A stretch of 38,396 nucleotides of DNA from Flavobacteriales bacterium (lineage in GTDB: Bacteria; Bacteroidota; Bacteroidia; Flavobacteriales; Flavobacteriaceae): NCBI GenBank assembly GCA_027066365.1, contig JAMONV010000041.1, positions 1 through 38,396 on the forward strand. Reading direction: 5' to 3'. The translations under genes and the position numbers were made by a program. Below are positions 1 through 38,396 of the stretch, piece after piece. The notes beneath the pieces are model-generated. The model was not told the DNA's origin. It saw only the letters and a list, made by a program, of their open reading frames with translations, and ran no database searches. Each line of letters starts with the position of its first letter. Position 1 is the stretch's first letter.

Positions 1-165
1 AGGGTTTCACTGACAGGAAGGAATTCACCTTTTTATCGACAGCAAACCTACATTCGTGAATCCATTAACGGAATGCTTGTACCGCTACAAAAGCATTTTT
101 CGGATAAAAAAATTCCGAAGAAATATTCGGTGCGAAACTTGTCTGTTGCTTTTACATACCAATAG
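1..165 (+). CDS. 3' end of an unidentified protein (5'-truncated by window edge)
   Basis: Frame 1 is open from the first base to a TAG at 163-165, giving 54 residues of the C-terminus of a longer protein. The peptide is rich in Tyr, Arg and Phe and ends ...YSVRNLSVAFTYQ. The last ten residues alternate polar and hydrophobic (L, V, F, Y on one face), as in the closing strand of an outer-membrane beta-barrel. That resemblance is only suggestive, because such strands usually end in Phe and this one ends in Gln. I do not recognise the family. An overlapping frame with an ATG at 56 also encodes 60 residues, but its product looks like a composition shadow. Confidence 0.4.
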   Translation, partial: RVSLTGRNSPFYRQQTYIRESINGMLVPLQKHFSDKKIPKKYSVRNLSVAFTYQ

Positions 166-204
166 GTTCGCATATACCTTGTCAAAAGCCCGCCCGAACC
201 GAAA

Positions 205-360
205 AGCAAATGCCCGCCGGCAAAATAGAAAGCCGTAGCGAGGCAAAGCGACTAACCGTCCCTTGGGAGGCGGAATACAACCGGACACGCCGAGCGCGTG
301 GAAATGCAATAACCGCTCATCGAAGCGGAAATTTACTCAAAGCCGCCCGGAGAGGCGGGG
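205..360. other. GC-rich non-coding stretch with clustered short hairpins
   Basis: This spacer between the truncated gene and the lipoprotein gene is much more GC-rich than its flanks. It contains at least four short perfect inverted repeats: TGCC/GGCA at 211-222, CACGC/GCGTG at 286-300 (loop CGAGC), CCGCT/AGCGG at 313-328 (loop CATCGA) and CCGCC/GGCGG at 343-358 (loop CGGAGA). No U-tract follows any of them, so none is a classical intrinsic terminator. It could be a structured RNA, a REP-like element or a decayed mobile-element end. No plausible protein is encoded. Confidence 0.35.
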
Positions 361-407
361 TAGCAAGTATCGGAGAATTTGTTTAATTTTAAAAATTCAA
401 GTTTAAG

Positions 408-755
408 ATGAAACAGTTAAAAAAACTTTCGATTTTGGCAATTTTTCTTATTTTAGGGATCTATGGTTGTAAACAAGAACCCGGTATTCATCAAATCAAC
501 ACATTAAAAGAAGCTATTGAGGCTTTAAATGGTAACAATGTTATTAAAATTCAACAAGAAGGAAATCAATTAGTATTTGAAGTGTCGGAAAAATCATTGG
601 ACTCTCAATGGAAAGCACATAAAGAACAGCATAACTGCGTTTCAAAGGATAAAGCGGAGTTTTATGATTGTGTAGGAACATTATTAGATGCAGGCTATTG
701 TGTAAAAATTTATAAAGATGGTGATACATATTATGGCGATATCATAGATTGCTAG
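408..755 (+). CDS. small cysteine-containing lipoprotein, unknown function
   Basis: A 115-residue protein with a lipoprotein signal peptide: basic start (MKQLKK), hydrophobic core, then LGIYGC with Cys21 as the predicted lipidated residue. The mature part has four more cysteines (77, 88, 98 and the very last residue 115), so two disulfides outside the cytoplasm are possible. I do not recognise the family. The gene stands alone between the hairpin-rich spacer and a strong terminator, so it is probably a single-gene unit. A weak -7-like box (TAATTTTA, 384-391) precedes it. The gene is distinctly AT-rich (27% GC in 541-600), which suggests recent acquisition or relaxed selection. Confidence 0.8.
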   Translation: MKQLKKLSILAIFLILGIYGCKQEPGIHQINTLKEAIEALNGNNVIKIQQEGNQLVFEVSEKSLDSQWKAHKEQHNCVSKDKAEFYDCVGTLLDAGYCVKIYKDGDTYYGDIIDC

Positions 756-775
756 GATTACAATCTTTATTTATT

Positions 776-808
776 CGGGGCACGTCCAACTGCCCCGGAT
801 TTTTTTTT
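776..808 (+). terminator. intrinsic terminator of the small lipoprotein gene
   Basis: A perfect 7-bp stem, CGGGGCA (776-782) with TGCCCCG (791-797), an 8-nt loop, then a run of nine T's from 800. It lies 20 bases after the lipoprotein stop codon and just before the promoter-like box of the next gene. Confidence 0.9.
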
Positions 809-815
809 AACTTTG
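808..815 (+). promoter_or_regulatory. -7 box (TAACTTTG) for the GLPGLI gene
   Basis: TAACTTTG matches the Bacteroidota -7 consensus TAnnTTTG and lies 22 bases before the ATG at 838. It directly follows the upstream terminator's T-run. No clear -33 TTTG is seen because that position falls inside the terminator stem. Confidence 0.5.
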
Positions 816-837
816 ATATTACAAATGCCCTCTAACA

Positions 838-1482
838 ATGAAATGGTTGAGCCTAATTTTTTTGTTATTCCTTTCTTTTCAACCGGAAGGGGATTGCTAT
901 TCCGTTTTTGAAATCAAATACCGTTATACGGACAAACGTGTGGATAAATTGCTTTTGACTTTGGCCGATAATAAAGCTTTCAACAAGGAAGCTTTGTTAA
1001 AAAAGCGCGATAAGGACTTTGTTTTGCTAACCAATGATACATGTTCGCTTTTTCAAGGCCCTGACATAGCCTACTATCGTAACCTAAAACTTCAAGAGTT
1101 TTTATACACTACCACTTGGCATGATCGTAATACCGGCGAGAACTTGCGGTTGATAATCCGAAAGGATGTTCCGGAAGCCGAATGGACAATCGTCTCCGGA
1201 TCAAAGGAAACTAATGGTTACAAGGTTTATAAAGCGCTATACCGGGACGGAAAAACCCGGGCTTGGTTTACGCCCGATATTCCTTTGGATGCAGGTCCCG
1301 AGTTTTATTCCGGATTGCCCGGTTTGATTGTGAAGTTGGTTAAGCCCAACGGCATTGAATATTCATTGGTATCCATTACGAAAAAACGTTTGCCTATTAA
1401 ACAACCCGAAGGTGACCGGTCTATGACGGAAGCGGAATACAAAAGGTTTTTGCAGTCAAATGGCGTTTTCGGATTGCATTGA
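838..1482 (+). CDS. GLPGLI family exported protein
   Basis: A 214-residue protein with a short N-terminal signal peptide (hydrophobic MKWLSLIFLLFLSF). The hallmark hexapeptide GLPGLI is at residues 159-164, inside the longer pattern FTPDIPLDAGPEFYSGLPGLI...V that defines this Bacteroidota family. The family's function is not established; members are secreted or envelope-located and are often encoded beside carboxypeptidase-regulatory-like/TonB-type outer-membrane proteins. That is so here: the next gene starts 5 bases after this stop codon, so the two are almost certainly co-transcribed. The protein stops shortly after the GLPGLI region, which is normal for the family. Confidence 0.9.
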   Translation: MKWLSLIFLLFLSFQPEGDCYSVFEIKYRYTDKRVDKLLLTLADNKAFNKEALLKKRDKDFVLLTNDTCSLFQGPDIAYYRNLKLQEFLYTTTWHDRNTGENLRLIIRKDVPEAEWTIVSGSKETNGYKVYKALYRDGKTRAWFTPDIPLDAGPEFYSGLPGLIVKLVKPNGIEYSLVSITKKRLPIKQPEGDRSMTEAEYKRFLQSNGVFGLH

Positions 1483-1487
1483 TTGTT

Positions 1488-4043
1488 ATGATCAGATTCG
1501 TCTTTTTGGGATTATTGTTTTTGGGGGTATCCCGGTATGGATTCGGGCAATCGCTTTTGGACGGGTCGGTAAAGGATGAAAACGGTACGTCCTTGCCGGG
1601 TGTTCAAGTGGTGGTGTATGATTCATTGATGCGGATAAAAGCATTTACCAAGACGGGAAATCAGGGCCATTTCAAAATACAACTTCGAAGCGGAAAATAT
1701 CTTGTCAATTTTCGAAAAATCGGATATAAACCGCAGGACACAACGGTGGTTTTGCAACATAAGTTTTCCTTGCATATTGCCTTAAAATCCTCGAATACAT
1801 CATTTGAACACTTGAAAACCGTAGTGATTAAAATAGAAAACGATCCGGTGAAGGCCTATTCGGATACGATACGGTACAATCCGGCACAATACAGGGATGG
1901 AACCGAAGTGTCTTTGGAGGATTTATTGAGAAAACTTCCGGGCATGGAGATCCGTAACGGGCAATTGTACCGGAATGGCGAACGTATCACCGAACTCCTT
2001 TTCAATGGCAAAAACGTCTTCGGACACAATCAGAAATTAGCCTTAAAAACACTTTCCTCCGACATAGTCGATTCGGTGGAGTATTACGAAAACTATAAGG
2101 ATGCTTTGGATCCGCTTCCCGGTGGTTTTTTTACGGGGAAAACTGCACTGAATATTTTGTTGAAGGAAAAAGCAAACAATCGATGGATGGGACGTTTGGA
2201 AGCGGGAGCAGGTTTGCCTTCAAAAGCGGCAACGGAAAATCATTTATTTCGCTTCGGGCAAAGAACCCATTGGTTTTTATTGGCCAATTATAACAATATA
2301 AACAAAAATGTGATGGATATCAATGATTTATATACACTTACGAATTCCATACCCGAGGGGGCAATAGAGTTTTATGCGCAAGATCGGAGAGGGCGAATCA
2401 AGAACGACCGTTTTTTGACAGCCATTCATTTTTTTGATGAGAATAAAAGAAAATACAGGATTGGCGGATTTGGTATTTACATGGGTTTTTCGGCCTTCAA
2501 CGAGTTGATTAAACAACGATATTATTCCGGCTTGGCGGTGCCCGAAACTTATCGTATTTCGCAGGAATCCGCTTCCAGAGCTTTATTTAGCGGTTGGCGA
2601 TACAAAAATAAAATAAGTCCGCATTTGACTTGGGAAAACGAGGGCTATTTGATGCATACAACGACTTCTTACTTGAAGCGAGAGCGGAGAGATGACATAT
2701 CTTCCGACCTGCAACAAAAAAACAACGATATTTCGGGGCGTATCCGAACAAGCATTCATCTGCAAAACGGTCCCTTTCTTTGGGATTTTCATATACAGTG
2801 GCAAGGAAGCGATAATCACCGGCGCGATTTTTACCCGGCACAAATGTCCTACCCCGTCCCTTTACGGATTAATAGAAATTCGGTAAATCAAACTTGGGAG
2901 GGAGGAATTGGTTTTAAGCGTCGTATTGGCAAACGAATTTTTGTTTTCGGTCAAGCTTTATTGCGTCAAAAAAACGTCAAAAGGTCAGGTTATTATGAAG
3001 GGCTTTATGAAGACATCAACCGGATGAAAAGACGCGTGTTTTTTCGTTCCGTTCGCACCGGAGGTTTGTATTTCAGGGGAAAATGGATGACCGAATCGAC
3101 TTTAGAATTGCAGTCGGTCGGCATTTTTGATGATTTCAGACCGAGAAAGGATTATACCTTTTTGTTACCGGCATGGAGCTTATCCTTCCGTCCCGACAAC
3201 GACCTGTCGATTAAATATTCAATTAAACGTAACGTGGAGATTACGGGCTTGTCGTATTTCTATCCCAATCGCTTGGTGGTAAACCTTTATGACCTCTCAT
3301 ACGGCAATACGTTATTACGGGACCTTTCCGGCGAATGGGTTCAAAAAATCCGTTTGGATTATGACAAATCCACACCCCTTTCGGACGAACTGAGTATCGG
3401 TGCGTATTATATTTCCGGACGACAAGCCGCGGTTACGGGCATTCGCAGGGATTCATTACACTGGCTCCATTACGCACTGGAAGGTAAACCTTATGAACGC
3501 TTGCAGTTTAATGTAAATTGGAGAAGAAAAATCGGTAAGTGGCATTTTCGTTATGATTATTCTCGAATCAACCACAAATTTTATCGACCGTATTTTGATC
3601 AAAACGCATGGATTTACGAAGCGGTGAGGGAACGAATCGACAGGCACAAACTGGACATAATATGGATACTACGCCCCGGCCTTAGGATTGTTACGAAAAT
3701 TTCCTTTGGCATTTCATCCGATGAATTGTCCGTTCATCGTCTTTGGATAAAAACCTTGCAAGGTGAAACGGGCCTGGATTATCGCGGAAAACATTCGGGA
3801 TTGAAGATTATATGGAAACACACGGAATTTCGGACTTTGGCCGGCCGGAATAGCTTCAACAGACCCGTGTTATTGTTATACTTGAAACGAAACAAGAAAT
3901 ATTTTTTCGTGGAAATGAAAGACGTTTTGAATCTCTATCCGGATGTGGTCGAAGAAACCGGTTATTATGAAAATTATTTCGAAACGCTTCGTTATCCTTT
4001 GTTCAAAGGTTATGTGATGGCCGGATTACGTATTCTATGGTAA
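1488..4043 (+). CDS. outer-membrane beta-barrel protein with carboxypeptidase-regulatory-like N-domain (TonB-receptor-like)
   Basis: An 851-residue protein with a signal peptide ending near GFGQ (residue 21). Residues about 22-100 form a carboxypeptidase-regulatory-like beta-sandwich (DENGTSLPGVQVVVYD, FRKIGYKPQDTTVVL). About 125-210 resembles a plug domain (VSLEDLLRKLPGMEI, NGKNVFG). The rest is a long run of amphipathic, aromatic-rich beta-strands ending ...GYVMAGLRILW, an outer-membrane barrel ending in an aromatic residue. I see no TonB box, so energised transport is unproven. An in-frame TTG at 1479 overlaps the preceding stop, but ATG 1488 begins the signal peptide directly and is preferred. 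Substrate is unknown. With the GLPGLI gene it forms a pairing known in Flavobacteriia. Confidence 0.82.
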   Translation: MIRFVFLGLLFLGVSRYGFGQSLLDGSVKDENGTSLPGVQVVVYDSLMRIKAFTKTGNQGHFKIQLRSGKYLVNFRKIGYKPQDTTVVLQHKFSLHIALKSSNTSFEHLKTVVIKIENDPVKAYSDTIRYNPAQYRDGTEVSLEDLLRKLPGMEIRNGQLYRNGERITELLFNGKNVFGHNQKLALKTLSSDIVDSVEYYENYKDALDPLPGGFFTGKTALNILLKEKANNRWMGRLEAGAGLPSKAATENHLFRFGQRTHWFLLANYNNINKNVMDINDLYTLTNSIPEGAIEFYAQDRRGRIKNDRFLTAIHFFDENKRKYRIGGFGIYMGFSAFNELIKQRYYSGLAVPETYRISQESASRALFSGWRYKNKISPHLTWENEGYLMHTTTSYLKRERRDDISSDLQQKNNDISGRIRTSIHLQNGPFLWDFHIQWQGSDNHRRDFYPAQMSYPVPLRINRNSVNQTWEGGIGFKRRIGKRIFVFGQALLRQKNVKRSGYYEGLYEDINRMKRRVFFRSVRTGGLYFRGKWMTESTLELQSVGIFDDFRPRKDYTFLLPAWSLSFRPDNDLSIKYSIKRNVEITGLSYFYPNRLVVNLYDLSYGNTLLRDLSGEWVQKIRLDYDKSTPLSDELSIGAYYISGRQAAVTGIRRDSLHWLHYALEGKPYERLQFNVNWRRKIGKWHFRYDYSRINHKFYRPYFDQNAWIYEAVRERIDRHKLDIIWILRPGLRIVTKISFGISSDELSVHRLWIKTLQGETGLDYRGKHSGLKIIWKHTEFRTLAGRNSFNRPVLLLYLKRNKKYFFVEMKDVLNLYPDVVEETGYYENYFETLRYPLFKGYVMAGLRILW

Positions 4044-4366
4044 ATTAACCCGGTTTCAATTTGGACGAAGGAACCGGTTCGCCGGAAAAATGTAGATTTT
4101 TTGTGACCTCCTTACACAAAGAACAATTTACCATTATCCCACGGTGAAGCTATTTGTTTTGTTAAACCGTTGAATCGCGGGGTAAAGCCCCGTCCCGCCC
4201 GGGATTTTCTTTGAAGTGCGAAGAATGAAACCGGAAAATCCGGTGCGGGATTGAACCGTGGAATCGTTAAATCGAATATTGGATTCGCCGCGCTTTAACC
4301 TTTCTTCTTTTCCTTTAATATTAAGAGCGTTGAATCGCTCAACGAATATTTAACGAATAACCTCTT
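4044..4366. other. gene-free spacer with multiple palindromes
   Basis: A 323-base stretch between the convergent ends of the outer-membrane gene and ruvC with no plausible ORF. It holds three clean inverted repeats: CGGGG/CCCCG at 4178-4192 (loop TAAAG), ACCGGA/TCCGGT at 4230-4244 (loop AAA) and CGTTGA/TCAACG at 4328-4344 (loop ATCGC). Variants of the phrase GTTGAATCG or GTGGAATCG recur three times (about 4169, 4257 and 4329). No T-run follows these stems, so they are not standard terminators, though they may still act as transcription barriers between the convergent genes. The + strand changes from G-rich to C-rich across this spacer. Confidence 0.5.
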
Positions 4367-4939
4367 CTATTCCACTCTTCCGGGATTTTTCTTAATAAAA
4401 GCCTTCCAATCCGAATATTTTCCCGCAATTCCCGGCCTACTACGATTAAGCTGATGGCATATGGCCACGGCCAACGCATCCGTAGCATCAAAAAAATCCG
4501 GCAACGAACCGATATGCATCAATTGTTTAATCATTCCCGCCACTTGCTCTTTGGAAGCATTGCCGTTTCCCGTAATCGCCATTTTCACCTTCTTGGGACT
4601 GTATTCCACCACGGGAATATCGCGCGACAATGCTGCCGCCATCACCACACCTTGTGCACGTCCCAATTTCAGCATAGATTGCACGTTCTTTCCGTAAAAC
4701 GGTGCTTCCAAAGCGATTTCGTCGGGCAAAAATTGTTCGATGAGCGCAATACTTCTTTCAAAAATCTTTTTCAACCTCAAGGCATGAGAATCATATTTAT
4801 TCAAAAGCAACCTATCCATCATCAACAATTCGGTCTTTTTTTCGCGAACACGAATAATACCGAAACCCGTCACAACCGTTCCCGGATCAACGCCCATAAT
4901 AATCAAATCGTCCACACTTTTTTTGTTATTTTGCGCCAT
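4367..4939 (-). CDS. ruvC: Holliday junction resolvase RuvC
   Basis: A 190-residue RuvC endonuclease, which cuts four-way recombination junctions together with the RuvAB branch-migration complex. All four metal-binding acidic residues are present: Asp18 in GVDPG, Glu78 in IALEAPF, and Asp151 and Asp154 in FFDATDALAVAICH. The length is normal for the family, with a C-terminal extension of about 20 residues. The gene is divergent from the membrane-protein gene, with only 11 bases between the two start codons, so its promoter must lie inside the neighbour's 5' end. A match, TATATTTA with an upstream TTTG on the minus strand, is at 4967-5000. No other ruv gene is nearby. Confidence 0.97.
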   Translation of the reverse strand: MAQNNKKSVDDLIIMGVDPGTVVTGFGIIRVREKKTELLMMDRLLLNKYDSHALRLKKIFERSIALIEQFLPDEIALEAPFYGKNVQSMLKLGRAQGVVMAAALSRDIPVVEYSPKKVKMAITGNGNASKEQVAGMIKQLMHIGSLPDFFDATDALAVAICHQLNRSRPGIAGKYSDWKAFIKKNPGRVE

Positions 4940-4950
4940 AATTCCGGAAC

Positions 4951-5811
4951 ATGAACAAATTTCGTGTAAATATAATCAAAATAATTCCCTTTTTATCAAA
5001 AGCAGGACGAACTCTCCTTCCGTTTATCAGCATTTTGTGGTTAATATTTTATTTTCAAAAACATATTCATCAAATCCCGCATATTTTTCATCAATTTGTT
5101 TTTCATCCCGGCATTTGGATTATAAGTATTCTATCCATGACCGGCAATTGGTATTTTCGCGTGTTCAAATGGCAAACCGCTTTAAAACCGGTTTATCGCA
5201 TTTCCTTTAAAACCGCTTTTTGTCAGCAATTAAAAACATTTGCGCTATCGCTTTGGACCCCCGTCAATAGCGGTGAATTTATCGGCAAACCCATGTTTTT
5301 CCAACACAATAAACGTTTCGTAGCAAACGCCGTAGCATGGGAACAATTTTCCCAAATGAGCTCCACAACACTATGGGGAATTTTCGGCGTTATCTTCATT
5401 TTTCATCAAAACGCTATCGTTTGGTTTTTACCGGCTATCCCTGTATTCGTTTTTTACAATAATTACGCCCGGTTAGGAAAATTTGCTTCGCTTTTGCTTT
5501 TATCGTCCCTACGTTATTTGTTTTTCGGCGGAGCTTTTGCCTGGTTATTGCATTTATTTTCATCAGTCGATATTTCTCACTTGATATCCGCAATCACGGT
5601 TTATTACTTCGGTATTTCGATATTTCCACTTCTGTCTTCATCCGGTTTGGCCGCTAGACTTATCACCGGAATATGGATTTTTGAACGACTCGGAATTTCA
5701 AGTGAATTGACTGCATCCATTATCTTTTGGTTATGGATCTGGAATAGCCTTATTCCGGCTGTTGCCGGTTTGATCTTACACTTCAAAAAACCCGCCTGTG
5801 GAAATCATTGA
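4951..5811 (+). CDS. multi-spanning membrane protein, possible AglD/lysylphosphatidylglycerol-synthase-TM-like
   Basis: A 286-residue, strongly hydrophobic protein with about seven or eight membrane segments. The arrangement (FHPGIWIISILSMTGNWYFRVFKWQ early, then ALSLWTPVNSGEFIGKPMF and several late helices) resembles the lysylphosphatidylglycerol-synthase transmembrane (AglD/UPF0104) family. Proteins of that family are often paired with glycosyltransferases and suspected of lipid or glycolipid flipping. This assignment is from overall pattern only. The stop codon overlaps the start of the glycosyltransferase gene by 14 bases, which indicates translational coupling and a joint role in envelope glycan or lipid assembly. 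Confidence 0.65.
   Translation: MNKFRVNIIKIIPFLSKAGRTLLPFISILWLIFYFQKHIHQIPHIFHQFVFHPGIWIISILSMTGNWYFRVFKWQTALKPVYRISFKTAFCQQLKTFALSLWTPVNSGEFIGKPMFFQHNKRFVANAVAWEQFSQMSSTTLWGIFGVIFIFHQNAIVWFLPAIPVFVFYNNYARLGKFASLLLLSSLRYLFFGGAFAWLLHLFSSVDISHLISAITVYYFGISIFPLLSSSGLAARLITGIWIFERLGISSELTASIIFWLWIWNSLIPAVAGLILHFKKPACGNH
4967..5000 (-). promoter_or_regulatory. candidate ruvC promoter inside the divergent gene
   Basis: On the minus strand TTTG (5000-4997) is followed after 22 bases by TATATTTA (4974-4967), close to the Bacteroidota pattern TTTG-N17..23-TAnnTTTG. Its last base is 27 bases upstream of the ruvC ATG. It would lie within the first codons of the divergent membrane-protein gene. Confidence 0.35.
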
Positions 5812-6886
5812 ACGGTTTGGAATTTTTTGGATTACTTCAATAGGCTTGTATTCAATTTGGCTTTATGCATTAAGCCGTTGCAAAAAAACTTTTCGTCCCT
5901 CCGAGACTGTGAAAAAATTCGACGGAATTTCACTGGTCGTCCCTTTCAAAAACGAAGCCAAACGAATCTCCGATTTACTGCAAAGCCTAAACCGCACATG
6001 GCCCCACCGCTTCCCCGGCGAAGTCATTTTTATCGACGATTATTCCACCGATAATTCCGCAAAAATCATCAAAAAAACAAAAAAAAAATTCCCTTTTCAA
6101 CTGCTTGAAATTAAATCAACCGAACCGGTAGCCAAACGAACCGCTTTGGAAACCGCAATACGGCATGCCAATTTTCCTTGGATTTTAACCTTGGATGCCG
6201 ACGTCTCGATTCCCGGCGGATATTTTGAAGCGCTAAACGATTTGCTTTCATCGGCACACGACATCGTTATGATACTCGGTCCCGTAAAGTTATACGGACA
6301 AAATAATTTTCTTTTCCGCCTGCAACAATTGGAAAACCGTTTTCTTCAGGCCCTGACCCGTTTTTCTGCCGATTGCGATTCGCCTTGGTTAGCCAATGGC
6401 GCTCATTTGATCTTCCGGAAAAAAAATTTCTTCAGAGTAAACGGTTATGATAATTTGCCCGATCTTCCGGGTGGCGACGATATTTTCCTGCTCGAAAAAT
6501 TTAATCGTAATTTCCCCGGGAAAATCCGTTACTGGGCACGACCAAAATTCGCCGTAAGAGTCCAAGCAGCCGAAAATGTAAATGAATTTATCCGGCAACA
6601 TACCCGCTGGGCTGTCAAAACAAAAAAATTAAAAAACCGGAAATTGCTGGCCTTCAGCCTCCTACAGTCAGCAATCTTCTTAGGTTTTTGGATTTTGATT
6701 GCGCATCCCGGATTTTGGATAACGGGAAATATCATTTGGTTCGCCGGCCAATATTATTTTATCAAACAATACGAACAAAATTCGCCGAAATTAATACCGG
6801 CCGTTTTCATTCATTTGGTTTATCCGTTTTTTTACGTCTGGATTTTAATCCAAAGCTTATTCTTCAGCTCAACTCGTTGGCGTTGA
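5798..6886 (+). CDS. membrane-anchored GT2 family glycosyltransferase
   Basis: A 362-residue family 2 glycosyltransferase, GTG start. The GT-A catalytic landmarks occur in order: VVPFKNEA (47-54), the nucleotide-sugar Asp pair in FIDDYST (80-81), the DAD metal-binding motif (133-135), GGDD (225-228) and a QxxRW-type motif, QHTRW (267-271), found in processive or polymer-type GT2 enzymes. One membrane segment is at the N-terminus (about 8-26) and two or three at the C-terminus (about 285-355), so the catalytic domain should sit on the cytoplasmic face of the inner membrane. The acceptor is unknown. It is coupled to the preceding membrane-protein gene; its last 18 bases overlap the convergent ppx-like gene. 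Confidence 0.9.
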   Translation: MEIIERFGIFWITSIGLYSIWLYALSRCKKTFRPSETVKKFDGISLVVPFKNEAKRISDLLQSLNRTWPHRFPGEVIFIDDYSTDNSAKIIKKTKKKFPFQLLEIKSTEPVAKRTALETAIRHANFPWILTLDADVSIPGGYFEALNDLLSSAHDIVMILGPVKLYGQNNFLFRLQQLENRFLQALTRFSADCDSPWLANGAHLIFRKKNFFRVNGYDNLPDLPGGDDIFLLEKFNRNFPGKIRYWARPKFAVRVQAAENVNEFIRQHTRWAVKTKKLKNRKLLAFSLLQSAIFLGFWILIAHPGFWITGNIIWFAGQYYFIKQYEQNSPKLIPAVFIHLVYPFFYVWILIQSLFFSSTRWR

Positions 6887-7786
6887 TTCGGCTCCCGTTT
6901 TCCCGTCTTTGCTATTCAAATAACGAATAATTCCGTCGGCCAAACCTATGCTGGGCACATATATTTTTCGACCTCCCGACCATTTCATCGCGCGCGTGTA
7001 AATTTTTGCCGCAGGAACAATCACATCGGCACGATCGGGATTGAGCCCCAATTCCTTCACCCGTTGCTTGTATGACATGGATTTGAGCATCTTATACAAT
7101 GCTTTCAAATGCGCTTCGCTCAACGGACTGCCTTCGGCTTTGCCGGACATTTTATACAATTTATTGATATTTCCTCCAGAACCTATCAATAAAATTTCAT
7201 CCATATCCCCGGTTTGTTTTTTGACCCATTCTTCGGCACGCTTCCATTCGCCGGACGGAATGGTTTTTTTCAACGACCTAACCGTCCCCAATTTAAAAGA
7301 TTTCGAAGCCTTCTTGCGTCCTTTCTCCAAAACGGTAAATTCCGTGCTTCCGCCTCCCACATCCACAAACAAATAATTTTTATTCTCGCTGATCAAATCG
7401 TCCAAATTCGTATGCGCTATAAATTCCGCTTCACGCGCTCCGTCGATGATCTCGATTTTTATGCCGGTTTCGCGCTCAATTCTTTCTACCACTTCCCGTG
7501 CATTCTCGGCTTCGCGCATTGCTGATGTGGCCACAGCCAAATAAGCCTTCACGTCAAACACCTCCATTAAAAGCTTAAACGCCTCTATCGCCTTGATTAA
7601 TTTCCTTATTTTACGCTCCTTTATTTTTCCGTCCTTAAAAACATCCTCTCCAAGACGAACCGGTACCCGCACCAGTGTATTCTTTTTGATTTTGGTACGT
7701 TCGTTTCCGTCCTTTATCACATTGGCTATCAATAGCCTGATGGCATTGGAACCGATATCAATGGCCCCATATTTTTTGATTTTCAT
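6869..7786 (-). CDS. ppx: Ppx/GppA family phosphatase (short form)
   Basis: A 305-residue member of the exopolyphosphatase / guanosine pentaphosphate phosphatase family, within the ASKHA actin-like ATPase fold. The first phosphate loop is GAIDIGSNAIRLLIA (7-21); the second, FVDVGGGSTEF, lies near residue 142; ATSAMREAEN and IDGAREAEF are also family signatures. The protein holds only the catalytic core: the C-terminal HD-like region of the ~510-residue E. coli enzymes is absent, as is common in Bacteroidota. It likely hydrolyses polyphosphate or pppGpp; which one cannot be told from sequence. The start is 3 bases after the stop of the upstream peptidase gene, so the two form an operon. Confidence 0.88.
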   Translation of the reverse strand: MKIKKYGAIDIGSNAIRLLIANVIKDGNERTKIKKNTLVRVPVRLGEDVFKDGKIKERKIRKLIKAIEAFKLLMEVFDVKAYLAVATSAMREAENAREVVERIERETGIKIEIIDGAREAEFIAHTNLDDLISENKNYLFVDVGGGSTEFTVLEKGRKKASKSFKLGTVRSLKKTIPSGEWKRAEEWVKKQTGDMDEILLIGSGGNINKLYKMSGKAEGSPLSEAHLKALYKMLKSMSYKQRVKELGLNPDRADVIVPAAKIYTRAMKWSGGRKIYVPSIGLADGIIRYLNSKDGKTGAESTPTS

Positions 7787-7789
7787 CCC

Positions 7790-9472
7790 CTATTGATTTA
7801 ATCCCAACACTTCAAGCCCTTGTTTAAATCGAATATCCACGGGAATTCCCGCATTATTTACCCGTTCCAAATCGGCTTGCAATTGCGCATCCGTTTTTCC
7901 GTATTGATCCACCAATTGCTTAACGCCTTCATAATCGCCGTTGCCTTGCAAAGTCAAAATTAAACGGGACAAATCGTTTATAGCCGCTTCCATTTTATCG
8001 TAATGAACGGTATAGGTGCCGTCGGAATTACGCGAAAAAGCACCCTTTTCCTTAAAATAATTAAACCGAATCAAATTGGCCAAGCCGTGCGCTTCGTGTG
8101 CGCCGAAACGAATACTTCGGAATATACTCGCCATAAAGGTCGTCATATAATCCTTGATATCGCCTTCCAAAACATTCCTTTTCAACAATTCCGTAACCAT
8201 AAACAATCCCAAAATATCGGCTTTACCTTCTTCAATAGCACTATAATGTTCCTTCAACGCCGTTCTCACCGGTCCTCTTCCGTTAATCGTATTTTTGATT
8301 CCCAACCCGTGTGCCACCTCATGAAACATCGTATTGGTGAAAAATGCATCGAACCGGATATGATCTCTTTGTTTAGAATCGATTAACAAACGGGAGATAG
8401 GCACCAAAATTTTCTCGAATTTGGCTTGCATCACGTTTTTCAACTGCAATCGACGAGAACCGTAATGCAATTGAACATATTCGTCATTGGGCAAATTAAT
8501 GGCAATGGTCTTGCCTCCCGTATTGGCCTCACCGGCATAATAAATGGCATCATATGCATTCAAATCGGAACGAGCTCCCGGTTTCTCACGCTTGTATTTA
8601 TCCGGAACCGGCAATGCCGATTGCAATGCGGGCAAATAACTCAAATATTTTTTCAAGCGCTCGCTCCATTCCAAATCCTTCACCAAAACATAAGCTTCAT
8701 GAGCCGCTTTATAACCGAATAATTTATCTTCATAAGTTTCGACAGGACCGATAACGATATCCAAATGATTGTCCTTCATTTGCATCCACTTGATATCACT
8801 CTGGCGATACTCATCGGATAAAATCGCCGTAGCCCGCGAAACCAAATATTGAAACAAGCCCGGCGTCTCCACCAAATCCGCCGCCTCCAACAACAACTCC
8901 GATACCTTATCATTATAATACCGAAACGCATCGCGATAAGGAACCGTTATTAATTTTCCCGCACTGTCGCGCCTGATTAACGTATATAAATCCGCCTTGT
9001 CCTTCAACGGTGCCTTTTCAAATTCTTCCTTGGTCATATCGTGCGGATAAAAATTAGCACCCAAAGGCTTGGGTCCGAAGCCCGCAACAAAAGGCTTGTC
9101 CTCGTCCATCCTGTCCCACGGACCGTAATTCATCTCGGCATAAATCCTTGCATATGGCGATTGGATGCGCTGCATCAATTCATTCCGGTCACCGTAACTT
9201 TCCAACCAAAATATACTGTCCATATATTGCGCCGCCTTGATTAGCAAAGGAATCATTTGCTTTTCCTTGGCGCTCAACTTCGACAAATCGGTTTTCAATT
9301 CAAACTCCGCAAAAGCTTCTATTTTTTTCTTCACCGGATCTTCCGCCGGTTTTTCCGTTTTTTTCATATCACCCGATCCTGTATACTCCGAATTCCCTTC
9401 CTCTGAAGAACCGGAACCGCATGACCAAATCAACGGTAATAACAAAAAAAACGTAATCTTGAATCTTTTCAT
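7790..9472 (-). CDS. M49-like (dipeptidyl-peptidase III-type) zinc peptidase lipoprotein
   Basis: A 560-residue lipoprotein (hydrophobic start, LIWSC, Cys18) with an acidic linker after the Cys. The probable zinc site is HEVAH at residues 384-388, followed 26 residues later by EEGKAD (414-419), whose Glu should be the third ligand. This spacing and the EExxAD context fit the M49 dipeptidyl-peptidase III family. The canonical M49 motif is the hexapeptide HExxGH, whereas this protein has the pentapeptide HExxH. Expected role: trimming dipeptides from short peptides at the cell envelope. It is the first gene of a two-gene unit with the Ppx/GppA homologue. M49 membership is an inference from the motif context, not from an alignment. 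Confidence 0.8.
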   Translation of the reverse strand: MKRFKITFFLLLPLIWSCGSGSSEEGNSEYTGSGDMKKTEKPAEDPVKKKIEAFAEFELKTDLSKLSAKEKQMIPLLIKAAQYMDSIFWLESYGDRNELMQRIQSPYARIYAEMNYGPWDRMDEDKPFVAGFGPKPLGANFYPHDMTKEEFEKAPLKDKADLYTLIRRDSAGKLITVPYRDAFRYYNDKVSELLLEAADLVETPGLFQYLVSRATAILSDEYRQSDIKWMQMKDNHLDIVIGPVETYEDKLFGYKAAHEAYVLVKDLEWSERLKKYLSYLPALQSALPVPDKYKREKPGARSDLNAYDAIYYAGEANTGGKTIAINLPNDEYVQLHYGSRRLQLKNVMQAKFEKILVPISRLLIDSKQRDHIRFDAFFTNTMFHEVAHGLGIKNTINGRGPVRTALKEHYSAIEEGKADILGLFMVTELLKRNVLEGDIKDYMTTFMASIFRSIRFGAHEAHGLANLIRFNYFKEKGAFSRNSDGTYTVHYDKMEAAINDLSRLILTLQGNGDYEGVKQLVDQYGKTDAQLQADLERVNNAGIPVDIRFKQGLEVLGLNQ

Positions 9473-9573
9473 GATTTTTTTGACTGCAATTTAAAGAATA
9501 TTTCCATATCTTCACCCCCGTTAATAAATCTATCTCATTGAAAATTAATTTATTAAAGAAAACTAAATAAAAT

Positions 9574-9604
9574 TTTGTTTTTTCCAAAATTTTTTTTACC
9601 TTTA
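9574..9604 (+). promoter_or_regulatory. Bacteroidota-type promoter (TTTG-N19-TACCTTTA)
   Basis: TTTG (9574-9577), a 19-base spacer, then TACCTTTA (9597-9604), one base off the TAnnTTTG consensus. It lies 37 bases upstream of the small membrane protein gene in an otherwise A/T-only stretch between divergent genes. Confidence 0.6.
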
Positions 9605-9641
9605 CTACATTAAAAAGTCATAAAAATATAATTTACTTTTA

Positions 9642-9890
9642 ATGATTTATAATCAATCGGAAAATAATAACCAAAAAAAATACGAAATCCTAACCAGGAT
9701 ATTCATGTTCATTTTCTTCTTTACATTTTTTTCCCTGTTATTCTTATACTTTAAACATACCAACTTTTTAACAGACAGTAAAGGTTTTGATTATATTATA
9801 TTTGGTTTAATAGCCGCTTCGGTTACCCTGCTTTTACCCCTTGTCAGAAAAATCATGCGAAAAATTATCGAACGCGAATTGGGCGAATAG
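9642..9890 (+). CDS. small two-helix membrane protein, unknown
   Basis: An 82-residue protein with a polar N-terminus (about 15 residues with many Asn and Lys), a very Phe-rich first membrane helix (about 19-38), a short loop, a second helix (about 50-67) and a basic tail (RKIMRKIIERELGE). I do not recognise a family. It has its own convincing promoter and ends 56 bases before kdsD, which has its own -7 box, so it may be a single-gene unit. Positively charged ends and two helices suggest an inner-membrane protein with both termini in the cytoplasm. Its AT-rich codon use differs from the C-rich genes just downstream. Confidence 0.7.
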   Translation: MIYNQSENNNQKKYEILTRIFMFIFFFTFFSLLFLYFKHTNFLTDSKGFDYIIFGLIAASVTLLLPLVRKIMRKIIERELGE

Positions 9891-9934
9891 CAAAATATGC
9901 TTCCTTGTTGCACGATAATTGCTTATTTTTGGCT

Positions 9935-9942
9935 TAAATTTG
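9935..9942 (+). promoter_or_regulatory. -7 box (TAAATTTG) directly before kdsD
   Basis: A perfect TAnnTTTG match ending 4 bases before the kdsD ATG at 9947. Transcription from it would start at or within a few bases of the start codon, giving an almost leaderless mRNA. A -33 element is not obvious (TTG at 9908-9910 is 24 bases away). Confidence 0.45.
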
Positions 9943-9946
9943 CGAC

Positions 9947-10915
9947 ATGCTTTCGAAAAACAAAACCCTGAATGCCGCCCGGCAAACCCTTCGCACCGAA
10001 GCGGAAGCATTGCTGTCCATGAGCGAACAACTGAACGAAAACTTCGAATTAGTGGTTCGCTTAATTCTCAACAACTCCGGAAGATTGATTATTTCCGGAA
10101 TTGGCAAAAGCGCCAATGTAGCCGTCAAAATCGTAGCCACGCTTAACAGTACGGGAACACCGGCCGTATTTATGCACGCCGCCGACGCAACCCACGGCGA
10201 TTTGGGCATCGTGCAAGAAAACGACATCGTTATGATTCTCTCCAAAAGCGGAAACACTCCCGAAATCAAACTTTTGGCTACGCTGGTCAAAGACCTCGAC
10301 GTCCCGCTCATTGCCATCACGACAAACCCGGATTCCACCTTGGCCAAGCTCGCCGACTACATACTAATTACCCCCGTGGAAAAAGAAGCCGACCCGTTTA
10401 ATCTGGTGCCCACCGTAAGCACTACACTCCAAATGGCACTGGGCGACGCTATTGCCATAGCCATACTCGAACAAAGACGATTCACCCAAAACGATTTCGC
10501 CAAAAATCACCCCGGCGGAACCATCGGCAAACAGCTACTCCTCAAAGTGAAAGACATTGCCGACCGAAACCTTAAACCTGCCGTCCGGCCCGATACGCCA
10601 CTCAAAGAAATCATCGCCGAAATCACCGCCAAACGCGTTGGCGCCACCGCCGTTTTAAACGGACCGCAACTGACCGGAATCATCACCGACGGCGACATCC
10701 GCCGAATGCTCCAAAAAACCGACCGAATCGGCGGTATCGTTGCCGCCGACATCATGACCCGAAACCCCAAAACAGTCAAAGAAAACGTCTTGGCGGCCGA
10801 AGCACTTAAAATCATGAAAAAAAACAACATCAATCAACTAATCGTCCTTAATGACCAAAACCAATATACCGGCATCATTCACCTGCACGAAATCCTTAAA
10901 GAAGGCATCCTATGA
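9947..10915 (+). CDS. kdsD: D-arabinose-5-phosphate isomerase (KpsF/GutQ/KdsD family)
   Basis: A 322-residue enzyme that interconverts ribulose-5-phosphate and arabinose-5-phosphate, the first committed step towards Kdo of LPS. An N-terminal SIS domain spans about 35-185, with GIGKS (51-55), HAADATHGDLG (77-87), SKSGNTPE (99-106) and the HPGG motif (188-191); His83 and His188 fit the conserved active-site histidines. Two CBS domains follow (about 205-320). The length matches E. coli KdsD (328). The stop codon overlaps the tatC start as ATGA. A KdsD start suggests the operon is geared to LPS production, consistent with lptB two genes on. Confidence 0.95.
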   Translation: MLSKNKTLNAARQTLRTEAEALLSMSEQLNENFELVVRLILNNSGRLIISGIGKSANVAVKIVATLNSTGTPAVFMHAADATHGDLGIVQENDIVMILSKSGNTPEIKLLATLVKDLDVPLIAITTNPDSTLAKLADYILITPVEKEADPFNLVPTVSTTLQMALGDAIAIAILEQRRFTQNDFAKNHPGGTIGKQLLLKVKDIADRNLKPAVRPDTPLKEIIAEITAKRVGATAVLNGPQLTGIITDGDIRRMLQKTDRIGGIVAADIMTRNPKTVKENVLAAEALKIMKKNNINQLIVLNDQNQYTGIIHLHEILKEGIL

Positions 10916-11715
10916 ACGAGACTTTCAAGGAAATGAGCCTGCTCGATCATCTTCATGATTTGCGCAAATTTATTCAACGATCCTTTATGGCCATACTTCT
11001 TGGCGGAATCGTTGTTTTCAGCGCCCGCTCCCTCGTATTCGACCGTATCTTATTCGCTCCAATCGACCCGCAATTCGTCTCCTACAAATATTTCTGTAAA
11101 TTTTTCGGCATTTTCTGTAATACCGATATCCCCATTCAACTCATCTCACGGCAATTACAAGGGCAATTCTCCGTTCACATTTGGACTTCCGTTTATCTGG
11201 GTATCGTAATCGCATTTCCTTATATTATATATGAATTCTGGAAATTCATTTCCCCGGGATTATACGAAAATGAAAAAAAAACCGGCAAACGATTTGTTTT
11301 CATCACCACCTTTTTGTTCTTTACGGGCGTTTTGTTCGGCTACTATGTCATCACACCGCTTGTCGTTCAATTTCTGACCAATTATTCCATCAGCGATAAA
11401 GTCAGTAATTTTGTCGATATCAAATCCTATATTACGAATGTCCGCACTACGATTTTAGCCGTCGGAGTGGTATTTGAATTGCCCGTGATTATTTATTTTA
11501 TGGCCAAATTGGGATTAATAACCTCCCGGTTTATGAAAGAAAACCGAAAATATGCCGTCGTAATTATTTTAACCGTTTCAGCCGTCATCACCCCGCCCGA
11601 CGTTTTCAGCCAAATTATGGTGAGTATTCCCTTAATCATTTTATACGAAATTAGCATTTATATCACTCGAATGATAGAAAAGAAACAACCGCAACACTTA
11701 AAACCCCAAGAATGA
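10912..11715 (+). CDS. tatC: Sec-independent protein translocase subunit TatC
   Basis: A 267-residue polytopic inner-membrane protein, the twin-arginine signal-peptide receptor of the Tat translocase. The N-terminal cytoplasmic motif [11 protein letters not shown] is the TatC equivalent of HL.ELR. The cytoplasmic-loop signature is [14 protein letters not shown] (about 102-118), and the late segment VSAVITPPD is also typical. Six membrane helices can be placed. The first periplasmic loop (about 50-90, with two Cys) is longer than in E. coli, a feature common in Bacteroidota TatC. It overlaps kdsD and lptB by ATGA at both ends. No tatA/tatB gene is in the window. Confidence 0.96.
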
Positions 11716-12446
11716 AATTACGTGCAGAAAACCTACACAAACGCTACGGAAACAAAGAAGTGGTTAACGGCGTCAGCCTCGAAGTAAACCAAGGCGAAAT
11801 CATCGGATTGCTGGGCCCCAACGGCGCCGGAAAAACCACCACTTTTTACATGATCGTAGGGCTCATCAAACCCAACGAAGGACATATTTATCTCGACAAT
11901 ACCGAAATCACTTTCCTTCCCATGCACAAACGAGCCCAAATGGGCATTGCCTACCTGGCACAAGAAAATTCGGTGTTTAGAAATTTGAGTGTCGAAAAAA
12001 ACATCATGTCGATCCTGGAAATTAACGAACCCGACAAACAAAAACGAAAAGAACGACTGGAAGAACTACTCGTCGAGTTCGGATTGGCCGAAAAACGAAA
12101 AAGACTCGGCAAACTCCTATCGGGCGGTGAACGACGTAGAACGGAAATCGCTCGCGCACTTGCCACCAATCCGAAATTTATCTTACTGGACGAACCCTTC
12201 GCCGGCGTCGACCCTATTGCCGTGGAAGATATCCAACGCATCGTATCCCAACTGAAAACCAAAAATATCGGCATTCTGATCACCGATCATAACGTGCAAG
12301 AAACCCTCGCGATCACCGATAAAACCTATCTCATGTACGAAGGAAAAATCCTCAAACACGGCACGCCGCACGAATTGGCTAACGACGAGTTGGTTCGAAA
12401 AGTTTATCTCGGCCAAAATTTCGAATTACGCACCAAAAACATCTGA
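11712..12446 (+). CDS. lptB: LPS export ABC transporter ATP-binding protein LptB
   Basis: A 244-residue ABC ATPase. Walker A GPNGAGKT (35-42), Q-loop near YLAQENSVF (81-89), signature LSGGE followed by [10 protein letters not shown] (136-150), Walker [14 protein letters not shown] (156-168), and the switch His in [22 protein letters not shown] and the FAGVDPI context are characteristic of LptB, the motor that drives lipopolysaccharide from the inner membrane through the Lpt bridge with LptFG. It is coupled by ATGA to tatC, and era follows after 5 bases. Its place two genes after kdsD supports the LPS assignment. Confidence 0.95.
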
Positions 12447-12451
12447 AAAAC

Positions 12452-13345
12452 ATGAAAAACAATCAGCCGCATAAAGCCGGATTCATCAATATCATCGGAA
12501 ATCCCAATACCGGTAAATCCACTTTCCTCAATTCCATGCTCAATTATCAACTCGCCATCACCACACCCAAAGCCCAAACCACCCGACACCGAATCCTGGG
12601 GATCCTCAACGGCGAAAATTATCAAATCGTTTTCTCCGACACCCCCGGCATCATCAATCCCGCCTACGAAATGCAAACACTCATGCTTAATAATGTCAAG
12701 GAAGCTCTGGAAGACGCCGATATTTTACTCTATATGACCCAACCCGGCGATAAAAAACCCAAAAATCCCGAATTATTCGAACAACTACGCAAAACCCCCG
12801 TCCCCACAGCCGTTTTAATCAACAAAATCGACATTAGCAACCAAAATTCCGTCGAACAAGCCGTCGGTTATTGGAAAACAATCCTTCCCCAAGCAAAAAT
12901 TCTCCCCATCTCGGCTTTGCTCGGATTCGGACTCGACCAAGTCAAAAAATTCATCCTCGATAACCTGCCGGAAGCACCACCCTATTTCGACAAAGACCAA
13001 CTCACCGACCGCCCCGAACGTTTTCTGGTCAGTGAAAAAATCCGCGAAAAAATCCTGCTTTTCTACAAAAAAGAAATTCCCTATGCCGTGGAAGTGGTCG
13101 TGGACAGTTTCAAGGAAACGGACGATAAAATCCACATCAATGCCACCATATATGTTGAACGCGATACCCAAAAAGGCATCCTCATCGGACACAAAGGCGA
13201 AGCCATCAAACGAACCGGCATGGCCGCACGAAAAGACTTGGAAGCATTATTCGGAAAAAAAATACGCTTGGACCTATTCGTTAAAGTCAGAAAAAATTGG
13301 CGCAAAAGCGACCTTTGGCTCAAAAATTTCGGTTATAAACAATAA
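12452..13345 (+). CDS. era: GTPase Era
   Basis: A 297-residue GTPase for 16S rRNA maturation and 30S assembly. G1 loop GNPNTGKS (16-23; Thr where most Era proteins have Val), G3 DTPG (63-66), G4 NKID (124-127), G5 near ISALLG. The C-terminal KH domain (about 205-297) carries GHKGEAIKR and ends with DLWLKNFGY, the typical Era tail that contacts the 3' end of 16S rRNA. Five bases separate it from lptB, so it is the last gene of the kdsD-tatC-lptB-era unit. The following 86-base gap carries a new -7 box. Confidence 0.96.
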   Translation: MKNNQPHKAGFINIIGNPNTGKSTFLNSMLNYQLAITTPKAQTTRHRILGILNGENYQIVFSDTPGIINPAYEMQTLMLNNVKEALEDADILLYMTQPGDKKPKNPELFEQLRKTPVPTAVLINKIDISNQNSVEQAVGYWKTILPQAKILPISALLGFGLDQVKKFILDNLPEAPPYFDKDQLTDRPERFLVSEKIREKILLFYKKEIPYAVEVVVDSFKETDDKIHINATIYVERDTQKGILIGHKGEAIKRTGMAARKDLEALFGKKIRLDLFVKVRKNWRKSDLWLKNFGYKQ

Positions 13346-13405
13346 AAATATTTCGCCCGGGAAAAATACACCCCTGGCTTAACCGACTCGATCGGATAAT
13401 ATCCT

Positions 13406-13413
13406 TATCTTTG
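13406..13413 (+). promoter_or_regulatory. -7 box (TATCTTTG) for ychF-anmK
   Basis: A perfect TAnnTTTG match 18 bases before the ychF start codon, in the only sizeable gap of the 9.9-15.6 kb gene run. No clear -33 TTTG is present. Confidence 0.6.
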
Positions 13414-13431
13414 CCAAAATAATCCGTTTAC

Positions 13432-14529
13432 ATGAAAGCCGGAATCGTAGGACTGCCCAACGTGGGAAAATCAACCGTTTTCAATTGCCTCTCCGACGCC
13501 AAAGCTCAATCGGCCAATTACCCTTTCTGCACCATTGAACCCAACATCGGAATGGTCAACGTCCCGGACCCACGCCTGGAAAAACTCGCCGAATTGGTGA
13601 ATCCCCGGCGCGTCGTTCCCGCCACCGTTGAAATCGTAGACATCGCGGGATTGGTAAAAGGCGCTAGCAAAGGCGAAGGATTAGGCAATAAATTTTTAGC
13701 CAATATTCGCGAAACCGACGCCATTTTGCACGTACTACGCTGCTTCGACAACGAAAACATCACCCATAACATGGGCAATGTCGATCCTATCCGCGACAAG
13801 GAAATCATCGACACCGAATTACAACTCAAAGATTTGGAAACCATCGAAAAACGCATCGAACGCATAGCCAAACAAGCCAAAGCCGGAGGAAAAGAAGCCA
13901 AAGAAGAATTGGAAATCCTTCAATATCTCAAACAACAATTGGAAAAAGGCATCTCCATACGCCACATGAATTTGGAGCCCGAAAAATTCGACAAATACAT
14001 CAAAACCTTAAAACCGCTCACCGCCAAACCGGTCTTATATGTCTGCAACGTAGATGAAAAAAGCCTGCGCCAAGGCGGCAATGATTATACACAACAAGTG
14101 AAGATTATGGCGCAAAAAGAAGGCGCCGAAGTTCTGATTTTGGATGCCAAAACCGAAGCCGACATCATGGAATTGGAAACCTATGAAGAACGACAAATGT
14201 TTTTGGACGACTTGGGGCTAGACGAACCCGGCATCAATAAACTCATCCGAAAAGCATACAAATTGCTGAATTTACAAACTTTCTTCACTGCAGGCGAAAA
14301 AGAAGTGAGGGCTTGGACCATCCCCATAGGCGCTACCGCACCGCAAGCCGCCGGCGTCATCCACAGCGATTTCGAAAAAGGATTCATCCGCGCCGAAGTC
14401 ATTTCCTATGACGACTATATACGTTACGGCTCCGAAGCCAAAGTACGCGAAGCCGGACGCTTGCGAATCGAAGGAAAGGATTATAAAGTGCAAGACGGCG
14501 ACATAATGCATTTCAGATTTAATGTATAG
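13432..14529 (+). CDS. ychF: redox-regulated ATPase YchF (Obg-like)
   Basis: A 365-residue P-loop protein of the Obg/YchF group, which associates with ribosomes. The P-loop GLPNVGKS is at residues 7-14 and switch II DIAGLVKGASKGEGLGN starts at 70. The fourth nucleotide motif is NVDE instead of NKxD, as in YchF/OLA1 proteins that prefer ATP. A central coiled-coil insertion (about 120-165) and a C-terminal TGS domain (about 280-363, ending RIEGKDYKVQDGDIMHFRFNV) complete the family architecture. The length is typical. anmK starts 5 bases after the stop codon. Confidence 0.97.
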   Translation: MKAGIVGLPNVGKSTVFNCLSDAKAQSANYPFCTIEPNIGMVNVPDPRLEKLAELVNPRRVVPATVEIVDIAGLVKGASKGEGLGNKFLANIRETDAILHVLRCFDNENITHNMGNVDPIRDKEIIDTELQLKDLETIEKRIERIAKQAKAGGKEAKEELEILQYLKQQLEKGISIRHMNLEPEKFDKYIKTLKPLTAKPVLYVCNVDEKSLRQGGNDYTQQVKIMAQKEGAEVLILDAKTEADIMELETYEERQMFLDDLGLDEPGINKLIRKAYKLLNLQTFFTAGEKEVRAWTIPIGATAPQAAGVIHSDFEKGFIRAEVISYDDYIRYGSEAKVREAGRLRIEGKDYKVQDGDIMHFRFNV

Positions 14530-14534
14530 CAGTT

Positions 14535-15626
14535 ATGAAAATAAAAACACCGTCCGGTTCCGAATATCCCGAATATCTGACAGTGCTTGGAATCATGAGC
14601 GGAACTTCCCTCGACGGCCTCGATATGGCTTATGTCCGCTTCAAATCCATCGAACCGGAACAATATGAAATAGTGCACGCCGAAACCCTTCCATACCCCG
14701 CCGAATGGGAAAATAAACTCCGCAATGCCTACCATTACACCGGCCAACAACTGGCACATCTCCATGCGGAATACGGCATCTACCTGAGCAAACAAATCTT
14801 GTCTTTTCTGAACAAAAACCGATTAACCGCACCCGACCTAATCGCTTCACACGGTCAAACCGTTTTCCACGAACCGGATAAACATTACACACTCCAAATC
14901 GGAAGCGGCGCACACATTGCCGCCAACACACAAATCACTACCGTCAGCGATTTCAGAACCCAGGACGTGGCACTGGGCGGACAAGGAGCGCCCTTGGTTC
15001 CCATAGGCGATAAAATCCTCTTTTCGGATTACGAATATTGCCTGAATATCGGCGGTTTTGCCAATATCTCCTTCGATGACGAACTAGGAAACCGAATCGC
15101 ATTCGATACGGGACCTGCCAATATCGTCCTGAATTATTTGGCCAGAAAAAAAGGATTTTCCCATGACCCGGATGGCGAGTTGGCCCGAAGCGGAAAACTT
15201 ATCCGTTCGCTATTGAACAAACTCAACAACTTGCCTTATTTCCATGAAACCAAACCCAAATCTCTAGGTTGGGAATTCGTGGAAAGTCAAATCATACCCC
15301 TACTCGAAGAAACAAAACACGACATAACGGACCTGCTCCATACGTTTACGGTGCATATTGCCATGCAAATCGGAAAAAAAATCACTCGGAAAGGTCGTAT
15401 CCTCATCACCGGCGGCGGCGCTTATAACCGCTTTTTGGTCGAACAAATCGAAAACTACGGCGGCGTACCAATCATTATTCCGGACAAAATATTGATCGAC
15501 TTTAAAGAAGCATTGATTTTTGCCTTACTGGGGTTGCTTCGCTTTCAAAACAAAATCAATGTGCTCAAAACAGTAACCGGTGCCCGAAAAGATCATAGCA
15601 CCGGAATTATTCACTACGCTCCGTAA
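14535..15626 (+). CDS. anmK: anhydro-N-acetylmuramic acid kinase
   Basis: A 363-residue sugar kinase of the ASKHA fold that opens and phosphorylates 1,6-anhydro-MurNAc during cell-wall recycling. The family's signature MSGTSLDGLD is at residues 21-30. SHGQTVFHEP, the catalytic-site region RTQDVALGGQGAPLVP, NIGGFANIS and TGPANIVLNY follow in the expected order, and ITGGGAYNR is near the C-terminus. The N-terminal ~14 residues before the first strand look slightly extended; there is no internal Met until residue 21, which is already inside the signature, so ATG 14535 stands. It is co-transcribed with ychF, with no obvious functional link. Confidence 0.96.
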   Translation: MKIKTPSGSEYPEYLTVLGIMSGTSLDGLDMAYVRFKSIEPEQYEIVHAETLPYPAEWENKLRNAYHYTGQQLAHLHAEYGIYLSKQILSFLNKNRLTAPDLIASHGQTVFHEPDKHYTLQIGSGAHIAANTQITTVSDFRTQDVALGGQGAPLVPIGDKILFSDYEYCLNIGGFANISFDDELGNRIAFDTGPANIVLNYLARKKGFSHDPDGELARSGKLIRSLLNKLNNLPYFHETKPKSLGWEFVESQIIPLLEETKHDITDLLHTFTVHIAMQIGKKITRKGRILITGGGAYNRFLVEQIENYGGVPIIIPDKILIDFKEALIFALLGLLRFQNKINVLKTVTGARKDHSTGIIHYAP

Positions 15627-15632
15627 AAAAAA

Positions 15633-16139
15633 TTACAAACCTTGAACGGGAAGAATAAATTTCACGGACACTTTGTCTCTTGTGCAAACGTCGCTAAAAG
15701 AAAAATTTCCGTATGTAAAATCCACAAAATTTTGCTGATCGGGATTCAAATCAAATAATATACTATTTTTAAACTCGATACTTTGAATGTCTTGAATACC
15801 TCCGATTTGCAAAATCAATACGGTTTGATTTCCGAAAGGATAAGAACCCTTCAGCGAAAAATTATGCTTTTGTCCGTTGATCAACACTTCAAAATGATCG
15901 GACAAATACTTCCCGAAAACCAAACGCTGCTCTTTCACGTCAAGATCAAAAACATTGGTCGTTCCGGTTAAAACTTCAATCAATTGATCCAAATGCTCAT
16001 TGTAGATCGCTAATTCCAATTCCAATTTTTGCGCTCCGGGAACATACTCGGCTTTCGTATAAGTAAAATTACCCGGCACTTTGAATCCGGCAAACAATAT
16101 TAATACAAAAATGACGAAAAAAATTTTTTGAGGCTTCAT
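15633..16139 (-). CDS. DUF6702-like exported protein
   Basis: A 168-residue protein starting with a hydrophobic N-terminal segment (MKPQKIFFVIFVLILFAGF), probably a signal peptide. The rest is predicted beta-rich: TYTKAEYVPGAQKLELELAIYNEHLDQLIEVL then paired strands. This pattern (a leading strand, an expression about a 'list' of strands, then a helix) fits the DUF6702 family of Bacteroidota, but that is pattern memory, not alignment. An upstream in-frame ATG at 16196 would add 19 polar residues before the signal peptide; ATG 16139 is preferred, with the TATATTTG box at 16178-16171 placed upstream of it. Its end is 6 bases from the convergent anmK stop codon. Confidence 0.65.
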   Translation of the reverse strand: MKPQKIFFVIFVLILFAGFKVPGNFTYTKAEYVPGAQKLELELAIYNEHLDQLIEVLTGTTNVFDLDVKEQRLVFGKYLSDHFEVLINGQKHNFSLKGSYPFGNQTVLILQIGGIQDIQSIEFKNSILFDLNPDQQNFVDFTYGNFSFSDVCTRDKVSVKFILPVQGL

Positions 16140-16170
16140 AGCATTGCGTTTTTTAAATTTTATTTGGTTA

Positions 16171-16178
16171 CAAATATA
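16171..16178 (-). promoter_or_regulatory. -7 box (TATATTTG, minus strand) for the DUF6702-like gene
   Basis: Read on the minus strand this is a perfect TAnnTTTG box, 31 bases upstream of the ATG at 16139. It supports that start over the longer one at 16196, which would lie upstream of the promoter. Confidence 0.5.
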
Positions 16179-16396
16179 ACACAAAATCTTTCCCAAAACA
16201 AGTCATAATAAATATAAATTATTGATTTTCAAAATGTTATAAAACAATCCGGCTTGATTATTTTATCCGTATTTATTTGAAAATTTAAGAATCGAGACGT
16301 TAAAACATTAAAAATAGTACAATTTTTTAGGAATCAAAAACGACATATTTTTTTGCATTTTCGATAAATAAAACGGCGAATTCGGTTGATATAAAG

Positions 16397-17149
16397 CTAG
16401 AATCTTTCCGGAAACCGCTTAAAATCATCAATAAAAACCCCCGTTTCTTTACATTTCGATTTCAAGAAAGATAAATCGGTTCGCCAAAGATTTCCGTCGA
16501 AATATTCAATTCCTTTGAAATCGCGAATTTTATACATCGGTTTAGTGCCATAGCAAGTGCCCAAATAAACATACCGGAAACCGTTCGTTTGAGCATATGA
16601 AATAACTTGCTCCATCATCCACTTTCCTATTCCCGCATGCATCAGTTCCGTATCGAAAAATGCAAACCAATAATGTAAAATTTCATCGTTTGACGGCGAC
16701 CAAACATAACCTAAAATCCGGTTGCCCGAAGAAAATTTGAATATCCGGTTCAGGATTTCCCGCTCAAAAATATACCTCAATCGTGCCGGAGGCATCTCTT
16801 CGCCGATTCTCTTTGCGGCATAATCTTCACAAAAAGACCAAAAGTCGGCGTCATGGATTAAATCTTCTTTAGCGAGAATCTCCATCGTCGGATTCAGCAC
16901 ATCCATTTTCCTACGCACGCGCCGGTTTTCCGAAGTCAAGGAAAAATGCGACAGATTAACCCGGACGCTTCTTGCCAAATAGTAATAAATTCCTTCTTTA
17001 CTCACTAAAACTTGCGGATCGCTATAGGGTAAAAATCCCCGTTCATAGATAGCGGACATTTCGTTTTGATTTTCTTGCAAGCAATAAACGGCATAAGGAA
17101 AAGTATAAGAAGAATAATCCGGTGACGCTTCCGAAAAAAAGATTTTCAT
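16397..17149 (-). CDS. arginyl-tRNA--protein transferase-like (ATE/Bpt, GNAT fold) protein
   Basis: A 250-residue protein. YERGFLPYSD (35-44), GIYYYLARSVRVNL, the basic NRRVRRK cluster (75-81) and a C-terminal acyltransferase-like half (HAGIGKWMMEQVISYAQTNG; YVYLGTCYGTKPMYKIRDF; EYFDGNLWRTD) resemble the arginyl/leucyl-tRNA--protein transferase family, which conjugates amino acids to protein N-termini as a degradation signal. The canonical N-terminal Cys pair of ATE proteins is not seen. It could instead be a plain GNAT acetyltransferase. The gene stands alone, back-to-back with the SRP RNA gene; a perfect TACCTTTG box on the minus strand lies at 17177-17170, 20 bases upstream of the start. 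Confidence 0.6.
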   Translation of the reverse strand: MKIFFSEASPDYSSYTFPYAVYCLQENQNEMSAIYERGFLPYSDPQVLVSKEGIYYYLARSVRVNLSHFSLTSENRRVRRKMDVLNPTMEILAKEDLIHDADFWSFCEDYAAKRIGEEMPPARLRYIFEREILNRIFKFSSGNRILGYVWSPSNDEILHYWFAFFDTELMHAGIGKWMMEQVISYAQTNGFRYVYLGTCYGTKPMYKIRDFKGIEYFDGNLWRTDLSFLKSKCKETGVFIDDFKRFPERF

Positions 17150-17169
17150 AAAGCCTTAATGTATACTTA

Positions 17170-17177
17170 CAAAGGTA
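17170..17177 (-). promoter_or_regulatory. -7 box (TACCTTTG, minus strand) for the ATE-like gene
   Basis: On the minus strand a perfect TAnnTTTG match sits 20 bases upstream of the ATG at 17149. It faces away from the SRP RNA promoter 44 bases further on, so both divergent promoters fit in this short spacer. Confidence 0.55.
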
Positions 17178-17220
17178 TAAATTCAAATCTACAAAACATT
17201 CGAATCAATAAAAAAAATTG

Positions 17221-17228
17221 TATCTTTG
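17221..17228 (+). promoter_or_regulatory. -7 box (TATCTTTG) of the SRP RNA gene
   Basis: A perfect TAnnTTTG match ending 5 bases before the first base of the SRP RNA stem, the spacing expected for a transcription start at about 17233. This anchors the promoter model for the other boxes in the window. Confidence 0.75.
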
Positions 17229-17232
17229 CATC

Positions 17233-17330
17233 GGGCAAGTCCCGCACAACCAGCTCCCTCCTAATCCCCCAGGGCAGGAATGCAGCAAGGGCGTGGAGGT
17301 TGTAGCGGTGTGATGCGGATCGCTTGCCTT
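17233..17330 (+). ncRNA. ffs: signal recognition particle RNA (bacterial 4.5S type)
   Basis: About 98 nt. The 5' end GGCAAG (17234-17239) pairs with CTTGCC (17323-17328), directly followed by a T-run that ends transcription. The apical domain carries the universally conserved SRP core, AGGGCAGGAATGCAGCAAGGG (17271-17291 region), with a GGAA tetraloop flanked by the symmetric and asymmetric internal loops that bind the Ffh M domain. CACAACC pairs with GGTTGT to form the middle helix. There is no Alu domain, so it is the short form. It pairs with Ffh for co-translational membrane targeting. Confidence 0.95.
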
Positions 17331-17335
17331 TTTTT
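17323..17335 (+). terminator. terminator of the SRP RNA gene
   Basis: The closing 3' strand of the RNA (CTTGCC) is followed by seven T's (17329-17335). The RNA's own terminal helix therefore supplies the hairpin. Confidence 0.75.
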
Positions 17336-17354
17336 ATTTCCTTGCATTTTGCCT

Positions 17355-17362
17355 TATTTTTG
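17355..17362 (+). promoter_or_regulatory. -7 box (TATTTTTG) for mutS2
   Basis: A perfect TAnnTTTG match 17 bases before the mutS2 ATG. It lies just after the SRP terminator, which supports separate transcription of mutS2. Confidence 0.5.
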
Positions 17363-17379
17363 AAAGCGAAACTAACGAT

Positions 17380-19521
17380 ATGAAAGGCATTCACCCAAAG
17401 GTTTTGGAAGATTTGGAATTTGACCGAATCAAAAACTTGGCCGCCGAAAGAACTATCACCCGTGAAGCGGCGCAAAAAATCCGGGCTATGCTTCCCGCAA
17501 CGGAAAAATCAATCGTCATCGACGAACTCCGCCTGACCGACGAATGGTTGCGTAGCATCCAAACCGTCAATCCCGTTCCGCTCTCCGAATTTGAAACCTA
17601 TGGAAATGCATTGGAAAAAATCCGTGTTGAAAATTATTTCCTCGAACCGTCCACTCTCTTAGCCATCGCACATGCTTTGGAAATATTGAATACCTTGGAA
17701 AAATTTTTCAAGCAATTCAAAACCGACTTTCCCCTTCTGAATGATTATTTTCAAGCCTTAAACCGGCATAAGGAAATCGAACCCGCCATAAGGAAAATTG
17801 TCGGGCAAGACGGGCAAGTCAAAGATAATGCATCAGGGCTTCTAGCGGAAATTCGTTCACGCATTAAAGATTTAAAACAAAAACGCCTAACCATATTCAA
17901 CCGCATCAAAGAAAAAGCCACCCGGGCCGGTTGGCTGGACGATATCGGCGAAAGTGTGACAGGCGACCGACCCGTGCTTGCCGTAAAATCCGCATACCGC
18001 AAAAAAATAAAAGGTCACTTTGCCGGCAGTTCACGATCGGGCAACACCGTTTTCATCGAACCGGCCGAGAGTGTTCGCATTACCGAAGAAATTCAATCCG
18101 CCCGGGCGGACGAACAATCCGAGATCATCCGTATTCTCAAGGAAATAACCGTTTTCCTGCAACCTTACCAAGCGGATTTGTCGGCATACGAAGCGTATTT
18201 GATTCACATGGACACAGTGCGTGCCAAAGCATTGCTTGCCGCCGAAATGAACGCCGTGCTTCCCGAAATTCCCAATGAGATGAATTGGCGGATCAAACAG
18301 GCTTATCACCCTTTATTGCTTCTGGAAAACCGAAAAAAAAACCTGCCCGTCATTCCGCAAGACATTCATTTGAATCATAAACAACGCATTATGGTTATTT
18401 CCGGGCCCAATGCCGGCGGAAAAAGCATTACGCTCAAAACCGCCGGATTGCTACAAATTATGCTGCAATCAGGCTTTCTTGTCCCCGTTCGACCCGAAAG
18501 TTCCATGCCTTTTTTCAGTAAAATCCTCACCGACATCGGCGACAATCAATCCATCGAAAACCAACTTTCGACCTACAGCTACCGCCTCAAAAACATGCGC
18601 TTATTCTTGCGTCTGGCCGACCGGCAAACCTTCTTTCTAATTGACGAATTCGGCACCGGATCCGATCCTGAATTGGGCGGAAACCTCGCCGAAGTTTTTT
18701 TAGAAGAATTTCAAAAATCCGGAGCTTTCGGCATCATTACCACTCATTACAATAATCTAAAATTGCTTGCCGAAAAACTTCCCGGCGTATTGAATGCACA
18801 CATGGAATTCGACCTCAAAACCATGTCGCCCACTTTTCATTTGATTACCGGGCAACCCGGAAGTTCATACACCTTTGAAGTAGCCGCCAAAATGGGAATT
18901 CCTCGGTCGTTAATCAACCGGGCCAAGCAAAAAACCGGCCGGCAAAAAGTTAAATTCGACCGCACCCTTGCCGAAATGCAACACTATCAAGCTAAACTCC
19001 GAAAAGCATTGAAAGAAAATGAAAACCTCAAACAACAATGGATCGAATTGCAAGAAAAATTGAAGGAAAAAGAATTCGATTTGTTAAAAAAATTGGATGC
19101 TTTTCGGCAACTTTATGAAACGGATAAACATATCGGCGAAGCCGGAAAACGAATCTTGAATATTTTTGAAGAATACAAGAAAAACCGAAACAAAAAGAAA
19201 TTATGGCGGCAAATCGACAAATGGCTCGATAAAGAAATCATCAAAGAACCCGCCGAAAAAATCAAATCGAAAAACCAAATCGAGCAATTACGTGAAGAAG
19301 TTCGCAAAACACTGAAAGAAGAAAACGTCATGGAACAATTGGAGCAAATGGAAATCCGGCGCATGCCGTATGTCCCCAAACCGGGTGATCGCGTAAGGGT
19401 TTCCGGGTCAAGCGCTACGGCAACTTTGGAATCCATTCAAGGCAACAAAGCCGTTTTAAACTACGGAAAATTCAAAGCCACCGTTCCGGTCAAAAATTTG
19501 GAAACAGTCGTCAGGAAATAA
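17380..19521 (+). CDS. mutS2: MutS2 family DNA-binding ATPase, lacking the Smr domain
   Basis: A 713-residue MutS homologue of the MutS2 branch. There is no mismatch-recognition domain. The lever/core region covers about 1-310, followed by the ABC-type ATPase: Walker A GPNAGGKS (342-349), the DIGDNQSIENQLSTYS signature (385-400), Walker B FLIDEFGTGSDP (419-430) and TTHY. A long charged coiled coil (about 480-650) leads to a KOW-like beta barrel (about 665-713). The protein ends there; the C-terminal Smr nuclease domain of many MutS2 proteins is absent, as in several Bacteroidota. Possible roles are suppression of recombination or rescue of collided ribosomes. A nuclease role is unlikely without Smr. 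Confidence 0.93.
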   Translation: MKGIHPKVLEDLEFDRIKNLAAERTITREAAQKIRAMLPATEKSIVIDELRLTDEWLRSIQTVNPVPLSEFETYGNALEKIRVENYFLEPSTLLAIAHALEILNTLEKFFKQFKTDFPLLNDYFQALNRHKEIEPAIRKIVGQDGQVKDNASGLLAEIRSRIKDLKQKRLTIFNRIKEKATRAGWLDDIGESVTGDRPVLAVKSAYRKKIKGHFAGSSRSGNTVFIEPAESVRITEEIQSARADEQSEIIRILKEITVFLQPYQADLSAYEAYLIHMDTVRAKALLAAEMNAVLPEIPNEMNWRIKQAYHPLLLLENRKKNLPVIPQDIHLNHKQRIMVISGPNAGGKSITLKTAGLLQIMLQSGFLVPVRPESSMPFFSKILTDIGDNQSIENQLSTYSYRLKNMRLFLRLADRQTFFLIDEFGTGSDPELGGNLAEVFLEEFQKSGAFGIITTHYNNLKLLAEKLPGVLNAHMEFDLKTMSPTFHLITGQPGSSYTFEVAAKMGIPRSLINRAKQKTGRQKVKFDRTLAEMQHYQAKLRKALKENENLKQQWIELQEKLKEKEFDLLKKLDAFRQLYETDKHIGEAGKRILNIFEEYKKNRNKKKLWRQIDKWLDKEIIKEPAEKIKSKNQIEQLREEVRKTLKEENVMEQLEQMEIRRMPYVPKPGDRVRVSGSSATATLESIQGNKAVLNYGKFKATVPVKNLETVVRK

Positions 19522-19557
19522 GTATTTTCGCTAACTTGCAAAAACAATCGAAAATCA

Positions 19558-20445
19558 ATGGAAACCCGTTTACAAAACCAAGGAAAAGATCGCTTGGAAA
19601 ATGTTTATCCCATTCCTAAACCCATTCTGTGGGGAGCTAAATTCTTACAAAGCATCTCCGATAAATGGGCGGCGGCATATTCGCGCTATTTCTTTAAAAA
19701 ACCCGTTGAGCCTCCCGTAAAAGATTATGAAAAAGAATGGCGAAATAAAGCGGAAATTTCCCGCTTGAAAATACCTGTCTTCGGAAAAATACTAACCGTT
19801 TACCGTTGGGGTAAAGGAACAAAAAAAGTATTGATTCTGCACGGTTGGTCGGGACGAGCCACACAATTGACACATCTTATTGAAACTTTCTTGAAACATC
19901 ATTACACGGTATATGCTTTTGACGCTCCTTCGCACGGATTGTCTCCCGGACAAACCACCAACATGGTGGAATATATCGAAAGCATCGTGGCAATCGACCA
20001 ATCCTACGGTCCTTTCGATATTATCGTAGGGCACAGCATGGGCGGCATATCGGCGCTGAACGCCATAGCACGTAAAAATGTCAAAACCAAAAAACTGGTC
20101 ACCGTCGGCATACCCGATTCCATCGAAAAAATATTCTATCAATTCGCCCAAGTCATGGGATTGAAACCCGCCATTGCCGAATTGAACATCCGGTATATGA
20201 AAGAAAAACTCCACACCGATATCAAACATTTGGCCGGGAGCTACAATGCCGAAAAAATCCGTATCCCCGTGCTGCAAATTCATGATAAAACAGACAAAGA
20301 AGTACCTTTTTCCGAAGCCGAAAACCTCTCGAAACACTGGCGCAAAGGAGAATTTTACGTTACCGAAGGATGGGGACACAGGCGTATTTTGCGCAACCCC
20401 GAAGTCCTTCAAAAAATTATCGATTTTGCCGAAGAAAACAACTGA
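19558..20445 (+). CDS. alpha/beta hydrolase
   Basis: A 295-residue soluble hydrolase. The oxyanion strand-loop is LILHGWSGRA (92-101), the nucleophile elbow is VGHSMGG with Ser160, and a late HDKTDKEVPF supplies the acid, followed by GWGHRRI with the catalytic His. The N-terminal ~75 residues (an amphipathic, basic segment with PIPKPILWGAKFLQSISDKWA) are not part of the fold and may associate with membrane. The substrate cannot be predicted. It lies 36 bases after mutS2, and trmB follows 3 bases after the stop codon, so it is probably co-transcribed with trmB. Confidence 0.88.
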   Translation: METRLQNQGKDRLENVYPIPKPILWGAKFLQSISDKWAAAYSRYFFKKPVEPPVKDYEKEWRNKAEISRLKIPVFGKILTVYRWGKGTKKVLILHGWSGRATQLTHLIETFLKHHYTVYAFDAPSHGLSPGQTTNMVEYIESIVAIDQSYGPFDIIVGHSMGGISALNAIARKNVKTKKLVTVGIPDSIEKIFYQFAQVMGLKPAIAELNIRYMKEKLHTDIKHLAGSYNAEKIRIPVLQIHDKTDKEVPFSEAENLSKHWRKGEFYVTEGWGHRRILRNPEVLQKIIDFAEENN

Positions 20446-20448
20446 CTC

Positions 20449-21132
20449 ATGGGACGAAAAAACAAGCTGCAACGATTTGCCGAAAACGCTACTTTTCCTC
20501 ATTTCTTTCAACCCGGACGAAACGAACTCATTCAAAATAAATTCCCGCTCAAAGGTCGCTGGAACCGGGATTTCTTCCAAAATGAAAACCCCATCGTGCT
20601 GGAACTCGGTTGTGGCAAAGGCGATTACACCGTTGCCTTAGCCGAACATTTTCCGGATAAAAACTTCATCGGTATCGACATCAAAGGTGCAAGAATGTGG
20701 CGGGGCGCCAAAACCGCATTGGAAAAAAAATTATCAAACGTAGCCTTCCTCCGCATGCAAATCGAATTAATTAACCATGCCTTCGCCCCGAACGAAGTAA
20801 GCGAAATCTGGATTACTTTCCCCGATCCGCAAACCAAATTCAAACGCACCAAACATCGATTGACCAATCCCAAATTCCTCGAACTATACCGGCAAATCAT
20901 CAAACCGAAAAGTATTATTCACCTCAAAACCGACAGCGAATTTCTCTACGGATACACACTGGGCATACTCGAAGCTTCCAATGAAGAAATCCTATATGCG
21001 CATCACGATATTTATCGCAATCCTCATAGCCCCGAATGGGCACGAAAAATCCAAACCTTCTATGAAAAAATGTGGATCGCCCAAGGAAAAGCCATCACTT
21101 ATTTACAATTTCGTCTGACGCCGCTTTCCTGA
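20449..21132 (+). CDS. trmB: tRNA (guanine46-N7)-methyltransferase
   Basis: A 227-residue Rossmann-fold methyltransferase that makes m7G46 in the tRNA variable loop. The SAM motif I is LELGCGKGDY (51-60), motif II is FIGIDIKGARMW, and the TrmB hallmark ITFPDPQTKFKRTKHRL replaces the more common FPDPW. The length is typical. The 3' end overlaps the convergent exosortase gene by 38 bases, so the two mRNAs share a complementary tail. Confidence 0.95.
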   Translation: MGRKNKLQRFAENATFPHFFQPGRNELIQNKFPLKGRWNRDFFQNENPIVLELGCGKGDYTVALAEHFPDKNFIGIDIKGARMWRGAKTALEKKLSNVAFLRMQIELINHAFAPNEVSEIWITFPDPQTKFKRTKHRLTNPKFLELYRQIIKPKSIIHLKTDSEFLYGYTLGILEASNEEILYAHHDIYRNPHSPEWARKIQTFYEKMWIAQGKAITYLQFRLTPLS

Positions 21133-21655
21133 CATAAACGAACCAAAGTAATACCGCCAACGCATAAATGGAAGCCGGAAACAACACCCTGTGCGCAAAA
21201 TCAAACCATCCGGAATGTGAAATATAAATCAAACCCAAAATATAAATCCTCAATAAATTCGCCAGAAATATAACCACAGACGAAAACAAAGCAAAAGCAA
21301 GCCTCCTTCTCCAACGCACCGGAACCGATAAAACAAAAGCCAAACTCAATATAATCACACTCATCCCGTTACACCCTTCAACCACTTTCACCACCCACCG
21401 GTTGCCCGACATAAAAATTCCTATCGAACGTCCGTCTTCCATTACTTGACTATAAGTTTCATAACCCGACCAATGATATAATAAATCCACCCCGGCCGCA
21501 ACACTTTTCGTAATAAAATCGGGACTCCCTTGCTTCATCAAAAATTCATAAATCAAAAAAAATATAAGATAAAAAATAAAAAATTTCAGCACAATTCCCG
21601 TAGCTATTTTAATTTTATCGCCTTTTATAACATTTTCATATTCATCTTGCGGCAT
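21095..21655 (-). CDS. xrtF: exosortase family protein, XrtF-like
   Basis: A 186-residue polytopic membrane protein. The exosortase triad is visible: Cys95 in VVEGCNGMSVI, Arg136 in LANLLRIY and His155 in WFDFAHRVLFP. The small size, the VVEGCNG context and the last membrane segment followed by basic residues fit XrtF, the exosortase of Flavobacteriia, which is expected to cleave C-terminal sorting tails of exported proteins. ATG 21655 is chosen over an upstream start at 21709, which would invade the divergent lipoprotein gene. No XrtF-associated gene follows, because trmB overlaps its end. No PEP-CTERM-like substrate is visible in this window. Confidence 0.88.
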   Translation of the reverse strand: MPQDEYENVIKGDKIKIATGIVLKFFIFYLIFFLIYEFLMKQGSPDFITKSVAAGVDLLYHWSGYETYSQVMEDGRSIGIFMSGNRWVVKVVEGCNGMSVIILSLAFVLSVPVRWRRRLAFALFSSVVIFLANLLRIYILGLIYISHSGWFDFAHRVLFPASIYALAVLLWFVYVRKAASDEIVNK

Positions 21656-21663
21656 AATATTTG

Positions 21664-21671
21664 TATCTTTG
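21664..21671 (+). promoter_or_regulatory. -7 box (TATCTTTG) for the lipoprotein gene at 21698
   Basis: A perfect TAnnTTTG match, 26 bases before the start codon, in the 42-base spacer between the divergent exosortase and lipoprotein genes. Confidence 0.5.
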
Positions 21672-21697
21672 TAAATTAAAAAATCGACCCTAAAGTT

Positions 21698-22234
21698 ATG
21701 CAAAAACATTTAATCTTTTTTGCCGGATTTTTATTATTTATTTCCTGCTCCGATAAATTGGATTTCAAGCAAGCCGAAGATTTTCGTGCCGAACCCGTCC
21801 TCAGCGTAGATTTGTTCTATACTCGGTTGAACGGCAATGATTTTTATATCAACGACACTATTCCCATCATGGAAATCAGAGATACGGTTCCCTTTACCGT
21901 TTTCAAAGAAAAACCCGTGAAAGACGGACTGCAAAAAATCATGCTATACGTCCAAGTGCACAACGAATTACCCGCCGCATTTCAAGGAAAAATAAAATTT
22001 CTGAAAAACGGTCAACCCATCGATTCCGTTTATGCCGATATTCAAAGCGCAACAACGAATCAAGCTTTCGACCGTGAATATGTCTTTACCATCATCAAAG
22101 ACAGCGTCCCCGAAATCGTGCTCACTACCGACTTGGCCATTCATTTTCAACGAACGGACAGCATCGACATCAGCCATGACAATCGCATGCTGAAAGCACA
22201 AAGCCGCGGTGATTTTTATGTTGTTATTCAATAA
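21698..22234 (+). CDS. lipoprotein of unknown function
   Basis: A 178-residue lipoprotein: signal segment MQKHLIFFAGFLLFISC with Cys17. The mature part is rich in beta-strand patterns (LDFKQAEDFRAEPVLSVDLFYTRL; PVKDGLQKIMLYVQVHNELP), with a repeated Asp-rich, Thr/Ser edge-strand style, and ends RGDFYVVIQ. I do not recognise a family; it could be a beta-sandwich partner of an outer-membrane barrel. The next gene, a DUF5723-like outer-membrane protein, starts 15 bases after this stop codon, so the two are co-transcribed and may form a pair. It is divergent from the exosortase gene. Confidence 0.8.
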   Translation: MQKHLIFFAGFLLFISCSDKLDFKQAEDFRAEPVLSVDLFYTRLNGNDFYINDTIPIMEIRDTVPFTVFKEKPVKDGLQKIMLYVQVHNELPAAFQGKIKFLKNGQPIDSVYADIQSATTNQAFDREYVFTIIKDSVPEIVLTTDLAIHFQRTDSIDISHDNRMLKAQSRGDFYVVIQ

Positions 22235-22249
22235 CCGAAAAATCTCCCA

Positions 22250-23665
22250 ATGAAAAAGATATCCCCGCTTATTATTATTTTGTTTTATGCTCAATCCGCA
22301 TTAGCGCAATTCAATCCTCTGCTCTACGACTGGACTTCACATCCGTCATCGGCGTTATACGCACCTCAAACCTACACTCATCATCGTTTTTATTTAGGCA
22401 TTCCCGCATTATCGCACTTCCAAATTTCCTTTCAAAACAATGGATTTACAGCTTATGATTTATTCGGTGCGAATAATGAAAATTTCAATAAAAAGTGGCA
22501 AAATGTGCTTTACAACTTAAAATCGTCTCATGGATTTTTATTGCATATCGGCGAACAAATTTTGGATTTCGGCTGGAAAAATGACTTTTCGGCAACAACC
22601 TATCACGCGGGATTACGCTTCGACGCCGAAGCATTTGGATTTCATCCGGTTTCGTTTTATCGGTTTGCGCTATACGGAAACCCGGGCGGACAAGGTGTTT
22701 TGGAATTAAATGACATAAATTTCAACGCCGAAGCCTTTTATACACTCTACTTCGGGTTTAGCCGGTCAAATAACCCGTCATTTCATTACGGCATGAATTT
22801 CAAGATTTACAATAGCGCAGGGAATATCTCAAGCGCCTACAATAACGGAAAAATTTATTCGATCGAAGGACAGAACAATTATTACACCCATGTTTTTGAA
22901 AACATTCGCTTCGACATGCGTAGCTCGGGAGTCAGCATGCTGGTGGAAAAAGATAAAATCGGAACGAAAAAAGTCAATAAAAACCAAGTGCAAGCCGATT
23001 TGATTTCCCGTTTTCTAGGCACATCCGATTTCGGAGCCGGAATGGATTTCGGATTTGAAAAAATATTCAATGCCCGTTTGTCCTACACCTTCTCCATACT
23101 GGATCTAGGCTTTATCTATTACAATTCCGACGTTTTTCGTATTCACTCCGAAGGATCCTATCGCTATGAAGGCGTTCATGTAGAATATCCCGACACACCT
23201 AAAGATTATTGGGAAGAAATCAGAACGGATTTCAAACAATCGGTCAAAACCGACACCACTCGAAACGGGTATATTCATTTACGACCCACCCGAATTTACA
23301 CTTCAATGAAATGGACTTTCATTCCCGATAAAGAGCATGAAACAACAGCCTGTCGCGATATATCCGCCCCCGAATCAAAACCCAAATTGCCGCCTTCCTT
23401 GTCTTTTGTGGGATTTTACCAAAATCTCCAAGGACATGCCTACCTAGGCACCGGCATCGTGTGGGAATGGCATCCAACCGCATGGCTCGACACCCGATTA
23501 AGCTATACATTCGATAATTATATCCAAAACAACATTTCCGTCGCCATTCAATGGCGAATCGGCCATTGGTATTGGTTTTTAACGGCTGAAAATATAATGG
23601 GACTAACCGACCTCGGTCGCTCCAACGGTCAAAGAATTCAAATCGGGACATATTTGGCATTCTAA
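22250..23665 (+). CDS. DUF5723-like outer-membrane barrel protein
   Basis: A 471-residue protein with a signal peptide ending near ALAQ (residue 19). The mature protein is a string of aromatic-alternating strands (HHRFYLGIPALSHFQISFQNN, YTLYFGFSRS, SYTFSILDLGFIYYN) ending ...GQRIQIGTYLAF, a C-terminal Phe as required for barrel insertion. Its organisation resembles DUF5723 proteins of Bacteroidota, whose function is unknown. It follows a lipoprotein gene in one operon. Its last 4 bases overlap the convergent rarA stop. Confidence 0.75.
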   Translation: MKKISPLIIILFYAQSALAQFNPLLYDWTSHPSSALYAPQTYTHHRFYLGIPALSHFQISFQNNGFTAYDLFGANNENFNKKWQNVLYNLKSSHGFLLHIGEQILDFGWKNDFSATTYHAGLRFDAEAFGFHPVSFYRFALYGNPGGQGVLELNDINFNAEAFYTLYFGFSRSNNPSFHYGMNFKIYNSAGNISSAYNNGKIYSIEGQNNYYTHVFENIRFDMRSSGVSMLVEKDKIGTKKVNKNQVQADLISRFLGTSDFGAGMDFGFEKIFNARLSYTFSILDLGFIYYNSDVFRIHSEGSYRYEGVHVEYPDTPKDYWEEIRTDFKQSVKTDTTRNGYIHLRPTRIYTSMKWTFIPDKEHETTACRDISAPESKPKLPPSLSFVGFYQNLQGHAYLGTGIVWEWHPTAWLDTRLSYTFDNYIQNNISVAIQWRIGHWYWFLTAENIMGLTDLGRSNGQRIQIGTYLAF

Positions 23666-24936
23666 TCGTCGTCACTATACCGTTCCTTCCACCGTCGCAT
23701 TAAAAATTCTTTCATTTTTTGCTCGTGACGGTTATTTTGCGGCGTATAAAAACGAATAAATTCCATTTCGTCGGGAAAATAATTTTGTTTCACGAAATGC
23801 CCCGGATAAAGGTGAGCGTAATGGTAATTTTTTCCGTAACCCAAGGATTTCACAAAACGGTTGGATGCGTTGCGCAGATGCATCGGCACCGGCCATTGTT
23901 CGTGTTGCTTGACATATTGCATTGCTTCGTTAATCGATTTATAAGCGGAATTACTCTTTGGTGAAGCGGCCAAATAAATCGTCGCTTCCGATAAAATGAT
24001 TCGCGCTTCCGGCATCCCGATTTTATTAACGGCATCAAACGCCGTATTAGCCATCAATAACGCATTGGGATTGGCCAATCCGATATCTTCCGCCGCCAAA
24101 ATCACCAGCCGGCGTGCAATATACACGGGATCCTCACCCGCTTCCAACATGCGCGCCAACCAATAAAGCGCCGCATCCGGATCGCTTCCGCGAACGGATT
24201 TAATAAATGCGGAAATGGTTTCATAATGTCCATCGCCTTTCTTGTCATAAACCGGCGGTGCTTCTTTCAACCATTTTTTAATTTCTTCCGCATCCAATTC
24301 CTCCTTGCCCGACGATAACACCACCGTTTCCAAAGCATTCAACAAACGGCGCACATCACCGCCCGCATAAGCAATCAAATAATCTTCATCGACGGACCGA
24401 ACGTTTTTTTCGCGCAACAGTTTATCTTCCTTCAATGCCCGGCGAATGATTTTTTTCATATTTTCGGCATTCACCGGATGAAGAATAAAAGTATGCATGC
24501 GCGAAAGCAAAGCATTATTGACTTCAAAACCCGGATTTTCCGTTGTAGCGCCAATCAAAACCAGCTTACCTTTTTCGACGGCTTCAAGCAATGCATCTTG
24601 TTGTGCTTTATTGAAGCGGTGAATTTCGTCTAAAAACAGCACGGGAGCAGCGGAAAACAAAGCCGCTTCGTGTTTTTTCAAAATAGCCTTGACATCCTTA
24701 ACTCCCGCCTGAACAGCGCTTAATGCATAAAACGGTCTGCCGGTTTCTTTGGCGATAATATGCGCCAAGGTGGTTTTACCGGTTCCCGGCGGTCCCCAAA
24801 ACAACATGGACGGAATAAATTTTTCCTGAAGCATCCGACGAATGATACCGTCTTTTCCGGTCAAATGTTCTTGCCCGGCCACTTCGTCCAAAGTTTGAGG
24901 ACGCATTCGTTCGGCCAAAGGAACGAATTGATTCAT
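23662..24936 (-). CDS. rarA: replication-associated recombination protein A (RarA/MgsA AAA+ ATPase)
   Basis: A 424-residue AAA+ ATPase related to clamp loaders, acting at stalled replication forks. Walker A GPPGTGKT (48-55), Walker B VLFLDEIHRF (99-108), sensor 1 ATTENPGFEVN and the Arg-finger region ALLSRMHTF are all present, followed by the C-terminal tetramerisation region (about 260-424) with DPVYIARRLVILAAEDIG and YLAASPKSNSAY. The length is close to that of E. coli RarA (447). Its ATG overlaps the rsmI stop (TAATG), so it is the third gene of a minus-strand operon. Confidence 0.96.
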   Translation of the reverse strand: MNQFVPLAERMRPQTLDEVAGQEHLTGKDGIIRRMLQEKFIPSMLFWGPPGTGKTTLAHIIAKETGRPFYALSAVQAGVKDVKAILKKHEAALFSAAPVLFLDEIHRFNKAQQDALLEAVEKGKLVLIGATTENPGFEVNNALLSRMHTFILHPVNAENMKKIIRRALKEDKLLREKNVRSVDEDYLIAYAGGDVRRLLNALETVVLSSGKEELDAEEIKKWLKEAPPVYDKKGDGHYETISAFIKSVRGSDPDAALYWLARMLEAGEDPVYIARRLVILAAEDIGLANPNALLMANTAFDAVNKIGMPEARIILSEATIYLAASPKSNSAYKSINEAMQYVKQHEQWPVPMHLRNASNRFVKSLGYGKNYHYAHLYPGHFVKQNYFPDEMEFIRFYTPQNNRHEQKMKEFLMRRWKERYSDDD

Positions 24937-25622
24937 TACCGCTTTTGTTTTGGTTTTCCTTCCACCACGATTACTAATTCGCCCTTTGGCGGATGAGTAT
25001 CGAAATAATTTGCCAATTCACGCAAAGTTCCGCGTTTGGTTTCCTCGAATTTCTTGGTCATTTCCCGTGCAACCGCTGCCCGCCTTTCTTCACCGAAAAC
25101 CTCTTCGAACTGCCGCAAGGTTTTCACCAAACGGTGCGGTGCTTCATAAAAAATCATGGTACGCGTTTCATCCGCCAATTGCTCCAAGCGTGTCTTCCGC
25201 CCTTTTTTGACAGGCAAAAAACCTTCAAAGACAAAGCGGCCGGCAGGTAATCCCGAATTAATCAAAGCCGGCACGAATGCCGTAGCGCCCGGCAAAGTTT
25301 CCACTTCCATCCCATGAGCCAAAGCTTCACGAACCAACAAAAAACCCGGATCGGAAATGGCCGGTGTTCCCGCATCGGAAATCAAAGCCAAATTTTTCCC
25401 GCTTTTCAACCATTCGATTATTTGCGGTAAGATTTTATGTTCATTGAATTGGTGATAGGAACGCATTCCCGTTTCGATTTCATAATGTTTGAGCAATTTG
25501 GACGAAACCCGCGTATCCTCGGCCAAAATCAAATCCGCATTGCTTAAAACCTCCAAAGCACGCAATGTGATATCCTTCAAATTTCCTATCGGCGTAGGTA
25601 CGATATATAATTTTCCGCTCAT
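24936..25622 (-). CDS. rsmI: 16S rRNA (cytidine1402-2'-O)-methyltransferase
   Basis: A 228-residue methyltransferase of the tetrapyrrole-methylase fold that 2'-O-methylates C1402 in the decoding centre. Landmarks: LYIVPTPIGNLKDIT (5-19), AEDTRVS (35-41), ISDAGTPAISDPG (about 80-92), LPGATAFVPAL and the C-terminal KGELVIVVEG. The E. coli enzyme has a longer C-terminal tail, which is missing here as in many Bacteroidota. ATG 25622 is preferred to an in-frame TTG at 25631 because it directly follows the upstream stop and starts the first strand. Confidence 0.96.
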   Translation of the reverse strand: MSGKLYIVPTPIGNLKDITLRALEVLSNADLILAEDTRVSSKLLKHYEIETGMRSYHQFNEHKILPQIIEWLKSGKNLALISDAGTPAISDPGFLLVREALAHGMEVETLPGATAFVPALINSGLPAGRFVFEGFLPVKKGRKTRLEQLADETRTMIFYEAPHRLVKTLRQFEEVFGEERRAAVAREMTKKFEETKRGTLRELANYFDTHPPKGELVIVVEGKPKQKR

Positions 25623-25623
25623 A

Positions 25624-26238
25624 TCAAGCAAAACGCGCTTGAATCAATTGAAGCAACCGGAATTCGTATTCGTCTTTTCCCGTCCAATCGAAGCGATTTT
25701 TTACGGCATGCACTACCATAAGCGCCTGATCATAAGATTGTGCTTCATTTACTTGGCGAATAAAAATATCAAACGCCCCTTCATCGCCTTCAAACAAATT
25801 TTTGAGCAGGGCGATTTTGTCGGCCAAACCCAATTGCACGGGCGGCAAGCCGGTTGAACCGGCAAACTCCTTTTGTCGCTTCGGCCTGAAAACGGTTTCA
25901 CTTGCCCGCCGGAAAATTTCCCTGTCGTCTTTCTTTTTCGGTTCCACCGGTTTTTCAGGAATTTTATCCCTTACCGGCTCATGATTTGCTTCGGCGTTAA
26001 TTTCGGTTTCCGCTTCTTTTAATTTTTGCTCCTTGTCATTTTTTTTCATCAGTTGTACCATAAAATCGAAATCTCCCGTAGTAGTCAAATAACGATAAGC
26101 CGACACTTTTTCACACAAACGATCGAATGCTATCAATGCATCGGAAAATTGTTCCGAACCGGCGGCTTGAATTAAGGCCCTCGCCTCCATAATCATTTCC
26201 GCCTTTAATAAGTTTTGAACCTCTTTTAATTTGTTCAT
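25624..26238 (-). CDS. conserved hypothetical protein of the rsmI operon
   Basis: A 204-residue soluble protein with three parts. An N-terminal helical region (1-80) starts MNKLKEVQNLLKAEMIMEARALIQAAG. A charged, low-complexity linker follows (about 85-125, rich in Lys, Glu, Pro). A C-terminal helical domain (about 135-204) contains LADKIALLKNLFEGDEGAFDIF and ends FRLLQLIQARFA. The C-terminal pattern (a hydrophobic helix, LF-G-D, then a tail ending near RF) recurs in Bacteroidota proteins as I remember them, but I know no function. An upstream ATG at 26271 would add 11 residues; 26238 is preferred. It ends one base before the rsmI start. Confidence 0.7.
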   Translation of the reverse strand: MNKLKEVQNLLKAEMIMEARALIQAAGSEQFSDALIAFDRLCEKVSAYRYLTTTGDFDFMVQLMKKNDKEQKLKEAETEINAEANHEPVRDKIPEKPVEPKKKDDREIFRRASETVFRPKRQKEFAGSTGLPPVQLGLADKIALLKNLFEGDEGAFDIFIRQVNEAQSYDQALMVVHAVKNRFDWTGKDEYEFRLLQLIQARFA

Positions 26239-26303
26239 TTTCAAATGTTTATATTTTTTTTCAACAAACAAAATTTATACTTTCGGTAGCTTTTTAAAAT
26301 AAT

Positions 26304-26311
26304 TAATTTTG
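26304..26311 (+). promoter_or_regulatory. -7 box (TAATTTTG) for tdk-alr
   Basis: A perfect TAnnTTTG match with TTTC exactly 19 bases upstream (26281-26284), one base off TTTG. It lies 55 bases before the tdk ATG in the spacer between divergent operons. Confidence 0.6.
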
Positions 26312-26366
26312 TAAGAACGAAGTTACGAAAAACTAACGCAATTAAACGAAAAAAATTTTAAGAGAT

Positions 26367-26963
26367 ATGTTTTTGGAAATTCCCGTCAATCACAAAGACA
26401 ATTTAGGCTGGATTGAAGTAATTACCGGTTCCATGTTCTCCGGCAAAACCGAAGAATTAATCCGGCGTTTGCGACGTGCGCAAATCGCACGTCAAAATGT
26501 GGAAATTTTCAAACCCGCCATCGACAATCGCTATGCCGAAAATCACGTGGTTTCGCACGATGCCAATCAAATTCCTTCCATTGTGGTGGAAAAGGCGGAA
26601 GACATTCTTCGTCATGTAGATTTGGAAACGGTGCAAGTGGTAGGAATCGACGAAGCCCAATTTTTTGACAACAATATCATAGATGTTGCCAACGAATTGG
26701 CCAACAACGGATTGCGTGTAATTATCGCCGGTTTGGACATGGATTATCGCGGAAAACCTTTCGGCCCCATGCCCTTCCTCATGGCCATAGCCGAATACGT
26801 TACCAAAGTACATGCCGTTTGTATGGAAACCGGAAATTTGGCGCACTACAGCTATCGTAAAACCGACGATGACGATCTGATTTTGGTTGGTGAAAAGCAA
26901 GTATATGTGCCCTTAAGCCGTGCCGCATTCGTCAAAGCTATGTCCCGCAAGAAAAAAGTCTGA
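26367..26963 (+). CDS. tdk: thymidine kinase (type II), zinc-lasso cysteines replaced
   Basis: A 198-residue thymidine kinase that phosphorylates thymidine for dTTP salvage. P-loop GSMFSGKT (21-28), Walker B/catalytic VVGIDEAQFF with Glu96, and the lasso start KVHAVCMETGNLAHYSYRK. Classical type II enzymes bind zinc with two CxxC-like pairs. Here only Cys152 remains: the second residue of the pair is a Thr or Glu, and the distal pair (PLCR.C in relatives) reads PLSRAAF. Such zinc-free forms are known in flavobacterial enzymes as I recall. alr begins 12 bases after the stop codon, so the genes are co-transcribed. Confidence 0.95.
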   Translation: MFLEIPVNHKDNLGWIEVITGSMFSGKTEELIRRLRRAQIARQNVEIFKPAIDNRYAENHVVSHDANQIPSIVVEKAEDILRHVDLETVQVVGIDEAQFFDNNIIDVANELANNGLRVIIAGLDMDYRGKPFGPMPFLMAIAEYVTKVHAVCMETGNLAHYSYRKTDDDDLILVGEKQVYVPLSRAAFVKAMSRKKKV

Positions 26964-26975
26964 TTGAAATCAATA

Positions 26976-28079
26976 ATGGAAAGGGAAACCGTCCTTTGGC
27001 TTAGCCCGGAAGCACTTGATCACAATTTCCGATTTTTCAAATCGCGTGCCGGAAAAACCATTCGCATTCTGGTTAACCTCAAAGCCGACGCCTACGGTCA
27101 TGGCGCCGTTTTAATCGGAAAATTTTTACAGCACAAAACCGATTATTTTTCAGTAGCATATGCCAACGAGGGATTTCAATTACGAAATGCCGGTATTTCC
27201 ATCCCCGTTTTGGTCTTTAATCCTCCGACCGATCCGTGCCGGTCGTTTTTTGAACATCGATTGGAACCGGTTTTTTATCATACGGAACAAATTCGTATTT
27301 ACAAACAAATTCTGGTGCAACTTGGAATAAACGCCTATCCCGTTCATCTGAAATTGGATAGCGGCATGCACCGAAGCGGTTTGCCTGCCGCGCAACTGGA
27401 TATGGCTATAAAGGAATTAAAAAATCCGGTTTTTAAGCTTGTTTCGGTTTATTCCCATTTGGCCGCCGCCGACGATCCCGCCGAAGATTCGTTCACACGC
27501 AAGCAAATAAGCTTATTCGACCGGCTTTCCGCTAGGGTTAAACAAGATTTTCCCCGTGTCATCCGGCATCTGGCCAACAGTGCCGCCGCCATCCGCTTTC
27601 CCGAAGCGATATACGACATGATTCGCCCCGGCATTGGAATCTACGGATACACCACCTATGAAAAAGCGAAAAACCTACTGAAACCCGTAGCAAGCCTTCA
27701 ATCCGCAATCACGCAAATTCGCGAAGTGGACGCCGGCGAAAGCGTTGGATATAACCGGCGTTTTGTAGCTACCCGTAAAACACGCATCGCCCTGATTCCC
27801 ACCGGATACGGCGACGGTTATTTCCGCCTTTTCGGAAATGGCAAAGCCTATGTTACAATCGAAGGAAAACCCGCCCCCACAATTGGTACGGTTAGTATGG
27901 ACATGCTCACCGTGGACATTACACATATTCCCCAAGCCCGAATAGGTTCCTTAGTATGCATTTTCGGAGAAAAACCGTCCGTATACGATCTGGCACAAAT
28001 CGCCCGAACCATCCCTTATGAAATCACCACCGCACTGCATGAAAGAGTTTTAAGAAAATGGAACGATAATTTTCCTTAA
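26976..28079 (+). CDS. alr: alanine racemase
   Basis: A 367-residue PLP enzyme supplying D-alanine for peptidoglycan. The PLP-binding Lys36 is in NLKADAYGHGA, the catalytic Tyr259 is in ESVGYNRRF, and LDSGMHRSG, HLANSAA, RPGIGIYGY and GTVSMDMLTVD are also conserved. The family's C-terminal motif ends TTALHERVLRKW. The open frame reaches back to a TTG at 26964 next to the tdk stop, but the ATG at 26976 gives the normal N-terminus. No murF fusion is present, although Bacteroidota often carry one. Confidence 0.95.
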   Translation: MERETVLWLSPEALDHNFRFFKSRAGKTIRILVNLKADAYGHGAVLIGKFLQHKTDYFSVAYANEGFQLRNAGISIPVLVFNPPTDPCRSFFEHRLEPVFYHTEQIRIYKQILVQLGINAYPVHLKLDSGMHRSGLPAAQLDMAIKELKNPVFKLVSVYSHLAAADDPAEDSFTRKQISLFDRLSARVKQDFPRVIRHLANSAAAIRFPEAIYDMIRPGIGIYGYTTYEKAKNLLKPVASLQSAITQIREVDAGESVGYNRRFVATRKTRIALIPTGYGDGYFRLFGNGKAYVTIEGKPAPTIGTVSMDMLTVDITHIPQARIGSLVCIFGEKPSVYDLAQIARTIPYEITTALHERVLRKWNDNFP

Positions 28080-28084
28080 TTTTG
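28077..28084 (+). promoter_or_regulatory. -7 box (TAATTTTG) before the lipoprotein gene at 28137
   Basis: A perfect TAnnTTTG match that overlaps the alr stop codon, 52 bases before the ATG at 28137. No clear -33 element is seen. Confidence 0.4.
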
Positions 28085-28136
28085 TTTGGTTTTGGCATAA
28101 ACTTTGAACATTGCTATTGAAATAAAAAAATATCCT

Positions 28137-29321
28137 ATGAAAAATTTCTACGTATTGTTTTTATCCTTGATATTCTTAGCCTCCTGCGGAACAAAAAAAC
28201 AAATCGCTCAATCCATAGCATCGGGAAATTTCAATAAAGCCATCGATCTGGCTATCAAAAAGTTAAGCAAAAAGAAGAACACCAAATCCAGCGACGATTA
28301 TGTACTTTTGCTCGAAGAAGCTTATGCCAAAGCCAACGAAAAGGATTTGCGTGAAATCGAACGTTTGAAAAAAGAACCCTACCCCGAAAAATGGGAAAAA
28401 ATCTACCGTTTATATGCCGGCATAATGGACAGGCAAGACAAAGTGCGACCATTGTTGCCCCTGCGTATTACTTCCCAAAACCGCAATGCGCATTTTGACA
28501 TGACCGATTACATGAAACCCCTGCGCGAAGCCCGCAACCGCATGGTGGAAGTCAAATACAATCAAGCCCTAGCGGAAATGCGCAAAAGAACTCGCACAGG
28601 ATACCGGACCGCCTACGATTTATTAGAAGAAATCGACCGATACTATCCCGATTATAAAGACGTTCGTCAACGCATGGAAACCTGCCGGCAAAACGGCATC
28701 GCGTATGTGGGTGTGAAAATCGAAAACAAAACCGACAAGATAATTCCCAAGAAATTACAGAACGAATTATTGGATTTTGAAGGAAACCGCGCAAATAATT
28801 TCTGGACGGTTTATGAACCTGCAGGAAAGGATAGCTTGCAATATGACTATTTAATCAAATTGACTTTTACGGACATTCAAGTAAGCCCGGAAAAAGAACA
28901 AGAAAAAATCATCGATCAGGAACGCCAAATCCAAGACGGCTGGAATTACGTTCGCGACCAAAACGGCAATATCGTTCGTGATTCCACGGGCAAAGCCATT
29001 CGTACACCGCGCTATATAACCGTACGTGCTCGCGTTCATCAATACCGTCAATTCAAAGAAGCCGTAGTGAAGGCGAAAATGGACCTCTACGGGCTGCCCG
29101 GGTTGAAAAAATTAGCCTCGGAACCACTGCAAGCTCACTATGTTTTTGAAAACATTTACCTGAAAGTGCAAGGCGACAAACGGGCCCTTTCCGATGAATT
29201 GGGGCAAATCATCAACAATATCAAAAAGCCTTTTCCTTCCAATGAACAAATGATTTATGATGCCGGACAAGATATTAAAGCACAATTCAAAAAAATCCTC
29301 AATCAATCCGAATTTCCTTAA
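28137..29321 (+). CDS. lipoprotein with helical-repeat-like N-terminal half
   Basis: A 394-residue lipoprotein: MKNFYVLFLSLIFLASCGTKK, Cys17. The next ~150 residues are helical and contain TPR-like pairs (SIASGNFNKAIDLAIKKLSK; DDYVLLLEEAYAKANEKDL). The second half (about 190-394) is beta-rich and includes YVGVKIENKTDKIIPKKLQNELL and YRQFKEAVVKAKMDLYGL. I do not recognise a named family; a role in envelope assembly or scaffolding is possible. An in-frame TTG at 28104 would add 11 residues before the signal peptide and is rejected. The gene follows alr but has its own -7 box; the GT2 gene converges on it 2 bases from its end. Confidence 0.75.
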   Translation: MKNFYVLFLSLIFLASCGTKKQIAQSIASGNFNKAIDLAIKKLSKKKNTKSSDDYVLLLEEAYAKANEKDLREIERLKKEPYPEKWEKIYRLYAGIMDRQDKVRPLLPLRITSQNRNAHFDMTDYMKPLREARNRMVEVKYNQALAEMRKRTRTGYRTAYDLLEEIDRYYPDYKDVRQRMETCRQNGIAYVGVKIENKTDKIIPKKLQNELLDFEGNRANNFWTVYEPAGKDSLQYDYLIKLTFTDIQVSPEKEQEKIIDQERQIQDGWNYVRDQNGNIVRDSTGKAIRTPRYITVRARVHQYRQFKEAVVKAKMDLYGLPGLKKLASEPLQAHYVFENIYLKVQGDKRALSDELGQIINNIKKPFPSNEQMIYDAGQDIKAQFKKILNQSEFP

Positions 29322-29323
29322 AA

Positions 29324-30118
29324 TTAAATTCGATCTAACACTTCGCGAAACATACGATAATATTGAGGCAAATCACGTGTTTTAATCATTCTTTTGCGAA
29401 GCAAAAAAAATAATACCTTCAAAAAATAAGGATAAACCCAAACACCGTGAAACATCTTAAATACAGCCATTCTCGCTTTGAAATTTCCGGGATTTTTCAA
29501 GTCATGACTGGATGTAAGCGTCGCATGCTCCACAATGGCTTCCCCACCGGCGTATAAAGGTTTAATGCCGCGGCGAATAAGCGATTGCAACAAAACATAA
29601 TTCTCGGCATCCGAAAATTCCGAACCCAAACCGAAACGTTCGTCATAACGCAATTTTTGCATTCGAACAAAATTCCGCTTCATGGAAATTTGCGGTGAAT
29701 ACACATGACGAACATCATTCATTTTGTATGGCTTCATCCGGTGTTTTCCGAAATATAAACCTTCGGGATTTTTCATGGGAAAAATGATAATACCATCGGA
29801 ACGGGTCGAATGCACGTCCAAAATCCTGCGAACAAATCCGGGAAAATAGCGAATGTCGTCATCCGCCAAAAGCAAAACATCACCCTCGGCATGTTCCAAA
29901 GCCAAATTACGGCTCCGAGATAAACCTTTCTCCTCAACGTTAATCACCCGAATATACGACGGTAAACCCTCCAATGGAATTCGCTTCCCCTCCGTCGATT
30001 GATTCACCACCAACAAACGATAACTCACTTCACCCGCCGGAAATATTTTCTCCAAAAAAGAAAGGTCTTCGCGCTCGGTGGTCGAAAGCAAAATCTCCAA
30101 ACTCATGCCCGAATTCAT
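29324..30118 (-). CDS. GT2 family glycosyltransferase
   Basis: A family 2 glycosyltransferase of about 264 residues from the start chosen here. The first strand is MSLEILLSTTERED, followed by VEEKGLSRSRNLALEHAEGDVLLLADDDIRYFPG, with the DDD metal-binding motif, and EFSDAENYVLLQSLIRRG, the acidic acceptor-site region. There is no clear membrane helix except a short hydrophobic patch near FLKVLFFLLRK. Starts are possible at 30139, 30118 and 30106. A minus-strand TAATTTTG box at 30148-30141 directly before 30139 would place the transcript start beyond that codon, so a later start is more likely. It is divergent from the glycan operon at 30236 and may belong functionally to it. Confidence 0.9.
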   Translation of the reverse strand: MNSGMSLEILLSTTEREDLSFLEKIFPAGEVSYRLLVVNQSTEGKRIPLEGLPSYIRVINVEEKGLSRSRNLALEHAEGDVLLLADDDIRYFPGFVRRILDVHSTRSDGIIIFPMKNPEGLYFGKHRMKPYKMNDVRHVYSPQISMKRNFVRMQKLRYDERFGLGSEFSDAENYVLLQSLIRRGIKPLYAGGEAIVEHATLTSSHDLKNPGNFKARMAVFKMFHGVWVYPYFLKVLFFLLRKRMIKTRDLPQYYRMFREVLDRI

Positions 30119-30140
30119 CCGACGATATTCAATTCTCATT

Positions 30141-30148
30141 CAAAATTA
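30141..30148 (-). promoter_or_regulatory. -7 box (TAATTTTG, minus strand) for the GT2 gene
   Basis: A perfect TAnnTTTG match on the minus strand, ending one base before the most upstream ATG (30139). It argues that translation begins at 30118 or 30106. No -33 TTTG is evident. Confidence 0.45.
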
Positions 30149-30214
30149 ACGAAAATCATTAATAATTGTATGTCACATAATACCGAAAACAATTCTACGT
30201 TCATCATTTAAATG

Positions 30215-30222
30215 TAATTTTG
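30215..30222 (+). promoter_or_regulatory. -7 box (TAATTTTG) for the glycan operon
   Basis: A perfect TAnnTTTG match 13 bases before the ATG at 30236. It is the only box in the 30.2-35.5 kb run with this position relative to a gene, consistent with one transcript for all five genes. Confidence 0.55.
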
Positions 30223-30235
30223 CAAAAAATATAGC

Positions 30236-31375
30236 ATGAAAATCCTCCTTGCCGGTGAATACAGCAGATTGCACAACAGTCTCAAGGAAGGGCTTATCCG
30301 GTTAGGTCATACGGTGCATTTGGTCTCCTCCGGCGATTTTTTTAAAAATTTCCCTTCGGATTTTTCCGTTAAACCCGTCTTCTCCGAAAAAAAAATCGTC
30401 TTACCTTTTCGTAAAACCCTTTTCAGACTTACCCGTTTCGATTTCGCGCGTCTCGAAACCGCTTGGCGACTCCAAAAAATCTTGCCCTCGTTAAAAGATT
30501 ATGACATCCTCCAACTCATTAATATTTATCCGTTTGAAACACCCGTCAAAACCGAGCAAAAAATACTCGAAAAATTATTCCGACAAAATCGAAAAGCTTT
30601 TCTCCTTGCTTGCGGCGACGACTTTCATACCAATCAATTTTATTGGAAAGGGAAAATGCGTTATTCCGCCCTAACGCCGCTCTTGGAAAAACCGGCCTTA
30701 AAAAAACAATATCAATATTCGCTAAAATACCTCGAGCCACCCTTTCAAAAATTACAATCATTCGTAGAACATCATGTGAGCGGAATCATCCCCACGGATT
30801 TGGATTACGCCATTCCTTATGCCGAACATCCTTTGAAATTGGCCATGATACCCAACCCCGTCAATACGGATAAAATCATCTACTCTTTTCCGCCAATCAA
30901 AGAAAAAATCGTTATTTTCCATGGCATCAATTCTTGGAACATTTTAAAAAAAGGAAATGAATATTTTAGCAAAGCCTTGGAAATCATCAAAAAAAAATAT
31001 GCTAAACGTGTGGAAATCAAAGAAATAAAAGACTTGCCATATAACGATTACATCCGCGAGCGCAATAATGCCCACATCGTTTTGGACATGGTTTGGTCTT
31101 ATGATCAAGGTTACAACGCCTTGGAAGCCATGGCCGAAGGAAAAGTGGTGTTTACCGGCGCCGAAAAAGAATTTACGGATTATTATCGATTACAAGAATC
31201 CGTGTGTATCAATGCTTTACCGGATGTCGACTATCTCGTGGATAAATTATCGGAATTAATCGAAAATCCCCGTTTGCTTGAACGTATTTCGGAAAACGCC
31301 CGAAAATTCATCGAAAAAGAACATCATTACATCCAAATCGCCAAACGCTACATGGAAACATGGAAAAACGCATGA
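30236..31375 (+). CDS. glycosyltransferase (GT-B fold, GT4-like)
   Basis: A 379-residue glycosyltransferase. The N-terminal Rossmann domain begins MKILLAGEYSRLHNSLKEGL, with HTVHLVSSGDF. The donor-binding half carries IPNPVNTDKI, KIVIFHGINSWNILKKGNEYFSKALE and the late VWSYDQGYNALEAMAEGKVVFTG, the region where GT4 enzymes have their EGxGxxxLEAMA motif. The canonical E.FG..VLEAMA is degenerate here (YDQGYNALEAMA). It probably adds a sugar during O-antigen or capsule assembly. Its stop codon overlaps the following birA start as ATGA. Confidence 0.87.
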   Translation: MKILLAGEYSRLHNSLKEGLIRLGHTVHLVSSGDFFKNFPSDFSVKPVFSEKKIVLPFRKTLFRLTRFDFARLETAWRLQKILPSLKDYDILQLINIYPFETPVKTEQKILEKLFRQNRKAFLLACGDDFHTNQFYWKGKMRYSALTPLLEKPALKKQYQYSLKYLEPPFQKLQSFVEHHVSGIIPTDLDYAIPYAEHPLKLAMIPNPVNTDKIIYSFPPIKEKIVIFHGINSWNILKKGNEYFSKALEIIKKKYAKRVEIKEIKDLPYNDYIRERNNAHIVLDMVWSYDQGYNALEAMAEGKVVFTGAEKEFTDYYRLQESVCINALPDVDYLVDKLSELIENPRLLERISENARKFIEKEHHYIQIAKRYMETWKNA

Positions 31376-32145
31376 TTACACCGGTTGAATTCAAATATTT
31401 AACTTTCGAAAAAAAAACCGAAATTTCGGCCGATTATCAACTCATTTGCCAATACGAAACGACCGGCTCCACACAAGACGAAATGAAAAAAGCCCTGCGT
31501 CGATTCCACTTTCCGGATTTTGCCGTCATTGCCGCCCAAAACCAAACGTACGGACGCGGACGCCAAGGAAGACACTGGCATTCGCTACCCGGAAAAAACG
31601 CATTGTTTTCCGTATACATACCCGGAATTTTCGATACCGTAAACATGGAAATGCTCTATCAATCCGTAGCCTTGGCGGTCGTCAAAAGTCTGCTGCGGAA
31701 CCATTGCCGAAAAGCTGTCATCAAATATCCTAACGACGTATTGGTAGACGGAAAAAAAATTGCAGGAATTTTAATCGAGACAAATATTCGACAAAACCGC
31801 ATTCATGACGTGATCGCAGGCATTGGGATCAATGTCAATCAACAAAACTTTCCGCCTTCGTTAAACGCCACTTCGATCATCCGGGAAACCGGTAGAAAAA
31901 CAGACATCAATCGAATTATTATCGACACGGTAAAGGAAATCAAAAACCTTATTCAATCGAATCAAAGCGAAATTTTGGAAGCTTTTACGTATTTTTGGCA
32001 CCGGCAAGGAAAGAAAAAAGGAATTACCGTTTACGGAAAACCCGTCGAAGGAAGAATCAAGCATCTCAAAAACGGCTTGATTTATTTGGAAACCGGCAAC
32101 GGAATGAAAACATTTCTCGCAGAAGCTTGCGAACCTTGGCTATGA
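31372..32145 (+). CDS. birA: biotin--[acetyl-CoA-carboxylase] ligase, monofunctional
   Basis: A 257-residue biotin protein ligase that activates biotin as biotinyl-AMP and attaches it to carrier protein lysines. Landmarks: TGSTQDEM (31-38), TYGRGRQGRHWHS (59-71), KYPNDVLVDGKKIAGILIE (118-136), GIGINVNQ and a C-terminal SH3-like domain. The DNA-binding HTH domain of E. coli BirA is absent, so it is not a repressor. Two starts are possible, ATG 31360 (overlap 16) and ATG 31372 (ATGA overlap 4); the second is the same coupling used by the next genes. birA is not normally a glycan gene, so its position here is unusual. Confidence 0.93.
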   Translation: MITPVEFKYLTFEKKTEISADYQLICQYETTGSTQDEMKKALRRFHFPDFAVIAAQNQTYGRGRQGRHWHSLPGKNALFSVYIPGIFDTVNMEMLYQSVALAVVKSLLRNHCRKAVIKYPNDVLVDGKKIAGILIETNIRQNRIHDVIAGIGINVNQQNFPPSLNATSIIRETGRKTDINRIIIDTVKEIKNLIQSNQSEILEAFTYFWHRQGKKKGITVYGKPVEGRIKHLKNGLIYLETGNGMKTFLAEACEPWL

Positions 32146-33098
32146 AATGGAAAATCAAAAAATATAAAGCCGGCGAATATGAACTTTGGAATCGCGTCGT
32201 GAGCCTTTCCGAAACCGGCATTTTTCAATTCCACCGCGATTATATGGATTATCATGCCGATCGGTTTACGGATTTCTCCCTAATGTTTTACTACGGCGAA
32301 GAGTTGTTCGGGATCTTACCGGCCCATATCCGGGATAACACTTTATTCAGTCATAACGGATTGAGTTTCGGCGGAATCATTCGAAAACGAACTTTCAATC
32401 CGGAAAAAAACTTGAGTTTTTTGCATGCACTCTTGAACTTTTTAGCCCGAAACCATATCCGGAAATTCATCGTCAAATCGCCCCCCGCATTCCTTTATCC
32501 ATGGTTAAACACATACAATGACTGGCTGTATCTACAGGCAGGCCGAATAGAACGGATTCAATTCCATTGGCTGATCGACACCCGAAAGCCCCCTTCGATT
32601 TTACTCAACGCCGACCGAAAAAAACAATTCAAGAAAAAACCCGTTCCACAAACCGGATTGTCGGAAGATTGGTATACATTCTGGCAAATACTGGAACAAA
32701 ACCTACAAGAGCGACACCACACACAACCCGTCCACCGCGTAGACGAAATCATTAAACTAGCCGAAAGTTTTCCGGATCAAATCCGCTTGATAACCGCAAA
32801 GATCGATGGGAAAACAGTAGCAGGAGCCGTTTTATACGATTACCGGCACGTGCTTCATTTTCAATATTTGGCCGCCTTACCCGAAAAAAAATACCGTCAT
32901 GCCGTGGATTTTTTGACAGCAAAAATCATTCGAGACAATTATGAAAAATACGCCTATATTAACCTGGGAACCGCCCGGATTCCCGGACAAAACAACGAAG
33001 ATCCGGGATTGATTTATTGGAAATTCAGTCATGGCGCCGAACCTTTCCCCCAATATACTTTCGTGATAGACACAGAAAAATCGAATACCAAAACATGA
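32142..33098 (+). CDS. GNAT/FemAB-like acyl- or aminoacyl-transferase
   Basis: A 318-residue protein with the FemAB-like pattern seen in Bacteroidota glycan loci. It starts WKIKKYKAGEYELWNRVVSLSETGIFQF and carries a first domain with YYGEELFGILPAHIRDNTLFSHNGLSFGG (about 55-90). A second GNAT-like domain includes ITAKIDGKTVAGAVLYDYRHVLHFQYLA, and the C-terminus has YINLGTARIPGQNNEDPGLIYWKFSHGAEP. It may acylate an amino sugar made by the neighbouring aminotransferase. The ATG overlaps the birA stop (ATGA). A longer frame from 31995 would lie antisense to nothing but runs through birA in another frame and is rejected. Confidence 0.72.
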   Translation: MKWKIKKYKAGEYELWNRVVSLSETGIFQFHRDYMDYHADRFTDFSLMFYYGEELFGILPAHIRDNTLFSHNGLSFGGIIRKRTFNPEKNLSFLHALLNFLARNHIRKFIVKSPPAFLYPWLNTYNDWLYLQAGRIERIQFHWLIDTRKPPSILLNADRKKQFKKKPVPQTGLSEDWYTFWQILEQNLQERHHTQPVHRVDEIIKLAESFPDQIRLITAKIDGKTVAGAVLYDYRHVLHFQYLAALPEKKYRHAVDFLTAKIIRDNYEKYAYINLGTARIPGQNNEDPGLIYWKFSHGAEPFPQYTFVIDTEKSNTKT

Positions 33099-34177
33099 TT
33101 AAATTTCTCGATCTCAACCGGCTGAACAAAACCTATTCCGACCGATTCCTTGAATTAACCAAGGATTTCATCGAACATCATTCCTATATCCTCGGCGAAC
33201 TCGTCGAAACATTCGAACAAAAATGGTCGGAATATTGCGGGGTTCCGTATGCCGTAGGCGTATCCTCGGGAAGTGATGCCCTACTGCTAATCCTGGAAGC
33301 CTATAAAACATTGGGAAAACTACACGCCGGCGACGAAGTAATCGTCCCTTCCAATACCTATATCGCCACCGTTTTAGCCGTTTTACATGCGGGATTGAAA
33401 CCCGTTCTCGTTCCGCCGGGAAAAAATTTCAATTTGGATGAAAACTTTACCATCGGGCCCCGAACCAAAGCCGTTATTGCCGTGCATCTCTACGGAAACA
33501 TACATCCCGTCGATCGCCTCGCCCGCCGTGCCGAAGCGGAAAACCTAATCCTAATCGAAGACGCAGCACAAGCACACGGTGCCGTACTCAACGGCATCAA
33601 AGCCGGCGCTTGGGCACATGCCGCCGCATTCAGTTTCTATCCGACCAAAAACCTTGGCGCATTAGGCGACGCCGGCGCCGTAGTAACCCATGATAAAGTT
33701 TTGGCACAAACCATTCGACAATTGCGCAATTACGGACAAAAAGAAAAATACATAAGTGAACTTCCCGGCCATAACGCCCGCCTCGACCCCATTCAAGCCG
33801 GTTTCTTGCTCATCAAACTGAAAGACTTGGACTTTTATAATCGAAAACGCATCGAAATAGCACGTTTTTACGAAGAAAACATCCGCCACCCCGCTATCAT
33901 AAAACCGGCTTTTTATCCGGACGGAACACACGTATACCATCAATACGTGATCCGATCCACGGAACGCGACCGGCTACAATCCCACCTGAAAAAACACGGC
34001 ATCGAAACGCTGGTGCATTATCCGGTTCCGCCTCATCGTCAAAACGCACTCAAATCGTTAAACATCACCGAACCGGTGAGCGAAAAAATCGGCAGACAAG
34101 TATTAAGCTTACCCGTCGACCCGGTGCTCCGTGGAGAAGAATTGGAATATATTGTCGATATTATCAACCGCTTTTGA
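33095..34177 (+). CDS. DegT/DnrJ/EryC1 family sugar aminotransferase
   Basis: A 360-residue PLP-dependent aminotransferase that converts a keto-sugar nucleotide to an amino sugar. The Schiff-base Lys185 is in SFYPTKNLGALGDAGA, the PLP-pyridine Asp156 is in EDAAQAHGA, and SSGSDALLL (57-65) and PSNTYIATVLAV are conserved. YEENIRHPAII and YHQYVIRS, HGIETLVHYP also fit the family. The product is typically a 3-amino or 4-amino-6-deoxyhexose on dTDP or UDP; which cannot be told. The start is the ATG at 33095, which overlaps the previous stop as ATGA; a longer frame from 33017 is rejected because it runs into the upstream gene. Confidence 0.95.
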   Translation: MIKFLDLNRLNKTYSDRFLELTKDFIEHHSYILGELVETFEQKWSEYCGVPYAVGVSSGSDALLLILEAYKTLGKLHAGDEVIVPSNTYIATVLAVLHAGLKPVLVPPGKNFNLDENFTIGPRTKAVIAVHLYGNIHPVDRLARRAEAENLILIEDAAQAHGAVLNGIKAGAWAHAAAFSFYPTKNLGALGDAGAVVTHDKVLAQTIRQLRNYGQKEKYISELPGHNARLDPIQAGFLLIKLKDLDFYNRKRIEIARFYEENIRHPAIIKPAFYPDGTHVYHQYVIRSTERDRLQSHLKKHGIETLVHYPVPPHRQNALKSLNITEPVSEKIGRQVLSLPVDPVLRGEELEYIVDIINRF

Positions 34178-34182
34178 TCGGT

Positions 34183-35481
34183 ATGAACGGATTGATAAAA
34201 AAAATATTCAACCGAAAACTCACCCCTCATGCATTGTGGAACGCCGCATCCGTAGCCATTCGCCTGATTGCATCTTATTTTTCGAACAAAATCGTCGTTT
34301 GGTACCTCGGGCCCGCCGGAACCGCCATCACCGAGCAAGCCCGCAATTTCCTCGACAGCATACGAGGACTTGTAACCCTAGGCATCAACGAAGGCGTAAT
34401 CAATTATAGCTCCGTTTACAGCGATCGACCCAAGCGCTTGGTTAATTTTTTGGCATCGGTTTACAGGCTGATTATGTATAGCGCTTTTATTATTATGTTT
34501 TTAATGCTGATTCTCGCACCTCAAATCACCGATTATCTTTTCCAAAACCCGAAATATACCTTTATAATATACATCATCGCTTTCTTCGTCCCTCTTTATG
34601 CCTATCAAATTATCCTGCTTGCCGTCTTAAACGGACTTCAACAATACCGCCAAATCTCCGTTTTCAATGCACTCATCCACATTACAGGTATGATCTTAAC
34701 CGCCCTGCTGGTGATTAATCTAAAATATACAGGCGCTTTACTCGGTATTACACTCACTCCTGTGGTAGTTATGGGAATTTTGATTTTCCAAGTGGGAAAA
34801 GACAAAAAATTCCTGCTTTGGGAACCCTTTCAATACATCACCAATAACAATCATAAAAACAACTTCAAACGCTTGTTTCCATACATCATCATGGCATTCG
34901 TTGCCGCCGTAATCATTCCCGTCGGGAATATCCTGATACGTAACCTGATCATCGATTTCTACGGACCCGCCGGAAAAATTCAGGCCGGATATTGGGACGC
35001 CATTCGCAAAATTTCCTCATTTGCCATGATGTTCATTTCACCGCTTTTCGGTATGTTTTATTTGCCTCAATTGGCCAATATCAAAACAGGACAACAATGG
35101 CGCAAGCTCATCTCGGAAATGATCAAATATATATACTTGCCCTTCACTTTTTTGCTTTTAACCGTTTTTATTTTTCGACATTATTTCACACTTTTTATTT
35201 TCTCCCGGGAATATGAACCGATTAATCAATTATATCTCTGGCAATTCTCCGGCGACATTTTAAAAATTTTAGCCTTGTTAATCGCTTATAAAATGTGGAC
35301 CGACAGAACCGTTAACCTTTTTGTTTTCTCCGAATTAAGTTTTTGGATTATCTATTATATTTTTTCATATTATCTAATTGATATTAAAGGAGTTAAAGGA
35401 GTAATTCAAGCCAACATCATCGCCGGTTTTTATTATTTGATTATCATGATAACGGCTTTCCGAAAAACTTTATTTCGATAG
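34183..35481 (+). CDS. O-antigen/lipid-linked oligosaccharide flippase (Wzx-like, MOP superfamily)
   Basis: A 432-residue integral membrane protein with about twelve helices. It begins with SYFSNKIVVWYLGPAGTAITEQARNFLD and a second repeat carries LIIDFYGPAGKIQAGYWDAIRKIS, the gated repeats of polysaccharide flippases of the Wzx/WzxE type. It would flip undecaprenyl-linked oligosaccharide made by the cluster across the inner membrane. An in-frame TTG at 34174 overlaps the previous stop codon; ATG 34183, 5 bases after it, is preferred. It is the last gene of the run; 199 bases and a new promoter separate it from nrdJ. Confidence 0.87.
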   Translation: MNGLIKKIFNRKLTPHALWNAASVAIRLIASYFSNKIVVWYLGPAGTAITEQARNFLDSIRGLVTLGINEGVINYSSVYSDRPKRLVNFLASVYRLIMYSAFIIMFLMLILAPQITDYLFQNPKYTFIIYIIAFFVPLYAYQIILLAVLNGLQQYRQISVFNALIHITGMILTALLVINLKYTGALLGITLTPVVVMGILIFQVGKDKKFLLWEPFQYITNNNHKNNFKRLFPYIIMAFVAAVIIPVGNILIRNLIIDFYGPAGKIQAGYWDAIRKISSFAMMFISPLFGMFYLPQLANIKTGQQWRKLISEMIKYIYLPFTFLLLTVFIFRHYFTLFIFSREYEPINQLYLWQFSGDILKILALLIAYKMWTDRTVNLFVFSELSFWIIYYIFSYYLIDIKGVKGVIQANIIAGFYYLIIMITAFRKTLFR

Positions 35482-35618
35482 ACCCCGGCCATAAAAATTT
35501 TAAATAAAAAATCAAGTCCGTTTTGCCTGATAAAAAATTTTTTATAAAGCAAACCGAATAAAACCAAAAGCGTTGCGAATTACTAACAAACATTGTCAAA
35601 AAAAAAATGAGCTAAGGT

Positions 35619-35649
35619 CTTGACAACCGGTTTTTTTGACCTAATTTTG
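35619..35649 (+). promoter_or_regulatory. promoter of nrdJ (CTTG-N19-TAATTTTG)
   Basis: CTTG (35619-35622) is followed after exactly 19 bases by TAATTTTG (35642-35649), a close match to TTTG-N19-TAnnTTTG. The ATG of nrdJ is 31 bases further on. I saw neither a cobalamin riboswitch nor an NrdR-type palindrome in 35482-35680. Confidence 0.65.
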
Positions 35650-35680
35650 ACGTTGTGTTTTAACTAAAAATCTTTCGATT

Positions 35681-38242
35681 ATGAAGACCTCCGTCAATGA
35701 AAAGAAAATTTATAGCTATGAGGAAGTATCGAATGCCACCAAAGAATACTTTAATGGTGACGAACTGGCCGCCAATATTTGGATTTCCAAATATGCCCTA
35801 CGCAATAAACAAGGTGATTTCTTGGAACTCACGCCCGAGGATATGCACAAACGAATGGCCAAAGAATTTGCACGAATCGAAGACAAATACCACACCGAAG
35901 AAAAACCCGAAGGATTATCCGAATACGGAAAACTTCGTAAAAAATTGACGGAAAGAAAAATATTCCAGTATTTCGACCGCTTTAAATACGTCATACCCCA
36001 AGGAAGCATCATGTTCGGGCTTGGCAATCGCGAAGTGATTTCTTCGCTCTCCAACTGCGTGGTTGTTCCTTCGGTATATGATTCATACGGCGGCATAATG
36101 TATACCGACCAACAATTGGTACAACTGTTCAAACGCCGTTGCGGCGTGGGATTCGACCTGTCGAAACTGCGTCCCAAAGACACCGCCGTAGCCAATGCCG
36201 CACGCACAACCACCGGAGCGGTCTCCTTCATGCACCGCTTTTCATTCACCACACGCGAGGTGGCCCAAAACGGACGACGCGGCGCCTTAATGCTCACCAT
36301 GGATATCGCTCATCCCGATATCGAAGACTTTATCACCGTAAAACAAGACCTAACCGCCGTCACGGGCGCCAATATCTCGGTGCGCCTCTCGGACGAATTC
36401 ATGAAAGCCGTCGTCGAAAACAAAAACTATACCTTACGTTGGCCCATCGATAGCCCCAATCCCAAAATAACCAAAGAAATCAATGCCCGGGAATTGTGGA
36501 ACAAAATTATCGCCTCCGCCCATCGATCCGCAGAACCCGGACTTATTTTCTGGGACAGACAACATTACTATTCCACCTCAAGCATATACCCGGGATTTGA
36601 AAACGAAAGCACCAACCCTTGTAGTGAAATTGCCATGCAAGGAGGCGATTCGTGCCGCTTGATAGCCATAAACTTATATAATTTCGTAAAAAATCCCTTC
36701 ACCCCAAAAGCCAAATTCGACTACGAAAAATTCTATAAAACCGTCTATGAAACCCAACGACTGATGGACGATTTGGTGGATTTGGAACTGGAACATATAG
36801 AACGAATTCTAGCCAAAATCGATTCCGATCCCGAGCCCGATCATATCAAACGTATTGAACGGGAAACTTGGGAATTACTCTACGAAACAGGTAAACGTGC
36901 CCGCAGAACCGGGTTAGGATTTACCGCATTAGCCGACGCCATTGCCGCACTCGGATTAAAATTCGACAGCGACGAAGCCCTCGAACAAGTGGAAAATATC
37001 ATGCGCATGAAGCTCCGCGCCGAATTTGACAGCAGCATCGACATGGCCATCGAACGCGGAACCTTCCGGGATTTCGACCCCGAAATCGAACAAAAATCCG
37101 AATTTGTCAGAATGCTTAAAACGGAATTCCCCGAAATCCATGACCGCATGATGAAATACGGACGGCGTAATATTTCCATTAGCACCGTAGCACCCACCGG
37201 AAGCTTGAGTATTTTAGCCCAAACTTCCTCCGGAATCGAACCCGTATTTATGCTTTCCTATAAACGCCGGCGAAAAGTTAATCCCAATGATCCCAATGCC
37301 AAAGTGGATTTTATTGACGATACCGGCGATGCATTCGAAGAATTTACCGTTTACCACCATCGCCTGAAAGATTGGATGAATGCCTCCGGTGAAACCGATA
37401 TCAAAAAATCCCCCTATCACGGCGCCACCGCCCCGGAAATCGACTGGCGAAAACGCATAAAAATACAAGCCGTAGTTCAAAAATATACCACACATTCCAT
37501 CAGCTCCACCATCAACCTACCCGAAGATACAACCGTGGATCTGGTTGGAAAAATATACGTGGAAGCCTGGAAACAAGGATTGAAAGGCATAACCGTTTAT
37601 CGCGAAGGTTCAAGAAGCGGAATCCTGATCAAAGACGATAAAAAGAAAAAGAAAAAAACCCCCAAAATCAAAACCGAAACCGTCGATTTTCAAGTCTTTC
37701 CTTCAAAACGCCCCAAAAAATTGGAAGCAGACGTCATCCGCTTTTTCAATAAAAAAGAAGAATGGATTGCCGTGGTGGGAAAAATCGATAACCGCCCTTA
37801 TGAAATTTTCACGGGAAAAGCCGAAGATGTCTTCAGCCTACCCGACTACGTTACCCAAGCATGGGTCATCAAAAACAAAGATGAAAACGGAAAATCCCGT
37901 TACGACCTACAATTCGTAGACAAACAAGGCTACAAAATCACCATCGAAGGACTTTCTCGCTCCTTTGACCCCGAATATTGGAATTATGCCAAACTAATAT
38001 CCGGCGTTTTGCGACGCGGAATGCCCATCGACGAAGTGGTAAAACTGGTCGAAGGCCTTAATTTAAGCGATGACTTCATCAATACTTGGAAAAACGGAGT
38101 GGCACGCGCTTTAAAAAAATACATTCCCAACGGAACCGCTCCCAAAGACAAAAAATGCCCCCAATGCGGCGACCCCGAGGGCCTGATTTATGAAGAAGGT
38201 TGTCTCGTATGCAAAAGTTGCGGATACAGCAAGTGCGGATAA
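35681..38242 (+). CDS. nrdJ: adenosylcobalamin-dependent (class II) ribonucleotide reductase
   Basis: An 853-residue class II RNR converting ribonucleotides to deoxyribonucleotides with a cobalamin-generated thiyl radical, no oxygen needed. The redox Cys126 is in SNCVVVP, the radical Cys314 lies in NPCSE with Asn312 and Glu316, and Cys325 is the partner of Cys126. The 11-residue spacing between 314 and 325 matches the known arrangement in class II enzymes. A Lys-rich linker (about 653-667) leads to a C-terminal domain ending in a zinc-ribbon-like CPQC..C..C..C.YSKC motif that probably delivers electrons. The cell must obtain vitamin B12. No class I genes are seen nearby. Confidence 0.96.
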   Translation: MKTSVNEKKIYSYEEVSNATKEYFNGDELAANIWISKYALRNKQGDFLELTPEDMHKRMAKEFARIEDKYHTEEKPEGLSEYGKLRKKLTERKIFQYFDRFKYVIPQGSIMFGLGNREVISSLSNCVVVPSVYDSYGGIMYTDQQLVQLFKRRCGVGFDLSKLRPKDTAVANAARTTTGAVSFMHRFSFTTREVAQNGRRGALMLTMDIAHPDIEDFITVKQDLTAVTGANISVRLSDEFMKAVVENKNYTLRWPIDSPNPKITKEINARELWNKIIASAHRSAEPGLIFWDRQHYYSTSSIYPGFENESTNPCSEIAMQGGDSCRLIAINLYNFVKNPFTPKAKFDYEKFYKTVYETQRLMDDLVDLELEHIERILAKIDSDPEPDHIKRIERETWELLYETGKRARRTGLGFTALADAIAALGLKFDSDEALEQVENIMRMKLRAEFDSSIDMAIERGTFRDFDPEIEQKSEFVRMLKTEFPEIHDRMMKYGRRNISISTVAPTGSLSILAQTSSGIEPVFMLSYKRRRKVNPNDPNAKVDFIDDTGDAFEEFTVYHHRLKDWMNASGETDIKKSPYHGATAPEIDWRKRIKIQAVVQKYTTHSISSTINLPEDTTVDLVGKIYVEAWKQGLKGITVYREGSRSGILIKDDKKKKKKTPKIKTETVDFQVFPSKRPKKLEADVIRFFNKKEEWIAVVGKIDNRPYEIFTGKAEDVFSLPDYVTQAWVIKNKDENGKSRYDLQFVDKQGYKITIEGLSRSFDPEYWNYAKLISGVLRRGMPIDEVVKLVEGLNLSDDFINTWKNGVARALKKYIPNGTAPKDKKCPQCGDPEGLIYEEGCLVCKSCGYSKCG

Positions 38243-38267
38243 AAATCGATTTATCCCGTAAAAAAAT

Positions 38268-38306
38268 GGGGCTGTCCATTAAGTTTTGGACAGCCCTTTT
38301 TATTTT
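38268..38306 (+). terminator. intrinsic terminator after nrdJ (or IS terminal repeat)
   Basis: GGGCTGTCC (38269-38277) pairs perfectly with GGACAGCCC (38288-38296) around a 10-base loop, followed by TTTTTATTTT. This is a strong intrinsic terminator 26 bases after nrdJ. The same GGGGCTGTCC...GGACAGCCC sequence is typical of the ends of some Bacteroidota insertion sequences, so it may also be a mobile-element end. Confidence 0.8.
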
Positions 38307-38376
38307 GATGGATTTTATTAAATTTTCTTGTTTATTTGGTTGATTTTCTTTATCTTAGCTTAAATAAAAGACAGAG

Positions 38377-38396
38377 ATGGCCAAATTAAGTTTTAA
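38377..38396 (+). CDS. first codons of a gene cut by the window end (possible transposase)
   Basis: ATG at 38377 followed by GCC AAA TTA AGT TTT, encoding MAKLSF before the window ends. A weak promoter (TTG 38328-38330, 20 bases, TATCTTAG 38351-38358) precedes it. Too short to identify; a transposase is one possibility. Confidence 0.35.

Follow-up and report, generated by a model that had tools for sequence, protein, structure and literature searches.

The abrupt change of GC skew at position 4287 is probably (at about 0.7) the edge of a chromosomal rearrangement, in which a cassette of genes was joined beside ruvC and does not yet have the skew of its present place. We regard the edge as ordinary, one of many skew edges in this genome, and the most likely reading is that a movable surface-protein cassette ends there. 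The direct observations behind this reading are the edge itself, the repeats around it, the location of the cassette elsewhere in G002, a sister species of the same genus, and the variable neighbor of ruvC.

The window (the whole stretch of 38,396 nucleotides that was analyzed) is contig C41 from end to end; the draft genome to which it belongs has 64 contigs and 2,028,532 bases in total. The arm to the left of the edge is observed only to base 1, which is the contig end, and its second edge falls off the contig. Genome-wide figures refer to a sample of stretches from all 64 contigs, which comprises 1,163,228 bases including the window (57% of the genome) and holds 983 mechanically picked ORFs of at least 100 amino acids each.

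Position and strength of the skew switch

A change-point scan of the 38,396-nt window placed the best single change in + strand GC skew at 4287, with a z value of 9.87 that none of 2,000 shuffles of 1-kb blocks reached (99% quantile, 7.14). This falls inside the interval of 4000 to 4400 in which an earlier note, made by eye, had located a switch, and the five 60-base samples counted by hand in that note were all exact on recount (1501-1560, G19 C8; 3601-3660, G17 C11; 8041-8100, G10 C16; 12541-12600, G7 C26; 24001-24060, G10 C18). In 1-kb windows, the + strand skew ranges from +0.02 to +0.15 for starts up to 3501 and is negative from 4001 on, with the sole exception of +0.002 at 19001-20000. 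The abrupt edge sits in the 323-bp spacer between a gene for an 854-aa protein and ruvC.

On the C-rich side, we took 32 ORFs as genes (4367 to 38242, both strands), and all of them have a negative third-position skew on the + strand (-0.14 to -0.65), with a pooled value of -0.393 (standard error [SE] of 0.014, z of -28). The direction of transcription does not explain the switch, as had already been claimed, since the ORFs are negative whichever strand they lie on. This independence from gene direction leads us to infer replication as the cause, and the + strand on this side would have the C-richness of a long-standing lagging strand.

The left side is less clear. The two large left-hand + strand genes have third-position skews of +0.07 and +0.06, and the pooled value of the three ORFs is +0.068 (SE of 0.044, z of 1.5, 513 G/C sites), which is about zero. 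Codon positions 1 and 2 of the same two genes, with skews of +0.08 and +0.13, add to the G excess left of the edge. The change from G-rich to C-rich described before thus stands for the whole-sequence skew, which does change sign, but not for third positions, where the two sides of 4287 do not show opposite significant skews. As the left third-position skew is not distinguishable from zero, strong C-richness starts at 4.3 kb and the change is a loss of skew, with a reversal not demonstrated; a three-state model likewise labels the edge as "none to C-rich." The contrast between the 7 kb on either side of the edge amounts to 0.44; among 736 inter-ORF gaps in the sampled genome, the 95% quantile is 0.42 and the 99% quantile is 0.53, so the contrast is strong yet not unique.

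Genes of the cassette

The window opens inside a gene truncated at the contig end, of which the last 54 codons and the stop are present (1-165). A second copy of this C-terminal end and of the stretch after it (1-190, + strand) lies on contig C4, where it again precedes a copy of a 205-bp interspersed repeat that we call R205. Positions 1-395 are 94% identical to C4:3718-4112, and the C4 copy of the 1-165 segment is the end of a 234-aa ORF with no Pfam match.

The first gene of the cassette is a small lipoprotein-like ORF of 115 aa (408-755, + strand), with no Pfam match and 47% identity over 106 aa to an ORF of G002 that has the same place in the gene order. It is followed by a GLPGLI family protein (838-1482, + strand; TIGR01200, 86.1 bits against a cutoff of 50; Pfam Porph_ging, 41.8 against 25) and by the 854-aa outer-membrane-type protein (1479-4043, + strand), with an N-terminal carboxypeptidase-regulatory-like domain (PF13620, 42.9 against 32.3 bits; PF13715, 37.7 against 32.2). 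The SusC/RagA model scored far under its cutoff on this protein. In G002, the three cassette genes also adjoin one another (identities of 47, 55, and 36%), about 3.3 kb from relatives of three genes of our contig C56, while the ruvC of G002 is on another contig of that draft.

The last two genes resemble the pairs of GLPGLI (TIGR01200) and carboxypeptidase-regulatory-like outer-membrane genes of Bacteroidota, with both matches above cutoff. Similar pairs occur on C3 and C45, the domain match of the outer-membrane gene on C45 being below cutoff. The pair on C41 differs in that the small lipoprotein-like ORF and the repeated 205-bp leader come first, and the parts of the GLPGLI literature available to us contained no description of a lipoprotein-GLPGLI-outer-membrane cassette.

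Gene order around ruvC

The first gene of the C-rich side is ruvC (4367-4939, - strand; Pfam RuvC, 143.9 bits against 22.2; TIGR00228, 133.7 against 100.65), which is 79% identical to its homolog in G002. Next to it are a flippase-like gene (4951-5811, + strand), named by reading only and with no NCBIfam match, and a glycosyltransferase (5798-6886, + strand), for which the glycosyltransferase models score below their cutoffs. This pair adjoins ruvC in all six same-genus genomes in which ruvC was found (it was not found in two). On the 3' side of ruvC, each of the five same-genus genomes with at least 2 kb there has different neighbors, and none of the ORFs tested at that place matches the cassette; the sixth, G008, ends 857 bp past ruvC and lies outside this comparison. 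The neighbors were mechanical ORFs, the first ones being doubtful in G003 and G006, and were searched against the sampled 57% of the genome. There is consequently a break of synteny at the edge among close relatives, as the neighbors of ruvC vary and the cassette is elsewhere in G002. By these comparisons, gene order at the junction of ruvC and the cassette is labile.

A dispersed repeat at the junction

The change point lies inside an interspersed repeat, R190 (4161-4345, + strand), which has 26 matches in its own genome, itself included, and 33 in G002. The other seven same-genus genomes have none, so R190 is found in two of the nine genomes of the genus, its own included. Contig ends are found no more than 100 bp away from six of the copies. 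The repeat has cores that are 95 to 98% identical over 41 to 66 bp to other contigs, and the 11 other copies of more than 100 bp have 78 to 86% identity to the one on C41.

Of the 13 scored gaps with R190, C41 counted, 3 are switches, compared with 34 of all 679 gaps (P = 0.023); once C41 is omitted, the enrichment (2 of 12 against 34 of 679) is not significant (P = 0.11). When only gaps of at least 150 bp are considered, the P values are 0.08 with C41 and 0.24 without it. A looser measure finds a change of sign in the skew at 5 of the 13 copies that could be scored, C41 among them, whereas the rate over 736 gaps is 9.2%. The association of R190 with skew breaks is suggestive at most, and we rejected the repeat as their general cause, given the lack of significance without C41. 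The fold of R190 is little better than those of shuffles (z of -1.41).

The presence of R190 at the junction and of R205 near the left end, the separate location of the cassette in G002, and the variation in the neighbors of ruvC all argue for the edge of a local inversion or island, which the earlier note had offered as the alternative to a terminus. The cassette would have come to lie next to ruvC through either an insertion or an inversion of which the junction is one end, perhaps by recombination between repeat copies; R190 sits at the junction itself and R205 at the opposite end of the cassette. The joining would be relatively recent, as the third positions of the cassette are not yet C-biased. 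GC skew has been applied to infer inverted genes (PMC6220195), a use that has been disputed (PMC9098844). Compared with the local skew breaks from inversions and insertions treated in the parts of these two papers that we consulted, the C41 stretch likewise departs from the skew of its replichore whatever the gene direction; it differs in that its left side is close to zero and not reversed and in that its other edge is off the contig.

Skew switches in the genome and the probable site of the terminus

Only two skew switches would be expected in an unrearranged chromosome that has a single origin and a single terminus. A two-state segmentation of third-position skew (penalty of 12, 61 stretches with at least three ORFs) gave 43 in the sampled 57% of this genome, 19 G-to-C and 24 C-to-G, and a softer penalty gave 64. 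With dozens of switches where two are predicted, a lone switch seen on one contig of a draft genome says little about a terminus and supports it only weakly. Both sides reach a z of 3 with opposite signs in 23 of the 43 (9 G-to-C and 14 C-to-G); the switch of contig C33 is among these nine and that of C41 is not. The genome is heavily rearranged, and edges of both kinds are common.

For the dif site, we scanned the general consensus at up to 3 mismatches, which in the own genome gave barely more places than its reversed control (10 against 6). C41 has no match at this threshold, so the dif-like site that the earlier note had proposed to look for near 4.0 to 4.4 kb did not appear; the best match on the contig has 4 mismatches (at 26292), and six have 5, the closest to the edge being at 4018, where the outer-membrane gene ends.

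A dif-like site is found on C33 (31382-31409). It resembles the E. coli dif in the spacer and right arm and was first picked by eye on that likeness, so its support rests on the search of relatives. With up to 3 mismatches, its 25-base core has a single occurrence in each of 18 genomes out of 40 (the own one included) and is absent from the other 22, while the reversed control has one occurrence in all 40 together. Six of the eight other same-genus genomes have the core. In the three genomes in which we inspected the surroundings of the site (G000, G004, and G007), homologous genes of about 361 aa, putatively permease-like, start within about 100 bp. Local skew around the site is weak in G004 and G007, with no sharp switch, and the support they give is therefore limited to the single copy and the kept neighbor gene.

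On C33 itself, 19 ORFs with a skew of +0.35 are followed by 9 with a skew of -0.15, with the switch at 27.0 to 27.3 kb and the maximum of cumulative skew at 27629, about 4 kb from the dif-like site. The relative G022, a one-contig genome, was followed with 22 samples of 20 kb. Its skew is negative from 0 to 0.8 Mb (except for +0.01 at 0.4 Mb), positive from 1.0 to 2.8 Mb (except for +0.02, -0.04, and -0.01 at 2.0, 2.2, and 2.4 Mb), and negative again from 2.99 to 3.9 Mb. The G-to-C switch thus falls between 2.82 and 2.99 Mb, near the dif-like site (2.9985 Mb); the position of ruvC is 1.51 Mb. On all these findings, the motif behaves like a dif site, and its copy in the genome of the window is on C33, so the terminus is likely on another contig than C41. 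For this genus, the motif is a better marker of the terminus than a single skew switch.

Alternative explanations

The proposal of the earlier note, that replication forks meet at about 4.0 to 4.4 kb and the + strand passes there from leading to lagging, now seems highly improbable. The change from G-rich to C-rich is strong and has the right sign, the same as in the terminus with dif located at the skew shift-point described in the consulted part of PMC3025954, and the contigs of the draft are unordered, so the place of C41 relative to C33 is not fixed. Unlike that case, however, C41 has no dif-like site at up to 3 mismatches, and the candidate is on C33, beside a G-to-C switch of its own that is significant on both sides, with a core that is single copy wherever it was found and a neighbor gene kept in the three genomes inspected. 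The left side of the C41 edge has no significant third-position skew, 19 G-to-C switches were counted in the sampled part of the genome, and in G022 ruvC is far from the dif-like site.

The left arm has only three ORFs, and genes of this type might simply be weakly skewed, which weighs against reading 4287 as an edge of rearrangement. Surface-protein genes of this class would then be weakly or atypically skewed anywhere, with no recent rearrangement here, and modest third-position + strand skews do occur in similar genes, such as the outer-membrane gene of C45 (-0.10). We consider this unlikely, as the outer-membrane gene of C3 (+0.22) indicates that such genes can carry skew, the cassette of G002 matches its surroundings (+0.12 to +0.27), and the 32 right-hand ORFs, which are of many kinds, are negative without exception. 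An assembly error at the repeat, with the cassette and ruvC not adjacent in the real chromosome, is very unlikely in our opinion. The junction is indeed an interspersed repeat with nearly identical short cores elsewhere and six copies close to contig ends, but the 78 to 86% identity of the longer copies makes confusion less likely, and both sides of the junction have relatives within the genus (79% for ruvC and 36 to 55% for the cassette in G002). The edge of a rearrangement remains the preferred reading.

R205 as a leader

R205 (191-395, + strand) ends shortly before an ORF start and has six copies in its own genome, one on C41, two on C4, two on C45, and one on C3; when they are aligned with the variable tail included, the column identity averages 85%. 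Seven aligned copies vary little. The repeat is present in three of the nine genomes of the genus, the own one included, and in the family it was found in 1 of 199 genomes, again the own one (four candidates were scored per genome, and four of the six own copies were recovered). Porph_ging matches above cutoff, of the GLPGLI type, are downstream of R205 on C41, C3, and C45; on C4, the five neighboring ORFs tested have no Pfam match.

A broader proposal, which we regard as unlikely, would place the left arm in a shuffling system of the genus. The R205 leader, 205 bp long and 9 to 17 nt before a start codon, would serve as both expression site and recombination anchor and would head cassettes with a different small secreted first gene, followed by GLPGLI and outer-membrane or other secreted-protein-like genes, while R190 would help the cassettes to move, making many of the skew breaks. 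If this were true, repeats, surface-protein variation, and genome rearrangement would be tied together in one lineage.

R205 was discarded as a structured RNA, as the copy in the window folds no better than shuffles (z of -0.43). A search of positions 1 to 6000 against Rfam, up to an E value of 1, gave as its sole match a subthreshold snRNA outside R205.

For all six copies of R205, the distance to the next start codon is 9 to 17 nt, and the ORF that begins there is small and secreted or lipoprotein-like. Four of these offsets were computed directly (9 to 17), and the other two, for one of the C45 copies (C45a) and the C3 copy, were first scored as overlaps and are about 10 nt if the shorter repeat end (C45a) or a later ATG (C3) is taken. 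The ORFs that follow the copies differ by eye. G001 and G004 also have ORFs of this kind behind leaders similar to R205, some of them partial, and at one partial R205-like copy (L298), the best ORF is 229 nt away.

Interspersed repeats

A conserved 205-bp leader, R205, lies near the left end of the window (191-408, including the start of its ORF) and recurs in the same genome on contigs C4 (61-262 and 3902-4112), C45 (5547-5751 and 4099-4301, both on the minus strand), and C3 (11937-12140, minus strand). At its copies the 3' end falls a few bases ahead of an ORF start codon, and the downstream ORF, as judged by eye, is small, secreted- or lipoprotein-like, and another one at each copy. R205-type leaders are also present in two other genomes of the genus, G001 and G004. 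C4:1-6100 consists of two R205-headed modules in tandem with small secreted-protein-like genes, and none of the five neighboring ORFs searched there had a Pfam match. The skew of this region is weak, and the start of its second module is 94% identical to window positions 1-395.

At the skew edge, the repeat R190 (window 4161-4345) has 25 more matches across the genome, with several copies occupying contig ends. Genome G002 of the same genus is also rich in R190 (33 matches), while the repeat was not found in the remaining seven searched genomes of the genus.

Dif-like site and other genes

The dif-like site, a candidate terminus marker, is located at C33:31382-31409 of the same genome. It occurs exactly once in each of 18 of the 40 genomes searched, and the adjoining gene is kept in all three genomes inspected.

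Within the window, the strongest third-position skew among minus-strand genes (-0.59, + strand) was that of 21095-21709 (-), a candidate gene for an XrtN-like exosortase. The gene at 35681-38242 (+) codes for a ribonucleotide reductase of the adenosylcobalamin-dependent kind; its match to TIGR02504 scores 495.6 bits, above the cut-off of 399.95.
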